Source: a bacterium (lineage in GTDB: Bacteria; Myxococcota; UBA727; JAUIJE01). From it: a stretch of DNA of 64,000 nucleotides. Of the stretch, positions 1 to 64,000 are shown piece after piece. Under the pieces are notes generated by a model, which made no database searches, was not told the DNA's origin, and saw nothing but the letters and a program-made list of their open reading frames with translations. Position numbers and translations under genes: made by a program. Every line of letters starts with the position of its first letter. Positions within the stretch are counted from its first letter, which is position 1. The DNA lies in the NCBI GenBank assembly GCA_030431455.1, contig JAUIJE010000005.1, positions 310,001 through 374,000 of the forward strand. Reading direction: 5' to 3'.

Positions 1-462
1 CATCTCGTGTTGCTCGCGGTGGGGCCCGGCGTGTCCCGTCCCGATGGCCCCGCCCTGTGGGCGCTCGACGACGACGAGTGCTACGTCCGGCCCGAGGGCC
101 GCGGGGTGCTGGCCAGCCCCGGGGACGAGGCGGTGTCCGCCCCGTGCCTCCCGGTGCCCGACCCCGACGCCCTCGACGCGCTCGCGGTGCGCCTGGCCCG
201 GCTCGCGCCCGGGCTCGCCGAGGCCCGTGTGCAACGACATTGGGCCTGCCTGCGCACCTTCGCCGCCGACCGCCAACCCGTGCTCGGCCCCGACCCCCGC
301 GTCCCGGGTCTCTTCGTGCTCGCGGGCCTGGGGGGCCACGGCATGACCTTGGGCGCGGCCCTCGGGGCGGACCTGGCCGCGTCGGTGGACGGGGCCGCGG
401 TCGAGCCGGCCTGGGCCACCGCGCGCCTCACCCGCAAAGGAGGGCTCAGTGCCGTCGCCTGA
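1..462 (+). CDS. FAD-dependent oxidoreductase (DAO family), C-terminal part
   Basis: The gene is cut by the left window edge; 153 C-terminal codons are visible. The segment RTFAADRQPVLGPDP followed by GLGGHGMTLGAALG is the usual end of DAO-type FAD oxidoreductases (glycine or D-amino-acid oxidase relatives). In that family the Gly-rich loop closes over the flavin and an upstream Arg contacts the substrate carboxylate. The FAD-binding Rossmann motif would lie outside the window, so the substrate cannot be judged. The stop codon overlaps the start of the next gene by 14 bases, so the two are probably translated from one mRNA. Confidence 0.72.
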   Translation, partial: HLVLLAVGPGVSRPDGPALWALDDDECYVRPEGRGVLASPGDEAVSAPCLPVPDPDALDALAVRLARLAPGLAEARVQRHWACLRTFAADRQPVLGPDPRVPGLFVLAGLGGHGMTLGAALGADLAASVDGAAVEPAWATARLTRKGGLSAVA

Positions 463-1354
463 TGTGGACAAAAAGCCCGCGCCCCCGCTGCCGGAGTGGC
501 TCGCCGACGAATATCCGTTCGCCCGGCACACGATGCACGTCGAGGGGCGCGACATTCATTTTGTCGACGAGGGCGAAGGCCCCGCGGTGCTGCTGATGCA
601 CGGCAACCCCACCTGGGGGTTCTTGTACCGGCACGTGATCCGCCGGCTGCGGGACGCCAAGGTGCGCTGCATTGTCCCCGACCTGTTCGGGTTTGGGCTT
701 TCCGAGAAGCCATCCGCCTGGCGGGCGCACACCCTGACCGCCCACGCCCGGACCATGGGCCGCTTGCTCCAGGCGCTGGTCGACGACGACGTGGTGTTGG
801 TGGGCCAGGACTGGGGCGGGCCGATCGTGCTCGGGGCCGGCCGCGAAGCGGGGCTGCCGATCAAAGGCATTGTCCTCGGCAACACCGCGGTGCTGCGGCC
901 CGCGCGGCCCTTCCGCTCCAAGCCTTTCCACCGGCTGAGCCAACTTCCGGTGGTGAGCGATGCGTTGTTCCGCGGGGGCAACCTCCCCGTCACCCTCATG
1001 AACCGCGTACAGCACCAGCGGCTTGGCCGCGTGACCCAGGCCGCCTACCGCTATCCCTTTTTGCGCATCAAAGACCGTGCAGGTCCATTGGCGCTGGCCC
1101 GGATGGTGCCCAACGCGGAGGACCACCCCAGCACCCAGGCCATGGACGACATCTGCGCGTTTGTCGAGCAGGTCGCCGCCCCCGTGACCCTGGTGTGGGG
1201 GCGCAACGATCCCATGCTGGGGCGGACCTTGGGCCGGCACCGACGGGCCTTTCCCACCGCCCGGGTGGTGGACACCGTGGCCGGCCACTTTCTGCAAGAG
1301 GAAGTGCCCGACGTGCTCGCGGACGAAATCTTGCGCGCGGTGCGCGCGCGCTGA
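449..1354 (+). CDS. Alpha/beta hydrolase, haloalkane dehalogenase-like
   Basis: A 301-residue alpha/beta-hydrolase that looks closest to haloalkane dehalogenases, which cleave carbon-halogen bonds by an Asp nucleophile. Visible features are the oxyanion-hole motif HGNPTW (51-56), the nucleophile elbow VGQDWGG with Asp121 where most relatives have Ser, a likely acid at Asp254 in WGRNDPML, and the catalytic His280 in AGHFLQEE. Asn52 and Trp122 sit where the family binds the halide. The GTG start at 449 is chosen because AAAGGAGGG lies just upstream. It overlaps the preceding oxidoreductase and converges directly on the next gene. The true substrate is unknown; an epoxide hydrolase-like role is the alternative. 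Confidence 0.82.
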   Translation: MPSPDVDKKPAPPLPEWLADEYPFARHTMHVEGRDIHFVDEGEGPAVLLMHGNPTWGFLYRHVIRRLRDAKVRCIVPDLFGFGLSEKPSAWRAHTLTAHARTMGRLLQALVDDDVVLVGQDWGGPIVLGAGREAGLPIKGIVLGNTAVLRPARPFRSKPFHRLSQLPVVSDALFRGGNLPVTLMNRVQHQRLGRVTQAAYRYPFLRIKDRAGPLALARMVPNAEDHPSTQAMDDICAFVEQVAAPVTLVWGRNDPMLGRTLGRHRRAFPTARVVDTVAGHFLQEEVPDVLADEILRAVRAR

Positions 1355-2083
1355 TCATTTCCCGCAGTGACGTTGCTTCATGGTGTCGCGGGCTTCGACC
1401 ACGGTGAGCGCGGCCGAGCGGGCCCGGCGCACCAGGGACGGCGCCTGGGCCGCCGCGTCGAGACACGAGGGCGCGGCATCGCCGCCCCACACCCGCTCCA
1501 CCAACCGGTAGGTACATTGGTACGCCACCGGGGGCGCGGGCAGACCGGCCCGCCGACAGAGCGCCTCGAGCAACAACATCGTCTGGTCCGCGTCGTGGGC
1601 GGCGATGAACTCCGCCTCCCCCACCGCGTCCCACAGCGCGCCGTGGGCGGTGCCGAACTCCGCGTCCCCCCGCACCCGGCCGGGAAACGTGAACAGGCTC
1701 GCGCCACCGACGCTCCGCCCCCGCACCGACACCAGCGACAAACTCGCCCGGCCGTCGTCGTCCACCCGATCGAGCGCGAGGGCCACAAAGGGCCCCCGGT
1801 GGTACAGGCACGGCTCGCCGCCGCTTTCGCGGAAGGCCTCGACCTCGAGCAGCCGAGACACCAGCCGACACCGATCCTCGTCCGGGCGCACGCGGTACTC
1901 GGTGGCGGTGCGCACCAGCTCTTTGTCCGAGAGATGCTCGAGGAGGTGGCGCGCATCAATGGCATTGGATCGCGCGACCTTGGCCGCGAGCTTTCCCTCG
2001 TCGCCGGTCAAATCCAACTTGCGCGCAATGGTCTGCAGACGACGTCTTTCGACCGTGGCGAGAATGGCCCGCTTGAGACTCAC
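1355..2083 (-). CDS. Hypothetical protein with degenerate DEDDh exonuclease-like domain
   Basis: No confident family. The N-terminal 80 residues are helical and charged, and a stretch around HLSDKELVRTATEYRV resembles a SAP-type helix pair. The C-terminal half is laid out like a DEDDh 3'-5' exonuclease: PFVALALDRVD stands where motif I (FVALDxET) is expected, and FIAAHDADQTMLLLEAL followed by GLPAPPVAYQCTYRL matches the motif II region and the strand after it. The acidic residues that bind metal are changed, so it is probably inactive (inference). A longer TTG start at 2101 is open, but GGAGG lies inside that extension, placed for the GTG at 2083. Confidence 0.6.
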   Translation of the reverse strand: MSLKRAILATVERRRLQTIARKLDLTGDEGKLAAKVARSNAIDARHLLEHLSDKELVRTATEYRVRPDEDRCRLVSRLLEVEAFRESGGEPCLYHRGPFVALALDRVDDDGRASLSLVSVRGRSVGGASLFTFPGRVRGDAEFGTAHGALWDAVGEAEFIAAHDADQTMLLLEALCRRAGLPAPPVAYQCTYRLVERVWGGDAAPSCLDAAAQAPSLVRRARSAALTVVEARDTMKQRHCGK

Positions 2084-2143
2084 TTGCTCCCCGACCTCCA
2101 AGCTCGTCGAGGGTCACGCATCATTTTCGCGCTGTAAAGTCCT

Positions 2144-3037
2144 TCACCGGGTTGAAACACCCAGCAAATGTTCACGCAACGCTTTGTGGATCGCGTCGAA
2201 AAAGGGCGGGGACAAATGGTGCCCCATCTCGTCCAACACCAACAGACGCGATCGCGGCACGACCTCATGGGTGTCGTGCGCGGCCGCCACCGGCACCAAG
2301 GGATCGAGCGCCCCGTGGATCACCAGCGTGGGCACATCGAGCGTGGCCAACTGATCGCGGCGCTTATCGCGATCCTCCAGCAGGGCCAAGAACTGCCGGC
2401 CGAATCCATCGGGATGAAACGCGCGATCAAAAAACGCCGCTTCCTCCGCCCAGACCTCCTCCTCGTCGAACGCCACCCCCGGGCCGCGCAGCACCCGCGC
2501 CGCCTCCACGCCTTTTTTGATCGCGGATTCCCGCGTGTCGCCGGCGGGTGCCAACAAGGCCCCGAGCGCCTCGGGGGTGGGAAAGCTCACGTCTTGTCGC
2601 CCGGTGGTGCTCATCACCGACGTCAGGCTCAGCGTTCGGCCGGGGTGGGCGATGGCCAAACGCTGCGCGATCATGCCCCCCATCGAACAGCCGAGCACGT
2701 GCGCTTTGTCGACCCCGGCCGCGTCGAGCACGCGGCGCATGTCATCGGCCATGTCCGACAGGGTGTAGGGCACGGGGAAGTCCTCGCCGGTGAGCGACTT
2801 TTCCACCGCCGCGAACATCTCGATCGCGGGGGCGACATCCACCGCGTCCGACAGGCCCCCATCCCGGTTGTCGGCGCGAATCACGTACAGGCCGGCCTCG
2901 ACGAGGGGCGCAAAAAAGGTCTCCCGGTACGCGGTGAGCTGGCTGCCCACGCCGCAGACCAAAAGCAGGGCCGGATCCTGCGGGGAGCCGTGGGTCTCAA
3001 AATAGATGCGGGGGCCGTCGCTGTCGGTGTGGGGCAT
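2144..3037 (-). CDS. Alpha/beta hydrolase (serine nucleophile)
   Basis: A 297-residue alpha/beta-hydrolase without signal peptide. The nucleophile elbow is GCSMGGMIAQRLA (Ser near 118). The acid is probably the Asp in HGALDPLVPV and the base the His pair in EMGHHLSPPF. An early YVIRADNRDGGLSD resembles hydrolases annotated as aclacinomycin methylesterase-like or peroxidase-like enzymes; the substrate is not predictable. It is read leftward and its start is only about 50 bases from the divergent pseudokinase gene, so the two promoters must share that gap. Confidence 0.8.
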   Translation of the reverse strand: MPHTDSDGPRIYFETHGSPQDPALLLVCGVGSQLTAYRETFFAPLVEAGLYVIRADNRDGGLSDAVDVAPAIEMFAAVEKSLTGEDFPVPYTLSDMADDMRRVLDAAGVDKAHVLGCSMGGMIAQRLAIAHPGRTLSLTSVMSTTGRQDVSFPTPEALGALLAPAGDTRESAIKKGVEAARVLRGPGVAFDEEEVWAEEAAFFDRAFHPDGFGRQFLALLEDRDKRRDQLATLDVPTLVIHGALDPLVPVAAAHDTHEVVPRSRLLVLDEMGHHLSPPFFDAIHKALREHLLGVSTR

Positions 3038-3087
3038 CGCGGGGTCAGTTCTTGCGTTGGGTGGCGTGTGGGCCCCAGAATAGGCCC

Positions 3088-5040
3088 GTGAGCGAACGAG
3101 AGTTTACCGTGCTCGGTCCCCTCATGGGGGGAAAGAGTTCACAGGCGTTCTTGGGGTGTGTGCAGGACGACGAGGGCGACGTCCACGGACAAGTCCGCCC
3201 CGTGGTCATGGTGTTCATGCCCGAGGAGCTCGCGGCCAACGAAGACCTGATGGCGCAAGTCTCCGCCGAGACCAAGGTCGCGTCGCGCATCGACCACGTC
3301 AACGTGATCGGGGTGTGGGGGGTGGCGCGGCTGCCCGAGGGCACCGCCCGCGTCGTCGAGTTCGCCGACGCAGAGAGCCTTTTTGCGGTCTACGAACGCC
3401 TGGCCGAACAGTCGCGCACGCTCCCCACCAACATCGCCGCCGCCCTCTGCCAAAACGCGTGCATGGGCGTGCACTACGCGCACGAACTCGGGCGCATGGA
3501 GAGCGGCGAGCCCCTCATCCACGGTGGCATCCGGCCCGGGACGTTGCTGGTCAGCTACCAGGGCATGGCCAAAGTCACCGGCTACGGCGCGGGCATCCTC
3601 GCCGAGTGGATCCGCAAAGGCCGTGGCGAGGAGGCCGCGGTCCGCGATCCCTACACCGCGCCGGAGCAGATCTTTGGCGGGCGCAGCGCGGCCACCGAGC
3701 AGACCGATGTATATGCATTGGGCGCGGTGATGTTCGAGGCGCTCACCGGCCGCCCCCCCATCGATGAAGACGCCGGCTTGGCCGACGCGCTCATCCGGGA
3801 CGACGTCGATCCCGCCCAGCTCGGGGACGTCCCCGACTCCCTCGCGCAGATCGTGGTTCACGCCATGAAGCGCACCGCCCAAGACCGCTTCCACTCCGCG
3901 CTGGAGATGCGCCACGCCATCCTCGACACCGGCCTGTGCGCGTCCGAGCTCGAGGTGCGCGCGTTCATGGAAGAGCTCTTCCCGCCCGACTACCCCACCC
4001 GGGTGGCGCGCATGAGCCTGCTCGCCGCGGCCCGCAAAAAACGCCGCGACGCGATCAGTAAAAAGCGCATCAACCAGAGCAAACCCCCGTCCCCCGCGGA
4101 CAAGACGGGCAAGAACGAGCGCGCCCTCGACACCGACCCCGACCAAGCCCCCGTCGCCGATCACGCCGACACCGACTCCGACGAAGCCGTGCTCCCCCCG
4201 CCCTCGTCCGAGCACCGACCGGTCGATCCCCTCGGGGGCGACACCATCCCCGAGACGCCTTCGCACCGGCCCACCGCCGCCCGGTCGGACAGCCACCCCG
4301 CCGCCCCCGCGCCCACGTCGTCGTCGGGACCGATCACCACCTCGTCGCCCCTCCCCGCGGCCGCGCCCTCCGAGCGCGTGGTCGTGGTCAAACAGGGCGG
4401 CGGCATTCTCCCCATCGTGCTCGCGTTGATCGCGGGGGGCGCGGTGATGGCCGCGATTGTGCTCTACCTGCAAAAGGACGCCCCACCGCCCCCGGCCCCG
4501 GTGGCCACCCCCGCGCCCGCCCCCACCCCCCCGCCGGCGCCGGCCCCGGTCGAGCCCGAAAAGGACCCCGACCCCGCGCCGTCGTCGACAAAAAAGGCCC
4601 CCCCACCCAAACCGGCCAAACCCAAACCCGCCACCGTGCGCATCACCACCCTGGCCGGCGTGGCCATTCTCGTCGACGGCAAGAAGATCGGCGTGGGGGA
4701 CGCGACCTCGGGTGAGCTCAAGGCGGGCAAACACCGCGTCGCCCTCGTCGACAAATCCCGGGGCATCAACCTGACCCGAAGCGTGCGGCTGCGGTCGGGG
4801 GACAAAAAACGCGTCGAGTTCGACATCGGGCGCGGCACCTTGATCCTCGATGCGCCGCCGGGGGCGAAGGTGATCATCGACGGCAAGAGCCGCGGCCGCA
4901 CCCCCCTCAAAGACACCAGCTTGTTCGAGGGCCGCCACACCGTGGTGGTCAAAAACGACCAAGGCGCGCAGTTCAAACGCAGCTTCCGCGTGCGCCCGGG
5001 CGACGAGGTCACGATGTGGGTGGAGTTCCGCCAACGCTGA
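3088..5040 (+). CDS. Membrane-anchored Ser/Thr pseudokinase with two PEGA domains
   Basis: A 650-residue protein with a kinase-like domain (about 10-290), a charged and Pro-rich linker, one membrane helix (about 439-462), a second Pro-rich linker and two PEGA-type repeats (about 518-650). Late kinase landmarks are kept: YTAPEQ for APE, and DVYALGAVMFEALTGRPP. The catalytic ones are lost: the beta-3 Lys region reads VVMVFMPEE, HRD reads HGGIRPG (145), and DFG reads GYGAG (165). It therefore should not phosphorylate in the usual way and more likely acts as a scaffold or sensor (inference). The PEGA repeats would face the periplasm. The GTG at 3088 gives MSEREFTVLGPL; an upstream in-frame start at 3052 has no better ribosome site. 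Confidence 0.82.
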   Translation: MSEREFTVLGPLMGGKSSQAFLGCVQDDEGDVHGQVRPVVMVFMPEELAANEDLMAQVSAETKVASRIDHVNVIGVWGVARLPEGTARVVEFADAESLFAVYERLAEQSRTLPTNIAAALCQNACMGVHYAHELGRMESGEPLIHGGIRPGTLLVSYQGMAKVTGYGAGILAEWIRKGRGEEAAVRDPYTAPEQIFGGRSAATEQTDVYALGAVMFEALTGRPPIDEDAGLADALIRDDVDPAQLGDVPDSLAQIVVHAMKRTAQDRFHSALEMRHAILDTGLCASELEVRAFMEELFPPDYPTRVARMSLLAAARKKRRDAISKKRINQSKPPSPADKTGKNERALDTDPDQAPVADHADTDSDEAVLPPPSSEHRPVDPLGGDTIPETPSHRPTAARSDSHPAAPAPTSSSGPITTSSPLPAAAPSERVVVVKQGGGILPIVLALIAGGAVMAAIVLYLQKDAPPPPAPVATPAPAPTPPPAPAPVEPEKDPDPAPSSTKKAPPPKPAKPKPATVRITTLAGVAILVDGKKIGVGDATSGELKAGKHRVALVDKSRGINLTRSVRLRSGDKKRVEFDIGRGTLILDAPPGAKVIIDGKSRGRTPLKDTSLFEGRHTVVVKNDQGAQFKRSFRVRPGDEVTMWVEFRQR

Positions 5041-5124
5041 ACCCGCGGCCACCGCGCGAAAAGTGATCCACCCGCGCAGGGCCCGGACCGATCTCGTTAG
5101 ACTGCCGGCGGAGGTTTGTCGTCG

Positions 5125-5703
5125 ATGCTGTTGCCCCTCGCCATGTTGCTGCTCGCGCCCCAAGACTTCGGTGCCCTCAAAGGCCAAGCCCAGGAGGTGG
5201 AGAGTCTCAAGAAGACCGTCTCCGTGTTGGTCGGGGATTGTGAGGGGGCCGAGTACGAGACCGCCGTCGCCTGCCAACAAAACCGCGCCAGCGAAGAAAA
5301 GAAGCTGCGGAAAGACAAGCACTACATCTACCTCGGCGTGCCCGAGGCGAGCCTCATCCAGTACGGCGGCATGAAGGGCGGCAAAGCCCGCCTGCTGTGG
5401 GTGCCGATGGTCGACGCTGGCGAAGGCTATGCCCTCAGCGTGGGCAAGCCGCTGCGCCTCGACAAGAACGGCTCCCCGGTGTTCAAAAAGATGGTCGTCG
5501 ACATCACCCTCGCCCCCGGGGTGCTCGAGTCCGACGTTCAGCGTGCGATGCGGCTGGGGATGTTGAGCATCGAAGTGGTCGGCGGGTTCGGCAAGAAGTG
5601 GAGCATGAAAAAGGGCGGCAAGACCGCCACCGGGGTGTCGTTCAAGCTGGACGGCCTGCGGGTGCTCAACGCGCGCAACGGCAAAGTGTTGGGCGAGATG
5701 TAG
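5125..5703 (+). CDS. Exported hypothetical protein
   Basis: A 192-residue protein with a short hydrophobic N-terminus (MLLPLAMLLLAP) that looks like a signal peptide, then a charged segment with two cysteines (GDCEGAEYETAVACQQ) and a mixed alpha/beta C-terminal part ending in NARNGKVLGEM. No family recognised. The ATG at 5125 is preferred over a TTG nine bases upstream because GGAGG at 5110-5114 is correctly spaced only for the ATG. It follows the pseudokinase on the same strand after 84 bases, so co-transcription is possible. Confidence 0.7.
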   Translation: MLLPLAMLLLAPQDFGALKGQAQEVESLKKTVSVLVGDCEGAEYETAVACQQNRASEEKKLRKDKHYIYLGVPEASLIQYGGMKGGKARLLWVPMVDAGEGYALSVGKPLRLDKNGSPVFKKMVVDITLAPGVLESDVQRAMRLGMLSIEVVGGFGKKWSMKKGGKTATGVSFKLDGLRVLNARNGKVLGEM

Positions 5704-5706
5704 CCT

Positions 5707-6708
5707 TCAGGCCGGGTCTTCGTCGACGGCGGGCGCGTTCGATCCGCGCCCCAGGCGCTGGCCGAGTTTGCCGAGCCAGGCCCGCCACTCCGCGGGGCGG
5801 AACACACAAAAATACAGTGACAAGGTGATGGGCGAAAACGGCCCCACCACCATGAACACCAAGATCATCAGGTGCATGGTGATGCCGATGACGGCCCACA
5901 CCCAGCGCAGGTCCCAGCGGTTGAACCACCGCCGGAGACGCCCGGGACGGTCCGCGGTGTTTCGGTAATACAACACCAGCAGCAACAGGGGCGCGCCGGC
6001 TTCCCACAGCCAGGTCACCAGGGTGCCGATCTGGGTCAGGGGGAAGACATACGCGGCCCAGCTGTGATCGAACCGGCCCCAGGTCGGTTGCTGCAAGATG
6101 TAATAAAGCGCCGACCACCCGCCGATGGGCAGCCAATACGCGCTCACCTTCTGGATGCCGGTGGTCCCGTAGAGGAGCACGATCTGCAAGATGAGCAGGT
6201 ACCGCGGCCAAGCGGTGATGAGTTCGTCCGACGACCAACGGCGGTTCTTGATGTAGCAGTCCACCGACCAGGTGACGGTGGCGCGGGTGAGCAACAGCAT
6301 CCACAACGCGTTGGTGATCACAATGTCAGAGGAGCCAGAGGTCTCGCCGTTGAGCCGGTGCAGGTTGAGATACGACACCAACAGCACAAAGATCGACACC
6401 CGGCCGAACAGGCCCAGGGTGACAAACACACTCGAGATGCACGCGGTCCACACCAGCGTCCAGGTCAACCCTGGGCTCGGTCCCCCCAGTCGCCGCACGA
6501 GGTGCTGCCCCGAGCCAAGCGAACGGTAGCCGCCGTCTTTGAAATCCACCCAAATCACGTCGGGGATTTCGCGGTAGATAAGCAGCACCATTGTGGCGAA
6601 CACGGTGAGGCCGGCCCCGATGCGCAACAACGCCATCGACTCCCCGGTCTCCCGGGCGTCCCAAAACGCCACCAGACGATTCCACCGGGAGGGGCGCGCG
6701 TCGGTCAT
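5707..6708 (-). CDS. HTTM-domain integral membrane protein (gamma-carboxylase-like)
   Basis: A 333-residue polytopic membrane protein of the HTTM family, which shares its membrane core with vitamin K-dependent gamma-carboxylase. Hydrophobic helices recur through the whole length (for example FATMVLLIY, ISSVFVTLGLFGRVSIFVLLVSY, AVIGITMHLMILVFMVVG). A conserved-looking LNLHRLNGETSG and YGTTGIQKVSAYW lie between helices. The biochemical role of bacterial HTTM proteins is unknown. It overlaps the upstream gene by 4 bases (start within ATGA), so the two are translationally coupled, and it is last in a three-gene leftward operon. Confidence 0.82.
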   Translation of the reverse strand: MTDARPSRWNRLVAFWDARETGESMALLRIGAGLTVFATMVLLIYREIPDVIWVDFKDGGYRSLGSGQHLVRRLGGPSPGLTWTLVWTACISSVFVTLGLFGRVSIFVLLVSYLNLHRLNGETSGSSDIVITNALWMLLLTRATVTWSVDCYIKNRRWSSDELITAWPRYLLILQIVLLYGTTGIQKVSAYWLPIGGWSALYYILQQPTWGRFDHSWAAYVFPLTQIGTLVTWLWEAGAPLLLLVLYYRNTADRPGRLRRWFNRWDLRWVWAVIGITMHLMILVFMVVGPFSPITLSLYFCVFRPAEWRAWLGKLGQRLGRGSNAPAVDEDPA

Positions 6709-7400
6709 CGGTACCCCTGCAGGTCAAAGCGCAGCTCACGCTGAAACTTGCCGCCGATCTCGCGCTTGCCGTCGCGGAGCTCTTCGGGGCTCGGGGTGCG
6801 GAACTTCCACTGCCGGATGCGCACGCGGGTCGCATCGGGGAAGTCCTCGGCCGCGTGCCGTGCGATCCACTTGCCGAACGTCGACCACCGACGGTCGTAG
6901 CGTTTCCAGCCGTGCAGGAAGATGATGCGCCGGATGCGGTGGTGGTCAAACGTATCGCGCATCCAGGTGTACTCGTCGGACCGGCCCACGTAGACCGGGC
7001 GCCAGATGCCGTCCTGCTCGACCTCGATGAACAGCCGGACCGGATAGCGGTGGGGCGCCGAGAACATCCGCCAACTTTGCCGCGCCCCCGTCCAGTTCAT
7101 GTAGGGCATGAACGGCCACAGCACCCAGCGGCGCACCTCGAGGATGGCCTTGGACGCATCCCACAAGAAATCACGGAACTCCACGTCGTTCCAGGTGAAC
7201 CCAATGCTTCTGGAGCGTTCGGCCCACATGTGCATCTCGTTCTTGACGCTGGGGTCATCCCACGAGCTCTTCTGGAGCGCGCCTTGGGGCGCCGGGAACG
7301 CCATCAGACACACCGCACAGATGTGAAACAGGATCAGCGCGGTCCGGATGTGGGGCCACCACCCGCGAAAGCCTTCGGGCCGTTGTTGCTCAGGGCTCAT
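6705..7400 (-). CDS. HTTM-associated membrane-anchored protein
   Basis: A 231-residue protein with one N-terminal membrane helix (about 20-35, ALILFHICAVCLMAF) and a soluble domain rich in Trp, Arg and Tyr (WRMFSAPHRYPVRLFIEVEQ, then a charged C-terminus). I do not know a named family, but similar one-helix proteins often sit beside HTTM genes, and here both ends overlap neighbours by 4 bases (upstream lipoprotein and downstream HTTM gene). Tight coupling suggests it forms a complex with the HTTM protein (inference). Confidence 0.75.
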   Translation of the reverse strand: MSPEQQRPEGFRGWWPHIRTALILFHICAVCLMAFPAPQGALQKSSWDDPSVKNEMHMWAERSRSIGFTWNDVEFRDFLWDASKAILEVRRWVLWPFMPYMNWTGARQSWRMFSAPHRYPVRLFIEVEQDGIWRPVYVGRSDEYTWMRDTFDHHRIRRIIFLHGWKRYDRRWSTFGKWIARHAAEDFPDATRVRIRQWKFRTPSPEELRDGKREIGGKFQRELRFDLQGYR

Positions 7401-8827
7401 GCCGCGTCCCCCGCCCCACCGTCTTGGCCCGCGTCCAAAAGCCCGCCATCCCCCGCGCCCCCGTCAAGCCCCCCGTCGACGAGCGGGTCCCCCGCGTCCA
7501 CCCCCGCGTCGGGGGGCGGCAAGGGTTGGCAGGTGCCGAACACCGCCGCGCACGCGCTCGGGGTGGTGACAAAAAAGTCACTGGTCACGCACTCCACCCC
7601 GTTGCAGGGGCCGCACGGTTCGCCCTCGGGACAGACCAGGGGGTCGCACGCAACCTCGACCGGACCGGGGTTGTACAGCCCGATCTCGCGCGAGAACGCG
7701 CGGTCACAAAAATCCCCGTCGAGGCAGGCCCGGGACAGCGGCCCTTCGCCCCCCGCGAGGTCGGTGCTGCCATCCCCGTTGTAGTCAAACGCGTACTGCG
7801 AACAGAACGCGATGCAGATGCCGTCGTCGGGCCTTGGGCCCTGGATGTCCAGACACAGGGGCAAGGCCCCGTTGTCGAGGTCACGGTAAGGTTCGCGGTC
7901 GCAGAAATCGTGGTCGACGACCTCGTTGCACAGTTGCCCGGTGTTGAGCGGCAAGTCGTCGAGGCCGACATAGGGCGCGGCCACGCCGCACAGCCCGCGG
8001 GTGTGCACGCAGTAGTTTTGGTTCTGGACCGGGACGCAGCGATAGCCGTCCTCGTCGTGGCACGGACACCCCGGGGCGCTGGGGTCCTCGCAGAGCGCGG
8101 GGGGACAGGTCACGCGGCTGTCCGGGTCGAGGTCGTTCACCAGTTGGTAGTCGACGACCGAGGTCGTGATCCAGTCGAACAGGCACACGTCGTCGAACGT
8201 ACAACTGTCGTCGTCGGCGTCACCGAACGTGCAGGTGTCGCGACACCGCATCGCCTCCACCACCGCCACCCCGTCGGGGCCGGCGGTGACCTCCGAGGCG
8301 GCGCAGGCCCGGCCCAGCGCGCAGGCGTCCGGGTCCTCGAACGCAAAACACACCCCGTCGCGCACGTACTGGATCGGCGCACACGCCGTCGCCACCCACT
8401 GGGTCGTCGTGGGGTCGAGCACGGTTTGGCAGCTCTCGAACTCGTCGCACACCTCGGGCACCTCGACCACGAGGTTGCCGTCGAGCACGTAGCAGTCGCG
8501 CCGACAGATGCGCTGCAGGGGGTCGGCGATGTCCTGCAGGCACGACAGCCCGGCCGCGCACGGGTCGTCCACGGTGCAGACCTCACCTTCGAGACGGATG
8601 CCGACCACGGCCGCGTCGGGGGGCCCCGCGTCCAGACCCGCGTCCGGTCGTGCCCCGCCCGCGTCGAGGCCGCCGTCAACGCCCCCGTCGAGACTTTGCG
8701 TGCCTCCGTCGACGGGCGGGCGGAACACGGGACCGGCGTCGCGGGACAGGTCGATGCGCGGCCCACACCCGGCGAGCGCCAGAAACGTCCAGGTCCACAG
8801 CCCGCGGGCCACCCAGGGGGTCGACAT
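7397..8827 (-). CDS. Cysteine-rich lipoprotein with GG/DG-rich linker
   Basis: A 476-residue predicted lipoprotein: MSTPWVARGLWTWTFLALAGC ends in a lipobox, with Cys21 as the lipidation site. A low-complexity linker of Asp, Gly, Ala and Pro follows, then a domain with many spaced cysteines (CTVDDPCAAGLSC, CHDEDGYRCVPVQNQNYC, CGPCNGVEC) typical of secreted disulfide-rich proteins of myxobacterial type. The C-terminus is again (V)DGG/DAG-rich. The start is set at the ATG at 8827; a longer frame upstream would bury the signal peptide. It is the first gene of the operon with the two HTTM-related genes and overlaps the next by 4 bases. Confidence 0.8.
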   Translation of the reverse strand: MSTPWVARGLWTWTFLALAGCGPRIDLSRDAGPVFRPPVDGGTQSLDGGVDGGLDAGGARPDAGLDAGPPDAAVVGIRLEGEVCTVDDPCAAGLSCLQDIADPLQRICRRDCYVLDGNLVVEVPEVCDEFESCQTVLDPTTTQWVATACAPIQYVRDGVCFAFEDPDACALGRACAASEVTAGPDGVAVVEAMRCRDTCTFGDADDDSCTFDDVCLFDWITTSVVDYQLVNDLDPDSRVTCPPALCEDPSAPGCPCHDEDGYRCVPVQNQNYCVHTRGLCGVAAPYVGLDDLPLNTGQLCNEVVDHDFCDREPYRDLDNGALPLCLDIQGPRPDDGICIAFCSQYAFDYNGDGSTDLAGGEGPLSRACLDGDFCDRAFSREIGLYNPGPVEVACDPLVCPEGEPCGPCNGVECVTSDFFVTTPSACAAVFGTCQPLPPPDAGVDAGDPLVDGGLDGGAGDGGLLDAGQDGGAGDAA

Positions 8828-8904
8828 GTGAAATGCGTATCGCTCTGCTGCACCGCGGTCAAAACCCGTCGCAAGGCCTGGGGTCGACGCGGTATACACA
8901 GGCC

Positions 8905-9720
8905 ATGGCCTCTTCCCCGCTGCGTTTCGTCCTGCCCCCCGCCCTGGGAGAAATCCGCGCCGGGGGCCTGGCCACCCAACTGCAGAGGTTCTTGACCGAA
9001 AAGCTAGACGACGAAGTGAACGTGTACGTCGCCCCCGATTACGCCGCGGTCGAGGACGACCTGCTGTTCGGCTCGGCCGATGCCGCCTGGGGCCCGCCCA
9101 GCGTCTGTGCCCGCCTGCAATCGGCGGGGGGCCGGTTCTTGCTGCACGCGGTCCGGCGCGGGGCCTCGCGGTACCGCGCGGGCTTGGTGTGCCGCAAGGG
9201 CGAAGGCCCGAGTCTCGACGACGTCACCGGCCTGCGCGCGGCGTGGGTGAGCCCGGACTCCACCGCGGGGTTTTTGCTCCCGCGCCAGTGGTTTCGCGAT
9301 CGTGGCATCGACGTGGACACCGCGTTCGACGACGTGCGGTACCTCGGCAGCTACCTCGCCGCGGTGCGGGCGGTGCTGCACGGCGAGGCCGACCTCACCG
9401 CGGTGTTCGCCAGCGTCGAGGACGCGGACACCCCCTACACCGCCCTCGACGAGCTCTCGCCCGAGGAGCAGGACAAGCTCGAGATTTTCGCCTACACCGC
9501 CGAACGGTTGAACGACGGCATCGTGATCGCCCCCGACTGCGACCGCGCCCGGCTCGAGTCGCTGCGCGACCTGCTGCGCCACGCCCACGACAGCGACGAT
9601 GGACGCGAAGTCTTGCGCGCGGTGTTCAACGCCGATCGCCTGGTGCCCACCGACGCGGCCGCCTACGCCGCCATCTACGAAGCCAGCCTCGAGGGCGCGC
9701 CGGTCCCCGAGACCGACTGA
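8905..9720 (+). CDS. PhnD-like phosphate/phosphonate-type substrate-binding protein, no signal peptide
   Basis: A 271-residue protein with the layout of a periplasmic binding protein of the PhnD/SsuA type: an N-terminal FVLPPALGEI strand, a LLFGSADAAWGPPSVCARL segment, the hinge AAWVSPDSTAGFLLPRQWF and a second lobe DVRYLGSYLAAVRAVLHGEADLTAVF. The sequence begins directly with the first strand and has no signal peptide, and no ABC permease or ATPase lies nearby. It may be a cytosolic sensor or an orphan binding protein rather than a transporter subunit (inference). The ATG at 8905 is the only start that fits the domain. The gene diverges from the Cys-rich lipoprotein. Confidence 0.78.
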   Translation: MASSPLRFVLPPALGEIRAGGLATQLQRFLTEKLDDEVNVYVAPDYAAVEDDLLFGSADAAWGPPSVCARLQSAGGRFLLHAVRRGASRYRAGLVCRKGEGPSLDDVTGLRAAWVSPDSTAGFLLPRQWFRDRGIDVDTAFDDVRYLGSYLAAVRAVLHGEADLTAVFASVEDADTPYTALDELSPEEQDKLEIFAYTAERLNDGIVIAPDCDRARLESLRDLLRHAHDSDDGREVLRAVFNADRLVPTDAAAYAAIYEASLEGAPVPETD

Positions 9721-9730
9721 GCCGCCGGGC

Positions 9731-12700
9731 TCACAGGGCGCGGCGGTTCTTTTGCCAAAAGAGCGTGAACTCCTCGGTGCTGCCTTCGCGCTCGTACCCG
9801 AACGCGCCGAACAACACCCGCCAACGCTGGTGGTCTTGGTGCAGCGTCGCGTAGCTGAACACCGGCCCGAGATAAAATGAATAGCCGTCGCCCTCGGTGG
9901 GCCGCTCCCAGGCCAGCGGGCCCACGAGCACGGTCTTGGTCTCGGGGTTGTTCACCTCGGCGTACAGCGGGGCCACGGTGACATCGACATCGCCCACCCG
10001 CACCTCGTTGTACGCCCCGGCCACGGTGCGGATCGCGAACCGTTCGCGTTGCACGTCGGCGAACAGCGGGAACACGAAGGTCTCGCCCGTCGTGTCGGTG
10101 CGCCGCGACCAAATGCCCGGCGCCACCAACGACGTGGTCTCGTCGCTGCGCCCCACAAACGCGAGCAGCAACGGCACCACCGTCCGGTCCTCGGCCGCGG
10201 CCCGGTCACCCCAGCGCACATACAGCGGGGCCATGCCCTCGACGAAAGGCCCCGCCGCCGCGCGATGGCCCAAATAGAACGGCAGGGCTCCCTCGGTGAG
10301 GTCGCCGTCCTGACGGGCCACGAACAGGGGCCCGGCCGCGTCCACCGACAGCCCGGGCTCCCGGATGCGCAGCCCCCCAGGCACAATCACATTGTTGTGG
10401 TGCGGGCCTTGGCTCTGCACAAACAGCGGCAGCACCCCCCGGGTGGTCTCGCCTTGCTCCTCCAGGACGAACGAAGGGCCGAACACCTGGGCGTGGCGCC
10501 CGGGCTCGCGCCGGTCGTACAGCAGCAGGCCCGGGGCGGCGGTGGTCTTCACCGCGCGCACCGGGTCGTGTTCCTGCCAGAACAGCAGCGGGGGAATCAC
10601 CGTGGTCGAGGCGCCCCCGTACGCGTGGTGGTAGGCGAGCGGCAACGACACCAATGTTTGCGCATCGGGGCCCCGGGAGAACACCGTCTGCCCCGCGATC
10701 ACCGTCTGTCGGGTGCCGTCCTCGGACCGGGCCGACACGATCCCCGGCCGCACGGTGTAGCGCCAAGCCTGGCCGTCCCCCGCGTACACCGAGCGCGGCC
10801 ACAAGACCTCGGCCGGGAACAGCATCGCTTCGCCCACCGGCAGGTCGGTGCCCTGCCCGTCGGCCCACAGGCCGTACACCCCCGCCTCGTGCGAGGCCGG
10901 CGACACCCGGCGGAACAGCGGCCCCACGTAGGCCGCGTCGGTGATGCCGCCTTGGGGGTCGACGTCGCGGAAAAACGCGCTCAGGAGCAGCGGCATCACG
11001 TCTTGGGACGACCCGTTGGGCGCGCGGTGCCCGTAGTAGAAGGGATGGCTTTGCACCGCGAGACCGTCCGGCCCGTCCTCGACAAACGTCTGCGCGATGT
11101 GCAGGGACCGCCGGTCGGGGTCGCGCGCGGCATAAAGCAACGGCGCGCGCAGTGACATGCTGTCCTCGTCCTGGTGGGTGAACAGCACCGGGAATACGCC
11201 GGCCCATTGGCTCCGCTCGTACCGCGCGTGGTACGCGCCCCCCCACAGCCGAAGGTCGAACTTGTCGCCCCACCGGGCGTGGGCGTAGTGGGCCACAGGG
11301 GAGAACGCGAAGTTCACGTCGTCCCATTCGCCCCCGACGAAGAACGGGGCCGAGGCCAAGAAGCTGAGCTTGCCGTCGGGGCTTTGCACCATCAGGGTCT
11401 GCCCCACCGCCAGGGTGCGCACAAAGTCATTGCGTCCGAAATAGTAGCCCGGGCCGAAGGCGTAGCCGCCGCTCTCGTCTTCCCCGGCGAACAGCACCGG
11501 GGCCAACATCAGACGCTTCGCGTCGGGCCCCACCGAGGCGAGCAGGTTTCCCATCCACAATGTTTGCGCATCTGGGCCCAGGCCATACCCGAACAACGCG
11601 GGGGGCACGATCCACGTCGTCTCGTCACCGGACTTGTCGTGATACAAAAACGGGACCGACAACAACGTGCGTCCGTCGGGACGGGTCTGGGCAAAGGTCT
11701 GAAACGCGAGGGTGTCCTCGACCCCATCGTGCCCGCTTTGCACGAAAAAGGGCGCCACCGTGTAGTGAAAGTCCTGCGCGGTCCGGGGCGCGATGTGGGT
11801 GCCGGTGATGTCCGCCACCTGGGCCACCAACGGACTCGGTCCCGGGCCGGTGGCGCGGCCGGTGGCGAAGAACGGAAACACCCCTTCGTCGTGGCCCGCG
11901 GGCCCCTCCACCCGGTAGTGGCCGGCCAAGATGCGGCCCTGCCCACGCGCATCGCCGAACGCCGCGAACAACAGCGGCGGCACCGCGTGAATGTACCCTT
12001 CCTCGTCGTGCCAGGCCCCGGCGTACAGCGGCGGCACCAGCGCGCGGCCCCCGTGCGCGTGTTTGTGGGCGTACAGCGGGCCGAGCGCCACCGTGGCCTC
12101 GGTCGAGGCCTCCCGCGACGGGCCGTCCCCCCAGGCCGCGAGCCCCGGCGCGGCCAACCAGTGGCCGTCGGGGCCAAAGCGACGGGCCATCAACGGGGCG
12201 AACACCTCGGTGGTCACGTCCCCCTCTTCAAAGTGCCCGGCCAGCCCGATCACGAAGTTGTCGTGCGCGGCATCGCCCCAGCCCCCACCGAAGGGCAACG
12301 CCACCGTCGTGTACGTCCCGTCGCGTCGATTGCGCCGGTGCAAAAACGCGGGGAACGCCCACACCGCTTGGTCGTCCCACACCTGGGCCGCTCCCAGGGG
12401 CCCCCACATCGCGGTGCGCACATCGTCGCCGAGGTAGACGCCGAGGAGCGCGGGGGGCGCGAGCACAAAGGACTGCTCGTCGTCGAAGTTCGCCCACAGG
12501 GCGCCGGGGGCGTGAACACCAAAGTGGCCCGGCGAAGACGTCCACTTGGTGCCTGCGGCGTACAGGGTGTGATCGTCCCCGTCGTAAAGGTGTGCGGTCA
12601 GCAGCGGCGGGATGAGGTCGAAGCCTGCCCCGTCGGGGGACTGGCCCGACACGCTGAAGGGCGCGAAACCTTGCGCGGTGTAGTCGCCGAGCCGCGCCGT

Positions 12701-13996
12701 GGTCCAGGGGCCACGGGCCTGAACGGTCACGTCATCGTCCGCGGCGAAGTCGAACCACACCCCGGTGAGCGCGCGGTACCGCACGTGCTTGACGTCGAGC
12801 CAGGAGGTCAAGCCCAACGGGCCCCGGTAGTGGGCGGGGTCCTTGATGTCCCCCTCCGCGTACACCCCGAACACGTGCGATTCGTGCCCCCCGTCGTCGG
12901 CGTAGCCGAGGTACGGGCCGGCGAGCAAAAGCTCGCCGTCGGCTTTGGCGAGCCGGGCCCAAAACGGCACCAGCTCGTAGTCCCACCCATCGCGGTCGCG
13001 CCCGAGCAAGGCCCCCGGGGCATACAGGGCATAGCCACGCTCATCGGTGGTCAACGCCACCGGCCCCATCACGCGATCGGTGCGCTCCCCCTCGTCGAAC
13101 TGTGCGTAGAGCAAAGGCGGCACCACCAATGCCGCGCGATCTCCCTCGCGGCTGGCGGCGTAGAGGCCGGCCACGCCGTGAACGGTCCGGGCCGGGCCCT
13201 GGAATGAAAAGTAGGGCCCCAGCACCGTGGCCGACCGGTCGTCGGCCTCAAACGAGAGCCACCCCAGGGCGGGGGCCAGGGTCAAGCGCCGGCTCTCGTC
13301 CCCGGACGCGGCGGAGAACCACAACGGGAACAGACCGCTCACCGCCCCCCGGCTCGAGCCCACGTGGGCATAGGGGCCCACGATGTGGGCTTCGCCCGAC
13401 GGAGAATCGACCCACAATGTCCCTGGTGCCAAGGTGAACGATCCGCTGGGGATGTCCGCGTGCGCGTACAGCGGCAACGCCCCCGACGCGCGCCCCCACG
13501 ACCGCTCGAGCGCGAAGGTGGGCCCGAGCACCTCGGTCTTGTCCCCCTTGGAGTCGGAAAAGCGGAACCACACCGGGAACAACACGTCCGAGGTCGCGGC
13601 CTGGTCGCGCCGGAAGAAGTAGGGCCCCACAAAACCCGCGATGCCGTCCTGGTCGCGCTTGACCCCATAGACCGCGAAGGGACCGGTGACGGTGCGTTGT
13701 TCGTTGGTGCACAGGTCGAACGCCAGCGGGGCGGTGAGGGTCAGCCGGGTCTCGTCGTCGATGTCCAAAAAGCGCCAGTACACGAGCATGGCCTGCACGA
13801 AGGTGCGGTCGGCGCTGGCCCAAAAAAACGGGCCCAGGGGCACGCTCGAGGCCCGGAACGCTTGGTCGCCGGCCCCGTCGGCCGCGGCCTGGCGGTCGTC
13901 GTCGGTGATGCAGTGCCCGTACTCAAACGCGGGGGTGTCCGCGACCGCGACCGATGAAGAAATGAGCAATCCCACGACGACAATGCTGTGCTTCAC
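9731..13996 (-). CDS. Giant exported beta-repeat protein
   Basis: A 1421-residue protein with a clear signal peptide (MKHSIVVVGLLISSSVAVA, then DTPAFEYG). The rest is a chain of short repeats of roughly 25-60 residues built around hydrophobic strands such as VPPLLYAQF, VPPLYAGAW, GPLYAHKHA, SVPFLYH and LPLAYHH, separated by Asp/Gly-rich turns (DGDDH, DESGG). The pattern of strand, turn, strand suggests a very long beta structure: a barrel, propeller chain or solenoid. No catalytic motif is visible. The last residues (VLFGAFGYERE, then EEFTLFWQKNRRAL) do not give a clear outer-membrane signature. Similar 'PLFY'-type repeat proteins occur uncharacterised in delta-proteobacteria (from memory). 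It is transcribed alone. Confidence 0.8.
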   Translation of the reverse strand: MKHSIVVVGLLISSSVAVADTPAFEYGHCITDDDRQAAADGAGDQAFRASSVPLGPFFWASADRTFVQAMLVYWRFLDIDDETRLTLTAPLAFDLCTNEQRTVTGPFAVYGVKRDQDGIAGFVGPYFFRRDQAATSDVLFPVWFRFSDSKGDKTEVLGPTFALERSWGRASGALPLYAHADIPSGSFTLAPGTLWVDSPSGEAHIVGPYAHVGSSRGAVSGLFPLWFSAASGDESRRLTLAPALGWLSFEADDRSATVLGPYFSFQGPARTVHGVAGLYAASREGDRAALVVPPLLYAQFDEGERTDRVMGPVALTTDERGYALYAPGALLGRDRDGWDYELVPFWARLAKADGELLLAGPYLGYADDGGHESHVFGVYAEGDIKDPAHYRGPLGLTSWLDVKHVRYRALTGVWFDFAADDDVTVQARGPWTTARLGDYTAQGFAPFSVSGQSPDGAGFDLIPPLLTAHLYDGDDHTLYAAGTKWTSSPGHFGVHAPGALWANFDDEQSFVLAPPALLGVYLGDDVRTAMWGPLGAAQVWDDQAVWAFPAFLHRRNRRDGTYTTVALPFGGGWGDAAHDNFVIGLAGHFEEGDVTTEVFAPLMARRFGPDGHWLAAPGLAAWGDGPSREASTEATVALGPLYAHKHAHGGRALVPPLYAGAWHDEEGYIHAVPPLLFAAFGDARGQGRILAGHYRVEGPAGHDEGVFPFFATGRATGPGPSPLVAQVADITGTHIAPRTAQDFHYTVAPFFVQSGHDGVEDTLAFQTFAQTRPDGRTLLSVPFLYHDKSGDETTWIVPPALFGYGLGPDAQTLWMGNLLASVGPDAKRLMLAPVLFAGEDESGGYAFGPGYYFGRNDFVRTLAVGQTLMVQSPDGKLSFLASAPFFVGGEWDDVNFAFSPVAHYAHARWGDKFDLRLWGGAYHARYERSQWAGVFPVLFTHQDEDSMSLRAPLLYAARDPDRRSLHIAQTFVEDGPDGLAVQSHPFYYGHRAPNGSSQDVMPLLLSAFFRDVDPQGGITDAAYVGPLFRRVSPASHEAGVYGLWADGQGTDLPVGEAMLFPAEVLWPRSVYAGDGQAWRYTVRPGIVSARSEDGTRQTVIAGQTVFSRGPDAQTLVSLPLAYHHAYGGASTTVIPPLLFWQEHDPVRAVKTTAAPGLLLYDRREPGRHAQVFGPSFVLEEQGETTRGVLPLFVQSQGPHHNNVIVPGGLRIREPGLSVDAAGPLFVARQDGDLTEGALPFYLGHRAAAGPFVEGMAPLYVRWGDRAAAEDRTVVPLLLAFVGRSDETTSLVAPGIWSRRTDTTGETFVFPLFADVQRERFAIRTVAGAYNEVRVGDVDVTVAPLYAEVNNPETKTVLVGPLAWERPTEGDGYSFYLGPVFSYATLHQDHQRWRVLFGAFGYEREGSTEEFTLFWQKNRRAL

Positions 13997-14150
13997 GTTC
14001 GCTCCCCGCGCCCGCGGCGTGTGCCGCGTGCTCCATGGTAACGGCTGGCGAAGCCCTCTGGTCGACGAGGGTTGCGATGTCGGTCACGAGAAAATGTTTA
14101 CGCAGCGTGTCCACACACGCTTCACACGCTTCCGGGGACAACGCGCACGG

Positions 14151-14921
14151 TCATTGGCCCATGGTCTTGGTCCGGGACTGGGGCGCGATCTTGCGCATCA
14201 GCCATTCCGGGGCCCGAAACACGATCTCTTTGAGCAGGTTCATCTGCCAGGGGAACGTGTACGTGCGCTTTTTGCGCTCTATCGCCGAGACCATGTACCG
14301 GACCGCCCGGTCCACATCGATGACGAACATCATCTGGGGGTTGTCCTTGGTCAGCGGGGTGTCGACGAAACCGGGGCACAAGGTCATCGCGTGGACCCCG
14401 GTGCCGTGTAGATCCATGCGCACCGCATCCATGAAGGTGGTGACCGCTTTTTTGGACGCGGAGTAGGCGCTCCGGCGCGGCAACGCCCGGTGCCCGGCGA
14501 ACGAGCTGACCGCGCAGAGCACCCCCGAGCCTTGCTCGAGCATCGCGGGGACAAACGGCACCACCGTGTTGGTCACCCCAATGACATTGATCTGCATGAG
14601 CCACGCGATCTCTTTGGCCTCCCCTTCCCGGATGCGGTCCTTGATCCCGACCCCGGCGTTGGCGAACACCAAGTCGATGCCCCCCGCCTTGCCGACGAAG
14701 TCCTTCGCGCAGCTCTCCATGAATTCCGTGTCGCTCACGTCCCCGGCGTATACCTCGACGGTGGCGCCCTCGGCCTCCCAGGCCGCCTTGTGCTGCAGCA
14801 GGATCTCCTCGCGCCGGGCCACCAGACCCAGGTGCGCGCCCTGACGCGCATAGTGGTGGGCCAACCCCTCGCCCAGCCCCGTGCTCGCCCCGGTCACAAA
14901 TACGCGCTTGATGTCGCCCAT
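14151..14921 (-). CDS. Short-chain dehydrogenase/reductase (SDR)
   Basis: A 256-residue classical SDR: an N-terminal NAD(P)-binding TGASTGLGEG (10-19), the NAG motif in LVFANAGVGI, a Ser in AVSSFAGH and the catalytic YSASK, followed by LCPGFVDTPLTKDN. The C-terminal KKRTYTFPWQMNLLKEIVFRAPEWLMRKI is hydrophobic and basic, as in SDRs acting on membrane-associated lipid substrates. The start at 14921 has AGGAGGGGCC just upstream; an open frame continuing to 15563 is antisense to the DUF72 gene and is not used. Confidence 0.88.
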   Translation of the reverse strand: MGDIKRVFVTGASTGLGEGLAHHYARQGAHLGLVARREEILLQHKAAWEAEGATVEVYAGDVSDTEFMESCAKDFVGKAGGIDLVFANAGVGIKDRIREGEAKEIAWLMQINVIGVTNTVVPFVPAMLEQGSGVLCAVSSFAGHRALPRRSAYSASKKAVTTFMDAVRMDLHGTGVHAMTLCPGFVDTPLTKDNPQMMFVIDVDRAVRYMVSAIERKKRTYTFPWQMNLLKEIVFRAPEWLMRKIAPQSRTKTMGQ

Positions 14922-14954
14922 GGCCCCTCCTGCGCGTCGTGATAGCAAACCTCC

Positions 14955-15914
14955 GTGGCCAAAAAACCCGCCCCCCAACTCGGGCTGTTCCCGGCCCAGA
15001 CCATGAGCCGGGCCCACGCCCCGGCGCACCCGGCCCGGCTCACGCGACTGGCCGCGGCGCTGCCCCCGCGGGTCTCGCTGGGCACGTCGTCCTGGTCGTT
15101 CCCCGGTTGGCGCGGCTTGGTCTACGACGGCCAGCCCGACGAACGGGTGCTGGCCCAAGACGGCCTCTGCGCCTACCGCGCCCACCCCCTGCTCAACGCG
15201 GTGGGGGTCGATCGCAGCTTTTACGCCCCGGTGGATGAGTCGGTGTTCGCCACCTACCGGGACCAGGCCGGGCCGGGGTTTTCGTTCTTGGTCAAGATGG
15301 GCCAGCAGGTCACCCGCCGCCGCCTGATGGACGGGCGGGACAACCCCGACTTTCTCGACGAGCGCTGCGCGCAGGAGCTTTGGGTCGAACCGATCACGCG
15401 GGGGCTCGGCGATGCCCTCAACGTGGTGTTGTTGCAGTTTTCGCCCGAGGCCACGTCGGCCGCAGAGCGCGCGTTGGTGTGTCGCCGCCTGGATCGGTTC
15501 TTGGCCCACTTTGAGCGGCGGGTGCCGTTCGCCATCGAGGTGCGCAACCCGGAGTGGTTGCACGAGGAGCTCGCCCAGGTCCTGCAGTCACATGGGGTGC
15601 TGTTCTGCCTGAACGCCATCGCCAAGATGCCGCCCATCGCGGTCCAGGCCGAACGCATGGGCGTGCTCGACCAGGAGCGGCTGGTGGTGCGCTGGATGCT
15701 CACCGCGGACATGACCTACCAAGGGGCGCGCGAGGCGTTTGCTCCCTTCGACCAGCTTTTGCGACCAGACCCGGCCACCCGGGATGCCATCGCCCACTTC
15801 GTGTGGCGCTTCGCCGGGCTCGAACGCTCGTCGCTGGTCATCGTCAACAACAAGGCCGAAGGGTGCGCGCCGCTTTCGATCGCGGCCCTGGCCGCGCTGT
15901 TGGCCGAGCGGTAG
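14955..15914 (+). CDS. DUF72 (YecE-like) family protein
   Basis: A 319-residue member of DUF72, a TIM-barrel-like family of unknown biochemical function. Visible hallmarks are LGTSSWSFPGWRGLVYDG (42-59), the NAVGVDRSFYAPVDESVFATY strand with the family's conserved Y/F, FLVKMGQQVTR, the ALNVVLLQFSP block, the FAIEVRNPEWL strand (EVR-W) and the terminal LVIVNNKAEGCAP. The first 30 residues are an extra basic/proline-rich leader. It is divergent from the SDR and its end meets that of the convergent hrpB by a few bases. Confidence 0.85.
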   Translation: MAKKPAPQLGLFPAQTMSRAHAPAHPARLTRLAAALPPRVSLGTSSWSFPGWRGLVYDGQPDERVLAQDGLCAYRAHPLLNAVGVDRSFYAPVDESVFATYRDQAGPGFSFLVKMGQQVTRRRLMDGRDNPDFLDERCAQELWVEPITRGLGDALNVVLLQFSPEATSAAERALVCRRLDRFLAHFERRVPFAIEVRNPEWLHEELAQVLQSHGVLFCLNAIAKMPPIAVQAERMGVLDQERLVVRWMLTADMTYQGAREAFAPFDQLLRPDPATRDAIAHFVWRFAGLERSSLVIVNNKAEGCAPLSIAALAALLAER

Positions 15915-15921
15915 GACACGC

Positions 15922-18369
15922 TCAGCGCTGCTTCTTGGTCTTGTGGGTGGCCACCGCTTGGTGCGGATCGTCCGGCCAAGGGTGTTTGGCGTAGCGCCGC
16001 TTGAGCTCCTTTTTGACCTCGGGGTAGGCGTTTTGCCAGAAGCTCTGCAGGTCTTGGGTCACCTGGATCGGCCGCCGGTTGGGCGCGAGCAAATGCAGCA
16101 ACAATGCGACGCGACCATCGTCGATGGCCGGGGTCGTGACCTGGCCGAACATCTCTTGCAGCTTCACCGGCAGCACCGGCGGCCCATCGTCGTGGGCCGC
16201 GTCGTAGTCGATGCGCAACCGGCGGCCACTGGGCACCTCGATGTGCGACGGGAAGCGCCGGACGAGGTTCTGTTGTTGGTCGTACGGGACCTCATCGAGG
16301 GCGAGCTGCACCAGGTCGATGCGCTTGACGTCGTCGAGGGTGCGCAACTTATGACCGAACCGTTCGGCGCGGGTGAGCAAGCCCTCGTCAGACAGGTCGG
16401 GCACCTGCAGCGAGGGGTCCGCCTTTTGGGCAAAGCGGAGCCGGGCCCGTTTTTGGGCTTGGTCATCGTCGAGCCGCACATGCCGGGCGGGGTCTTCCCG
16501 GGCCAGGTTGTACAGGGCCGCGCTCCGCCGGGCGGGGTCGACATCGGCGTCGGCCACCCGGGACAGGGTCAAGCCGTACAGGCGCTCTTCGGTCTCAAAG
16601 CGCAGGGCGGTTCCGTCGAGGCGGGCCGCCGCCCGCCGCTCGATGCGGCCGCCGAGCACCCCGCGGATGTCATCGAGGGTCACCCAGCTCACCACGTCGG
16701 CCCGCACCGGCCCGCGCTCGGCCCGCCGCAGGTGGCTGGCCACAAAAAAGGTGCGCGGCTCGTGCAGCGGCCGGGCCCGCACCTCGACGGAAAAGCCGCG
16801 CGCGACCTGGGCCGCGGTCCCGTCCGCGGCCCGGGCCCGCCCCACCTGGTCGGGGAACGCGTCGAGCAACACGCCTCGCAATGCCTCTGCATCAATCGCG
16901 CGGGCCGCGGGCAGCCCCACCGCCCGGGCGAGCCGGGACACGGTCTTTTCGACCGGGCCCCGGCGGGCCGCGGCTTGGGCCTCGGCGGTCAGCTCACAGG
17001 TCGCGCCCGCGCTTTTGTCCCCCGGCCGCCGCGCGTCCTCGAGCCAGGCGGCGGCGAGCAGGGCCCCGGGCACGTCGTGCTCGGCCCCGGCCAAACAGAG
17101 CGCGGCCAGGCGCGGCGACAGCGGCAGCCGCGCCATCTTGTGCCCCCGAGGGCTCAACCCGTGCCCGGTCTCGTCGAGGGCCCCGAGGGCCGAGAGCATG
17201 TCCTCGGCCAAGGCCCAGCGCCCCTCGTCGAGGGGGTCGAGCAGATCAAACCGGCGGGGGTCGCCGCTTCGATAGGCGAGCACCGCGAGCAGCACCGCGC
17301 TCGGGTCCGTGCGCCGGATGTCCACGTCGGGGTGCGGCTTCATCTGTGCATAGGTGCCCTCGCCGTACAGCCGCACCACGTGGCCGGGACCGAGCCGACC
17401 GGCGCGGCCCGCGCGCTGGTCCGCGGACTGCCGCCCGATCTGTTTGGTCTCGAGCACATCGACGCGCAGCCGCTCGTCGAAGCGCACCCGGCGCTCAAGC
17501 CCGCTGTCGATCACCACCCGCACCCGGGGCACGGTCACCGACGACTCCGCGATGTTGGTCGAGAGGATCACGCGCCGGGCCGCGTCGTCGCGCACTTGAA
17601 AGACCGCGTCCTGGTCGCGGTCGGGCATGGCCGAATACAAGGTGTGCACGTCGACGAACGAGAGCTGTTCGTCCCCGCGCAAGCGCTCGGCGGTGCGCTC
17701 GATGTCGCCCATCCCGGGCAAGAACACCAACACGTCCCCCTCGTGCCCCGCCTGCAGCACCGACAAGAGCGCCCGGCGCACCTGCACGTCGAGGCGCTCG
17801 TCGGGGCCCGGCGCCCGGTGCTCGACGGTGAGGGCGAAGGGCCGGCCTTCGCTTTCGAGCACCGGCGCGTCGTCGAGATAGGCCGCGACCCGATCGGCGT
17901 CCAAGGTCGCGCTCATCACCAGGAGGTGAAAATCGTCGCGCACCCCGAGCAGCTCCTTGCCCAGGGACAGGGCGAGGTCGGCGTGCACGCTGCGCTCGTG
18001 AAACTCGTCGAGCAGGACCGCCGAGACCCCGGACAAGAACGGGTCGTCGACCAGCCACCGGGTGAGCACGCCTTCGGTCACGACGAGGATGCGGGTCTTG
18101 TCGGACACCTGGCGATCGTGGCGCACGATGTAGCCGACGCTCTGCCCCACCCGCTCGCCGCGCTGCTGCGCGATGCGGCGGGCGGCGGTCTTGGCCGCGA
18201 CCCGGCGCGGTTCGAGCAACACGATCTGACCGGGCAACACCTCGGCCAGGGCCCCGGGCACCAGGGTGGTCTTGCCCGCCCCCGGCGGCGCCACGAGGAC
18301 CAGGCGCTTCTCCGCCCGCAGCTCCGCACAGATCTGGGGCAACAACGGCTCGACCGGCAAACGCGCCAT
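15922..18369 (-). CDS. hrpB: ATP-dependent RNA helicase HrpB
   Basis: An 815-residue DExH-box helicase matching HrpB in length and order. It has Walker A APPGAGKTTLVPGAL near residue 28, motif II LLDEFHERSVHADL, motif III MSATLDADRVAAYLDD, motif VI (RQSADQRAGRAGRLGPGHVVRLY) and the HrpB C-terminal domain to KTKKQR. HrpB-type helicases are thought to act on mRNA or ribosomal RNA in the cytosol. The start at 18369 gives MARLPVEPLLPQ; the open frame continues upstream to 20202 only as a shadow of recN. The gene is divergent from recN, with 168 bases between them. Confidence 0.9.
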   Translation of the reverse strand: MARLPVEPLLPQICAELRAEKRLVLVAPPGAGKTTLVPGALAEVLPGQIVLLEPRRVAAKTAARRIAQQRGERVGQSVGYIVRHDRQVSDKTRILVVTEGVLTRWLVDDPFLSGVSAVLLDEFHERSVHADLALSLGKELLGVRDDFHLLVMSATLDADRVAAYLDDAPVLESEGRPFALTVEHRAPGPDERLDVQVRRALLSVLQAGHEGDVLVFLPGMGDIERTAERLRGDEQLSFVDVHTLYSAMPDRDQDAVFQVRDDAARRVILSTNIAESSVTVPRVRVVIDSGLERRVRFDERLRVDVLETKQIGRQSADQRAGRAGRLGPGHVVRLYGEGTYAQMKPHPDVDIRRTDPSAVLLAVLAYRSGDPRRFDLLDPLDEGRWALAEDMLSALGALDETGHGLSPRGHKMARLPLSPRLAALCLAGAEHDVPGALLAAAWLEDARRPGDKSAGATCELTAEAQAAARRGPVEKTVSRLARAVGLPAARAIDAEALRGVLLDAFPDQVGRARAADGTAAQVARGFSVEVRARPLHEPRTFFVASHLRRAERGPVRADVVSWVTLDDIRGVLGGRIERRAAARLDGTALRFETEERLYGLTLSRVADADVDPARRSAALYNLAREDPARHVRLDDDQAQKRARLRFAQKADPSLQVPDLSDEGLLTRAERFGHKLRTLDDVKRIDLVQLALDEVPYDQQQNLVRRFPSHIEVPSGRRLRIDYDAAHDDGPPVLPVKLQEMFGQVTTPAIDDGRVALLLHLLAPNRRPIQVTQDLQSFWQNAYPEVKKELKRRYAKHPWPDDPHQAVATHKTKKQR

Positions 18370-18537
18370 AGGCTCGTTTTTACACGGCTTTTGGCGCATT
18401 GGGCAGGGCTTTGGCGCAACTTCGTCCCCCTGCCCCCGGATCACAGGACGCGGGGCGTGTGCCCGCGCGCGCGGCCCGCTTTCTTGGTCCGCGGGGAATG
18501 CTAGACGAGCCGCGAACGCGGTCTTCAGGAGCAGGTC

Positions 18538-20250
18538 ATGTTGGTTCATCTTTCGGTGCGCGACTATTTGCTCATCGAGTCGGTCGAGCTTTCGTTCGGG
18601 CGCGGCCTGTGTGTGCTCACCGGCGAGACCGGGGCGGGCAAGTCGGTGTTGGTCGGGGCCCTGCAGCTGCTGGTCGGCGAGCGGGCCAAGGCCGACGCCA
18701 TCCGCGACGGGGCGGACGAGGCCGAGATCGCCGCTCAGTTTGTGCTCGCGGGGCAGATGCTGCACGACGTCGAGGCGCGGCTGGAGCAAGAGGGCCTGCG
18801 CCGCTGCGACGACGGCGCGCTGGTGTTGCGCCGGCTGCTCACAAAATCGGGTAAGAGCCGGCAGTTCATCAACGGGACCATGGTCACCGTGGCCCAGCTC
18901 AAGGCCGTGACCCGTGGCCTGGTCGACTTCACCGGGCAACATGCGCAGCAGCAGCTGCGGGACCGCACCCACCAGCGCCGGTTGCTCGACAGCTACGGCG
19001 GACACCACGCCGCGGCCCGGGCGGTGGCCGCCGCCTACGACGAGGCGCAACAGGCCGCGGCCGAGCTCGCCGCCCTGCGCGACAAGGCGAGCGACGCCGC
19101 CGACCAGATCGAATACCTGCGCTACCAAATCGAGGAGATCGAAAAGCTCGACCCCCGCCCCGGCGAGGACGAGACCCTCGAAGCCGAGCGCACCCGCTTG
19201 GTCAACGCCGAGCGGTTCGAAGGGGCCATCGCCGAAGCCTTGTCGTTGGTGCAAGGGGACCTCGACGCCGTGGGCGCGCTGCAGCGTGCGGCCCACCGGC
19301 TGCACGACGCCGCCCGCCACGACACCGAGCTGTCCGACATCGCCGCCCGGCTCGAAGAGGCCGCGTGCCTCGCCGACGACGCCGCCCGCGATCTGTCCCG
19401 GGCCGCCGACCACATCGAGCACAACCCCGCGCGACTGGCCGAAGTGGACGAACGTTTTTTTGAGCTCAAGCGCCTCATGCGCAAACACGGCGGCGACCTC
19501 GACGCGGTCATCGCCGCCCGGGCCCGGCTCAACCAAGAGCTCAGCGACCTCGAGGACTTCGACAGCACCTTGGCCGGCCTGGAGCAAGCCTTCGACAAAG
19601 CCCGGCAGGCGCTGGTCAAGGCGATGCGCACCCTGTCTGCCCGCCGCAAGGCCACGGCCAAGAAGCTCGCGCCCAAGGTCACCGCCGAGCTCGCGTCGCT
19701 GGCCATGACCGACGCGACGTTTTCGGTCACCTTCGAGGACGAGACGTTCTTGCCCTTTTCCGACGAGGTCCGCGGCAGCCGCGACGGGGCCGAGCGCGTC
19801 GAGCTCGTGCTCTCGGCCGGCCCCGGCCAGCCCGAGGGGCCCTTGGCCAAGTCCGCGTCGGGGGGCGAGCTGTCGCGGGTGCTGCTCGCGCTCAAGCGCG
19901 TGCTCCTCGAGCGGGACCCCGCCCCGGTCTCGCTGTTCGACGAGGTCGACACCGGCGTGGGGGGCGCGGTGGCCGACACCATCGGCGAGAAGTTGCGCGC
20001 TCTCGGCGCCGACCGCCAGGTGTTGTGCGTGACCCACCTCGCCCAGATCGCGGCCCTCGCCGACCACCACTACGTGGTGGAAAAGGGCGTGGCCGACCAG
20101 CGCGCGGTCACCCGCGTGGACAAGCTCACCGAGGCGGCCCGGGTCGACGAGGTCGCGCGCATGGTGAGCGGCAAGTCGGTGACCAAGACCACGCGCTCGC
20201 ACGCCAAAGAGCTTCTGGCTCGCCGAGAAAAGCGCGCGGCGGCGTCATGA
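18538..20250 (+). CDS. recN: DNA repair protein RecN
   Basis: A 570-residue SMC-like ATPase. The N-terminal half-domain has Walker A GETGAGKSVLVGAL (near 35), the middle is an alpha-helical coiled coil, and the C-terminal half carries the ABC signature SASGGELSRVLLALKRVL and Walker B SLFDEVDTGVGG, followed by VLCVTHLAQIAA. RecN binds DNA ends and assists double-strand-break repair. AGGAGCAGGT precedes the ATG. The stop overlaps the start of tsaB (ATGA). I looked for an SOS-type operator upstream and saw no convincing one. Confidence 0.95.
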   Translation: MLVHLSVRDYLLIESVELSFGRGLCVLTGETGAGKSVLVGALQLLVGERAKADAIRDGADEAEIAAQFVLAGQMLHDVEARLEQEGLRRCDDGALVLRRLLTKSGKSRQFINGTMVTVAQLKAVTRGLVDFTGQHAQQQLRDRTHQRRLLDSYGGHHAAARAVAAAYDEAQQAAAELAALRDKASDAADQIEYLRYQIEEIEKLDPRPGEDETLEAERTRLVNAERFEGAIAEALSLVQGDLDAVGALQRAAHRLHDAARHDTELSDIAARLEEAACLADDAARDLSRAADHIEHNPARLAEVDERFFELKRLMRKHGGDLDAVIAARARLNQELSDLEDFDSTLAGLEQAFDKARQALVKAMRTLSARRKATAKKLAPKVTAELASLAMTDATFSVTFEDETFLPFSDEVRGSRDGAERVELVLSAGPGQPEGPLAKSASGGELSRVLLALKRVLLERDPAPVSLFDEVDTGVGGAVADTIGEKLRALGADRQVLCVTHLAQIAALADHHYVVEKGVADQRAVTRVDKLTEAARVDEVARMVSGKSVTKTTRSHAKELLARREKRAAAS

Positions 20251-20897
20251 CCGCGCTGGTGTTTGACACCAGCTGCCCGGCGGCCGTGGTCGGACTGGTG
20301 GTGGACGGGGCGGTCCAGGCCGAACGCACCCTGGTGTCGCCCAAGAGCCATGCAGAACGATTGGCGGGGCTGATCGAGGACGTCCTCGCCGAGGCCGGCG
20401 CCGCCCGCACCGACCTCGACGAGATCGTGGTCGGCCGAGGCCCCGGCTCGTTCATCGGGACCCGGGTCGCGCTCGCCACCGCCGCGGGTCTGTCCCTGGC
20501 CACCGGCGCCCCCTTGGTGGGGGTGTGCACGGTGTTGGCGGTGGCCGCGAGCGAGCCCGGGGACGGCCGGGTCCTGGCCCTGATCGACGCGCGCAAAGCC
20601 GAGGTCTACCGGCGCTTGGTCACCTGGGAAGCGGGTGCGGTGCGCGCCCTCGACGAGGCCCGCGCCAGTTCACCGTCGGACGCCGCGGCCGAGGCCGCCT
20701 CGTGCGCGGCGGCGATCGGCGCGACCCATCTCATTCAACCGCCCCCCACGGTGCGCCTCGTGCCGCGCCAAGGCCCGAACACGATCGGTCTGTGGCGGGC
20801 GGCGCGCGCCCCGGACGCGCGGCGCGGCGACGTGGTGTTGCCCAACTACTGCCGCGCTCCCGACGCCAAGCTGCCCGCGGGCGCGCGTCCGGCGTGA
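20247..20897 (+). CDS. tsaB: tRNA threonylcarbamoyladenosine biosynthesis protein TsaB
   Basis: A 216-residue ASKHA-fold protein (no transferase activity of its own). It starts with the strand ALVFDTSCPAAVVGLV, then SHAERLAGLIEDVLAEAG and the diagnostic IVVGRGPGSFIGTRVALA, which in family members reads G.GPGSFTG.R. TsaB pairs with TsaD and TsaE to make t6A37 on tRNAs that read ANN codons. It is coupled to recN by a 4-base overlap. The YciO-like gene at 40.2 kb belongs to the family that supplies the threonylcarbamoyl-adenylate, but tsaD and tsaE are not in this window. Confidence 0.92.
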   Translation: MTALVFDTSCPAAVVGLVVDGAVQAERTLVSPKSHAERLAGLIEDVLAEAGAARTDLDEIVVGRGPGSFIGTRVALATAAGLSLATGAPLVGVCTVLAVAASEPGDGRVLALIDARKAEVYRRLVTWEAGAVRALDEARASSPSDAAAEAASCAAAIGATHLIQPPPTVRLVPRQGPNTIGLWRAARAPDARRGDVVLPNYCRAPDAKLPAGARPA

Positions 20898-20944
20898 CCC
20901 GACCCGGGGTTGCAGCCGCGCCGATCCCGGTCGAGAATGCGCCC

Positions 20945-21202
20945 ATGAGCGACGTCCGCGAGCGCCTGCGCGAAAAGCTCCGCAACCTCCAGCACCGGCA
21001 TCACACGTTGCTGCGGGAGTACAGCGAGGTCAAAGAGCGGGTCCGCGAGTACAACACCCGACGGCACATCACCCCGGGTGAGGAGATGGAGCGCAAGACC
21101 TTGCAGCGCGTGAAGCTGTACAAAAAAGACGCGCTCACCGCGTGCAAGCGATCGATCGACTCCCTCGAAGCAGAACTGTCCCAACTCGCGGAGCCCCGAT
21201 GA
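20945..21202 (+). CDS. Small coiled-coil protein (DUF465/YdcH-like)
   Basis: An 85-residue, highly charged, fully helical protein: REKLRNLQHRHHTLLREY, then a hinge NTRRHITPGEEMER and a second helix ending in SLEAELSQLAEPR. The heptad pattern and the K/R-rich second helix resemble DUF465 (YdcH) proteins, whose function is unclear. The ATG at 20945 follows tsaB by 47 bases and its TGA overlaps the next small gene (ATGA), which supports it being a translated gene. Confidence 0.7.
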   Translation: MSDVRERLREKLRNLQHRHHTLLREYSEVKERVREYNTRRHITPGEEMERKTLQRVKLYKKDALTACKRSIDSLEAELSQLAEPR

Positions 21203-21357
21203 CCAAGCGCCCCTACCAAAAGCCCCGGAGTCTGCGCGCCCCCATCGCCGAGGTCGAAAAGCTGCTCGCCGAGAGCTACGCGAAAAACGCCCAAGCCTGG
21301 CAGGCGCGCTCCCTGCGCGTGCGCGCGGCCCACAAGCCGGCGCCGTCCGAGCCCTGA
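21199..21357 (+). CDS. Small basic protein, 52 residues
   Basis: A 52-residue ORF translationally coupled to the previous one (start within ATGA at 21199). Sequence features: basic N-terminus MTKRPYQKPRSLRAP, an amphipathic helix IAEVEKLLAESYAKNAQAW, and a basic tail ending in APSEP. No family recognised. Position at the end of the recN-tsaB cluster, coupling and low Arg/Ala bias compared with shadow frames support it; it might work with the coiled-coil protein before it (inference). Confidence 0.6.
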   Translation: MTKRPYQKPRSLRAPIAEVEKLLAESYAKNAQAWQARSLRVRAAHKPAPSEP

Positions 21358-21477
21358 GCCGGCCTCGACCCCTCATGCCCCGCTGGCGCAACCAGAACGG
21401 GACAAGGTGTCCCGCTGACCGGGGTCGGCTGGCGAACGCGTCCTTCCGTTCGTTAAGATGAACATGGAGGTCATCGT

Positions 21478-22002
21478 ATGCTGTTGCGCCCTTTCTTTGG
21501 TCGGATGCTGGTTCTGGGCGCGGGGATCGCGCTGGGCAGCTTGTTTTTGCCCTCGACCCCGCCGTTTGGGGCGGTGGCCGATGGGGAGTGTGAAGCATTT
21601 TCCGGCTACAGCCGGGGCAACGACCCGAGTCAGTCGGTGGTGATGCACCTCTGCCGGTCGGGTGAAGACGTGTGGGGCCTGAAGAACAGCTACGGCGTGG
21701 CCGGTTCGTCGTCGTATCGCCTGTCGGGCGAAATCAAGGACGACGGGTTGTTGTGGATGACGATTTCGCACGTGGTCGCGGACCAACCGAGCGATGGCTG
21801 GGTGTCGTGCACCGACGACGTGTTCCAGTTCCGGTGGAGCGACACCGAGGAAGCGTTGGTCGGGCGGTACGACTCCGCCGAGTGTGATGACCACGCGGAC
21901 ATGCGCGTGCAGCAACACCAAATGCTGTCCGATCCCATCGTGCTCGAGGACGAGGACGACACCGAGACCGTGCCCGCGAGCTGGCGGTGTGGCAACCACT
22001 GA
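21478..22002 (+). CDS. Exported hypothetical protein with five cysteines
   Basis: A 174-residue protein with a hydrophobic leader (MLLRPFFGRMLVLGAGIALGSLF) and a probable cleavage before DGECEAFSGYSRG. The mature part has five cysteines (GECEAF, HLCRSG, VSCTDD, AECDDH, WRCGNH), suggesting disulfides in the periplasm or outside, and aromatic beta-rich segments (LWMTISHVVA, VFQFRWSD). No family recognised. GGAGG lies at a good distance from the ATG at 21478. It is followed by a strong bidirectional terminator. Confidence 0.7.
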   Translation: MLLRPFFGRMLVLGAGIALGSLFLPSTPPFGAVADGECEAFSGYSRGNDPSQSVVMHLCRSGEDVWGLKNSYGVAGSSSYRLSGEIKDDGLLWMTISHVVADQPSDGWVSCTDDVFQFRWSDTEEALVGRYDSAECDDHADMRVQQHQMLSDPIVLEDEDDTETVPASWRCGNH

Positions 22003-22040
22003 CCGGCCATGCAATGGCACTGCGCCACGGCGCGCGGCCA

Positions 22041-22078
22041 AAAAAGAAACGCCCCTCCCGGGGCGTTTTCTTTTTTTT
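22041..22078. terminator. Bidirectional intrinsic terminator
   Basis: A GC stem (GCCCC / GGGGC with loop TCCC) is extended by A/T pairs (GAAAC / GTTTTC), with a run of T on the right and a run of A on the left. It lies between the convergent genes ending at 22002 and 22099 and would stop transcription from both sides. Confidence 0.85.
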
Positions 22079-22098
22079 GCGTCACGGCCCGATGGGGC

Positions 22099-23376
22099 TC
22101 AAGGGTGGTCGTAGCGCTCGACCGTGACCACCGGCGAAGAGTCGTCGGCGGTGGCCGAGCCGTTGATCACCATCGCGCCCTCCCCGGGCAAGGTGATCAC
22201 CGCGGCGTGACCACGCCCGCGCGACATCGCCGCCGCCTCGGTGAACACCCCGGTGTCGGGGTCGTAAAGCTCCACCGCGGGCACCGCGAGGTCGGCGTCG
22301 TTGAACCCGCCGACGACCATCAACAACCCGGTGTCGAGGGTGACCACGGTGTGGCCGTACCGCGGCACCCGCATGCGCTCGCCCGCGGTCCAGCTGTCGG
22401 TGGCCGGATCGTACAGCTCCGAGGTGCCGAGCACCGCGTCCTGCCCGGCCACCTCGGTCTTGCCCCCGAGGATGAGCACGCGCCCGTCGGCGAGCAGGGT
22501 CGCGGTCAGCTCCGACCGACCGTCGCTCATCGCCGCCACGGTGGTGCCGTCACCGGCCGCAGGGTCGAGGACCTCCACCGACGACAGCGGCGTGCCCGCG
22601 TTGTTGATGCCGCCGAAGACGTACACTTTGCCGCCCACAAACGCGGTCGCGAACTCCGAGCGCGCGGTGTCCAGGGCCAAGCCGGACAAGGTCCGCCACT
22701 CCCCGGCCTCGAGCTCCTCGACGCTGCCGAGCACCGCGCCGGTCTCGGTCTGGCCCCCGATCGCCCAGAACCGGCCGCTGCCCACCTCGAGGGCGGCGTG
22801 CCCGATGCGCGGCCGCTGAAGAGCGCCCACCTCGGCCCAAGTGTCCTGGTCGGCCCGGTACAGCTCCGCCACCGGCTCGAACACGTCGTCGTTGCCCACG
22901 CCGCCGACCACCACCACGCGGTTGCCGGCCAAAGGCGAGGCCACGTGGCCAAACCGCGGCTTGATGCTGCCGTTGGACTGGGCCCACCCGTCGTCGGGGT
23001 CGAAAATCCACGCATCGCCGACGGGACTGCCGCCGTTGCGACCGCCGACCGCCAACCAGCGCCCTTGGGTCAACGGCACCGCGGCCACCAGCGCGCGGGC
23101 CGGGGACAGACCGACGGTGAGCACCTCCCAGCGGGCGCACCGCCCCGACTCTTCGAGCAAAAACCCGGACGAACAGTCGTCGGTGCCCACGCAGACACCG
23201 TTGCCGCCGTTGTGCTGGCCATCGGGGCACGCGCCCCCGTCGGTCACCACCACGCCCCCGTCGGTCAGGCCGGGCCCCGGCGGCCACGGCCCCCCGAGAC
23301 CGTTGACCAGACCGCAGCCGGCCACGCCGGCGAGCAGCAACAGCAACACGCTCCCGTGCGTTCGACGCTCAGCCAT
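22099..23376 (-). CDS. Kelch-repeat lipoprotein
   Basis: A 425-residue predicted lipoprotein (MAERRTHGSVLLLLLAGVAGC, lipobox LAGVAGC with Cys21). A short Gly/Pro/Asp linker with a disulfide-rich patch (CPDGQHNGGNGVCVGTDDC) follows, then at least six Kelch-type repeats with the GG-then-LYDP pattern (LAVGGRNGG, VVVGGVGND, WAIGGQTET, YVFGGINNA, LILGGKTEV, MVVGGFNDA). These should form a beta-propeller on the cell surface or in the periplasm, usually a binding scaffold. It overlaps the upstream gene by 8 bases, so the pair is an operon. Confidence 0.85.
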   Translation of the reverse strand: MAERRTHGSVLLLLLAGVAGCGLVNGLGGPWPPGPGLTDGGVVVTDGGACPDGQHNGGNGVCVGTDDCSSGFLLEESGRCARWEVLTVGLSPARALVAAVPLTQGRWLAVGGRNGGSPVGDAWIFDPDDGWAQSNGSIKPRFGHVASPLAGNRVVVVGGVGNDDVFEPVAELYRADQDTWAEVGALQRPRIGHAALEVGSGRFWAIGGQTETGAVLGSVEELEAGEWRTLSGLALDTARSEFATAFVGGKVYVFGGINNAGTPLSSVEVLDPAAGDGTTVAAMSDGRSELTATLLADGRVLILGGKTEVAGQDAVLGTSELYDPATDSWTAGERMRVPRYGHTVVTLDTGLLMVVGGFNDADLAVPAVELYDPDTGVFTEAAAMSRGRGHAAVITLPGEGAMVINGSATADDSSPVVTVERYDHP

Positions 23377-24481
23377 TGTCGTCCCCCTCCTCTTCCAGCG
23401 AGAACGGGTTGAGCAAGATGCCCACCACCGCCAGCGCCGCGCCCCCGATCACCAACACCGGCCCCACCCCGTCGCCGAGGTCGAGTTCGTTGTTCAGGCT
23501 GGTGGGCGAAAACAGGTCAAAGAGCACGCCGGTGCCGGCCATCATCCCGCCCACGCCGACAAAACCCGCGATCCAGCCCCAGTACGCCCACGGGCCGAAG
23601 CCGGCCTCCGTTTGGGGCGCGGGCTTTTTCTCCTCGACCACGAAGCGGTCGTCGACTTTTTGCGCGGCGTCGTCGTCGTCATCGGGCTCGGACCACACCC
23701 GGGTCGACCCCTTGGCCGGCGCCTCGTCGACGGGCTCTTCTTCAAACTCATCCTCTGCGTACGCGGTGTCCTCGGGCTTGGTCTCGGCTTCGTCGTCCGG
23801 CGCCACCGCGTCGTCGTCGTCGTCGTCGTCGTCCGCGACCTCATCCTCACCGTCGTCATCACCGGACACCGCCGCGGGCGCGGGCTTGTCCGCCGCGGGC
23901 GCGGGCGCAGGCGCAGGCTTGTCCGCCGCGGGCGCAGGCGCAGGCGCAGGCTTGTCCGCCGCAGGCGCAGGCGCAGGCGCGTCCGCCGCAGGCGCAGGCG
24001 CAGGCTTGTCCGCCGCAGGCGCGGGCGCGGGCCGGGCCGCGGCGAGGGCATCGAGCAGCGGCTTCATCTGCGCGCCCAATGCCTTCTCGAGGCCGGCCAT
24101 GGTCGGGTCTTGCACCTGCGCGGATTTGACCACGCCGTCGGCGCCCACCGCGTACACCTCGACGACCACCGCCGCTGGTTTTTGAGCGGTGCTCACCCAC
24201 GTCTCCGAGAACAACACGTCGGCGCCGCCGGCTTTGGCCAAGGCCTTGTCCCGGCAGGCGGCGTCCTCGGCGCACTTTTTGTCGAACCGCTCACCCCCTT
24301 GCGCGGCGACCACGCTCGCGGTCCGGCCGCTGGCGGTGACGCCCTTGGCCACTGCTTTGGCGATGGCCTTGCCATCGATTTTTCCGCGCGGGGCGCTCTC
24401 GAAGACCGCCACCTTCGGCGCGGACTGTGAAAAGCCGGGCACGGCGAAGGTCAAGCTCAACAGGACGATCGCAAGTCGCAC
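23369..24481 (-). CDS. Exported protein with PAPAPAADK repeats and acidic linker
   Basis: A 370-residue protein with a signal peptide (MRLAIVLLSLTFAVPGFSQS). The first domain (about 20-145) has KVAVFESAPRGKIDGKAIAKAV and a CAEDAACRDKALAKAGGADVL segment resembling the TolB-like FlgO/CsgG-type domain often fused to Pro-rich tails. Next come six Pro-Ala-Lys repeats, an Asp-rich tract (one run of eight Asp encoded by a GTC repeat on the plus strand) and two C-terminal membrane helices (WGWIAGFVGVGGMMAGTGVLF and GPVLVIGGAALAVVGILL). Envelope function unknown; it is coupled to the Kelch lipoprotein that follows. Confidence 0.78.
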   Translation of the reverse strand: MRLAIVLLSLTFAVPGFSQSAPKVAVFESAPRGKIDGKAIAKAVAKGVTASGRTASVVAAQGGERFDKKCAEDAACRDKALAKAGGADVLFSETWVSTAQKPAAVVVEVYAVGADGVVKSAQVQDPTMAGLEKALGAQMKPLLDALAAARPAPAPAADKPAPAPAADAPAPAPAADKPAPAPAPAADKPAPAPAPAADKPAPAAVSGDDDGEDEVADDDDDDDDAVAPDDEAETKPEDTAYAEDEFEEEPVDEAPAKGSTRVWSEPDDDDDAAQKVDDRFVVEEKKPAPQTEAGFGPWAYWGWIAGFVGVGGMMAGTGVLFDLFSPTSLNNELDLGDGVGPVLVIGGAALAVVGILLNPFSLEEEGDDNG

Positions 24482-24801
24482 AACGTCACCTCCCAGTGCG
24501 GGGCTGTCTATCAGAGCGGTGAGGTTTTACGAGCCCCAAGGGGCGTCAATCGCCGCCTTCATCGAGGAGCGCAGCCGCGTTGAGCCCGAAAAACGGCTCT
24601 GCGTCCCCCCGTGGGCCATCACCCGACGCACCTCAAAACCAGACCGCTGGGGGGCATGAACCGTGATGACGACGCCCCGCGACCTCGCACGCGGCGCGTC
24701 CTGACGTGACTGCGGCGCCGCAGGCCGCGCCCAAGATCGCACGAGCGGCAGCGACCGAAGCGTCGTCGTCGGTCGCGGTCGACCGATCCAGCGGCATGGG
24801 C
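24482..24801. other. Intergenic region between two leftward operons
   Basis: 320 bases with no convincing gene or tRNA. It should hold the promoter of the leftward 24481 gene and the 3' end of the leftward (GD)n lipoprotein gene. A 14-base perfect palindrome CTGCGGCGCCGCAG lies at 24710-24723, and a GAGCC/GGCTC hairpin near 24580. Neither has a T-run, so terminator function is unproven. Confidence 0.5.
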
Positions 24802-26175
24802 TCAGGGTTTGGCCCACCGGATGATGGCGTTGAGCTGCGGGTCCCCGACGTACACCCAGTCCGGGTCGGTGGCGAGGGTGCGCACGTGGTCGGATTCGCC
24901 GACGAGCTCGGGCGTGCTGCCGCTCACCCGGGCCAAGCGGTACACGCGGTCATCGGTGGTGCCGTAGTAGATGTACGCGCCGTCGAGCACGACGTCCTCG
25001 ATGGACGGTGTGCCCGGGCCCTCGTAGAGGGGATCGATCTCGGGCCACGCGAGCTGCCCGCTGCCGTCCTTGTTGACCTGGAGCAAGCCCGAGGTGGTGG
25101 TCACGAGGAGGACGTTCTCGACGGCCACGATTTGTTTGGCGCTGCCGTAGCCGTCGGGGATGGTGCCGATGTTGCCCGGCGTCGGCGTGGTCCCGCTGTT
25201 GCCGGCGAAGCGTTTGAGCACGTCGTACTCGGCGTAGTAGACGTAGGTCGGGTCGGCGGCCATGCGGTACCGCACGGAGATGTTTTGCACCGGGACCGGC
25301 GCCCCGGTCGGGCCGTTGGTCGCGTCGTGGGCCAGGCGCAGCACCTCGTCGTCGATGGCGTAGTACAGGTAGCCGCCTGAAAAGCCCACGCCGCTGATGT
25401 CGTAAATGTCATTGTCGGCCTCGCCGACCATGACCGCGTCGAGGGGCGTGCCCCCGAGGGGCACCGCCCAGATCTCTTCGGGGTCGTATTCCTTGTGGTT
25501 GGCGAACGCCAACCAGTTGCCCTCGACCACCAGGTACATCGGGTCCTCCAGCCCCACCGAGAGGTTGCGCAGGGTCAACGGGTCGGCTCTATCGAACGCG
25601 ATGACCCCGCCCCCGTCGGACCCGCCCTGGTCAGAGTTGCCGAACAGCACCATGTCCCCGATGACAAGCATGTCGTTGGGAAAGCCCTGGCCGGTGACCA
25701 AGCCATTGTTGTTGCACAGCCCGTTGGAACACCCGCCCGGGGAGCAGGGGTTGTTGCACATGCCGCAGTGGTTCGGGTGGCCCGCGGTCGACACGCACAG
25801 GCCCGCGCACATGGTCAGCGGACAATCACCATCGCCGTCGCCATCCCCGTCTCCGTCGCCATCCCCGTCGCCGTCGCCATCGCCGTCTCCGTCGCCATCC
25901 CCGTCCCCATCGCCATCGCCATCTCCGTCGCCATCCCCGTCGCCGTCGCCATCCCCGTCGCCGTCGCCATCCCCGTCGCCGTCGCCGTCGCCATCCCCGT
26001 CTCCGTCCCCGTCGCCACTGCACTGGCTGGCATCGCTCAAGCAGGTCTGGGTCGCCTCACAACACGTCTGGCCGGGGCCACAGGGACACGGGGCCCCGTC
26101 CTGGTTGAGCAAACACCCGGCCGCGGACAGAGCCCACACCGTCAACCACACCAACGCCCAAGACCACCGGGTCAT
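24802..26175 (-). CDS. Lipoprotein with (GD)n spacer and beta-propeller-like domain
   Basis: A 457-residue predicted lipoprotein (MTRWSWALVWLTVWALSAAGC, lipobox SAAGC). After a small Cys-rich knot (CPCGPGQTCCEATQTC) there is a spacer of about 33 Gly-Asp pairs, then a second Cys cluster (MCAGLCVSTAGHPNHCGMCNNPC) and a long C-terminal domain of repeated strands (NDMLVIGDMVLFGNSD, MYLVVEGNWLAFANH, YIYYGTTDDRVYRLA) resembling a six-bladed or YVTN-like propeller. The spacer could bind Ca2+ and hold the propeller away from the membrane (inference). It follows the caspase-like gene by 24 bases and ends the sigma-factor operon. Confidence 0.82.
   Translation of the reverse strand: MTRWSWALVWLTVWALSAAGCLLNQDGAPCPCGPGQTCCEATQTCLSDASQCSGDGDGDGDGDGDGDGDGDGDGDGDGDGDGDGDGDGDGDGDGDGDGDGDGDGDGDGDGDGDGDGDCPLTMCAGLCVSTAGHPNHCGMCNNPCSPGGCSNGLCNNNGLVTGQGFPNDMLVIGDMVLFGNSDQGGSDGGGVIAFDRADPLTLRNLSVGLEDPMYLVVEGNWLAFANHKEYDPEEIWAVPLGGTPLDAVMVGEADNDIYDISGVGFSGGYLYYAIDDEVLRLAHDATNGPTGAPVPVQNISVRYRMAADPTYVYYAEYDVLKRFAGNSGTTPTPGNIGTIPDGYGSAKQIVAVENVLLVTTTSGLLQVNKDGSGQLAWPEIDPLYEGPGTPSIEDVVLDGAYIYYGTTDDRVYRLARVSGSTPELVGESDHVRTLATDPDWVYVGDPQLNAIIRWAKP
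25826..26022. repeat. Imperfect hexanucleotide repeat encoding (Gly-Asp)n
   Basis: About 197 bases of near-tandem hexamers (plus-strand units such as GCCGTC, GCCATC, CCCGTC, TCCGTC) that code Gly-Asp on the minus strand. Third-position variation (GAC/GAT, GGC/GGG/GGA) shows selection on the peptide, not simple DNA slippage alone. Length is likely to vary between strains. It is not a CRISPR: there are no unique spacers. Confidence 0.9.
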
Positions 26176-26199
26176 GTCAGCTCCCTGATTCGCTATTCA

Positions 26200-27687
26200 C
26201 TATTCTTCGTCGCCGGGCCACAACAAGATCGTGCCCCCGGCGGCCACGCTCAACGCCGCCGCGCTCACCGCGCCCACCGCCGCCACCTGGGTGCCGACAA
26301 ACGCGAGGTTGCGCATGAAAATGTCCTCGCCCGACAGCCGGCCGGTCTCCGAGGTGAACGACACCCATTGCCACGCGGCCGCGCCGCCGAGGCCGGCGGC
26401 GGCGAACACCAGCGCCGCGCCCCCCACGAGCCCGCCGACGCCGAACACGGTGCCCCAGGGCATCACAAACTCCGAGTCCTCTTCCGGGGTCTCAAACGAG
26501 AACCGCGCCACCGCCTCGTCGCCGAAGGGCACGCTGAACACCAACGAGAATGCTTGGTGGGCCGCCCCCCGCCCCACCACCGCCGGCGGGTGAGCGGGAA
26601 TATCGGCCAAAGCGATCCGGCCCTCGACGGGGTGGACCTGGTACTCGAGATTGTCGTCGACCCGGCGCACGAACAACACATCGCGCTGGGGCCGGACCAT
26701 GGTCACGGGCTCTCCAGGGGCATTGTGAAAATCGGCCAGCCGAACCCCGGTGTCGGTCTCGATCAGATACCGCGCGGACAGGGCGCCATCGATCTCCAAA
26801 AAGCGGTCGGTGCTGCCCGACAAATCCACCAAGCCCCCGTCGTGGGTGGGGGGCCGGGCGTGGAGCTTGGGGCGGTACTTCTCGTTGGGGATGGCGGCGT
26901 TGGCGGTGGCCACAAACGCCGCGAGCTCGCGGTAGCTGATGGTGCCGTCGTGGTTGGCGTCGGCCGCGCCGTACAGACCGGAGCGCACCTCGTGGGAGAA
27001 CACCCCCGCCTGGAACGCGTCCCACTCGTGGCTTTCCGCCGCGGACGACGTGGACAGGATGAGACCGATGCGGCCCCCGTCGGAGAGGCTCTTGAGTTTC
27101 GAAAAGCCCGACGCGGGACGGCGGCTGCCCCCCGCGCCCCGCTCGTAGGCGAGGAAGTACGAGTTGCACGCGTCGATGATCATGTGGACGTTGTCGGCTT
27201 CGAGGGGCGCGACCACGCGCTCGAGCAGGTCGTTGCCGTACAGGCGGTCGTCCTCGAGGGTGATGTAGCCGCGGTTGTTCTCGACGCTGCCGTGGCCGGC
27301 GTAGATGAAATACAGCACCGTCTCCCGGCCGCGGGCCCGCGCCACCGAGATGTTGCCCCGGAGCAGCTTGACCACGGCCTCGAGCTCGGACCGGCGCGGC
27401 AGGTGCGCGACCCGCGCCGCGTCGACGTGCAGGCGCTCGGTCCCCTCGTCGAGGCGGGACAACAGATAGGTCTTGGCCCCCAACGTCTTGAACAGGTCGT
27501 AGTAGCGCGCGGCGTCGTCGTCGGCGTACTTGAGGGGGGCGAGGTCCGCGTCGAGCGGCGTGTTGGTGCCGATGATGAGCGCGAACGTCTCGACCTCCCG
27601 CTCAGAAGCCGAGACCGCGCTCGAGGTGAGCGCGGTGGCGGCGAACGCGGCGAGGGACAGGACAGAACCCAGCGTGTGATGACTCAT
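26200..27687 (-). CDS. Exported caspase-like (C14/metacaspase-type) peptidase, membrane-anchored
   Basis: A 495-residue protein with a signal peptide (to about residue 28), a caspase-fold domain with ALIIGTNTPLDADLAPLKYADDDA, the catalytic His132 in FIYAGHGS and Cys174 in IIDACNSYF, a stretch LSTSSAAESHEWD, and an EF-hand-like loop ADANHDGTISYRELA (243-254). A beta-rich middle region follows, then two hydrophobic C-terminal segments (about 420-445 and 460-490). Caspase-like enzymes cleave after basic residues and the EF-hand suggests Ca2+ control (inference). The active site would be periplasmic. It overlaps the upstream regulator gene by 4 bases. Confidence 0.85.
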   Translation of the reverse strand: MSHHTLGSVLSLAAFAATALTSSAVSASEREVETFALIIGTNTPLDADLAPLKYADDDAARYYDLFKTLGAKTYLLSRLDEGTERLHVDAARVAHLPRRSELEAVVKLLRGNISVARARGRETVLYFIYAGHGSVENNRGYITLEDDRLYGNDLLERVVAPLEADNVHMIIDACNSYFLAYERGAGGSRRPASGFSKLKSLSDGGRIGLILSTSSAAESHEWDAFQAGVFSHEVRSGLYGAADANHDGTISYRELAAFVATANAAIPNEKYRPKLHARPPTHDGGLVDLSGSTDRFLEIDGALSARYLIETDTGVRLADFHNAPGEPVTMVRPQRDVLFVRRVDDNLEYQVHPVEGRIALADIPAHPPAVVGRGAAHQAFSLVFSVPFGDEAVARFSFETPEEDSEFVMPWGTVFGVGGLVGGAALVFAAAGLGGAAAWQWVSFTSETGRLSGEDIFMRNLAFVGTQVAAVGAVSAAALSVAAGGTILLWPGDEE

Positions 27688-28442
27688 CGCGTTTCTCCCT
27701 GAATGCCCACGTCGGCGAGCAACCGGGCCCCCGCGGGGTCGGCGCCCCCTTTGAGCGCCTCCTCCACCTCGCGCACGGTGGTGGGGGCATCGACGAACAG
27801 ACCGTAGATTTTGAGGCGGCGGCCCCCAATGTCGTGGGTCACAGCCTCTTTGAGTTCGACAAGGTCCTTGCCTTCCCGGACGTCGATCGCGGCCGGGTTG
27901 TCGTCCGGATCCGTCCAGGCCGGGTGGTACCAGTAGATCTCGCCCGCGTCGTCCACGCCGTACACCATCAAACCGCGGTGACCGGCGGGGTTGCGGTAGG
28001 CGAACGCCAGCTCGTCGCTGGCCGCGATGTCCCCCTTGAGCAGCTCGGAGCCGTGCTGGTCCACGCGGAACACGAGCACCTCTTCGCTGAACGAGGGCTG
28101 GTCGCCGCCGCCCCGGGGGGAAAAGCCGTCGTCCTCGCCGCCGGGCACGACCAGGAACAGCACCGCGGCCGCGGCCGCGGCGACCCCGAGCAGGGGCGCG
28201 AAGAAGGTGCGCAACGACGCCGGTTGGGTCGCGGGCTGGCTCGTGGGCAGGCCCAGGCTTTGCGCGATGCGGTCTTGGGCCCCCGGCTTTTGGGGATCGA
28301 GGTCGGACAGGACCCGGCGGCGTTCGAAGTAGCGGGTCGCTTCCTCGTCGGCGATGAGGGCGTCGAACATGGTCGCCGACTCAGCCGCATTGGCGGTGCC
28401 TTTGAAGTAGCGATCGATCTGGGCGCGAAGTGAGGCGTTCAT
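27684..28442 (-). CDS. Single-pass membrane regulator (anti-sigma-like) with DUF4384-like periplasmic domain
   Basis: A 252-residue protein. The cytosolic N-terminus (1-75) is helical and acidic/basic (MNASLRAQIDRYFKGTANA) like the short sigma-binding part of FecR/anti-sigma proteins, although no zinc motif is present. One membrane helix follows (about 80-100, LLGVAAAAAAVLFLVV). The outer part (GDIAASDELAFAYRNPAGHR, GEIYWYHPAWTDPD, RRLKIYGLFVDAPT) has the layout of the DUF4384-like domains that accompany bacterial caspases. It starts in the ATGA overlap of the sigma factor and ends in one with the caspase gene, so the three are coupled. Role as anti-sigma is an inference from position. Confidence 0.75.
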   Translation of the reverse strand: MNASLRAQIDRYFKGTANAAESATMFDALIADEEATRYFERRRVLSDLDPQKPGAQDRIAQSLGLPTSQPATQPASLRTFFAPLLGVAAAAAAVLFLVVPGGEDDGFSPRGGGDQPSFSEEVLVFRVDQHGSELLKGDIAASDELAFAYRNPAGHRGLMVYGVDDAGEIYWYHPAWTDPDDNPAAIDVREGKDLVELKEAVTHDIGGRRLKIYGLFVDAPTTVREVEEALKGGADPAGARLLADVGIQGETR

Positions 28443-29095
28443 GCGCGCTCCTTGTCTTCGCCGCCGAGCAGATGACTCTCGAGCAACGAACGGATGCGAA
28501 ACTCTTGGTACGCGAGGGTGGTCCGGGACATGCCCAGCTCACGCGCGGCTTCTCGTTGCGAGCGCTGCTTCATGAAACGCTCGTCGAACACCGCCCGCCA
28601 TTTCTCGGGCAACACCTCGCTGCGGAAGGTCTGAATCAGCCGCCGGGCCTCGGTCTCTTGCACAAAACGATCTCCCTCGACCGACCCCGCCGCGCGCTCG
28701 AGATCCTCTGGCTCCGCCAGGTCCTCGCGCCCGTGTTTGCGCAGAATGTCGATGGCCCGATTGCGTGCAACCGTGCAAAGCCAGGCCCGGATGGACCCTC
28801 CCTTGTAGTTCTCCCGGAACGTCGGCTTTTGCACCATGCGCAAGAACACGTCGTGGGAACACGCCTCGGCGTCGACGTCGGACAGATACCGACGCGCCGC
28901 AGCATGCACCGCACTGAAGTGTTCGGTGTAGACCTCGGCGATGACCTCACGGTCACCGGCGTGAAAGCGAGCCAGCCAGGCGTCATCCTCTTTTTGACCG
29001 ATGGCCTGCTGTCCCACGTTCATCCCCCTCACCCAAAAGTGAGCAATGACGGATGCATAGCTCTGGATTTGGGCTTGTTCCATGGGGGTGTTCAT
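28439..29095 (-). CDS. ECF-type RNA polymerase sigma factor
   Basis: A 218-residue sigma factor: region 2 has FHAGDREVIAEVYTEHF, DAEACSHDVFLRMV and IRAWLCTVARNRAIDILRKHGRE; region 4 has LPEKWRAVFDERFMKQRSQREAARELGMSRTTLAYQE, a helix-turn-helix. Start choice is uncertain: the longest frame begins at 29095 with GGAG directly against the ATG; an in-frame ATG 12 bases inside has the same GGAG at 12 bases, and another at 29023 has GAGG close by. ECF factors usually autoregulate their own operon, here four genes. I do not see a promoter motif clear enough to call. Confidence 0.88.
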   Translation of the reverse strand: MNTPMEQAQIQSYASVIAHFWVRGMNVGQQAIGQKEDDAWLARFHAGDREVIAEVYTEHFSAVHAAARRYLSDVDAEACSHDVFLRMVQKPTFRENYKGGSIRAWLCTVARNRAIDILRKHGREDLAEPEDLERAAGSVEGDRFVQETEARRLIQTFRSEVLPEKWRAVFDERFMKQRSQREAARELGMSRTTLAYQEFRIRSLLESHLLGGEDKERA

Positions 29096-29268
29096 CTCCT
29101 TTCACTCGAAACGGCAAATCTGGTGGGGGTGGACGAACGGTCGGTCACATGACGGAGCCGGCGCACACATCAACAATCACTTACATAGGTAGGTTCGCCC
29201 GGAACACCCTAAAAAACCTCGACTTTTGCCTCCCCAAACGGTTTAGCCTGCGGCCCAGGAGGTCGCCG

Positions 29269-30465
29269 GTGTCAGATCCGATGGGCCAACGCCCCCGTCT
29301 CGCCAGCCGTCTGCAAGGCCTGTCGCCGTCGCTGTACGCGCGCATCCTGGCCAAACTCAGCCTCTACGACGGCGAGGTCTACCCCTTCCACATCGGCGAG
29401 ACCCACCTGCTCCCGGTGCCCGAGGTCATGGGCGCGCTCACCGAAGCGGCCAAGGACAAGGCGGTGCACCGGTACGGCCACCCCCAAGGCCTGCTCGATC
29501 TGCGCGAGGCCCTCGCCCACCAGCTCAACGCCACGGGCATGCCCGGGGTCGGGGCGAGCGACATCATCGTCACCCACGGCGCCACCCACGGGCTCAACCT
29601 CGCCTGCCAAGCGATCCTCGATCCCGGCGACGTGATGCTCGTGCTGTCGCCGCACTGGCCGCTGATCAACGCGATGGTGCACACCCAGAGCGCGGTGCCG
29701 GTCGAGGTGCCGTTCACCTGCCAGCTCCGCCGGGACGGGGCCCGGGCCAAAGACCTCCTCGAGCGGGCCTACCACCCGCGGGCCCGGGCGGTGTACGTGA
29801 CCAGCCCCAACAACCCCGACGGGGCCGTGCTCACCCGGGAGGAGCTCAGTGACATTGCGGCGTTCTGTGTCGAGCACGATCTCTACGCCCTGGTCGACGA
29901 GGCCTACGATCGGTTCCACTACGGCCACCGCCCGCCCCGCCTGATGGGGTTCGAAGACATGCGGGACCGGACCATCAGCCTGTTCACGTTTTCCAAAAGC
30001 CACCGCATGACCGGCCTGCGCGTGGGCTACGCGGTGGCGCCCAGCGACGTGCGCGACGCCATGATCCGCTTGGCCAACATCTCGATCTACAACGTGTCCA
30101 TGCTCACCCAGCGCGCGGCCCACGCCGCCCTCGCCGCGGGCGACGAGGTGGTGGCCGAGACCGTGGCCGCCGCGACCCGGGCCCGCGATGCATTTTGCAC
30201 CGCGCTGTCCGGGGTCGAGGGGGTGTCGTTCCTGGTGCCCGAAGGGGGCGCGTACGTCTTCGCCGACCTGCGCGAGCTGCTCGGGGGGCGGGACTGCTTT
30301 GACCTGCTCGACCGCTGCCTCGACGAGGGCGTGGTGTTCTCCCCCGGGCTCGGCTTCGGCCGGGCCTACGCGACCTGGGCCCGGTTCTGCTTCACCGCGA
30401 TGGACGAGGCCCACCTCGCGCGCGGGACCGAACGCCTGGTGTCGATTCTGCGCGACATGGCCTGA
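29269..30465 (+). CDS. Class I/II PLP-dependent aminotransferase
   Basis: A 398-residue fold-type I aminotransferase. Landmarks are RYGHPQGLLDLREALAHQL, the glycine-rich HGATHGLNLACQAIL for PLP phosphate binding, TSPNNPDGAVLTREEL with the Asn, LVDEAYDRFHYG with the Asp, and the Schiff-base Lys in FTFSKSHRMTGLRVGY. The C-terminal Arg for the substrate carboxylate lies in ATWARFCFTAM. The amino-acid specificity is not clear. The GTG at 29269 is selected because AGGAGG stands six bases upstream. About 170 bases separate it from the divergent sigma factor. Confidence 0.88.
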   Translation: MSDPMGQRPRLASRLQGLSPSLYARILAKLSLYDGEVYPFHIGETHLLPVPEVMGALTEAAKDKAVHRYGHPQGLLDLREALAHQLNATGMPGVGASDIIVTHGATHGLNLACQAILDPGDVMLVLSPHWPLINAMVHTQSAVPVEVPFTCQLRRDGARAKDLLERAYHPRARAVYVTSPNNPDGAVLTREELSDIAAFCVEHDLYALVDEAYDRFHYGHRPPRLMGFEDMRDRTISLFTFSKSHRMTGLRVGYAVAPSDVRDAMIRLANISIYNVSMLTQRAAHAALAAGDEVVAETVAAATRARDAFCTALSGVEGVSFLVPEGGAYVFADLRELLGGRDCFDLLDRCLDEGVVFSPGLGFGRAYATWARFCFTAMDEAHLARGTERLVSILRDMA

Positions 30466-30569
30466 GATCGCGGCTCTTGGCGGTCGTTTTGTCGGCCGGC
30501 TTTTTGATGGGCCGCTTGACAACGCTGTATGCTCGCGAGCGACCTGTCCCGACCGAAAAGGAGTTCGGC

Positions 30570-31547
30570 TTGGTCTTTTTCAGCCCCGCCACGCGCGAAA
30601 TCACGGCCAAGATCGTCTACTACGGCCCCGGCATGTGCGGGAAGACGACGAACCTGGAGAAGGTGCACGAACTCATGCGCCCCCAGATGAAGTCGGACCT
30701 GGTCAGCGTGGCCACCGAGACCGACCGCACGATCTATTTCGACTTCCTGCCGCTCAAGCTCGGCAAGATCGCGGGCTTCGACTTTGTGGTCCGCTCGTTC
30801 ACTGTGCCGGGTCAGCCCTACTACGCCGAGACCCGCAAAATGGTGCTCAACGGCGCCGACGGCATCGTGTTCGTCGCCGACAGCCAGCGCTACATGCTCG
30901 ACCAGAACAAAGACAGCCTCAACGACCTGAAGCGCAACCTCAAAGCCAACGGGCTCGACTACCGGACCATCCCGCTCATCCTGCAGTACAACAAACGCGA
31001 CTTGCCGGACGTGCTCTCGGTCGGCGATCTCAACGCCGCGCTCAACGATCGCAATGTGGCTGCGTTTCAAGCCTCTGCGATCCGGGGCACGGGGGTGGTC
31101 GAGACGCTCAAGGCCGCCACCCTCACCGTGTTCAAACACGTGCGCGACGGGGGCCTGAAAAACATCGGCCGCGGCCCCGCCCCCGCGCCGGCCCAGGCCG
31201 CCCGCCCCGGGGCCGCCGCCCCCGCGGCCCGCTCCGCCCCCGCCCCGGTGGCCGCCGCCCCCGCGGCCCGGCCCGCGCCCGCCCCCGTGGCCGCGGCCTT
31301 GCCCCCCGACGAGCCCATGGTCATGGGCCGGCGGCTCGAGGACGACGTCGCCTCGGTGGTGCAAAACAGCACCCCCGGCGCGGCCCCCATGCCCAGCAAG
31401 GACGACATCGGCATCGTCGAGTTCCAGAACCTCGCGGTGCTGCACCACAAGCTGCAAGAACGGGTGGCCCAGCTCGAGACCGAGCTCAAGCGGCTCGCCG
31501 CCGACCACACCGACCTCAAGCGCTTGGTCGGCCGCAAGCTGCTCTGA
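30570..31547 (+). CDS. MglA-like Ras-family GTPase with long C-terminal tail
   Basis: A 325-residue protein. The first 200 residues match bacterial MglA-type small GTPases that set cell polarity: P-loop GPGMCGKTT (19-27), FTVPGQPYY in place of DxxG (78-85), and NKRDLP for base recognition (141-146). The C-terminal 120 residues are new relative to MglA: an Ala/Pro-rich linker (PAPAPAQAARPGAAAPAARS), then a coiled coil (FQNLAVLHHKLQERVAQLE) reaching the C-terminus. The TTG at 30570 fits AAAGGAG at 30557-30563; longer frames are not needed. No MglB-like GAP gene is adjacent. Confidence 0.85.
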   Translation: MVFFSPATREITAKIVYYGPGMCGKTTNLEKVHELMRPQMKSDLVSVATETDRTIYFDFLPLKLGKIAGFDFVVRSFTVPGQPYYAETRKMVLNGADGIVFVADSQRYMLDQNKDSLNDLKRNLKANGLDYRTIPLILQYNKRDLPDVLSVGDLNAALNDRNVAAFQASAIRGTGVVETLKAATLTVFKHVRDGGLKNIGRGPAPAPAQAARPGAAAPAARSAPAPVAAAPAARPAPAPVAAALPPDEPMVMGRRLEDDVASVVQNSTPGAAPMPSKDDIGIVEFQNLAVLHHKLQERVAQLETELKRLAADHTDLKRLVGRKLL

Positions 31548-31608
31548 CCCGGGCCCGTCCAATGTGTGTGCAGGGGAATGGCCCGCGCCCGGCGCGGGTT
31601 GTGCCGTC

Positions 31609-31998
31609 GTGATCCGCACCGCCCTCGCCTACGTGCCCTACCTGTTGTGCGTCACCGCCCTGTGGTTGGTGAGCAACGACCCGCGGCCCGAGGTGCCGGA
31701 CCTGCTCACGTTCCAGTTCTCGGACAAGTTGCTGCACGCGGTTGCCTATTCATTGGTGGGGGCGTGCGCTGCGCTCGGCGCGACCCGGCGCGCGGGCCTG
31801 ACCCGGGCGGCGTTGGTCGAGGCGGTGGTGCTCGGGGCCGGGTACGGGGTCGTCGACGAGATCCACCAGGCGTTTGTGCCCGGGCGCAGCTCGACGGTGT
31901 CGGACGCGGTGGCTGACCTGGTCGGGGTGTGTTTTGGGGCCTGGTTGTTCAGGCGGTTTTGGCGGTCACGGACCGCGCCCGTCGAGGACGCGCCCTGA
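31609..31998 (+). CDS. VanZ-like membrane protein
   Basis: A 129-residue protein of the VanZ-like family: membrane helices with FSDKLLHAVAYSLVGACAAL and the family signature DEIHQAFVPGRSSTVSDAVADLVG, then a last helix CFGAWLFRRFW. VanZ-type domains are of unknown mechanism, linked to glycopeptide tolerance in one known case. The start is uncertain: GTG at 31609 gives MIRTALAYVPYL at once; a GTG at 31564 would add 15 residues without a ribosome site. Confidence 0.82.
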   Translation: MIRTALAYVPYLLCVTALWLVSNDPRPEVPDLLTFQFSDKLLHAVAYSLVGACAALGATRRAGLTRAALVEAVVLGAGYGVVDEIHQAFVPGRSSTVSDAVADLVGVCFGAWLFRRFWRSRTAPVEDAP

Positions 31999-32002
31999 TC
32001 GC

Positions 32003-32545
32003 TCAGGCATCGTAGAGGTCCGAGCCCCCGCTGCCTTCCATGTGTTCGATCAAGGCGTGCCACCGCTCGGCCGGGCTTTGGTAGACCTCTTCGGCCCCCA
32101 CCGTGGGCAGGCTGCGCTGGCGGGCCTTGTCGAGGGCGCCCTCGACCCGGGCCGCGATCTTGTCCAGCAACGCCTCGTCGCACAGCACCGGCGCGCCGCA
32201 GTGCAGGGCCACCGCGATGGCGTCGGAGGCGCGCGCGGTCAGGGCCCGCCGCTCGGACGCTTGCTGCACGATGAGCTCGGCCATCACCACCCCCCCGGAC
32301 AAGCCGCGGATGTGCGCCGCGTGGACCTCGCCGCGGAGGGCCCGGATCACTTGGCGCAACAGGGTGTGGGGGCCGGGGGTGTCGTAGCCGTCGAGCGCGG
32401 CCTGGATCGCCGCGGCTTCGGCGTGGCCGAGCCAGAGGGGCAGCCGGCGGTCGAGTTCGTCGACGAGGATGACCACCGCGCGGCCATCGCGCGGGTCGAG
32501 ACAAAACGTCTCGACGGTCAGGGAGGCTCCGTCACGGCCCGGCAT
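32003..32545 (-). CDS. Bifunctional nuclease domain protein (DUF151)
   Basis: A 180-residue protein of the DUF151/BFN family: a beta-rich N-terminus (VETFCLDPRDGRAVVILVDELDRRLPLWLG), the conserved HAEAAAIQAALDG-type helix, PHTLLRQVIRALRGEVHAAHI and the ending ARASDAIAVALHCGAPVLCDE. The family has reported RNase/DNase activity in plants and a few bacteria, but activity here is unproven. An acidic C-terminal tail (EHMEGSGGSDLYDA) is present. Confidence 0.85.
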   Translation of the reverse strand: MPGRDGASLTVETFCLDPRDGRAVVILVDELDRRLPLWLGHAEAAAIQAALDGYDTPGPHTLLRQVIRALRGEVHAAHIRGLSGGVVMAELIVQQASERRALTARASDAIAVALHCGAPVLCDEALLDKIAARVEGALDKARQRSLPTVGAEEVYQSPAERWHALIEHMEGSGGSDLYDA

Positions 32546-32610
32546 CGATAAAGCGTAGCAAGCGGGGCCGGATCTTTCATGGGCGGCCGGCCACGAGACA
32601 GGCCGGCGGC

Positions 32611-33789
32611 CTATTCGCCATCGGTGCGCAGCTCGGCGCGGTCGCCCTTCACGATGGCCCGGTTGGAATAGATGAGCAGGCCGGTGGACACCTTTTCGCC
32701 CGGGGCGATGACGATCACGCGGCCGATGACTTCATCGGTCAGGTTGCTGTCCTCGCCGTTGATGGGGTCGATGGCGCGGACCACGGTGAACACGTTGCCG
32801 AGTTTGACCCCGTCTTTGCTGCCCTTGTCGACGAACACGGTGTGGTGCTCGCCGAACGCGTCGATCTGCGGGCGCACGGTGTCGACGACGTAACCTTTGA
32901 CCTCTTTGTCCGCGGCCACGGGGTCGACTTGGTTGGGCTCGATGACCTCGAGCTTGGCCACGTAGTCGCCGCGCATCACCGTGTCCCAGCTCTTGGTGAT
33001 CATCACCAACGCGCGGCCGTCGTCGACGTTGTCGACGCGGACTTCACCAACGATTTCGACCACGCTGCCGAGCGGCAGGCCGCTCACCGGGTGGGCGAGT
33101 TCCTTGACCACGCGAAACACCTGTTTGACGTCGCCCGGCGCCGGCGTCTCTTTGTAGTCGACCCACGCGGGATTGAACTGCGCGAGCATGGTGCGCTCGC
33201 TCGAGCTCGCGTCGATCTGGCCCGCTTCTTTGATTTTGTCGTCGGGCACGAAGAACTGCCGGCGCACCTTGAACCCGCGTCGTTGGGCCATGCGGGCCAA
33301 CGCCTCTTCCGCCGCCTTGCCCTGGAAACCACCGCCGGCCTCTTCGGGGTCGGGAATCTCGAGGTCCTCTTCCGCTTCGGGCTCGGGCTCGTCCTCGCGC
33401 ACCTCGACCGGCGCTTCTTCCCCCCCGGGGTAAAAGCGCAGCGTGGTGCCCGGGCGGATCCAGTTCGGGTTGTCGAGCGACGGGTTGTACGACCAGATCT
33501 TCGGCCAGTACCAGGGGTTGTTCAAAAACCGTTCGGACAACGTCCACAACGTGTCCCCGGGTTTGACCGTGTACGACTCGGGCGCATCGGCTCCGCCGGT
33601 GCTGACCTCATCGCCGGTGGCGGTGTCCCCGTCGGACTCGTCGTCGGACGACGACGACTCGTCGTCCCCGCCCCCGAACTCTTCGTCCTGGGCGAGCAGC
33701 GGGGCGGTGAGCACCATGACCCCGGTCAGCACCAACCAGCCCGACAACCAGGGGTGAAAGGGCGAATGTGACTTCTCTTTCCGAGCCAT
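32611..33789 (-). CDS. Exported LysM-domain protein
   Basis: A 392-residue protein with a basic N-terminus and signal-like helix (SGWLVLTGVMVLTAPLLAQ), an acidic/Ser linker, one LysM domain (ESYTVKPGDTLWTLSERFLNNPWYWPKIW, then NPNWIRPGTTLRF), a second acidic linker and a 230-residue beta-rich domain with no known name. LysM binds peptidoglycan, so it should act in the periplasm. The ATG at 33789 is chosen over a GTG two codons upstream because GAGG is spaced for it. It sits between a CpoB-like lipoprotein (upstream) and the DUF151 gene (downstream), all leftward. Confidence 0.85.
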   Translation of the reverse strand: MARKEKSHSPFHPWLSGWLVLTGVMVLTAPLLAQDEEFGGGDDESSSSDDESDGDTATGDEVSTGGADAPESYTVKPGDTLWTLSERFLNNPWYWPKIWSYNPSLDNPNWIRPGTTLRFYPGGEEAPVEVREDEPEPEAEEDLEIPDPEEAGGGFQGKAAEEALARMAQRRGFKVRRQFFVPDDKIKEAGQIDASSSERTMLAQFNPAWVDYKETPAPGDVKQVFRVVKELAHPVSGLPLGSVVEIVGEVRVDNVDDGRALVMITKSWDTVMRGDYVAKLEVIEPNQVDPVAADKEVKGYVVDTVRPQIDAFGEHHTVFVDKGSKDGVKLGNVFTVVRAIDPINGEDSNLTDEVIGRVIVIAPGEKVSTGLLIYSNRAIVKGDRAELRTDGE

Positions 33790-33890
33790 GAACACCTCGC
33801 AGACGGGTGGACCCCGATGTGCTCTGTGAGACTAGTCGCGGCCTGGGCCCGGCCCAAATTTCCGGCCGATCGATCCACCGCGCCCGGGTG

Positions 33891-34811
33891 TCAGGAAGGT
33901 CCCGACAAGCGGGCCAAGGCGCTCCGCGCGTCCCCCGCGCGCTCCGCTTTGGGGTACCGCTTCACCAACTGGGCATAGATGCGACTGGCCAGCGCCCGAT
34001 CGCCTTGCGCTTCGGCGATCTCGGCGAGGCCAAACAGCGCGTCGGGGATCTTGGCGCTGCGCGGAAACCGCACCGGCACCTTTTCGAACGCGCGCACCGC
34101 GTCGGCGTACGCCCCCCGGCGCTGGTGCGCGACCCCGGTCCAATACAGCGCGTTGTCGGCCAAGTGGTGCTTGGGAAACCGCCGCATCACCTCGTCGAAC
34201 CCTTCGATCGCGGTGTTGTACCGGCCCTCCCGCAACGCGAGGTGGGCCCGGTCGTACACCGTCTTCACCGGCGCGTGGCCCGGCGCGGCCTTGGTCTTGG
34301 CCTTGCGCGCCGGCGCCGGCGCCGGCTTCGCCGCGGGCGGGATCGTCGCCTCGTCCTCGAGCCCAAACTTCCGCAACGCCGCGGCGTCGATGACCACGAC
34401 GTCATCGCCCGACGCCCCGCCCTCGTCGGTCATGTCCTCGACCGGCGCGGGGTCGGTGCTCGACACCCGCGCGGGTTCGGGGTCGGGCTCCGGCTCGACC
34501 ACGATGTCCACCGCCTCGCGGCCGATGCCGATCTTGGGCGGCGCCTTTTCTTCCGGCGGGGGCGGGAGCTTGGTCGTCGGCGGGTCCGAGGAGGCCACCG
34601 CGTCGCCCCCGCCCTCTTCCATGCGGCCGGCGAGCAACGCCATGCGCGCGTCGAGGTCGCTGGTGCGGCGCTCCAGGCGCGCGACGCGTTCTTTCAGGAC
34701 CGCGGTCTCGCGCTCCTGCGCTTTTTCGCGGGCCTCGCCCGCTTCGTCGGTGTGGGCACACGCCCACCCCGACAACGACAGGAGCACAACGGCACAACCG
34801 GCGGCCTTCAT
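33891..34811 (-). CDS. CpoB/YbgF-like TPR lipoprotein
   Basis: A 306-residue predicted lipoprotein (MKAAGCAVVLLSLSGWAC, probable lipidation at Cys18). Next come a coiled coil (EKAQERETAVLKERVARLERR), a low-complexity acidic and Pro-rich region, and a C-terminal TPR array (YDRAHLALREGRYNTAIEGFDEVMRRFP and two further tandem units) as in CpoB/YbgF, which couples peptidoglycan synthesis to outer-membrane constriction with the Tol system. Tol-Pal genes are not in the window. It is divergent from the NTT/HEAT gene with a 115-base gap. Confidence 0.8.
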   Translation of the reverse strand: MKAAGCAVVLLSLSGWACAHTDEAGEAREKAQERETAVLKERVARLERRTSDLDARMALLAGRMEEGGGDAVASSDPPTTKLPPPPEEKAPPKIGIGREAVDIVVEPEPDPEPARVSSTDPAPVEDMTDEGGASGDDVVVIDAAALRKFGLEDEATIPPAAKPAPAPARKAKTKAAPGHAPVKTVYDRAHLALREGRYNTAIEGFDEVMRRFPKHHLADNALYWTGVAHQRRGAYADAVRAFEKVPVRFPRSAKIPDALFGLAEIAEAQGDRALASRIYAQLVKRYPKAERAGDARSALARLSGPS

Positions 34812-34926
34812 GGTCGTAGCGGTACCAAGCGGAGCCGGTGAAGGCAAAAAACCGCCCGTCCTGGGGCAGCGTCCCCGCGTGCTTCGTGGTCGGGCTATGC
34901 TGCCCACGCTTCTTCGCTGGGGACCT

Positions 34927-37884
34927 ATGAGCGACCGCATTCTTGAAGTGCTCAAAATCAAGCAGGAGGAGTTCTTCAAGGTCGCGGCCATGGCCGGCTA
35001 CCTCTTCCTCGCGGTGAGCTGCTTCATCACCGGTCGCATCTCCCGGGACGCGCTGTTCCTCAAAGAGTTCGACCGCGAGATGCTCGCGTACATGTACATC
35101 ACCGTCGGCGTGGCGGTGCCCCTGCCCGCCTGGCTCTATGCCAAGGTGGCGGACAAGTTCCGGCGGGACCACATCATCCAGGTCACGTTGCTCACGCTCT
35201 TCACCATTTTGGGCGTGACCTATCTCTGGCTCAACTCCGCCCCCTCCGCGGCCACCTACATCTTCCTCTACAACTTCGTGGAGCTGCTGGGCGCGTTCTT
35301 GATGATCCAGTTTTGGACCTTCGCCGGCGACATCTTCGCCTCCCGCGAGGCCAAACGGCTGTTTCCCGTCGTCGGGGGCGGCGGCGTGCTCGCGGGCATG
35401 CTCTCGGGGGTCACCGTTGGGCAGTTCGGCAAGGCCTACGGCGCGGACAGCCTGCTGCTGCTCATGATGGGCATGTTGCTGGGCTGCTTTTTGCTCGCCA
35501 GCCGCATCGGCAAGCGCGAACGCGTTCGGTTGCAAGAGGCCATCGCCGAGCGTTCGTCCCGCAAGACCACCAAGGCCGGCTCCCCGCAGTTGCGCGGGGA
35601 CATCAAGGACGTGTTCCAGAGCAAACACCTGAAGATCATCGCGGGCATGACCGTGGCCACGTTCATCACCGTGCCCCTCGTCGACTACCAGTTCAAGGTG
35701 ATGGCCAAGGACTTCTACACCAGCGGGGGCGTCACCTCGCAGGATGGGCTCACCCACTTCTTCGGTCTGTTCTACACCCTCACCGGGGTGGTCGCGGCGG
35801 TGACACAGTTTGGGTTCACCGGGCGCATCCTCGAGCGGTTCGGCGTCGTCACCAGCTTGATGGTGCTGCCGGTGTCGTTGCTCATCGGCACGGTGGGCAC
35901 CATCACCGCAAGGTTACTGCAACAGGCGGCGTGGATGTTCCCCCTCGCGGTCTACGCCAAGGGCGCCGAGAACAGCTTCCGCTACAGCATCTACGACGCC
36001 ACCATGCAGGTCATCTACACCCCCGTGCCCGGGCACGTGCGGGGCCGGGCCAAGACGTTCATCGACGGCATCCTCAAGCCCTGGTCGCAGGCGTTCGCGG
36101 GGGTGTTCATGGCCGTGGTCGTCACCGGCCTGGCCCTCGACCTGAGCATTCTGTCCTACATGGCGTTCGCGTTGGTGCTCGCCTGGTGCGGCTTGGTGTT
36201 GGCCATTCGCCGCGAATATGTGGCCCAGCTCCTCGAGACGCTGCGCAAGCGGCGCCTCGACTTCTCCCAGGGCGCGCTTTCGATCTCGGACGAACAGACG
36301 GTGAGCGTGCTCCGGGCCGCCCTGCGCCACGACGACCTCGCCAAGGTCCGCAATGCACTGGCATTGGCGCCGCGGGTCGAAGGCCACGACCTGTCCGATG
36401 ATGCCGTGCACCTGCTCAAGCGCGACGAAGCCGAGGTCCGCCGCCGGGCGTTGCTGATCTTGGCCAAGGGCCAATCGATGCGCTTTGCCCACGCGATCCA
36501 GGACATGTTCGAGGACGAGGACCCCGCGGTCCGGGCCGAGGCGGTGCGCGCCTTTTGTGCGGTGGTGGGCGAACCCGCCATCCGGGTCGTGCAGGGACAT
36601 TTGCTGGCGGACAGCGCCCAGGTCCGGGGCGCGGCGGTGGCCAGCCTGATCAAACACGGGGGCCTGGAGGGCATCTTGCTCTCGGCCGAACACCTCAAGG
36701 AGATGCAAACCTCCGCCGACCACGCGCTCCGGCTCGCCGCGGCCGAGGTGTTCGGCGAGATCAAGGTGCGCAACTTCTACCAACCGGTGCTCGCCCTGCT
36801 CCGCGACCCCAGCCTGCGGGTGCAAGCCGCGGCCATTCGCGCCGCGGGCGCGATGCGCAGCACCGAGCTCATCCCCGCCCTGGTCTACAAGCTCTCCCGT
36901 CGAGAGACCGCCCGGGCCGCGGGCGCGGCCCTGGTCGAGTTCGGCCCCGCGGTGGTGCCCACCCTGGGCAAGGTCCTCGGCCACGCCCCCGAAGACCCGC
37001 ACATCCGCCGGCAGATTCCGCGCATCCTCGAGCGCATCGGCACCCGCGAGGCGTTCGACATCCTGATCGAGGCTCTGCACGTCGACGACCCCGACACCCG
37101 GCGCGAGGCCGCCCGGTCCGCCGCCCGCCTGCGCGAAAAGCTCGACATCCCCGTCGACGCCGACCCCGTGCGCGAACTCATCGACGAAGAAATCCGCGCC
37201 TACTACCAGCGCCTCGCGGCCCTCGACGACCTCGCCGCGGTGGCCGGCGACTCCGGCCCAGACCTTCTGCGCTCCGCCCTCGAGGAGCGCATGGAGCGCA
37301 CCTTCGATCGCATCTTCCGCCTGCTCGGCATCATCTACCCGCTCAAGACCATCGAGCTCATCCAATCCAACCTCAAGAGCACCCAGCTCACCGTGCGCAG
37401 CAACGCGGTCGAGGTGCTCGACAACCTCCTCGAGCGCGACGAGAAACGAAAACTCCTCCCCATCGTCGAGGACCTCGCCCCCGGCCAAGCCGGGGCCCCC
37501 GCGGCCAACCGGGCCCGGGTGCTCGAGCGGGGCCAAGAGTTTTTCCCGATCAAGCGCCAAGACGTGCCCGACTGGGTCCGCGACTTTTTGGGCTCCAAAG
37601 AACCCTGGCTGGTGGTGGTCGCCCTCTACGTCGTGCGCGAGCTCGGCCTGTCCGGGGTGCAAGACCAGGTGCTCGACCACACCCAACACAGCCACCCCGT
37701 GGCCCGGGAGACCGCCCTGCGCACCCTCGAGGTGCTCATGAGCCCCCCGGAACTGTTGCCGGTGGCCGAGGAGCTGGCCCAGGACCGAGACGCCCACGTG
37801 CGCCGCTACGCCAAGGCCTGCGCCCAAAGCATCCTGGCGGTGATGCAACCCCAGGCCCCGACCGAAGCGCAGGGCGTCGCTTGA
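34927..37884 (+). CDS. NTT-family nucleotide carrier fused to HEAT repeats
   Basis: A 985-residue protein. Residues 1-420 hold about 12 membrane helices of the ATP/ADP-translocase (NTT/Npt) type (FKVAAMAGYLFLAVSCFITGRISRD, VELLGAFLMIQFWTFAGDIF, VYAKGAENSFRYSIYDATMQ). Residues 450-960 are helical HEAT-like repeats (LLKRDEAEVRRRALLILAKG, DPSLRVQAAAIRAAGAM), which should lie in the cytosol. Such fusions occur outside obligate parasites, and their substrate is unknown, so nucleotide transport is not certain. The start at 34927 fits the first helix; the frame continues upstream only as a shadow of the divergent gene. Confidence 0.85.
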   Translation: MSDRILEVLKIKQEEFFKVAAMAGYLFLAVSCFITGRISRDALFLKEFDREMLAYMYITVGVAVPLPAWLYAKVADKFRRDHIIQVTLLTLFTILGVTYLWLNSAPSAATYIFLYNFVELLGAFLMIQFWTFAGDIFASREAKRLFPVVGGGGVLAGMLSGVTVGQFGKAYGADSLLLLMMGMLLGCFLLASRIGKRERVRLQEAIAERSSRKTTKAGSPQLRGDIKDVFQSKHLKIIAGMTVATFITVPLVDYQFKVMAKDFYTSGGVTSQDGLTHFFGLFYTLTGVVAAVTQFGFTGRILERFGVVTSLMVLPVSLLIGTVGTITARLLQQAAWMFPLAVYAKGAENSFRYSIYDATMQVIYTPVPGHVRGRAKTFIDGILKPWSQAFAGVFMAVVVTGLALDLSILSYMAFALVLAWCGLVLAIRREYVAQLLETLRKRRLDFSQGALSISDEQTVSVLRAALRHDDLAKVRNALALAPRVEGHDLSDDAVHLLKRDEAEVRRRALLILAKGQSMRFAHAIQDMFEDEDPAVRAEAVRAFCAVVGEPAIRVVQGHLLADSAQVRGAAVASLIKHGGLEGILLSAEHLKEMQTSADHALRLAAAEVFGEIKVRNFYQPVLALLRDPSLRVQAAAIRAAGAMRSTELIPALVYKLSRRETARAAGAALVEFGPAVVPTLGKVLGHAPEDPHIRRQIPRILERIGTREAFDILIEALHVDDPDTRREAARSAARLREKLDIPVDADPVRELIDEEIRAYYQRLAALDDLAAVAGDSGPDLLRSALEERMERTFDRIFRLLGIIYPLKTIELIQSNLKSTQLTVRSNAVEVLDNLLERDEKRKLLPIVEDLAPGQAGAPAANRARVLERGQEFFPIKRQDVPDWVRDFLGSKEPWLVVVALYVVRELGLSGVQDQVLDHTQHSHPVARETALRTLEVLMSPPELLPVAEELAQDRDAHVRRYAKACAQSILAVMQPQAPTEAQGVA

Positions 37885-37918
37885 CGGCAGCGGCCTTTCC
37901 GCTTGATTCTCGGCCACC

Positions 37919-38398
37919 ATGATCTCGACGGTGGAAAAAGTCCTGTTCCTGAAGGGACAGAACCTCTTCTCGCAAATCCCCAGCGAGGACCTCGCCACCA
38001 TCGCGCAGATCACCGATGAGGTGCATTACGAAGAGGGCGACGACATCGTGCGCGAGGGCGAACCCGGCGACGCGCTGTACCTCATCGTCAGCGGCGAGGT
38101 CCGGGTGCACCAGGGGGGCGAGGACGTCGCCAAGCTCACCGAGCGCCAGATCGTCGGCGAAATGTCACTGCTCGACTCCGAGCCACGCTCGGCGTCGGTC
38201 TCGGCCCTCACCGACCTGACCTTGCTGCGCATCTCCCGCGACGACTTCAACGAGATCCTCGGAGAGAAGGTCGAGATCGCGCTCGGCATCATCAAGGTCT
38301 TGACCCAACGGCAACGCGACACCATGCGCCAGCTCGGCCAGGCGAAGCGGGAGCTCGCCGACGTACAACGCAAAAATGGCGTGAGCGACGCGGCCTGA
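37919..38398 (+). CDS. Cyclic-nucleotide-binding domain protein
   Basis: A 159-residue single CNB domain. The phosphate-binding cassette is intact: VGEMSLLDSEPRSASVSA carries Gly-Glu and the Arg of the canonical RxA motif, so cAMP or cGMP binding is plausible. A C-terminal helix (IIKVLTQRQRDTMRQLGQAKREL) follows. There is no DNA-binding domain, so it is not a Crp-type regulator. It starts 35 bases after the NTT/HEAT gene; since some related carriers carry a CNB domain in the same chain, the two may form one gated system (inference). Confidence 0.88.
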   Translation: MISTVEKVLFLKGQNLFSQIPSEDLATIAQITDEVHYEEGDDIVREGEPGDALYLIVSGEVRVHQGGEDVAKLTERQIVGEMSLLDSEPRSASVSALTDLTLLRISRDDFNEILGEKVEIALGIIKVLTQRQRDTMRQLGQAKRELADVQRKNGVSDAA

Positions 38399-38464
38399 GC
38401 CCGCCGCGCCGAGCCTGCCCGGGGCAGCCTTTTCTGCTAGTCTACGAGGGTACGAGGAGGCGCC

Positions 38465-38842
38465 ATGTCACTGGCCGCGCGCGCGTTCGACATCGTCAAA
38501 CAAAGCACCGCCGACTTCCGGCGGCGGGCGGAAAAAGCCCAGCAGGCCTACGCCGACCTCAAGGCCGGTTCGACCCGCATCCGCGAACAGGTGATGCAAG
38601 AGGCCGAGCGACTGGGCCTCGGCGCGCCGGAGCAACAGGGCCCGGTCATCGACGTGGGCGATCAAACGCCGAGCGCGCTGGCCCGCTCCCTGCGCGCGGT
38701 GGGCGCGCTGGTGGTGGTCGGGTTGCTCACGTCGGGGTTCGTCGCGTTCGGGGCGTTTTTTGTGCAGTTCTTGCTCGCGCTGTTCATCGCCAACCGGGTG
38801 TTGAAGATCCGCATCGATCTCATCGTCCCCCAGGGGCGATGA
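38465..38842 (+). CDS. Small membrane protein
   Basis: A 125-residue protein: a charged amphipathic N-terminal half (DFRRRAEKAQQAYADLKAGS, coiled coil) and a C-terminal hydrophobic hairpin (VGALVVVGLLTSGFVAFGAF and FVQFLLALFIANRVL), ending in LIVPQGR. No family recognised. GAGGAGGCGCC precedes the ATG at 38465. Its TGA overlaps the start of the next gene. Confidence 0.72.
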   Translation: MSLAARAFDIVKQSTADFRRRAEKAQQAYADLKAGSTRIREQVMQEAERLGLGAPEQQGPVIDVGDQTPSALARSLRAVGALVVVGLLTSGFVAFGAFFVQFLLALFIANRVLKIRIDLIVPQGR

Positions 38843-39474
38843 GAATGCGTGCGCGTCGTCGGGTGTGGGGGGTCTGGGCCGTGCTCGGCGCCTTGGCCCT
38901 GGCCTCGACCGCCGGCGCCGACGAGGAGAAAAAGGGGGATGACCCCTTCGCGGACCTGTTCGGCGACAGCCTCAAATCGGACAAGAAACAAGAAGACCTG
39001 AAGGCGGTGACCGGCCAAGTCAAAGCCGACACCTCGACCGGCGGGCTCAAGGTCAAAGAGGTCGAGAGCAAAGGCGGCGACAAGATTGAGCTTGTCCGTG
39101 TGTTCGCGGCCCAGAAGATCCGCATCCACCCCAAGCGCGGGTGCGAGCCGGCCGACCGGCAAAAGACCCGGGTGCGCGAGCTGACGTTCAACGAGGTGCC
39201 GATCACCGGGCCGGCGTACGCGGTGTGTTTGACCATGCGCAGCGGCCTGTCGCGACCGGTGCGCATGACCACGTTCATCGTTGACCCGCGCAAGAAGAAG
39301 ATCGGCCGGGCCGAGACCTCGATCGACTTTCGTGGCAAGCTACAGGTCGACCACGTGATGGAGTTCCCCCCGCTGCGTTACGACCTGCCCGGCAAGTATG
39401 AATACTGGGTCGAGGTCGAGGGCAAGAAGGTCGGGGGCCTGTACCTGCTGGACGTCATCGTCGACGACCAGTAG
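38839..39474 (+). CDS. Exported hypothetical protein
   Basis: A 211-residue protein with a signal peptide (basic MRMRARRR then VWGVWAVLGALALASTAGA). A Lys/Asp-rich linker follows, then a beta-rich domain with two cysteines (KRGCEPADRQ and YAVCLTMRSG) and the ending KVGGLYLLDVIVDDQ. No family recognised. Coupled by a 4-base overlap to the membrane protein before it; both probably belong to the NTT/CNB operon. Confidence 0.7.
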   Translation: MRMRARRRVWGVWAVLGALALASTAGADEEKKGDDPFADLFGDSLKSDKKQEDLKAVTGQVKADTSTGGLKVKEVESKGGDKIELVRVFAAQKIRIHPKRGCEPADRQKTRVRELTFNEVPITGPAYAVCLTMRSGLSRPVRMTTFIVDPRKKKIGRAETSIDFRGKLQVDHVMEFPPLRYDLPGKYEYWVEVEGKKVGGLYLLDVIVDDQ

Positions 39475-39479
39475 CGCTG

Positions 39480-40154
39480 TCAGCTGTCGATGGTGATGAT
39501 GCCGGCGCGCTCGTCGCTGATGCGCTTGAGGTGCGCCTCCGCTTCGCGCCGGGTCTTCTCCCGCTCCCCGTGGATGATCGCCTCCTCGAAGTGCATCACC
39601 GCGTCTTCCTTGCGGCCTTGCAGCTTGCGCACGATGCCCATCTGGAGATGGGCCCGCGCGTACCGGGGATCGATGGAGAGGGCTTTGTCGAGGGCGGTCT
39701 CCGCCACCGGAAGGTCACCGGCGAGATAGGCCTCCAACCCCTGCTGGTAGTGCTCCTCGGCCTCGTTGATCATCTCCACTTCAAAAAACGCGCGGCCGAC
39801 CACGTTGACGAGCACCCCGCGGAGCAACCCGGTCCAGAAAAACGTCGCCGCCTCGAAGGCCATCAACGCGCCGATGGGAATGTCCGGCAACACCGCCTTG
39901 CCCTTCCGCTTCACCCGGATCTTGTTGTAGCGGCCGCGATCGACCCAGTACTGGACGTTGTCCCGCAACGCCTCCATCACCTCGCCGGCGTTCTTGCCCA
40001 CCGCATCGAGGGAAAACCCCGCTTTTTCCCCGTCCTCGGGCGCGGGGCCACCAGGGCCGTCCGCGCCCTCGGGGGTCTCCGGGGGCAGGATCTCGTCGGG
40101 TTGGCGCGGGGCGCCGTCATCGGACGGGGGCTGGTCGGGCATGGTGGGACTCAT
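39480..40154 (-). CDS. Membrane-associated TPR protein (DUF4342-like core)
   Basis: A 224-residue protein: a Pro/Asp-rich N-terminal 45 residues, then IRVKRKGKAVLPDIPIGALMAFEAATFFWTGLLRGVL, which looks like the short DUF4342 unit with its hydrophobic helix, then two TPR units (EMINEAEEHYQQGLEAYLAGD, DPRYARAHLQMGIVRKLQGR). The hydrophobic helix could touch the membrane. Function unknown. The gene is convergent with the exported protein and divergent from yciO. Confidence 0.7.
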   Translation of the reverse strand: MSPTMPDQPPSDDGAPRQPDEILPPETPEGADGPGGPAPEDGEKAGFSLDAVGKNAGEVMEALRDNVQYWVDRGRYNKIRVKRKGKAVLPDIPIGALMAFEAATFFWTGLLRGVLVNVVGRAFFEVEMINEAEEHYQQGLEAYLAGDLPVAETALDKALSIDPRYARAHLQMGIVRKLQGRKEDAVMHFEEAIIHGEREKTRREAEAHLKRISDERAGIITIDS

Positions 40155-40227
40155 TTAACCACATTGGACACCGCACCGGACTAGGCAAGCGCCAAACACC
40201 ACAGTATGTCGTCGCGTCGAGTCACGT

Positions 40228-40854
40228 ATGGCGCATTCCACCACCCTCCGGTTGCGGGTCAATCCCGAGTTCCCCGAGCCCCGCAAGATTGCGCGGGCGG
40301 TCGACGCGCTCGAGCGGGGGCAAGTCGTCGCCTACCCCACCGACACCACCTACGGGGTCGGGTGCAGCATCTTCGAGAAGAAGGCCATCGACCGCATTTA
40401 CCGGCTCAAAGGGCTCAAGAAGACGCACATGCTGTCGTTCGTCTGCCCCGACCTGTCGGACATCGCCCGCTACGCCCTCGTCGAGAACGAGGCCTACCGC
40501 ATCATGCGCCGCCTGCTCCCGGGGCCCTACACGTTCATCCTGCGCGCCACCCCGCTCGTCCCCCGCATGCTGCAATCCAAGCGGCGCACCGTCGGCATTC
40601 GTGTGCCCGACCATCCCGTGACATTGGCGCTGGCCCGGGCGTTCCAAAAGCCGATCATCTCGACCACCGCGAAGTACGAGAACAAGACGCTCTGCGACGC
40701 CACCGACATCAACCTGCACCTCGGCCACGGGCTCGATCTGATCCTCGACGCGGATTACATCGACAACCAGCCGTCGTCGGTGGTCGACCTCTCCGGCCCC
40801 TACCCCGTGGTGGTGCGCGAAGGCGCCGGCGACCTCAGCTGGGTCGCGGTCTGA
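40228..40854 (+). CDS. yciO: YciO/YrdC/Sua5-type protein
   Basis: A 208-residue protein closely laid out like E. coli YciO: RGQVVAYPTDTTYGVGCSIFE, IYRLKGLKKTHMLSFVCPDL, RLLPGPYTFILRATPLVP, RRTVGIRVPDHPV, and the ending YPVVVREGAGD. The family makes or hydrolyses threonylcarbamoyl-adenylate, the precursor of t6A on tRNA; YciO members are reported to be much weaker than TsaC. It may complement tsaB at 20.2 kb if no other TsaC exists in the genome. Confidence 0.88.
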   Translation: MAHSTTLRLRVNPEFPEPRKIARAVDALERGQVVAYPTDTTYGVGCSIFEKKAIDRIYRLKGLKKTHMLSFVCPDLSDIARYALVENEAYRIMRRLLPGPYTFILRATPLVPRMLQSKRRTVGIRVPDHPVTLALARAFQKPIISTTAKYENKTLCDATDINLHLGHGLDLILDADYIDNQPSSVVDLSGPYPVVVREGAGDLSWVAV

Positions 40855-40872
40855 GCCCCTTCCGGCGGGTGG

Positions 40873-41979
40873 CTACTTCTTCGGCTTGGTGATCTTGAAC
40901 GGCACTTCGGTGTACTTGCGTTCGCCGTAGAACTTCGGCCACGTCACGCGGCCCACCGCCTTCTGGATACACTTTTCCAGGGTGCTGCCCCGCACCTGTC
41001 GCTCGAGCAGCTTGACCCCCACCGCTTTTCCGTCGTTGGCCACGGAGAACGCGAGGGTGATCTTGTTGGGAATGTCGTCGGGGGTCTTGTCGATGGCGGT
41101 GCGGATGCACTTGCCGAGACCGCGCTTGCCTTTGGCCAGCCCCCCCATGATCTGCTTTTCCGTGAGCGTGCGCGGGAGGTCGGCCTGGGCCACCTTGGCG
41201 TCCTCTTTCTTCGCGTCGCTGCTCTTCTTGTCGTCGGTCTTTTTGCTGTCGGCCTTTTTGTCCGCCTTCTTGTCGCGCTTTTTGCTCGACCGCCGGCTGT
41301 CACGTCGGTCGCGGCTCTTTTTCGAACGGCTCGCGACCTTCTCCTCGTCGTCCTTCTTCTCCTCGTCGGCGGCCTTTTTCTCCTCGTCGGCGGCCACGGT
41401 CTGTTCGTCTTCGGGCGGGGGCGTGGGCGGGGGCTTGGGCCGCTTCTTCGGCTTTTTCTTCAGGCCCAACACCGGCGGGTCCGCTTGGTACCACTTCTCG
41501 GTGTCGTCCCAGGGCCGGGCTTTCATCACCGTGCGCCCCAAAAACGCCCCGCCCAAAAACGGCACCAACACCAACACCGCGAGCACGGTCATGCGCCCCA
41601 TGCGTCGTCGACGAGCCGCGGCTTGCTCGCGCCGGAGCGCGGCTTCTTGCGCGCGCTGTTTTTCCGCTTGGCGCAATATGTCGGCGAACCCCTCGACGGA
41701 CTCAGCCGGGACCCACCCGCCCATCTCGCGCGCGACCATGGTGTCGGCGGGCAACGCCCCTTCGCGCAAGCGTTGGATCAAAAGCCCGGCCGCGACCGGT
41801 CCCTTGACGACGTTGCCTTCTTTGAACAGCCACTCGCCTTCCGCCGCGTCGAGGTCGTCGTCGAGCGCGTCGCCCTCGAGCGAATCGAGCGCTTCGCGCA
41901 ACACGTCCCGGCCCTTGGCCAGGGGCGGCGGGCCCTCGGTCGAGCGGCTGCGCTTCAGAGGTGGGGGAGAGGCCGACAT
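40873..41979 (-). CDS. GYF-like/AgmX-type membrane protein
   Basis: A 368-residue protein: an N-terminal GYF_2-like unit (EWLFKEGNVVKGPVAAGLLIQR, then TMVAREMGGWVPAESV), a coiled stretch, one membrane helix (MTVLAVLVLVPFLGGAFLG), a Pro-rich then Lys/Asp/Ser-rich tail and a C-terminal domain with two conserved-style cysteines (GLGKCIRTAID and STLEKCIQKAV) and TWPKFYGERKYTEV. This end fits AgmX/PglI-type (TonB-like) domains, which in Myxococcus belong to gliding-motility complexes. Start at 41979 chosen by domain fit; an upstream extension is a shadow. Confidence 0.8.
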   Translation of the reverse strand: MSASPPPLKRSRSTEGPPPLAKGRDVLREALDSLEGDALDDDLDAAEGEWLFKEGNVVKGPVAAGLLIQRLREGALPADTMVAREMGGWVPAESVEGFADILRQAEKQRAQEAALRREQAAARRRRMGRMTVLAVLVLVPFLGGAFLGRTVMKARPWDDTEKWYQADPPVLGLKKKPKKRPKPPPTPPPEDEQTVAADEEKKAADEEKKDDEEKVASRSKKSRDRRDSRRSSKKRDKKADKKADSKKTDDKKSSDAKKEDAKVAQADLPRTLTEKQIMGGLAKGKRGLGKCIRTAIDKTPDDIPNKITLAFSVANDGKAVGVKLLERQVRGSTLEKCIQKAVGRVTWPKFYGERKYTEVPFKITKPKK

Positions 41980-42043
41980 CAGTGCGTGGAAATGGTATCG
42001 CAAAAGCGCCGCCGAGGTCACTTCACGACCAGCGGCGGACACC

Positions 42044-42856
42044 ATGACCCATCCGCGCCACCAGGTTTTGATTCGCTTTGGCTATCGGGGCGACAGGTTT
42101 TATGGGCTGCAGCCCCAAAAGGACCTGCCCACCGCCGGGGGCGCGCTGCGGGCGCGGCTCGAGGGGGCGGCCGGATGCCGGGCCAAGCGGCTTTGTTTTG
42201 CCGCGCGCACCGACCGGGGGGTCCACGCGATGCGCAACGCCGCGACGTGTTTTTTTCGGGACGAGGTGTTCGACCCCGGCGCGTTTTTCGCCGCGATGCG
42301 CGCCCCCCACGACGACGGGCTGTGGAACGTGCAGGTCATGCCCTGCCCGATCTCGGTGCACGCACGCGGCTCGTCGCGGGGTAAGCGGTATCGGTACATC
42401 GTCGACGCGCACACCGACGCGGCGCCGGACCCCTTTGCGTGGCGGATCGCGCCGGATCTCGACGTCGACCGCATGCGCGCGGCCGCGCGCCTGCTCGAGG
42501 GCGAGCACGACTACACGTCGTTTCGGTCGCGAAAATGCACCGCGGCCACCCCGGTCAAACGCCTGGCGCGGATCGCGGTGCGGGGGCCCTACCCGCTCGA
42601 CGACGGGCAACGCGTGTTCATCGAGGTGGTGGGCAACGCCTTTTTGCGGCAGATGGTGCGCAACCTCGTGGGGTTTCTCGTCGAGGTCGGCACCGGCTGG
42701 CGCGCGCCCGACGACACCCCCGCGGTGCTCGCGGCGTTGGACCGGCGGGCCGCGGGGCTGTGCGCGCCCCCGGGGGGGCTGTGCTTGGTCGACGTCGGTT
42801 TTGCGTATCCCGACGACGGCAGCGCGCGCATCCCCGAGCTCGGCGGGGTCGACTGA
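42044..42856 (+). CDS. truA: tRNA pseudouridine synthase A-type (TruA)
   Basis: A 270-residue pseudouridine synthase of the TruA family: IRFGYRGDRFYGLQPQKDLPT, the catalytic Asp57 in FAARTDRGVHA, RYRYIVDAHTD, EHDYTSFRSRKC and the end VVGNAFLRQMVRNLVGFLVEVG. It would isomerise uridines in the tRNA anticodon arm. It is divergent from the GYF/AgmX gene, with 64 bases between them. Confidence 0.9.
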   Translation: MTHPRHQVLIRFGYRGDRFYGLQPQKDLPTAGGALRARLEGAAGCRAKRLCFAARTDRGVHAMRNAATCFFRDEVFDPGAFFAAMRAPHDDGLWNVQVMPCPISVHARGSSRGKRYRYIVDAHTDAAPDPFAWRIAPDLDVDRMRAAARLLEGEHDYTSFRSRKCTAATPVKRLARIAVRGPYPLDDGQRVFIEVVGNAFLRQMVRNLVGFLVEVGTGWRAPDDTPAVLAALDRRAAGLCAPPGGLCLVDVGFAYPDDGSARIPELGGVD

Positions 42857-42862
42857 GCGCGC

Positions 42863-43012
42863 TCAGGGACGCCGGATGCGGCGCGGCACAAACGGCAGGT
42901 GCGCCAGGTCGTCGAGCTGCTCGAGCACGGTGCGCGCCTTGTGCCGCTTGCTCGGCTGGGGCGGCAGGGTCGCGGACTCGAGGGGCAGGTTGTCTTGGTT
43001 GTCGCGGGCCAT
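42863..43012 (-). CDS. Small protein, 49 residues
   Basis: A short ORF of 49 residues with the best ribosome site in this stretch: GGAGGTCCCC immediately before the ATG at 43012. The protein begins MARDNQDNLPLESATLPPQP and continues with a basic segment SKRHKARTVLEQLDDLAHL to RRIRRP. No family recognised. It sits in the gap between truA and a leftward gene and is read leftward. Support is the strong Shine-Dalgarno and the amphipathic helix; homologues are not known to me. Confidence 0.55.
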   Translation of the reverse strand: MARDNQDNLPLESATLPPQPSKRHKARTVLEQLDDLAHLPFVPRRIRRP

Positions 43013-43093
43013 GGGGACCTCCGTCATCAGGTGTCTCCACGTTACGACCGGTGGCGACCGGCTCCAAAAAACTGGCCGCGGCAGATCAGCCGG

Positions 43094-44902
43094 TCAGCGA
43101 CAGTGGGCTTCGTACGCTTCCCAGGCGCGCCGGTACTGCTCCGACTCGTGGCGCACCCCGCGCTTCACCTCGTCGAGCAGCTGGCACCCGCGGCTGGTGT
43201 CGCCCCCGTCGAGGGCGTCCTGGGCGAGGTTGAGCAAGTCGGCGGCCGCGGCCGGCGCGATGGGGTCGGTGGCCCGCGCGAACTGCACGGCGCCGTAGAT
43301 GGCGAACGCCACCAGCATGGCCACGAACAGGCCGACCATGGCCACCGCGACCCGCGAGCCCTCTTCCTCGGCCGCGACCTCGTAGCGGCTCGGCCGGTCG
43401 TTGAAGAACGCGTCCTCCTCGGTGAGCCAGTTCTCCAGGGCGGCCTTGTCGTGCTCGTACGCTTCCCTGGTCGGCGTGCTCGACAGCTCGGCCGCCGCTC
43501 CCCCGACGGTGGCCGACGCGGGCGGCACCGAGGGCTGGTCGGGCGCGGGCACGGCCTCCTCGGGCGGCACCGACCACGCGGTGACCGCGACCTCGGGCGT
43601 GCCCTCGTCGTCCTCGGTCTCGTCCGGGGTCTCTTCGGGAAGCGGGCGCGGCCCGGCCGCGGCGGCGTACGGCGCGGTGTGTTCGACCTCGGACGACGCC
43701 GGGTCCTCGTCGGCGCCCGCCTCACCGAACGGCCGGGGGCCGTCGGTGCCCGACGGCGCGGGCATCGGTGCCGCGGGGTCTTGGCCCCCGGCCTCGACGG
43801 GGTCGGGCCCGGTCTCCGCGCGCGGCTCGTCCACCACCGGCTCGTCCTCGACGACGGGCGCGGGCGGCTGTTCCTCGACGGAGGCCGTGTTCGGCTCAGG
43901 CTCAGGCTCGGGCGCGGGCTCGGGTGCAGGTGGTTCGTCCTCGACGGGGGCCGCGTTCGCTTCAAGCTCAGGCTCAGGCTCAGGCGCGGGCGCAGCCGGT
44001 TGTTCCTCGACGGGGGCGGCCTCCGCGTCAGGCGCGGGCGCCGGCGGCCCGTCCTCCGGGGCGGGGTCGTGCGGGACCGCAGGCTCGTCGGCGGCGGCCG
44101 GGATCACGGTGGCGTCATCGCGCGCGGTGGGCAGCACGCTGGCGTGCACGGGAATGACCGCGTCCTCGTCGTCGTCGTCAAACTCCGTGACCGCGGGCCG
44201 CGGCGGGCGGGACGGGCGCGGCACCGGCGGCGTGCTCACCGGGATCGGCGGGCTGGTGTCGAACCAGGTGGGCTCGATGCGCGCCGACGCCGGCGTGTCG
44301 ACGATGGTGTCGTTGAGCTCGTAGCCCGCCTTGGCGTGCACGTACGCGTCGGGAAGAATGAGGATGCCCATGCGCAGCAAGCGGTGCAGCACCCGCAGGA
44401 CGAGCCGCTCGTCGTGGGGGGAGACCTCGACGATCTCGCCCACCGACCGGCGGCCGTCGATGAGGCGCAGGATGGGGTTGACCTCGTCGGGGATGTCCCG
44501 CAGCACGCGCTTGAGCGCGGCGAACCGCACGTCCCAGACCCGGCGGAGGCCCCCGACCGCTTCGGCCCGCGACTGGACCATCTCGTCGAGGCGCCGCGCG
44601 GCGTGCAGCAACTCTTTGAACGGGGCGATGGGGGCGCTGGTGCCCGGCAGGCGAGACAGCGCATAGCGGCCGGTGCTGACCCGGCAGGCCCGGGCGAACG
44701 CCTTGCGGCCGACGTGGTGGTGGTACCGGGCCCCCGTGACCTGGCCGTCGACAAAATCGACGTGCGCCGTGAACCCGGGGCGGTCGAGCTCCACCCGGCC
44801 GGTCACCCGGCGGGCGGAAAAATCGGTCAGCACCGCGAACATGCCCGCGCTGGGGACGCGCCCCTGGTCGGGCCAAGCCTGGTCTTTGTCGCGCGCGCTC
44901 AA
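43094..44902 (-). CDS. DUF4388-like protein with acidic linker and membrane helix
   Basis: A 602-residue protein. The N-terminal 100 residues (FAVLTDFSARRVTGRVELDRP, then FVDGQVTGARYHHHVGRKAF) fit the PATAN/DUF4388 sensor domain, followed by a winged-helix-like part (PILRLIDGRRSVGEIVEVSP). Then comes a 270-residue Pro/Ala/Glu/Asp-rich linker, a short helical unit and one membrane helix (VAVAMVGLFVAMLVAFAIYG) near the C-terminus. DUF4388 is common in myxobacterial regulators. The start is a TTG at 44902 and is not strongly supported. Confidence 0.75.
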   Translation of the reverse strand: MSARDKDQAWPDQGRVPSAGMFAVLTDFSARRVTGRVELDRPGFTAHVDFVDGQVTGARYHHHVGRKAFARACRVSTGRYALSRLPGTSAPIAPFKELLHAARRLDEMVQSRAEAVGGLRRVWDVRFAALKRVLRDIPDEVNPILRLIDGRRSVGEIVEVSPHDERLVLRVLHRLLRMGILILPDAYVHAKAGYELNDTIVDTPASARIEPTWFDTSPPIPVSTPPVPRPSRPPRPAVTEFDDDDEDAVIPVHASVLPTARDDATVIPAAADEPAVPHDPAPEDGPPAPAPDAEAAPVEEQPAAPAPEPEPELEANAAPVEDEPPAPEPAPEPEPEPNTASVEEQPPAPVVEDEPVVDEPRAETGPDPVEAGGQDPAAPMPAPSGTDGPRPFGEAGADEDPASSEVEHTAPYAAAAGPRPLPEETPDETEDDEGTPEVAVTAWSVPPEEAVPAPDQPSVPPASATVGGAAAELSSTPTREAYEHDKAALENWLTEEDAFFNDRPSRYEVAAEEEGSRVAVAMVGLFVAMLVAFAIYGAVQFARATDPIAPAAAADLLNLAQDALDGGDTSRGCQLLDEVKRGVRHESEQYRRAWEAYEAHCR

Positions 44903-44967
44903 AACACCGGATGTGTACCACCCGACGGGGCCGCGGTCATTTGATCTTGCCCGCGACCGGGGACCGG

Positions 44968-45360
44968 CTACGACACGTGCACGTCGTCAGAGGTCTGCGC
45001 GTGCGCGATGTACTGGGCCAAGAACCGGCGCGCGCCTTTTTTGAGTTCGCAAAAGCGCAAGCCCATGCCCGGCCGGTCCGCGGGCCCACTCAGAAAACTG
45101 ACGCGGGTGACCTCGGCGGCGATGACGATTTCGCGCGTGCCCTGCACCAACCGCACGTGCGCGCGGGTGCCGATGGGGTCGGGGTCCAATGTCTGCACAA
45201 ACATGCCGGTCAGGCTCACATCCGCGGCCCGGGCGATGACGATGCGGTGCGCGCTCAGGTAGCACGCGGCCTCTTTGACCTGCACGCGCGGATGCAGGCG
45301 GCGCTGCTCGTCGAGGTGGGGCGTAGGCGTGGAAAACGGGCTCAGAGAAATGGCGACCAT
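44968..45360 (-). CDS. PilZ-domain protein
   Basis: A 130-residue PilZ domain, which usually binds cyclic-di-GMP. The RxxxR region is RRLHPRV (20-26), and the second motif D/NxSxxG is present as DVSLTGMFV. The ending GMGLRFCELKKGARRFLAQYI also matches. The ATG at 45360 has GGGAGG upstream; a longer frame to 45540 is not supported. No diguanylate cyclase is in the window. Confidence 0.85.
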   Translation of the reverse strand: MVAISLSPFSTPTPHLDEQRRLHPRVQVKEAACYLSAHRIVIARAADVSLTGMFVQTLDPDPIGTRAHVRLVQGTREIVIAAEVTRVSFLSGPADRPGMGLRFCELKKGARRFLAQYIAHAQTSDDVHVS

Positions 45361-45430
45361 CGTGTCCTCCCGCGCCCCCAATGCCACAGGAGGCGCAACC
45401 AGGAGCAGAGTGGGGCACGCCGGCGCCGAA

Positions 45431-45457
45431 CGCAAAAAAACCGCCGCGGATTTTGCC
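45431..45457 (-). terminator. Possible intrinsic terminator of the GH113-like gene
   Basis: Read leftward, AAAATCCG, loop CGG, CGGTTTTTTT forms a short GC hairpin extended by A/U pairs and followed by T residues. It lies 15 bases past the stop of the lipoprotein gene. The stem is weak, so this is tentative. Confidence 0.4.
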
Positions 45458-45470
45458 CTCGGCGCGCCCG

Positions 45471-46586
45471 TCACCGCGCCGGGGGGACCGGGGGCGGCGC
45501 GGGCCGGGGCCCTTTTTGGTGGGCCGGGTCGAACAGACACTTTTTCATCGCTGCCGCGGCGGGCTTTTTGCGCGGGGTGTAGCCGGTGTCGTCGGCGCCG
45601 CCGAACCCAAACCAGTTCCAGAAAAAGAACCCGTCCACCGGCCGGGTCCGCTTCATCACGTCACAGAACACGTCGTACAACGTCGCCTGCAGCGCGAGGT
45701 CGACGGGGGCCTTGCGGGTCTCGTCCCAGGGGTAGCGCGCCGCGGTCACGATCGAGGGATAGCCGACCTCGCTGATGAACACCGGCCGCCCCACGCGGCG
45801 CGAGAGGCGCTGCAGGTCGAAGGCCGGGCGCTCCCACCCCGCGCGCAGCTGTTCGCGCGTGGGCGGCGCCTCCGAGCGCGTGAGCTCGAAGTACGCGGTG
45901 ACCGCCACCTCGTCGAGCGCGTCCCAGAACCGGATGGGGTCAAAGTGGTCCCAGTTGGCCGAGTAGAACAGCTTGCCCGCGAACACCCCGCGCACCTTTT
46001 TGATCAGCGCGCGCCAGTGGGCCTCGTGCCGCTCGAGGCTGAGCAGCTCCGAGCCCACCCCGAACCGTTGGGCCCCCGCCGCCTGCGCGCCCTTCGCCAA
46101 ACCGACGACAAAGGTCTCGTAGGCTGCGAACCACGCGTCGATGCCGGCCGCGGGCTGGATGCGCCCCCGCCATTGCGTGCGCGTGCGCTGGGTCAGCCGC
46201 ACGATGGGCAACACCGCCACCCGAAGGCCGCGGGCGCGGGCTTGCCGAATCGTGCGCGCCACCGTCGCCGGCGCCGGGGAAAAGCCGGCCCGGGGCGCGA
46301 TGTCGTGGGTGTCCACCGACGTCTGGTACCAGGGCACCACCAGCAGCACATCGGTGGCGCCATGGGCCACGATCTCGTCGAGCAACGTCGCGTAGTCGTA
46401 CCCGTCGTCGGAGGCGAACAACCCAAGCCCCACCCCGCGCAAAAAACCATCCGGGGCGCGGGCCTTTTTCGGGGCCCCGCCCGTCTTGGTGCACGCGAGG
46501 ACCAGCACCAGCCCGACGAGCGCGGGGCGCCAACACCATCGGGCGGGGGGTTTTCGTCGGGGTCGTGTGGCCACCAGCGCTCCCAT
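45471..46586 (-). CDS. Glycoside hydrolase-like lipoprotein (GH113-type TIM barrel)
   Basis: A 371-residue protein with a lipobox-like leader (ALVGLVLVLAC, Cys32). It has the layout of GH113-type beta-mannanases and related TIM barrels: the strand TDVLLVVPWYQTSVDTHD, a candidate acid/base Glu in FGVGSELLSLERHEAHWRAL, FYSANWDHFDPIRFWDALDEVAVTAYF, and a candidate nucleophile Glu in VFISEVGYPS, followed by FFFWNWFGFGG. Catalysis on a cell-wall or mannan-type glycan is possible but not shown. It would be anchored in the periplasm or at the surface. Confidence 0.75.
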   Translation of the reverse strand: MGALVATRPRRKPPARWCWRPALVGLVLVLACTKTGGAPKKARAPDGFLRGVGLGLFASDDGYDYATLLDEIVAHGATDVLLVVPWYQTSVDTHDIAPRAGFSPAPATVARTIRQARARGLRVAVLPIVRLTQRTRTQWRGRIQPAAGIDAWFAAYETFVVGLAKGAQAAGAQRFGVGSELLSLERHEAHWRALIKKVRGVFAGKLFYSANWDHFDPIRFWDALDEVAVTAYFELTRSEAPPTREQLRAGWERPAFDLQRLSRRVGRPVFISEVGYPSIVTAARYPWDETRKAPVDLALQATLYDVFCDVMKRTRPVDGFFFWNWFGFGGADDTGYTPRKKPAAAAMKKCLFDPAHQKGPRPAPPPVPPAR

Positions 46587-46690
46587 GCGTGTGGACCCCT
46601 TGGGCAGGGGTCTGCTAATGAGGGTGCAGGTTGTCTAGCGACCCCAAGGCCGCTTGACGAGACGATATCGGGCCCGGCCCAGGAGGACGC

Positions 46691-48037
46691 GTGCTGGTCT
46701 GCGCGGCGTGTCACAACCAGAACGACGACGACCAGCGCTACTGCCAGTCCTGCGGCGCGGCGTTGTCGGTGCCGGACAACGAGGACGACCTCGCCCTGTC
46801 GCTGATGATGGGCCTCGTGTGCCCGTCGTGCGACAGCTACAACGACCCTGGCACCTCCCACTGCGTGGTGTGCAGCGCCGCCCTCGACGCGCCCCCCGCC
46901 GGCGGCGCCCCCGCGGCCCCCGCCGACCCGCCGGCCTGGATGCAGGCGCCCGCGGGCAAACCGATCTCGACCCACATGGCCTTGCCCAAGGTCTCCCTCG
47001 ACGAGGTCACCGCCCGGGGGGCGGCCTCACTGGCCGCGCCCGAGGGCAGCCAGCCCCCGTCCCCCGCCGTCGATGACGCGCCGACGCAGGAGACCCCGGC
47101 CAGCGACGTGCCCGGCCCCGACGAGCTCCCGACGGAGTTTTCGACCCAGGCGTGCGTGAAGTGCAGCGCGGACCTCGCCCCCGCGGACAAGTTCTGCCGG
47201 GTGTGTGGCACGCCGGTGGGCGCGCCCGCGCCCGCGGGCACCTTGATGATGGCGGCGCAAAAGCTCCCGCCCCCGGCCACGCCCCCCCCGGGCGCGGGGG
47301 CGACGATGATGATGCCGAGCCTGGGCCAGGTCGCCAATGCCCCTGCACCCAGCGCGACGATGTTTTTTGGGGCCGCCACCGTGCAGCGGTTCGCGCGGCT
47401 GAGCCTGATCAAAGGGCACACCCAGTTCGGGACCCAGTGGCGGCTGCAGGCGGGCGAGACGGTGGTGGGGCGCAACGCGGGCATGGTCCTGTTCCCCGAG
47501 GACGCGCACCTCGGCGACCCCCACTTCCGGGTCGTGTTCGAGGACGACGGGCTGTACCTCGACCCCGTTGACGAGAAGAACGGCGTGTTCGTGGCGTTGC
47601 GGGGGCCAGAGCCCCTGGCGCCGGGCACGGAGTTCATCATCGGGGTGCAGCGGCTGCGCTACCTGGACGCAGAGACATTGCCCCGCTCGTTGCCCTTGCC
47701 CCCGCCGGGCGAGACCCCGCTGCTGGGCAGCATGATGCGCGACGCCGAGCTGCTCTGTCTCGAGCGGGTGTTCGCCGACCCCCGGCTGTCCGAGACCTAC
47801 GTGCGGCCCCAGCGCATCTTGACGCTGGGCCGCCGCCGCTGCGACGTGAACTTCCCCGCCGACCCCTACATGTCCACGCGCCACGCCGAGGTCGTGCGCG
47901 AGGACAGCGGCGTGCTCCTGCGCGACCTGCAAAGCCGCAACGGGACCTTCTTGCGCATCCACCAACGGCGCAAGCTGCAGCACGGGGACGCGATCATGTT
48001 CGGCGAACAGGTCCTGCGCGTCGAGGTCCAGGGCTGA
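46691..48037 (+). CDS. Zinc-ribbon protein with two FHA domains
   Basis: A 448-residue cytosolic protein. Three CxxC-type zinc ribbons (CAACHNQNDDDQRYCQSC at 4-21; CPSCDSYNDPGTSHCVVC; CVKCSADLAPADKFCRVC) are followed by Ala/Pro linkers and two FHA-like folds, the second with the phospho-Thr-binding signature (TLGRRRCDVNF, then STRHAEV and SRNGTFLRI). The first is less complete (VVGRNAGMVLFPEDAHLGDPHF). FHA domains read phosphothreonine, so this is a likely partner of the kinase that converges on it at 48113-50230. The GTG at 46691 follows AGGAGGACGC. Confidence 0.85.
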   Translation: MLVCAACHNQNDDDQRYCQSCGAALSVPDNEDDLALSLMMGLVCPSCDSYNDPGTSHCVVCSAALDAPPAGGAPAAPADPPAWMQAPAGKPISTHMALPKVSLDEVTARGAASLAAPEGSQPPSPAVDDAPTQETPASDVPGPDELPTEFSTQACVKCSADLAPADKFCRVCGTPVGAPAPAGTLMMAAQKLPPPATPPPGAGATMMMPSLGQVANAPAPSATMFFGAATVQRFARLSLIKGHTQFGTQWRLQAGETVVGRNAGMVLFPEDAHLGDPHFRVVFEDDGLYLDPVDEKNGVFVALRGPEPLAPGTEFIIGVQRLRYLDAETLPRSLPLPPPGETPLLGSMMRDAELLCLERVFADPRLSETYVRPQRILTLGRRRCDVNFPADPYMSTRHAEVVREDSGVLLRDLQSRNGTFLRIHQRRKLQHGDAIMFGEQVLRVEVQG

Positions 48038-48112
48038 CCCCCAACCGCTGAACCCGCATGTCACTGGATCGATGTGAGGGCGGGGCGGACGTGACCGGTC
48101 CCGCGTCGCGGG

Positions 48113-50230
48113 TCAGGGACAGCGCGCTTGTTTGAGCAGTTTTTCGCGCTGGGTGCTCGACACCCGTGACCCTTTGAGCCGGATGTAGTCTCGCATCGCT
48201 TTGCACGACGCGTCGTAGTCCGACTTGGTCACCCAATACATGGCGATGATTTTGCGGGGGTCGGCGAAGCGCGGGTAGAGATTCAGCGCCTCTTTGAGCT
48301 TGCCGTACGCGGTGTCGGGGTCGGTGAACACCAATGTGGTTGCTTCCCGGGTGAGTTCGCGGGCCTTGGCCTTGTCCTCGTCGGACGTGCCCCGCGCGGT
48401 CTTGCGGGTGGTGTCACGGGAGGTCTTGTCCTTGTCCTTGTCGCGCGCGGTCTTGCGGCCGGTGTCCTTGTCTTTGTCCTTGCCCTTGTCTTTGTCCGCC
48501 TTGGCCACCCGGGTGGTGTCCTTGTCCTTGTCCTTGCCAGACTTGGCGGATTTGTCCTTGTCCTTGGTCTTGTCCGACTTGGCGGTCTTGTCCTTGTCCG
48601 ACGACGGAGACTTGTCGTCGCCCGTCCCCTGCGGGGCACCGTCCGGATCCGTCCCGGCCGGGTCCTGCGCCGGGTCTTTGTCCTGACCGGTCGCGGCCAC
48701 CGCCGTGCCGTTGTTGTCGTCGGTGGGGTCTTGCCCGGACGGGTCCTTGTCCCCGCCCGTGCCCGCGGGCTCGCCGGTGCCGTCCGGATTTTTCGCCACC
48801 GGGTCGTTGCCGGTCTCCCCGGTGCCGTCGCCGCCGGTCTCGCCGGTGCCGTCCCCGTCGGCGGTCACCTCGCCACCGCCCATGATCGAGTCCTTGAACG
48901 CGAACAGCGCGCCCCCGCCCAGGACCACCACGAGCAACGCCACCACCGCGGCCCACTTCAGGCCGCCGCCGCCGCCGGTGGGCGCCAACGGCACATCGGC
49001 CACGGGGGTCAGGTCGGTGGGGGTGGGGCTTGTCAGCGCGGGCTGCCCGGTGCCGGTCCCGCTGGCGGGCTGCACCATCGTCGAGCTGGCCGTCGCCGGG
49101 GCGGGCGTCGCCGGGGGCGGGGTCTGCGCCGCCGGAGCCTGCGCCGCAGACGGCGCCGCCTGAGGTTGCGGCCCGGGGGTCGACGCCGCCGCGTGGGGCG
49201 ACGGCGTGGTCCGCGGCAGGCCGGTCCCGGTGCCGCCGGTCGCGAGCGGCAGCTCGCCGGTGTACTCCCCAAAACGGCGCAGAATCGCTTCGAACGCGAG
49301 CCCCATCTCCTCGGCGCTCTGGTACCGGTCGTCGGCATTTTTGGCCATGGCCTTGAGGATGATGCCCTCGAGCTCCTCGCCCATGTTGAGGTGCGGGTAC
49401 TTCTGCCGCGGCGGGACGGGGGGCTCGATGATGTGCTTGGTCACAATGCCAATGGGCGAGTCCGCTTGAAAGGGAAGCTCGCCCGTCGTCATCTGGTAGA
49501 CGAGCACGCCGAGGCTGTAGAGGTCGGCGCGGGCGTCGAGCTTTTGCCCCCGGGCCTGCTCGGGGCTCATGTATTCGGGGGTGCCGCACACCATGCCCGC
49601 TTGGGTCAAAGCCTGGCCCGGGGTCTCGTCGGGGTCTTGGATTTTGGCGATGCCGAAGTCGAGCACCTTGACCACGTCGCGCCGGCCCCGGCGGTCCTCG
49701 ACCATGATGTTCTCGGGCTTGAGGTCCCGGTGGATGACGTTCATCTCGTGGGCCTCGTGCAGGGCCGAACAGACCTGCACCATCACCCGCGCGATGCGCT
49801 CCTCGGAGAACGGTCCCTCTTTTTGCAGCACCGTGAACAGGTCGGTGCCGTTGAGGAACTCGATGGCCATGAACAGCACCCCCGACTCATCCTGGCCGAA
49901 GTCGATGACCTGGATGCTGTTGGGGTGGTTGAGCCGGGACGCGGCCCGGGCCTCGCGCTGGAAGCGCTGCACCAGCTGCGGGTCGTCGCGGAAGTGGTCG
50001 TGCAGCACCTTGATGACCACGGCCTTGTCGAGGCTGAGCTGGCGGGCCTTGTAGACCTTGCCCATGCCGCCGACGCCGAGGAGGCGCTCGATTTTGAAGT
50101 TGCGGGCGATGACGCGCCCGATGAACGGGTCGTCGCCCTCGGCCTCGGTGCTCGGCTGCTCGGCGCCGCAGCTGGGGCAGAATCGAGCATCATCTCGGAT
50201 TTCAGCGCTGCAAACGACACAAGCGGCCAC
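48113..50230 (-). CDS. Ser/Thr protein kinase with zinc ribbon and membrane helix
   Basis: A 705-residue kinase. An N-terminal zinc ribbon (CVVCSAEIRDDARFCPSC) precedes a full kinase domain: LLGVGGMGKVYKA, Lys74 in VVIKVL, HRDLKPEN (167), DFG (191), GTPEYMSPEQARG and DLYSLGVLVYQM. A Pro/Ala/Gly linker, a membrane helix (LKWAAVVALLVVVLGGGALF), a Gly/Asp/Thr region and a Lys/Asp repeat tail (KDKDK units, about 550-650) end in a TPR-like unit (ATTLVFTDPDTAYGKLKEAL). The GTG at 50230 is chosen over a TTG 15 bases upstream because GGAG fits it. Confidence 0.88.
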   Translation of the reverse strand: MAACVVCSAEIRDDARFCPSCGAEQPSTEAEGDDPFIGRVIARNFKIERLLGVGGMGKVYKARQLSLDKAVVIKVLHDHFRDDPQLVQRFQREARAASRLNHPNSIQVIDFGQDESGVLFMAIEFLNGTDLFTVLQKEGPFSEERIARVMVQVCSALHEAHEMNVIHRDLKPENIMVEDRRGRRDVVKVLDFGIAKIQDPDETPGQALTQAGMVCGTPEYMSPEQARGQKLDARADLYSLGVLVYQMTTGELPFQADSPIGIVTKHIIEPPVPPRQKYPHLNMGEELEGIILKAMAKNADDRYQSAEEMGLAFEAILRRFGEYTGELPLATGGTGTGLPRTTPSPHAAASTPGPQPQAAPSAAQAPAAQTPPPATPAPATASSTMVQPASGTGTGQPALTSPTPTDLTPVADVPLAPTGGGGGLKWAAVVALLVVVLGGGALFAFKDSIMGGGEVTADGDGTGETGGDGTGETGNDPVAKNPDGTGEPAGTGGDKDPSGQDPTDDNNGTAVAATGQDKDPAQDPAGTDPDGAPQGTGDDKSPSSDKDKTAKSDKTKDKDKSAKSGKDKDKDTTRVAKADKDKGKDKDKDTGRKTARDKDKDKTSRDTTRKTARGTSDEDKAKARELTREATTLVFTDPDTAYGKLKEALNLYPRFADPRKIIAMYWVTKSDYDASCKAMRDYIRLKGSRVSSTQREKLLKQARCP

Positions 50231-50361
50231 GGCACGCTCCGGCAAAATTCGTCAAAAACCTGGTCGGTTATAACGCCTCACGGCGAGCGGGGCCAACCTC
50301 CCACGTGATCCAACGTAAACCCCGCGCCAACGATCTTCGCCCGTGTGCGCGTGGGCACACA

Positions 50362-51495
50362 TCAAGACGCCGCGGCGTCGCCGTCGGCGGACTGGTGCAG
50401 CAGGTACGCCTCGATGAAGGGCTGGATGTCCCCGTCGAGCACCGCATCCACATTGCCGACCTCGTACCCCGAGCGCAGGTCCTTGGCCAACCGATAGGGC
50501 GCGAGCACATAGTTGCGAATCTGCGAGCCGAACGACGCCTCCATCTTGGCCGCCTCGATCTTGTCGCGCTCGGCCAGGCGCTGCTTCATCTCGTGCTCGA
50601 ACAACTTCGCCTTGAGCAGCTTCATCGCGGTGGCGCGGTTTTTGAGCTGGCTGCGCTCCTGCTGGCACAGCACCACGATGCCGGTGGGCAAGTGGGTCAG
50701 GCGCACCGCCGACTCGGTCTTGTTGACGTGCTGGCCGCCCGCGCCCCCCGCCCGCAGGGTGTCGACCCGGAGGTCGTCTTTTTTCACCTCGATGTCGATG
50801 TCGTCGTCGATCTCCGGCAGCACGCTGACCGCGGCGAACGACGTCTGTCGTCGCGCGTTGGCGTCGAACGGGGAGATGCGCACCAGCCGGTGCACACCTT
50901 GCTCGGCCTTGAGGTAGCCGTAGGCGTAGTCGCCTTTGACCAGCAGGGCGGCGTTTTTCAGGCCCGCCTCCTCGGCCGGGCTCTTGTTGAGGATCTCGAC
51001 CTCGAAGCCCCGCCGCTCCGCGTACCGAATGTACATGCGCAACAACATTTCGGTGAAGTCGGCCGCGTCCACCCCGCCCTGCCCCACGTTGAGTTCCATG
51101 ATCGCGTTCTTGGCGTCGTGCTCCCCGGGGAGCATGCGCTGAAACTCCATCTCCCCGATGATGTCCTCGAGCTTTTGCACGTCGGCTTTGATCTCGCCCA
51201 CCGCGCCTTCGTCTTCCCCGGCCATCTCGAGGAGCTCGAGACAATCGCCCACCCCCTGGGTGACCTCGCCGATGCGGGTGAGCAACCGATCGATCGACTT
51301 GCGCTCCTTTTGCAGGGCCTGGGCGCGATCCTGATCGTTCCAAAAGTCCTGGTCCTGCATCATCTCGTCGAGCTCGGTCAGGCGCGCCTTCTTCTCCTCG
51401 ACCTTCAGGGGCCCCTTGAGCGCGGCGATGCGCCCCTTCATGCCCTCCAGGGTGCGGTTGAGATCGTTGACCACATTTTGAATCGGGACCGACAT
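50362..51495 (-). CDS. prfB: Peptide chain release factor 2
   Basis: A 377-residue RF2. The tripeptide SPF (208-210, stop-codon reading, RF2 type) and the catalytic GGQ (253-255, [17 protein letters not shown]) are present, and the N-terminal helical domain is full length. The reading frame is continuous from the ATG, so the programmed +1 frameshift used by most bacterial prfB genes is absent here. AGGA for its ribosome site overlaps the stop of lnt, 8 bases upstream, so it is probably co-transcribed with lnt. Confidence 0.92.
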
Positions 51496-51503
51496 GACTT
51501 TTC

Positions 51504-53594
51504 CTAGCTTTGCGCGGGCGGAACCGCCGCGGCTTCCATCTCGAGCAAGGTCTCAGGCGGACGTTGATAGTGGTCTTTTCGGCGCTTGGCGACCCACCAC
51601 AGCCCCGCCCCCGCGGCGCTGAGCGCCAACGCCCACACCATCTCGCCGGCCGCGCCGCCCTGGAGCACCAACATCACCGTCGACACCGCACAAAACACCG
51701 CCGCGAACCCGCCCACCCACATCACCGCGCCACGCCCCCACGGCCGGCCGGACAAGGCCCCGGCCGCGAGCAGGTAGCCACACGCGAAATAGACCGTGTG
51801 CTGGGTGGTCAACGCCTCGTCCCCGTCGGGGGGCTGCACGATCCAGTGCAGCAGGTGCGCGAGCACCATCAACCCGACGCCGAGTCCGGCGATGCGTTTC
51901 TCGACGGGGGAGCGCGGCCGGCGCAGGAAGTTCGGTCCGGCCAGCGCGATGAACCAGAACAGCAGCCCCAAGGCCCAGAACAGCGCATAGGGCATTTCGC
52001 CGACGACCATGTACGGGGTGGTCTCGGGGGCCACGATGGGCACGTCGACGATGTGCGCGGTGGTGGTGTAAAGACGCGACAGGTCGTGCACCCGGCCGCG
52101 GGCGTCGACCCAGCCCGACAGCCCGGTGTTGGCCGCGCGGGCCACCGGCCGGCCGGTCTCGGCGGCGCGCACCGCGTAGGCCATGAAGTGCTGGGGCGCG
52201 GCCGACGACACGCCGTACCAGGCATCGTTGGTCACGTTGAACATGATCTCCGCGCCCTGGTTGGCGAAGGCGCGCGAAATCTCGGGGAACAAGCCCTCGT
52301 AGCAGATGGTGGCCGCGACCTTGGTCTTGCGCCCCCCGAGCTCGACCTCGACGGGCACCAGCGAGGTGCCGGGGGTGTTGCGGCCGCCGGGCACCAGCTG
52401 CTGCACGATGGGCCCGAACGGCCAGGGCACATATTCACCGAACGGGACGAGGTGACTTTTGTCGAAACGCCCCTCGAGCTTGAGCCCGGGGCCGGTGACC
52501 AAGGCGGTGTTGTACAGGGCGGTGACCTCGTACTTGCCGGTCTTTTTGTCGCGCGCCCCCTCGTAGGCCGCGGCCCCGATGATGCCCGCCTTCGGCACCA
52601 GCCCCCGGTGGGGGCCGCGGTGGTCGACGACGCTGGTGTTGCGGAGGTTCTTGCTGCCGAGGCGCAGGGTGCCGGGGACGGCGGCCTCGGGCCACACCAC
52701 GACGTCGACATCGGCCTTGATCGCCTCCGCTTGCAGGGCGTGCAGACGCTCGGCGATGTGCTGCTTGTTGAACCGCTCTTTGTTCTTGATGCCTTGATCG
52801 ATGTTGCCCTGGAGCAGGCCCACCTTGATGGTGGCCACGACCTCGGGCTCGTCGGACAGCCGGTGCGCGCCCCAGGCGATGGTGATGAGGAGGCCGGCGC
52901 CGGCCAAGCCCACCGCCGCGGTGGGAAACGCAGAGCGCTTTTTGCGCACGAAGGCGAACACCTCCGCCAGCGCCACGTTGACGAGCAGGACCAGCACCAC
53001 CAGGCCGTGGACCCCGACCAACGACGCGCCCTGCAGCAACAATGGCACGGTCGCGAGCGCGGCCCCGTCGTTGCCCCACGGGAAACCGCCGAGGGGACCG
53101 ATGTTGCGGATGAACTCACCCCCGCCGAAGGCGAGGACAAAAAACACCCAGAACGGCACCCCGTAGTGCCGGTGCATGAGCTGAGACGCCCCGATGGTGG
53201 CGCCGAGGCCGGTGCCGATGGTGAAGCACAACAACTCCAGAAACAAAAACGAAAGCACGAGGGGGATGTGCCCAAACACGTGCATCGCGATGATCAGCCA
53301 GTACAGCACGACGGTGTACTTGGTCACCAAGAACAGGCAGGCGAGCCAGAACGTGCGCTTCACCGACGCGCCGCGGACCGCGATCAAAAACGGGACCCAA
53401 CCGACAAACACGAGCGCCCCGCTCAGCCCGGTGGGGTCGACCACCGTCTCGCCGAGCGGCTCGATGATCATCGGCTGCGCCACCGCGAGCAGCAGCGCGC
53501 CCAGCACCGTGAGCGCAATTTGGGCACGACCGGACAGGCCGTACCCTTCCTCGAGGGAACGCGGACCGGCGAGACGAGCGAGCAGTTCGTTCAT
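51504..53594 (-). CDS. lnt: Apolipoprotein N-acyltransferase
   Basis: A 696-residue integral membrane enzyme that puts the third acyl chain on lipoproteins. N-terminal membrane helices are followed by a CN-hydrolase domain with a catalytic triad visible as Glu in [11 protein letters not shown], Lys in [14 protein letters not shown] and Cys in [13 protein letters not shown]. coli Lnt has about 512 residues; the extra length is a C-terminal part of roughly 130 residues with several more hydrophobic helices ([34 protein letters not shown]). The start at 53594 is one of two nearby ATGs; a longer frame is not needed. Confidence 0.88.
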
Positions 53595-53758
53595 GATGTT
53601 GCTGCGCCCCATAACGCGACCGGCGCCGAGATTGAACGCCGCGTGACCGGGCTCGTTTTGTGTGCGCCGAACCGCCTCACGCCGTGGCCGGGATTGACAC
53701 GAGGGGGCCTGAGGGCCTAACACCCCGTTCTGCCAACCTTTTCGAGGGGCTTGCCCGC

Positions 53759-54979
53759 ATGATCACCTGTCCCAACTGCGGCCGCGAAAACGCTGACAAT
53801 TTCAACTTTTGTCTCGACTGCGGCTACGACCTCAAATCCTACCGGGAGACGTTGGCCCCCGCCGCCCAGGATTTTGCCCCGCCCCCCGACGAGCCCGAAG
53901 AAAGCGCGTTCGCGACGTCGGCCCCGACCGAGTCGATGAGCGCCGACGAGGTCAACGCCGCCGCGGCCGCCACCGGCACCGACACCCCGGACCCGGTGAC
54001 CACCCCGCCGATGTCGAGCCCCACCCCGGCCCCCGCCCCCGCGGCCACCCCGGCCCCGGCCTCGGCCGCGACCCCGGCGCCCTCGTCGAGCGGCACCGCC
54101 ACCGCGACCCCCGCGGCCTCGGGGGGCACCGCCGCCGCCACCCCCGCGGCCGGCGGCGAAGACTGCCCGAGCTGCGGCTCGTTCGTCTCCTCGGGCCAAC
54201 GTTTCTGTGGCTCGTGTGGCTATCGCATGGACGGCAGCTCGCCCGCCCCCGCCGCGCCCAAGGCCGCGGCCCCCGCCGCGGGACGCACAATGTTCATGCA
54301 CGCCACCGACATCTCGGCGGCCAAGCCCAAGCAGAAGCAGTGCAAGCTGATCACCATCGATCAGTCGGGCCAGGAGGGCATGACCTATACCCTCAACTCC
54401 GGCGAAACCGTGTGCGGGCGGGTCAATGGCATTGTGCTGTTCTTCGACGACCCTTACGTCAGCCCCACCCACTGCCTGTTCACCTTCGCGGGGGACAAGC
54501 TCAAGATCGCGGACAAGGACAGCCTCAACGGGGTGTACATCCGCATCCCCGACGAGCGTGCCCTGACCGATGGTGACCACCTGCGCATCGGGCGGCAGCT
54601 GTTCCGCTACGAGACCCTGGCCGCGGCCAGCGACGAGGTCTCCCGCTCCGAGGGCGACGACGCCAAGATTTGGGGCAGCCCCAACCCCGGCGCGTTCGGC
54701 CGGTTGCTCCAGATTCTCGAGGACGGCCGCACCGGTGAGGTGCGTCTGCTCGCGGGCGAAAGCTGCAACCTGGGCCGGGAGCAAGGCGAGATCGTGTTCC
54801 CCACCGACGGGTTCATTTCCGGGCGCCACTGCAGCTTCTTCCACCAGGGCGGCAGCACCCGGATCAAAGACTTGGGCAGCTCCAACGGGACCTACGTCCG
54901 GGTGCGGGGCGAAGCCACCGTGGCCCACGGCGACTTTGTGCTCGTGGGCAACCAAATGCTCCGGGTAGAAATCCAGTAG
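53759..54979 (+). CDS. Zinc-ribbon protein with two FHA domains (paralogue)
   Basis: A 406-residue relative of the protein at 46.7 kb. It has two zinc ribbons (CPNCGRENADNFNFCLDC at 4-21 and CPSCGSFVSSGQRFCGSC), Ala/Pro/Thr-rich linkers, and two FHA-like folds (YTLNSGETVCGRVNGIVLFF, then SPTHCLFTF; and SCNLGREQGEIVFPTDGFIS, then GRHCSFF and LGSSNGTYVRV). It starts with an ATG near the lnt gene, divergently. The second fold keeps the Ser-Asn-Gly signature, so phosphopeptide binding is plausible. Next gene is the diadenylate cyclase, 27 bases later. Confidence 0.85.
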   Translation: MITCPNCGRENADNFNFCLDCGYDLKSYRETLAPAAQDFAPPPDEPEESAFATSAPTESMSADEVNAAAAATGTDTPDPVTTPPMSSPTPAPAPAATPAPASAATPAPSSSGTATATPAASGGTAAATPAAGGEDCPSCGSFVSSGQRFCGSCGYRMDGSSPAPAAPKAAAPAAGRTMFMHATDISAAKPKQKQCKLITIDQSGQEGMTYTLNSGETVCGRVNGIVLFFDDPYVSPTHCLFTFAGDKLKIADKDSLNGVYIRIPDERALTDGDHLRIGRQLFRYETLAAASDEVSRSEGDDAKIWGSPNPGAFGRLLQILEDGRTGEVRLLAGESCNLGREQGEIVFPTDGFISGRHCSFFHQGGSTRIKDLGSSNGTYVRVRGEATVAHGDFVLVGNQMLRVEIQ

Positions 54980-55006
54980 CATTCCCTCCACAGGAAAGGC
55001 CCCTGC

Positions 55007-56038
55007 GTGAACATTGAGCTGTCCGCCGCCCTCGTCGACGCCATCGCCAAGGTGGGCAAGATGGGCACCTGTGACCGGGTCCTCGTCATCGGCTGTGAAG
55101 AGCAGGAGCCGCTGCGCCCCCTCAAAAAGAAGCTCATCTACGCACACTCCCAACCGCACGTGGCCGCGGCCCTGGAGGCCGAGGGCTACGCGGTGGTGGT
55201 CTTGCCCGGGCTCACCGCCTCGCGCCTCGACCGCCTGAAGGCGGCCATCGTCGGCGCGGTCAGTTCGGGCCTGCTCGAAAAAGGCGAGAACGTCCTGTGC
55301 GCGATGTCCCGCGACGAGGGCGACGCGATCGACACCGTGATGCACCTGACCGCCTCCGAGGAGGCGCTCGAACACTCGAGCCTGGTGGTCGCCGACCTCG
55401 ACAGCTCGGTGCCGCCCCAGCTGCTCGAGGTGGTGGTCAACCTCGCCCTGCGCATCGGCCGCGAGGGCTACGAAGGCCGGCCCTTGGGCACCCTCATCGT
55501 CGTCGGGGACAGCACCGCGGTGATGGAGCGCAGCCACCCGCTGACCCTCAATCCCTTCCAGGGCTACTCCGAAGCCGAGCGCAACCTCTTCGATCCCCAC
55601 GTGCGCGACGCCCTGCGCACCTTCGCCACCCTCGACGGGGCGTTCGTGGTCCGTGACGACGGGGTGGTGTTGGCCGCGGGCCGGCACGTCCGGGTGGGCG
55701 ACGCGGTGCCCGAGATTCCCCTCGGGCTCGGTGCCCGCCACACCGCGGCCGCGTCGGTGAGCGCGGAGACGGACTGTGTGGCGGTGAGCGTGTCCCAATC
55801 GAGCGGCGAGGTCCGCGTGTTTCACAAAGGCGAGATCGTCCTCGAGATCGCCCCCGGGGGGCGCCGCGCGGGCGAAGCCGCCGCGCCCGCGCACGTGACC
55901 TTGCAAAAGCCCAGCAAGGCGCGCGCGCCGCGCAAGCCCAAAGAAAAAGACGACAAAGACCAGACCAAACCGAAGGGCAACCGGCGCAAGTCCGACGCGG
56001 CCACGAAAAAGCCGAAGCGCCGCCGCGCCAGCGACTAG
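55007..56038 (+). CDS. Diadenylate cyclase (DAC domain), DacZ-like layout
   Basis: A 343-residue protein predicted to make cyclic-di-AMP from two ATP. The C-terminal half is a DAC (DisA_N) domain with DGA (210-212, LDGAFVV) and RHT (244-246, GARHTAAASVSAETDCVAVSV). The N-terminal 190 residues (RVLVIGCEEQEPLRPLKKKL, AAIVGAVSSGLLEKGENVL) resemble the pyruvate-kinase-C-like domain found in archaeal DacZ and some bacterial cyclases. A basic Lys/Arg tail (about 300-343, KPKEKDDKDQ) follows. It is in an operon with the FHA protein. No phosphodiesterase is visible in the window. Confidence 0.82.
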   Translation: MNIELSAALVDAIAKVGKMGTCDRVLVIGCEEQEPLRPLKKKLIYAHSQPHVAAALEAEGYAVVVLPGLTASRLDRLKAAIVGAVSSGLLEKGENVLCAMSRDEGDAIDTVMHLTASEEALEHSSLVVADLDSSVPPQLLEVVVNLALRIGREGYEGRPLGTLIVVGDSTAVMERSHPLTLNPFQGYSEAERNLFDPHVRDALRTFATLDGAFVVRDDGVVLAAGRHVRVGDAVPEIPLGLGARHTAAASVSAETDCVAVSVSQSSGEVRVFHKGEIVLEIAPGGRRAGEAAAPAHVTLQKPSKARAPRKPKEKDDKDQTKPKGNRRKSDAATKKPKRRRASD

Positions 56039-56400
56039 TTTTTGAAGGGGGAGTTCCTCCCCCCCTCGGCCCTCACGCTTCGCAAGCTCAGCGAGTCGGG
56101 CCTACCCCCCGAGGCGTGGCCATTCCGAAGGAATGGCTTGAGCAACGCGAAGCGTTGCCGTGCTCCATGGGCCTCCGGCCCGTCGCGCCGCGGTTGCATC
56201 CTGCGGATGCAACCAGCTGAGGTTTTGGGATGCACTCTAGTGTCCACCGACGAGGCGGCCGGTCGGGCGCCTGTGTCTTGAAGGGTCGCCCACCGTTCGG
56301 CGTGCATGTGGCCCATTCCAGAGGAATGGCATGCGCAACGCGGAGCGTTGCCCCGCCTCGCCCACGTCGTGAAGCTGTGTCGTTGCTCCCAGCGGCGGCG
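56039..56400. repeat. Hairpin-rich intergenic region with tri-nucleotide loops
   Basis: 362 bases between two convergent genes, without a gene I can support. It carries a series of short perfect inverted repeats with three-base loops: GGGGGAG-TTC-CTCCCCC at 56047-56063, GCCATTCC-GAA-GGAATGGC at 56119-56137, GCAACGC-GAA-GCGTTGC at 56142-56158, GGGCC-TCC-GGCCC at 56169-56181, and GGTTGCATCC-TGC-GGATGCAACC at 56192-56214. Two of these recur with new loops: CCATTCC-AGA-GGAATGG at 56313-56329 and GCAACGC-GGA-GCGTTGC at 56335-56351. Possible roles are transcription end, RNA stability or a protein or RNA binding array. Confidence 0.85.
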
Positions 56401-57006
56401 CTAGGCGGGGCGCACGCGGCGCTCGATGTGGGCGCGGCGTTGGGTCCAAGCCATCACGTCGATGCGCATCTCGAGGATTTCCCAATAACGGCCATCGGCC
56501 CAGTGCCACCCGTAGTGGCCCGAGGGCACAAACCCGAGCCGGTCGTACAGCCGCCGGGCCGCATCGTTGAACTCGAACACCCCGAGCCGCACCTCGAACA
56601 ACTCGCGTTCGTAAAACGCGTGGTCGAGGACGTCGGCCATGGCCCAGGTCGCCACCCCGCGCCCCTTGGCCCCGGCCTCGCCGAGCTCGACGAAACACTC
56701 CGCCGACCGGGTGCGGGGGTCCATGTCCTTGAGCCCCACGTTGCCCACGTGCACGCCGTCGAGCTCGATGGCGAACGACAGCCGGCGGGGGTCGGACAAC
56801 AGCGCCGCGAGGTATCGGTCGGCCGCGCCCGCGTCGTACGGCAATGCCAATGCACAATCCGGGGTCGGCACCACCACGGTGAAACGAACCATGTCCAGCG
56901 TCGACATCCAGCGGCGGATGGCGGACCGGTCGGTGGCGTCGATGGGTCGCAGCCGCACATCGGCGGCGGGGGCGGTGGTGGCAGACCCGGATTGGAAGCT
57001 CGTCAC
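56401..57006 (-). CDS. GNAT acetyltransferase (RimJ/RimL type)
   Basis: A 201-residue N-acetyltransferase of the Acetyltransf_3 group: VRLRPIDATDRSAIRRWM, the strand FAIELDGVHVGNVGL, ECFVELGEAGAKGRGVATWAMADVL (acetyl-CoA loop, with AKGRGVA in the position of Q/RxxGxG/A), and a Phe-Asn-rich FNDAARRLYDRLGFVPSGHY. The acceptor (ribosomal protein, amino acid, antibiotic or other) is unknown. Confidence 0.85.
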   Translation of the reverse strand: MTSFQSGSATTAPAADVRLRPIDATDRSAIRRWMSTLDMVRFTVVVPTPDCALALPYDAGAADRYLAALLSDPRRLSFAIELDGVHVGNVGLKDMDPRTRSAECFVELGEAGAKGRGVATWAMADVLDHAFYERELFEVRLGVFEFNDAARRLYDRLGFVPSGHYGWHWADGRYWEILEMRIDVMAWTQRRAHIERRVRPA

Positions 57007-57082
57007 CCGGTCACGTTAGCGCTTTGGCCGCGGGGCAAAAGCCCCCTTGGCGGGACCCGCGGGCGGTCGCTACCATCGGCCG

Positions 57083-57532
57083 GTGCAGGACACGGGCTTG
57101 TTTTTAGACCGGCGCGGCCGGTGGTTTCACGACGGGCAGCACGTGCGCCACGAGCGGCTGTCGCGCCTGCTGCACCGCAGCATCGCCCGGGACGCGGCCG
57201 GCCGGCTGGTGGTCACCACCGGGCGGGACGTGATGCCGTTTGTCTGCGAGGACACCCCGCTGTTTGTGCGGTCGGTGCGGCCCGAGGGCGACGCGCTCGT
57301 GCTCGTCCTGTCCGACGAGCGCACCGAGCCGCTCACCGACCAGGTGGTGCACTTTTCCGACGATGACCGGCTGCGGGTCCTGGTGCACGGGGGCAGCCTG
57401 TGGGCGTTGGCCGAGCGGCCGGCCCACCAGGCGTTGCAGGCGCGGTTGCGGCTGGTGGGCGACGACCTGCGGCTCGATGTGGCCGGGGGCAGCCGGCCCG
57501 TGGAGCGCGGGCCGCCGCCTTTAACGTCCTGA
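57083..57532 (+). CDS. DUF1285-like protein
   Basis: A 149-residue protein resembling DUF1285: GLFLDRRGRWFHDGQHVRHERLSRLLHRSI, then LVVTTGRDVMPFVCEDTPLFV. The family has no settled function. The GTG at 57083 gives the N-terminus MQDTGLFLDRRGRWF; a frame 36 bases upstream is less convincing. It is divergent from the GNAT gene. Confidence 0.75.
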   Translation: MQDTGLFLDRRGRWFHDGQHVRHERLSRLLHRSIARDAAGRLVVTTGRDVMPFVCEDTPLFVRSVRPEGDALVLVLSDERTEPLTDQVVHFSDDDRLRVLVHGGSLWALAERPAHQALQARLRLVGDDLRLDVAGGSRPVERGPPPLTS

Positions 57533-57628
57533 AATATAAGGTATTTTGCCGGTGTCGCCGGGTGCCGCGGGCCGGTCCCGGGGGGCGGACAACGGGCGCG
57601 CCGGGGGCCGGTTGGATCCCGGTGACGG

Positions 57629-57657
57629 TTGACCCTTGCGTGAGGTGTCGATGATCA
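57629..57657 (+). promoter_or_regulatory. Possible sigma-70-type promoter of the 57.7 kb gene
   Basis: TTGACC at 57629-57634, a 17-base spacer, then TGATCA at 57652-57657, about 28 bases before the start codon at 57686. The -35 match is good, the -10 is only fair, and GC-rich lineages vary, so this is a tentative call. Confidence 0.35.
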
Positions 57658-57685
57658 TGACGTTCTTGGTTGGAGGTCTACCCGT

Positions 57686-58042
57686 ATGCCCGTGATCGCT
57701 TTGGTCGGAACGCTCGCCGCGGTTTTGTTTTCGCCCCTGCTCGCCAGCCGCGTGATGGGCAAAGGCGGCGGCCTGGGCAAAAGCGCGTTGGTCGCCCTGC
57801 TCAGTCTGGGCCTCGGCCAAATCATCGGCATGCTCGCCACCAAGCTCGGCCCCCTCGGGGGCGTGCTCGGCATCATGGGCTACCTCGCGGCCTGGTACCA
57901 AGTGGTGAAGGTCATCTACGGCACCGACATCGCCGAGACCATCGTGTTCATGTTTTGGCACATGTTCTTCCAGCTGCTCGGCTTGTCACTGATTTCCCTG
58001 GTCATCTCGGGCTACGGCGTCACCTGGCTCTGGGGGCTCTAG
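57686..58042 (+). CDS. Small polytopic membrane protein
   Basis: A 118-residue protein with about four hydrophobic segments (MPVIALVGTLAAVLFSPLLAS, ALVALLSLGLGQIIGMLATK, GGVLGIMGYLAAWYQVV, FMFWHMFFQLLGLSLISLVI). Glycine-rich turns separate them. No family recognised. TGGAGG lies just upstream of the ATG at 57686. Confidence 0.72.
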   Translation: MPVIALVGTLAAVLFSPLLASRVMGKGGGLGKSALVALLSLGLGQIIGMLATKLGPLGGVLGIMGYLAAWYQVVKVIYGTDIAETIVFMFWHMFFQLLGLSLISLVISGYGVTWLWGL

Positions 58043-58060
58043 ACCACGTCGACCACGGCC

Positions 58061-58128
58061 CGAGACCGGCTTCGCCGGTTTCGCGCCGGGTTGCTTCGCG
58101 TCCGCTGGGCCTGGCCTCACGGGAGGCC
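58061..58128. repeat. Second small hairpin cluster
   Basis: Two stem-loops between convergent genes: CGAGACCGGC-TTC-GCCGGTTTCG (10-bp stem, one G-T pair, 58061-58083) and GGCCTC-ACGG-GAGGCC (58113-58128). The three-base loop of the first resembles the 56 kb array. Terminator or REP-like use is possible. Confidence 0.6.
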
Positions 58129-58153
58129 GCTGCGTGCAGTGACATGCGGCCGC

Positions 58154-58936
58154 CTACTTTGATGCGCTCTTGAACGTCAGGGGCACCGACACGTCCACCG
58201 GGGCCCCCTCGGCGGCGGGAAAGTCCGCCTCCTCCACGGCCGTGCGCACACATTGGGCGACGCGGTCGTCCACATCCGCGGGCACCAACGTGACCTCCTG
58301 GGCCGCCCCCTGCTCGTCGATGCGCAGACCCAACGTGACCTCGGTGGCGGGCAGGGCCTTCTTTTGCATCGCCTCGACCAGACACTCCCGGGCCTGGCCG
58401 GCGAGGGCGTCCATGGCCTGGGTCAGCGCCGCGGTGTCGATCGCCCCCTCGACCACGGGCTGGGGCGCAGGCGGCGGCTCGTCCTGCAGCCACCACACGA
58501 GCACACCCCCGAGCACGAGCACCAACAGCGCGCCCCCGGACAGGAGCGCGGCCATGACCCGGCGCCGGGACCGATCCGGGGCCTCGTCCTCGTCGAGCAC
58601 GATGCCGAACGCGGCGCGCTCCTCCGGGGTGAGCTTCTCGATCGACACCCGGTGCAACGCTTGTTTGATCGCGACCTTGTCGAGCCCGAGCCCCTCGGCG
58701 GCCTGGCGCAACGAGTCGTGGTCGTGGGGGGGGTCGCCCGCGGGCAGGGGCTGGTCGTGTTCGGCGCAGAGGATGTCGAGGGCCCGGGCAAAGTCACCCG
58801 GGGCGAACGTCCCCGAAAACGACTGGCTGCGCTCGGCCGTCGGTGTCGCCGGCGGGGGCGTGGCCAAGGTCTGGCCACAGGCCCCGCAGAACTTCGCATC
58901 GTCGGGGAGCGCGGTTTGGCAGTGCGGGCAGTTCAC
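58154..58936 (-). CDS. Zinc-ribbon AgmX-like membrane protein
   Basis: A 260-residue protein: an N-terminal zinc ribbon (CPHCQTALPDDAKFCGAC), a helical middle with two charged repeats, one membrane helix (ALLSGGALLVLVLGGVLVWWL, about 131-151) and a periplasmic C-terminal domain with a cysteine pair (ARECLVEAMQ and AQCVRTAVEEADFPAAEG). The end fits AgmX/PglI-like (TonB-C-type) domains, as in the 40.9 kb protein, so this may be a second gliding/envelope-type coupler. Convergent with the small membrane gene. Confidence 0.78.
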   Translation of the reverse strand: MNCPHCQTALPDDAKFCGACGQTLATPPPATPTAERSQSFSGTFAPGDFARALDILCAEHDQPLPAGDPPHDHDSLRQAAEGLGLDKVAIKQALHRVSIEKLTPEERAAFGIVLDEDEAPDRSRRRVMAALLSGGALLVLVLGGVLVWWLQDEPPPAPQPVVEGAIDTAALTQAMDALAGQARECLVEAMQKKALPATEVTLGLRIDEQGAAQEVTLVPADVDDRVAQCVRTAVEEADFPAAEGAPVDVSVPLTFKSASK

Positions 58937-59022
58937 CCCGGGATGCTCACCCGGACGGTGTCGCCCCGCAAGCCCCGCCCGACGTGTGGACCCGGCCCGC
59001 GCGGGGGTCTAACGTCCTGCGG

Positions 59023-60681
59023 ATGAGCCCCGAATTGCCGATTCAGTTCACCCCGCTCGAAGACGGGGTTCGCCGCCTGCTCGGGGGCGGCATGCCCACG
59101 GTCGACCACACCCACCGGGTGTTCGCCAACACCGACCTCGCCATGAGCTCGATCAAGATGGTCGGCTTCGACATGGACTACACGCTGGCCATCTACAACA
59201 AAGGCCCGATGGAGCAGCTGCAGTACGACCTCACGGTCAAGCGGCTGGTCGAGCACATGGGCTACCCCACCGAGATCCAAGACCTGGTCTACGACCCGAC
59301 GTTCATCGTGCGGGGCCTGACCGTCGACAAACGCACCGGCACGCTGTTCAAGATGGACTCCCAAGGCCAGGTCACGCGCTGCTTCCGGGGCAAAGACCTC
59401 GTGCCCCCCGAGGAGTACGTCCCGTTCTACCGCAACGCGAGTTCACGCATCTCGTCGGAGGACTTCGCCTCGCTGGACACGCTGTTCGCCATGCCGGAGG
59501 CGTGTCTGTACGCCAACCTCGTCGAGCACTTCACGAAAAAACACAGCCGCGGCGAGAACGTCGACCCCCTCGCCCTCGCCCACGGCCACGAGACCGCCAA
59601 CCTTGGCTCGATCAACACCTGGAAGCTCTTCCACGACGTTCGCAAATCCATCGACGACATCCACCGGGACGGCAGCCTCAAGTCGATCATCATGGCCGAC
59701 CTGTCCCGTTACATTGTGGTCGACGAGGGCTTGCCCCTGACCCTGCACAAGCTGCGCAGCTCGGGCAAGCGGCTCTTTCTGCTGACCAACAGCTACTGGC
59801 AGTACACCAACGCGGTGATGAGCTACCTGCTCAACGAACACCTCCGCGAATACCCGAGCTGGCGCGGCTATTTCGACATCGTGATCGTGGGGGGCCGCAA
59901 GCCGGGGTTCTTCGCCGAGCGCGAACCCTTCCTCGAGGTCGACCAGCTGAGCGACAGCCCCCGCATCCACGGCGAGGTGAGCAGCGGGGTGTTCGACAAG
60001 ACCAAGGTCTACCAACACGGGAACATGGAGACGTTCGAACAGATGTGCGGGGCCTACGGGCCAGAAATCCTCTACGTGGGGGACCACATCTTCGGGGACA
60101 TCCTCCGCAGCAAGAAGGACAGCGGCTGGCGCACCTGCCACATCGTCGAGGAGCTCGAGGACGAGATCCGCTGCGTGCTCGAGGGCAAAGACACCGCCGC
60201 GCGGCTCGCGGTCATCGACGAGCAACGCCACAACACCGCGGATGCCATCGGCGAACACCGCGCCGTGCTCAGCCTGCTCGACCTCGCCTTGACCGAAGCC
60301 CCCATGCGCAAGCTGAGCGACGAGGAGGTCAAGGGGCTCGAGACCGCCCACCGCCGGCTCAAGAAGGAAATCGACGTGGCCAAGCGCGCGCTGCGCAAGC
60401 TCGACGACGACGTGCACGCGCTGCAGGACGAAATCGACATGACCTTCAACCCCTACTGGGGCCGGCTGCTCAAGACCCGCAACGAGCTGTCGCGCTTCGG
60501 CTCGCAAATCCGAAGCTATGCAGACACATACACGTCCCGGGTGTCGAACTTCCTGCAGTACAGCCCCATGCACCTGTACCGCGCGCCCCGCGACCTCATG
60601 ACCCACGACTACGTGCTCGCCGACTCCCGGGGGCTCACCAACGTGCGCCGGCCGGAAGAACCCGGGGACCTCAACCCCTAG
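59023..60681 (+). CDS. HAD-IG 5'-nucleotidase (cytosolic purine type)
   Basis: A 552-residue HAD phosphatase of the 5'-nucleotidase HAD-IG family. The nucleophile motif is FDMDYTLAIY (near 50), a further phosphate-site strand is RLFLLTNSYWQYTNAVM, and motif IV is LYVGDHIFGDILRSKKDSGW. The last 150 residues have a coiled coil (LKKEIDVAKRALRKLDDDVH) and the family ending with FSNFLQYSPMHLYRA-like text (SNFLQYSPMHLYRAPRDLM). It hydrolyses purine nucleoside monophosphates in animals; the bacterial substrate is unproven. Followed by a strong terminator. Confidence 0.85.
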   Translation: MSPELPIQFTPLEDGVRRLLGGGMPTVDHTHRVFANTDLAMSSIKMVGFDMDYTLAIYNKGPMEQLQYDLTVKRLVEHMGYPTEIQDLVYDPTFIVRGLTVDKRTGTLFKMDSQGQVTRCFRGKDLVPPEEYVPFYRNASSRISSEDFASLDTLFAMPEACLYANLVEHFTKKHSRGENVDPLALAHGHETANLGSINTWKLFHDVRKSIDDIHRDGSLKSIIMADLSRYIVVDEGLPLTLHKLRSSGKRLFLLTNSYWQYTNAVMSYLLNEHLREYPSWRGYFDIVIVGGRKPGFFAEREPFLEVDQLSDSPRIHGEVSSGVFDKTKVYQHGNMETFEQMCGAYGPEILYVGDHIFGDILRSKKDSGWRTCHIVEELEDEIRCVLEGKDTAARLAVIDEQRHNTADAIGEHRAVLSLLDLALTEAPMRKLSDEEVKGLETAHRRLKKEIDVAKRALRKLDDDVHALQDEIDMTFNPYWGRLLKTRNELSRFGSQIRSYADTYTSRVSNFLQYSPMHLYRAPRDLMTHDYVLADSRGLTNVRRPEEPGDLNP

Positions 60682-60736
60682 GCCCCGCGGCCCGCGCCCA
60701 CGATGAGCGCGCCCCGGCCAAAAACCCACACGACCC

Positions 60737-60770
60737 AAAAAAAAGCGCACCCCCACGGGTGCGCGTTTTT
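60737..60770. terminator. Bidirectional intrinsic terminator
   Basis: An eight-base stem GCGCACCC / GGGTGCGC with loop CCAC, a run of A on the left (60737-60744) and GTTTTT on the right. It lies between the convergent 5'-nucleotidase and the sigma factor and can serve both. Confidence 0.85.
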
Positions 60771-60786
60771 CTCCGCCGACCCGGCC

Positions 60787-62025
60787 TTAGACCGCGACCC
60801 GCCGGCGCTCGCAGAACCGCAGCATCTTTTTCAAGCCTTGGACCTGAATCTGGCGGACCCGCTCGCGAGACAGGGAATAGCTCTTGCCGATCTGCTCCAG
60901 GGTCTCGTCCTGGTCCCCCACCAGCCCGAACCGCCGCTCGATGATGTCCACCTCCATCGGCGAGAGGTACTTGAGGATGCGGCGGACGTGGCTGGCCTGG
61001 TCGACGTCGACCACCGCCTGGTCGGGCAGCGGGTTTTTGCGGTCGGCGATGGTCTCGGACACGGTGCGATCCTCTTCGCCGCCGATGGGCTCGTCGAGGC
61101 TCACCGGCTCGCGGGGCACCGCGCGCCGAATCTCTTCGATCTTCTCGACCGGTTGCGACAACAGGTCGGCGATCTCCTCGATGGTGGGATCGCGGCCGGT
61201 CATCTGGGCGAGCTCGCGCGTCGCCTTGGCCACCTCGCGGCGGGCGTCGAAGATGTGCACCGGCAATCGAACCTGCGCGCCCTTGTTCATGATCGCGCGC
61301 TCGATCGCCTGGCGGATCCACCAGTGGGCGTACGTCGAGAACCGGAAGCCACGGCGGTGATCAAAACGGTGCACGGATTTGATCAGGCCGAGATTGCCCT
61401 CTTGGATGAGGTCGATGAGCGGCATCCGGTAGTGGTGAAACCGGCGGGCGACGCTGACCACCAACCGGAGGTTGGCGTTCACGAACCGGTTGCGGATGTC
61501 CTTGGCCTTTTTGCGCAGCACCCGCGCGGCGGCGTGCGACGCGATGCGGTGCTTGGCCGCGGCCGCGGTCTTGTCCTCGCCAAAGGTGGACAGCCGCTCG
61601 ACCACGTCTTCGATCAGGGTGCGGTCGTCGTCAAAGGTGCGCAGGGCTTCGGCGATGAGCCGGATGTCCTTTTTTACCCGCGGGGTCTCTTTGACCACGC
61701 TGGCTTTTTTGAACCGCTTCTGATGCCTCAAGATCGCTTTTTGGGCCTCGGGCTCGAACGCGCGCTTGCTCTCGTCTTCGGCGACCAGGACCCAGTCGAG
61801 CACGACCTCCACGCCGAGGAGGGCTTCCCAGGTGGCCACCTCCGTGTCGAAGAGGTTCTTGGCGTACTCGATCTCCTCTTCCGCGGTGAACAGCGGGATG
61901 CCGCCCAGCGACGCGAGGTAGTCGCTCAACGCCTCGTCGCGGCCACGCTTTTCGCTTTTGGCTGCGGGGGCAGGTTGTTTTTGTTTCTCGTCGGACTTCG
62001 CCGGTTCGACTTTGGTCGCCACCAT
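60787..62025 (-). CDS. Sigma-70 family sigma factor (group 2-like)
   Basis: A 412-residue sigma factor with region 1.2 (DEALSDYLASLGGIPLFTAEEE), region 2 (VNANLRLVVSVARRFHHYRM, DLIQEGNLGLIKSVHRFDH, FRFSTYAHWWIRQAIERAIMN), region 3 (HIFDARREVAKATRELAQMTG) and region 4 (YLSPMEVDIIERRFGLVGD, then SLSRERVRQIQVQGLKKML). An Ala/Lys-rich N-terminus and a charged insert of about 90 residues between regions 1.2 and 2.1 distinguish it from a plain RpoS. It may belong to the SigB/SigC/RpoS-like group of myxobacteria (inference). The ATG at 62025 follows GGAGGA. Confidence 0.88.
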   Translation of the reverse strand: MVATKVEPAKSDEKQKQPAPAAKSEKRGRDEALSDYLASLGGIPLFTAEEEIEYAKNLFDTEVATWEALLGVEVVLDWVLVAEDESKRAFEPEAQKAILRHQKRFKKASVVKETPRVKKDIRLIAEALRTFDDDRTLIEDVVERLSTFGEDKTAAAAKHRIASHAAARVLRKKAKDIRNRFVNANLRLVVSVARRFHHYRMPLIDLIQEGNLGLIKSVHRFDHRRGFRFSTYAHWWIRQAIERAIMNKGAQVRLPVHIFDARREVAKATRELAQMTGRDPTIEEIADLLSQPVEKIEEIRRAVPREPVSLDEPIGGEEDRTVSETIADRKNPLPDQAVVDVDQASHVRRILKYLSPMEVDIIERRFGLVGDQDETLEQIGKSYSLSRERVRQIQVQGLKKMLRFCERRRVAV

Positions 62026-62140
62026 GATCTTCCTCCACATGGGCCTTCGCCTGGGGAGGGATTTGCAAGAGTCCGGCCGATCTGTGTGTGCGCCCCTGGC
62101 AAAGGTGGACGACGCACGGCCACGATGTAGGCCAATGTAG

Positions 62141-63259
62141 CTACACGTCGGAGCTGTCGCTACCTGCGGCCCGGGCCAGGTCGGCGCCGTCGACGAGCCC
62201 AGCCCCGAACACTTCCCGAAGAAAAACAGTGGCATACGCGCCCTTCGGGAGGGCAAACGACAGTGTCGCACGCGGGCCCTCGACCTGCACCGAAAGCGCC
62301 TCGGGCCAGATCTGGATCGGGCGCCGGGCCCCGGTGTCGAACGCGGGGTGGGCCATCAGATCTTTGATGTCCTCAGCCAACCCGTCCGCTGATCGCGACT
62401 CCCATGTCAGAGCAGCGCCGCGCGCGGGTCGCATTTCCGCCCCGGGCATCGGGCCCGTGATCGCGACCTCGGCGGCGTCGAGGCGGGGCTGGTCGGCGGC
62501 GGGGTCGTCACAAAAAAACGTGGCCCGGCCCCCGCGGCGGGCCATCACATCGCCCTCCAGCACCGTCGAGAACAGCTCGTCGTCGAGCCGCGCGCGCAGC
62601 CACCGGTTGAACACCACCGACTGCAGCGCGCTCACCCAAAACCCCTCGCGTTTGGTGCGCGCGCGCTTGGGCCGCCGGATGAAGCGCAGGGCTTGGCGCA
62701 CGGTGCGCCCATCGGGGCCGAAGCGCTGGGCCCCAAAGCCATTGGGTAGGCCCGTGTGGGCCAGCGCGGCCGCGCGTTGGTCGATGGTGTGCGCGTCGAG
62801 CGGGGCTTCGGCCTCGAGCCCCACGGTGAACCGGTTGGCGCGCAAAAACCCCATGCGCAGCTTCTTTTCGTGGCGGGCGGCGCGCAGCACCGTGAAGCGC
62901 GCGTCCTCGGCCAGGCCGGCCCCTTCGTCGGGCGCGGCCTGGGCGGGAATCGAGACCCACTGCCGGGTGATGCCGTGCTTGTCCTTGCGGCCGGCGAGGC
63001 CGATGTCGCGGTCTTTGACCCCGTACCGGGCCTTGAGCGCCTGCGACAAATCCGGCGTGGTCGCGCCGCGCTTTTCCACGAACAAGAACAGGTGGGTGCC
63101 CTGCCCGGACGGCTCGAACAGGGGCACCTCCTCGACGATGAAGTCCTCGGGGCGGGGGCGCATCACCACCCGGCCGAGGTCGAGGTCAGGCAACAGGCGC
63201 GGCGCCCCTGCGAGCGCCGCGGCCACCCACGCGTCCTCGTCGCGGGGGCTGTCGCTCAA
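62141..63259 (-). CDS. truD: tRNA pseudouridine(13) synthase TruD
   Basis: A 372-residue TruD: PEDFIVEEVPLFEPSGQGTHLFLFVEKRG, the catalytic Asp93 in GLAGRKDKHGITRQ, the conserved RANRFTVGL and NGFGAQRFG. The insert domain that is typical of TruD is present (about 150-310). The TTG start at 63259 overlaps the stop of the coiled-coil gene before it (TTGA), which is in keeping with a coupled operon. Confidence 0.9.
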   Translation of the reverse strand: MSDSPRDEDAWVAAALAGAPRLLPDLDLGRVVMRPRPEDFIVEEVPLFEPSGQGTHLFLFVEKRGATTPDLSQALKARYGVKDRDIGLAGRKDKHGITRQWVSIPAQAAPDEGAGLAEDARFTVLRAARHEKKLRMGFLRANRFTVGLEAEAPLDAHTIDQRAAALAHTGLPNGFGAQRFGPDGRTVRQALRFIRRPKRARTKREGFWVSALQSVVFNRWLRARLDDELFSTVLEGDVMARRGGRATFFCDDPAADQPRLDAAEVAITGPMPGAEMRPARGAALTWESRSADGLAEDIKDLMAHPAFDTGARRPIQIWPEALSVQVEGPRATLSFALPKGAYATVFLREVFGAGLVDGADLARAAGSDSSDV

Positions 63260-63594
63260 CGACGCGACTCAAGCTTGGCCAAACGCTCGGTCATGCTCGC
63301 GAGCTTTTGGTCCAGGGCCTCGATCTCCGCCCGGGAGGGCAGCGAGAGCCGCTTGGTGGCGGTCTTGACGCTCTCGTCGATGCGCCGGTCGAGCTCCTTG
63401 CGGTTGTCCTCGATGCGGCCGCGCACCTCCTGGACCAACCGTGTGGCCTCGTCGCGCGACACCGTGCCGAGCTCGCTCAGACGGTTGAACAGCGTCTTGG
63501 TCTCGCCCTCGTCGGTGGCGAACTTGCCCACGGTCTGCCGCCAGGTCTCCTGGACCCGGGACAAAAACCCCGCGCGTTCATTTTGGTCGGGCAT
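63256..63594 (-). CDS. Small coiled-coil protein, phasin-like
   Basis: A 112-residue helical protein: MPDQNERAGFLSRVQETWRQ, then TLFNRLSELGTVSRDEATRLV and a long charged helix ending ALDQKLASMTERLAKLESRR. The pattern resembles PhaF/PhaI-type granule-associated or poly(hydroxyalkanoate) regulators. No PHA synthase is in view, so this role is not proven. Start ATG at 63594. Confidence 0.65.
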   Translation of the reverse strand: MPDQNERAGFLSRVQETWRQTVGKFATDEGETKTLFNRLSELGTVSRDEATRLVQEVRGRIEDNRKELDRRIDESVKTATKRLSLPSRAEIEALDQKLASMTERLAKLESRR

Positions 63595-63615
63595 GGCTCA
63601 ATCCCTTTCCCGTCG

Positions 63616-64000
63616 TCACGCCGACGCCGCGGCGCGTTCTTTTTTGAGCGCTTTGGCCACCGCGGCTTTGCGCAGCGACGCGTGGCGCTTCTTCAACTTC
63701 TTGAGCTCTTCTTCGTGGGTGCTTTTCCGCATCAGGCCGACCGCGTCCAGGGCCTTGTCGGTGGCTTCTTCCAGCGACGTGCGCGCGCGCTCGGTCGCCT
63801 CCTCCAGGCTCTGGCTCGCGCGGGTGGCGACCTCCTCGGCCCGCTCCACCGGCGGCAGCTCCAGCACGCCTTGGCGGATTTCCTCCCCCTTTTCGAGGGC
63901 GCGCTGGCGCAAATCCTCCACCTCGTCCACGAGGGTCAAAATCGGCTTCTCCAGGCGGGCCCGGAACTCGGCCAGCGTGCCTTGGGGCTTCTTGTTGGTC
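63616..64000 (-). CDS. Coiled-coil protein, phasin-like, partial at right edge
   Basis: Reads leftward with no stop up to the window end, so the N-terminus is outside. The visible part is FRARLEKPILTLVDEVEDLR, a Glu/Ala-rich helix (ATRASQSLEEATERARTSLEE), a short KSTHEEELKKLKKRHASLRK segment and the Lys/Ala tail. The frame continues before the TTG at 63939, so that codon is probably internal. Paired with the preceding coiled-coil gene; phasin or envelope scaffold are possible roles. Confidence 0.6.
   Translation of the reverse strand, partial: TNKKPQGTLAEFRARLEKPILTLVDEVEDLRQRALEKGEEIRQGVLELPPVERAEEVATRASQSLEEATERARTSLEEATDKALDAVGLMRKSTHEEELKKLKKRHASLRKAAVAKALKKERAAASA

Follow-up and report, generated by a model that had tools for sequence, protein, structure and literature searches.

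Caspase homologues abound in bacteria; for most of them no substrate is known, and they are usually discussed as cell-death enzymes. In a 64,000-nucleotide stretch of a Myxococcota genome (hereafter the window), one such homologue is encoded together with an ECF sigma factor, a membrane regulator, and a lipoprotein. We asked what a caspase-like peptidase does in such an operon.

Gene organization and conservation

The four genes on the minus strand encode SIG, an ECF sigma factor of 218 aa found with sigma70-ECF models (28439..29095); REG, a membrane anti-sigma factor of 252 aa assigned by family profile and structure model (27684..28442); CAS, a predicted exported caspase-like (C14) peptidase of 495 aa with a Peptidase_C14 match (26200..27687); and LIP, a Cys-rich lipoprotein of 457 aa (24802..26175). 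The layout given in the original prediction was confirmed throughout: four leftward genes, with 4-base overlaps of SIG/REG at 28439-28442 and of REG/CAS at 27684-27687, and a 24-base gap between CAS and LIP (26176-26199).

Other genomes were scanned using an 11-sequence caspase subset as the query; the wide caspase alignment contained no sufficiently conserved stretch. REG adjoined CAS in 80/80 named loci and in 39/41 whole-genome loci, with 4-base overlaps in most, and the SIG-REG-CAS order recurred across the phylum Myxococcota far above chance. The four genes are an ancient module of Myxococcota, and the conserved linkage supports the earlier reading that the sigma factor and the membrane regulator travel with the peptidase and the lipoprotein. 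The original prediction had staked itself on this linkage and on the presence of the His/Cys residues in homologues, and it held on both of these testable points. An apparent SIG-REG fusion in one locus (L094) looks like a frameshift or an assembly artefact.

The sigma factor and its promoter

SIG matched the sigma70 r2 model at 3e-10 with 40.1 bits (cut-off 24) and the sigma70-ECF model TIGR02937 with 65.8 bits (cut-off 42.9); the region 4 score was slightly below the Pfam cut-off. Having regions 2 and 4 only and a superfamily match above the cut-off, SIG is an ECF (sigma-70 group 4) factor.

A bipartite ECF-type promoter, TTCGTCCA-N16-CGTT, was predicted upstream of SIG's own operon (29110..29137, minus strand), 14 nt ahead of the SIG start codon. 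The same sequence also precedes homologous sigma and lipoprotein genes. When 121 loci were scanned, 29 exact matches were obtained, and the spacing was 16 in 29/29 and never 14, 15, 17, or 18. Furthermore, the whole genome of one Myxococcus xanthus strain contained two exact copies, both at the sigma-caspase locus. Exact textbook motifs of the GGAAC/GAAC type upstream of the sigma genes were absent or present in only 4 loci. A scan of the window's own genome for exact or one-mismatch matches yielded no convincing extra regulon member, and a dyad search for promoters of other subclades returned GC-rich or coding words only.

Because SIG, REG, and CAS lie in a single operon behind the same promoter, CAS would be made under sigma control. 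This arrangement is also consistent with CAS being an output: a DegS- or signal-peptidase-like protease would cut REG on an envelope signal, and the sigma factor would then raise the caspase and the lipoprotein, whose targets would be envelope or prey proteins, or which would take part in regulated lysis. Indeed, myxobacterial metacaspases have been proposed as possible autolytic enzymes (PMC3501461), and CAS-LIP pairs occur without SIG and REG. In the latter case, an orphan paralogue (L038) in which the promoter motif was sought and no shared one was found, the caspase and the lipoprotein are shown to be able to persist without the switch.

REG as an anti-sigma factor

REG consists of a ZAS-like N-terminus without zinc ligands (helices 3-13, 19-31, and 33-47 in the structure model), one transmembrane helix (81-99 by hydropathy, 75-98 in the structure model), and, starting near residue 121, an outer domain that is DUF4384-like. 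The single membrane helix of the regulator is supported; the topologies of REG and CAS were judged from hydropathy and from knowledge of the families rather than by topology-prediction software. As to the DUF4384-like outer domain, the proposal stood through 6/35 relatives that matched DUF4384, and the window protein itself gave no direct match. The zf-HC2 model was matched by 19/35 relatives, and the HxxxCxxC zinc motif was found in 68/95 relatives and was absent from the window REG. A fold search of REG against the PDB gave nothing significant (best E 0.028); the family profile matched RsiW at 1.7e-6 and also RslA-like 3hug, ChrR, and DdvA structures.

By family, REG is an anti-sigma factor, with the N-terminal helical anti-sigma domain of the ZAS / zf-HC2 kind encoded beside its cognate ECF gene. 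Because the motif is absent and zinc-less ASD proteins nevertheless exist, the label "anti-sigma" was kept and "zinc-binding" was dropped. As the window REG has lost its zinc ligands, the proposal that this copy binds and inhibits SIG draws on its relatives. Neither the anti-sigma identity nor the conserved Arg/Lys-Gly site in the juxtamembrane stretch on the outer side had been noticed in the earlier reading.

CAS as a predicted paracaspase-like, Ca2+-binding peptidase

CAS matched Peptidase_C14 (PF00656) at 5.5e-6, above the cut-off, and its top PDB fold match was MALT1 (E 1.3e-7); a metacaspase and caspases were also matched. A signal-peptide-like N-terminus is followed by the caspase domain, an EF-hand, a beta domain, and two C-terminal transmembrane helices. 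The export-signal-like N-terminus was observed in 117/120 CAS proteins, which supports the predicted export. Catalytic His132 (27292..27294, minus strand) was invariant in 103/103 relatives, as were both acidic and catalytic residues of Asp172-Ala-Cys174 (27166..27174, minus strand), so that the His132/Cys174 pair noticed originally is in place. With the caspase fold and this dyad, CAS is assigned to C14, and protease activity is predicted.

D58, D172, and E221 were each invariant (103/103). The acidic S1 residues of MALT1 are D365, D462, and E500 (PMC4357240), to which the CAS residues probably correspond in this order, D172 being set by its spacing to Cys and D58 and E221 being placed by eye. 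CAS thus has the acidic S1 pocket residues of Peptidase family C14B, whose P1 specificity is basic. CAS itself contains two candidate sites of this kind. Arg183-Gly184 (27136..27141, minus strand; R/K in 103/103), a candidate self-processing site, is at the edge of a disordered loop after the catalytic Cys (residues 185-198, pLDDT < 50). Arg373-Gly374 (26566..26571, minus strand; R/K in 100/100 present, 3 gaps), a candidate release site, is in a low-confidence loop ahead of the C-terminal membrane anchors (block 371-380, pLDDT 57).

The EF-hand loop reported earlier was also confirmed, at residues 243-254 (D-x-N-x-D-G-x-I-x-x-x-E; 26926..26961, minus strand). It is a single hand, in frame, with a weak Pfam score under the cut-off, and has the 12-residue loop with D1, D/N3, D/N5, and E12 between two helices. 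Its ligands were near-invariant (position 1 D, 103/103; position 3 D/N, 103/103; position 12 E, 102/102), and the structure model showed a helix-loop-helix (block pLDDT 97). Ca2+ is likely to be a cofactor of CAS; as an activating signal it is unproven.

The lipoprotein and its Gly-Asp run

The LIP ectodomain is repeat-rich and possibly propeller-like. After lipobox Cys21, a Cys motif, PCPCxxGxxCC...C...C (26020..26091, minus strand), is common to lipoproteins of M. xanthus, Archangium, Pyxidicoccus, and others, in agreement with the Cys-rich lipoprotein described before. The Gly-Asp run was also present, with 32 uninterrupted pairs (residues 54-117; 25825..26016, minus strand) instead of the 33 counted earlier; there are 34 GD in total. 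Orthologous lipoproteins do not share this run, and in the source genome (GD)7 has thousands of overlapping matches, so that the run looks like a generic linker. For the same reasons, Ca2+ binding by the Gly-Asp pairs, suggested originally, was rejected as a specific feature.

These results bear on the original idea of a Ca2+-controlled periplasmic caspase, in which the EF-hand and the (GD)n lipoprotein would sense envelope Ca2+ as the signal. Its EF-hand part stood, with essentially invariant ligands and Ca2+ as a likely cofactor, and its (GD)n part did not. Periplasmic Ca2+ is often near-constant, which counts against Ca2+ as a signal, and the Ca2+ site has an equal chance of being structural or a sensor. 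Although many metacaspases and gingipains are Ca2+-requiring or Ca2+-stabilised (PMC4357240), we consider Ca2+ control improbable.

A conserved basic-Gly site in the REG linker

The predicted cleavage site, Phe107-Ser-Pro-Arg110|Gly111 of REG (28110..28124, minus strand), is juxtamembrane, in a low-confidence linker directly after the transmembrane helix in the structure model. Column 110 was R/K in 95/95 relatives, the next best column reaching 58%, and the preferences were F/W/L at P4, A/V/P/S at P2, R/K at P1, and G/S/A at P1'. The pattern [FW]xx[RK][GSA] was found in 68/95 REG linkers, compared with 5.5 in shuffled linkers (max 13) and 0/22 control anti-sigmas (Fisher 1.5e-10). MALT1 prefers LXP/SR|G (PMC4659944; PMC6207715), and the Phe-x-x-Arg/Lys|Gly of REG matches such cut sites. 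The motif could instead be a docking or structural element, though the linker is predicted to be disordered.

A related reading is that REG inhibits CAS or presents substrates to it via the DUF4384-like domain, with Phe-x-x-Arg-Gly acting as a docking strand or pseudosubstrate. In its favour, translation of REG and CAS is coupled, the conserved site is only predicted to be cleaved, and gingipain prodomains have inhibitory loops that put Arg in the S1 pocket (PMC4357240). However, P1' is Gly/Ser/Ala, as in genuine MALT1 substrates, and the site is juxtamembrane. This position is typical of anti-sigma site-1 cleavage, e.g. RseA/DegS. We regard the pseudosubstrate reading as very improbable.

R-or-K identity was concordant at REG110, CAS183, and CAS373 in 83/94 loci. 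On the tree, the switches were few (4-6 changes per site) and independent pairs were not significant; covariation was rejected as formal proof because there were too few independent R/K changes. If CAS were an output, both this tracking between the REG linker and the CAS sites and the universal paracaspase-like site in the anti-sigma linker would be left unexplained; we take that reading seriously but consider it rather unlikely.

Proposed mechanism

The anti-sigma identity of REG and its conserved Arg/Lys-Gly site allow a more specific model to be proposed, in which the caspase triggers sigma release. In this best model, to which we assign a probability of about 0.6, CAS is the site-1 protease of REG and frees SIG for a local, self-amplifying regulon. 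From the computed linkage, family identity, conserved dyad, S1 acids, EF-hand, basic-Gly site, and promoter, we infer the cleavage of REG, the order of events, the topology, the signal, and the role of LIP. SIG would be kept at the membrane by REG, and CAS, exported, membrane-anchored, Ca2+-binding, and paracaspase-like, would be on the same side as the REG outer domain. Activated by a cue for which LIP and/or Ca2+ are candidates, CAS would cleave the juxtamembrane linker of REG on the outer side, at the bond following Arg110; self-processing of CAS at Arg183-Gly and Arg373-Gly is also probable. REG breakdown would then be completed by an intramembrane protease of the M50/RseP type together with cytosolic proteases. 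M50 proteases were found in the genome, which supports this pathway weakly because they occur in nearly all genomes. The freed SIG would transcribe from TTCGTCCA-N16-CGTT, driving the sig-reg-cas operon and the lipoprotein gene(s) in a local positive feedback. With positive feedback alone the switch would stay on permanently; hence, some restraint must exist.

A broader joint reading, which we hold at roughly even odds, is that a Ca2+-binding exported paracaspase is a dedicated anti-sigma site-1 protease with a MALT1-type F-x-x-R/K|G site, that its P1 at two self-processing R/K-G sites co-evolves with that of the substrate, and that myxobacterial genomes each carry several insulated copies with own promoters.

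Comparison with known systems

Asplund-Samuelsson et al. 2012 described sigma-70 and metacaspase operons of myxobacteria, with sigma-70 in the operons of 4/5 M. xanthus metacaspases and further cases in Anaeromyxobacter, Haliangium, Sorangium, Ralstonia, and Fibrobacter (PMC3501461). These are the same phenomenon as the SIG-REG-CAS module; the operon section of that paper discusses neither an anti-sigma factor nor a promoter, and likewise no EF-hand, cut site, lipoprotein regulon, or mechanism. No report of the anti-sigma identity, promoter, or cut site of such operons was found in the literature searched.

In the CRISPR type III-E system Csx29-Csx30-CASP-sigma, a caspase-like TPR-CHAT protease cuts the inhibitor of an ECF-type sigma factor of the same locus, and positive autoregulation was proposed (PMC10028731). 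That protease is cytosolic and RNA-guided, whereas CAS is predicted to be exported and membrane-anchored, with a membrane ZAS inhibitor; moreover, CAS is C14, not CHAT, and PADLOC assigned none of the four proteins to a defence family. CalpL/CalpT/CalpS (PMC11417357) is likewise a protease-anti-sigma-ECF sigma triplet triggered by anti-sigma cleavage, but its protease is a cytosolic Lon with a SAVED domain activated by cyclic oligoadenylate, unlike CAS. The RIP systems RseA/DegS, RsiW/PrsW, and RsiV/lysozyme (PMC4183432) have, like REG, a membrane anti-sigma factor with an outer domain. Their cleavage at site 1 and then site 2 would be expected for REG too, whose profile matches RsiW; unlike CAS, the known site-1 proteases are of serine or other types. 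No clan CD cysteine protease acting as an anti-sigma site-1 protease was found in the literature searched. MALT1, a paracaspase (C14B), resembles CAS in fold and acidic S1 residues, and its preference for hydrophobic-x-(S/P/A)-R|G resembles the REG linker site. However, MALT1 is eukaryotic and cytosolic, with an Ig3 domain and a death-domain scaffold, and shares ~15% identity with CAS, which differs in having the EF-hand, the beta domain, and two TM helices.

Implications

From the sequence data come a candidate substrate (the anti-sigma factor encoded alongside), the bond predicted to be cut in it (Arg110-Gly111), and the promoter that would respond; therefore, the role of myxobacterial metacaspases is directly testable in M. 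xanthus. If the model is true, it would tie the paracaspase site rule known from human immunity to ECF signalling and regulated proteolysis, and a compact, orthogonal protease-to-promoter circuit would be available for engineering. Caspase-triggered transcription would then be an ancient mode of bacterial envelope signalling outside CRISPR, and the bacterial envelope would contain a caspase-operated gene switch with the kind of cut site used by the human immune protease MALT1.

Gene organization and conservation of the caspase-sigma module

The window is part of contig C1 in a 7.7 Mb Myxococcota-like genome, and its minus strand carries the four genes of the original prediction, namely the sigma factor SIG (28439-29095), the regulator REG (27684-28442), the caspase-like peptidase CAS (26200-27687), and the lipoprotein LIP (24802-26175), with both 4-base overlaps and the 24-base gap. 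SIG passed the cut-off of the ECF superfamily model and CAS, the third protein, was above that of Pfam Peptidase_C14; the EF-hand claimed for CAS gave a weak match that was in register. Directly downstream on the same strand (22099-24481) are two neighbouring genes with an 8-base overlap, one for a secreted protein rich in Pro/Ala and Asp and one for a kelch-repeat lipoprotein. Another ORF on the minus strand (60787-62271) matched the sigma-factor profile (E 2.5e-29) and is apparently a further ECF sigma gene.

At least one caspase match was present in 39 of 58 sampled relatives, and nine were found in the organism's own genome. When models built from the family were used, the regulator was detected in 39 and the sigma factor in 36 of 41 whole-genome loci; three of the five loci missing the sigma factor are at contig ends. 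In all 80 loci of the named collection (Myxococcus, Archangium, Hyalangium, Pyxidicoccus, and many MAGs), the regulator adjoined the caspase, and nearly always the sigma gene did so too where the contig extended far enough. Junctions in relatives were 4-base overlaps in the majority. Variants were also observed: six named-collection loci have the sigma-regulator pair divergent from the caspase, and two loci (L042 and L043) have an extra protein gene between sigma and regulator.

Judged from its sequence relationships, the regulator is an anti-sigma factor. An N-terminal HxxxCxxC motif occurred in 68 of 95 relatives, zf-HC2 matched 19 and DUF4384 six of 35, and the family profile matched RsiW, RslA-like, ChrR, and DdvA structures. 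The window regulator has kept the helical domain and lost the zinc ligands, and every regulator examined has one strong membrane helix. The N-terminus of a 991-residue "CHAT domain-containing protein" (PDB 8rot / 8rw5) also matched the anti-sigma profile (E 0.0016), and this protein is possibly a natural fusion of anti-sigma and caspase-like domains.

Caspase-like protease and candidate cleavage sites

The predicted His132/Cys174 pair was retained in 103 of 103 caspase sequences, as were Asp172, Glu221, Asp58, and Asp243, while Glu254 was conserved in every sequence having that column; the named set was gathered partly by a Cys-containing pattern, and the 39 whole-genome sequences gathered without it showed the same conservation. 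In the AlphaFold2 model of CAS (mean pLDDT 86.6), the EF-hand forms a helix-loop-helix (pLDDT 97). The nearest PDB fold was the MALT1 paracaspase (E 1.3e-7, about 15% identity), with partial overlap (TM-scores 0.3-0.4). CAS has invariant acidic candidates for all three S1 acids of MALT1, D365, D462, and E500 (PMC4357240); among these candidates, D172 was assigned from its distance to the catalytic Cys and the other two were positioned by eye. Given these candidates, basic P1 specificity, as in metacaspases and paracaspases, is expected for CAS.

REG residues 99-120 link the membrane helix to the outer domain and were modelled with low confidence (pLDDT < 50 at 102-106). All 95 sequences have Arg or Lys in column 110 of this linker; the runner-up basic column reached 58%. 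Independently of alignment, [FW]xx[RK][GSA] was found in 68 of 95 linkers (mean 5.5 and maximum 13 in 1000 shufflings). The motif was absent from all 22 myxobacterial zf-HC2 proteins without caspase linkage (Fisher 1.5e-10), a small and mixed control set. The linker preferences (P4 F/W/L, P2 A/V/P/S, P1 R/K, P1' G/S/A) resemble the MALT1 site LXP/SR|G (PMC4659944), where P2 is Ser/Ala/Pro and P1' is Gly (PMC6207715), and the predicted cut site in the window REG is FSPR|G.

Among the basic positions of CAS, conservation is highest at Arg183-Gly184, bordering the disordered loop past the catalytic Cys, and at Arg373-Gly374, ahead of the membrane anchors in a loop modelled with low confidence. 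REG110, CAS183, and CAS373 carried the same basic residue in 83 of 94 loci (72 RRR and 11 KKK). On the tree, this agreement corresponds to four to six changes per site; differing independent pairs went in the same direction on average and were too few for significance. The covariation is suggestive at most.

Predicted promoter and lipoproteins

A predicted promoter, TTCGTCCA-N16-CGTT, lies at 29137-29110, 14 nt ahead of the sigma start, and we infer that the sigma factor recognizes it. Among 121 loci (some contigs counted twice), the spacing was 16 in 29 of 29 exact matches and never 14, 15, 17, or 18. Of 28 exact matches in the 80 named loci and the window, with genes assigned by reading the listed products, 14 precede a sigma gene, 12 a PCPCxxGWxCC lipoprotein, and two face further predicted genes. 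The 12 include lipoprotein genes in other positions, in L098, L085 (divergent), and L092, the last having two PCPC-type genes (7022-9352), each with one exact copy. A M. xanthus strain genome (9.1 Mb) contained exactly two exact copies, both at the module, and Pyxidicoccus gave the same result. The local regulon would therefore appear to comprise the operon and the lipoprotein. The own genome has three exact copies: that of the window, one within a called gene, and an intergenic one (C20, 51416-51443) that lacks a called protein gene close downstream; this last copy might direct transcription of a small RNA, or it may be due to chance.

Related lipoproteins share the lipobox and the Cys motif, and their ectodomains vary, with FG-GAP and fn3 repeats in M. 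xanthus and Ig-like repeats in Archangium. LIP may act as a sensor or an effector. The (GD)32 run, proposed earlier as a possible Ca2+ binder, was not conserved among them. In the own genome, (Gly-Asp)n linkers are remarkably abundant, and many of them are in lipoproteins: (GD)7, as the pattern (GGN GAY)7, had 4894 overlapping matches, 2526 forward and 2368 reverse (reversed control, 0).

Proposed mechanism and parallel circuits

In the best supported reading, CAS would cleave the Arg110-Gly111 bond of REG, proteolysis within the membrane and in the cytosol would follow, and the released sigma factor would amplify its own module; the linked genes and conserved motifs are observed, and the later steps are inferences. 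The strongest competing reading makes the caspase an output and not the trigger, which would leave the promoter logic unchanged. A CRISPR-linked cascade of the SAVED-CHAT/prokaryotic-caspase type, one branch of which involves a sigma factor, was reportedly described by Steens et al. in 2024. In CRISPR type III-E, a caspase-like protease is known to cleave a sigma inhibitor (PMC10028731), a Lon analogue of such a protease-sigma system has been described (PMC11417357), and a 2012 report (PMC3501461) already presents sigma-metacaspase operons. An exported, membrane-anchored caspase as the site-1 protease of a ZAS anti-sigma factor was not reported in the literature searched, which was mainly openly accessible, so that this absence is not proof.

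The own genome also has an orphan caspase paralogue (C21, about 125031-126509; 60% identity) with a PCPC-type lipoprotein gene after it; the locus has no sigma gene, anti-sigma gene, or matching promoter. Seven more caspase genes (L039-L045) each lie near their own sigma and anti-sigma-like gene, and no exact copy of the promoter was found at these other sets. Several parallel caspase-sigma circuits, probably insulated from one another, would thus coexist in this genome.
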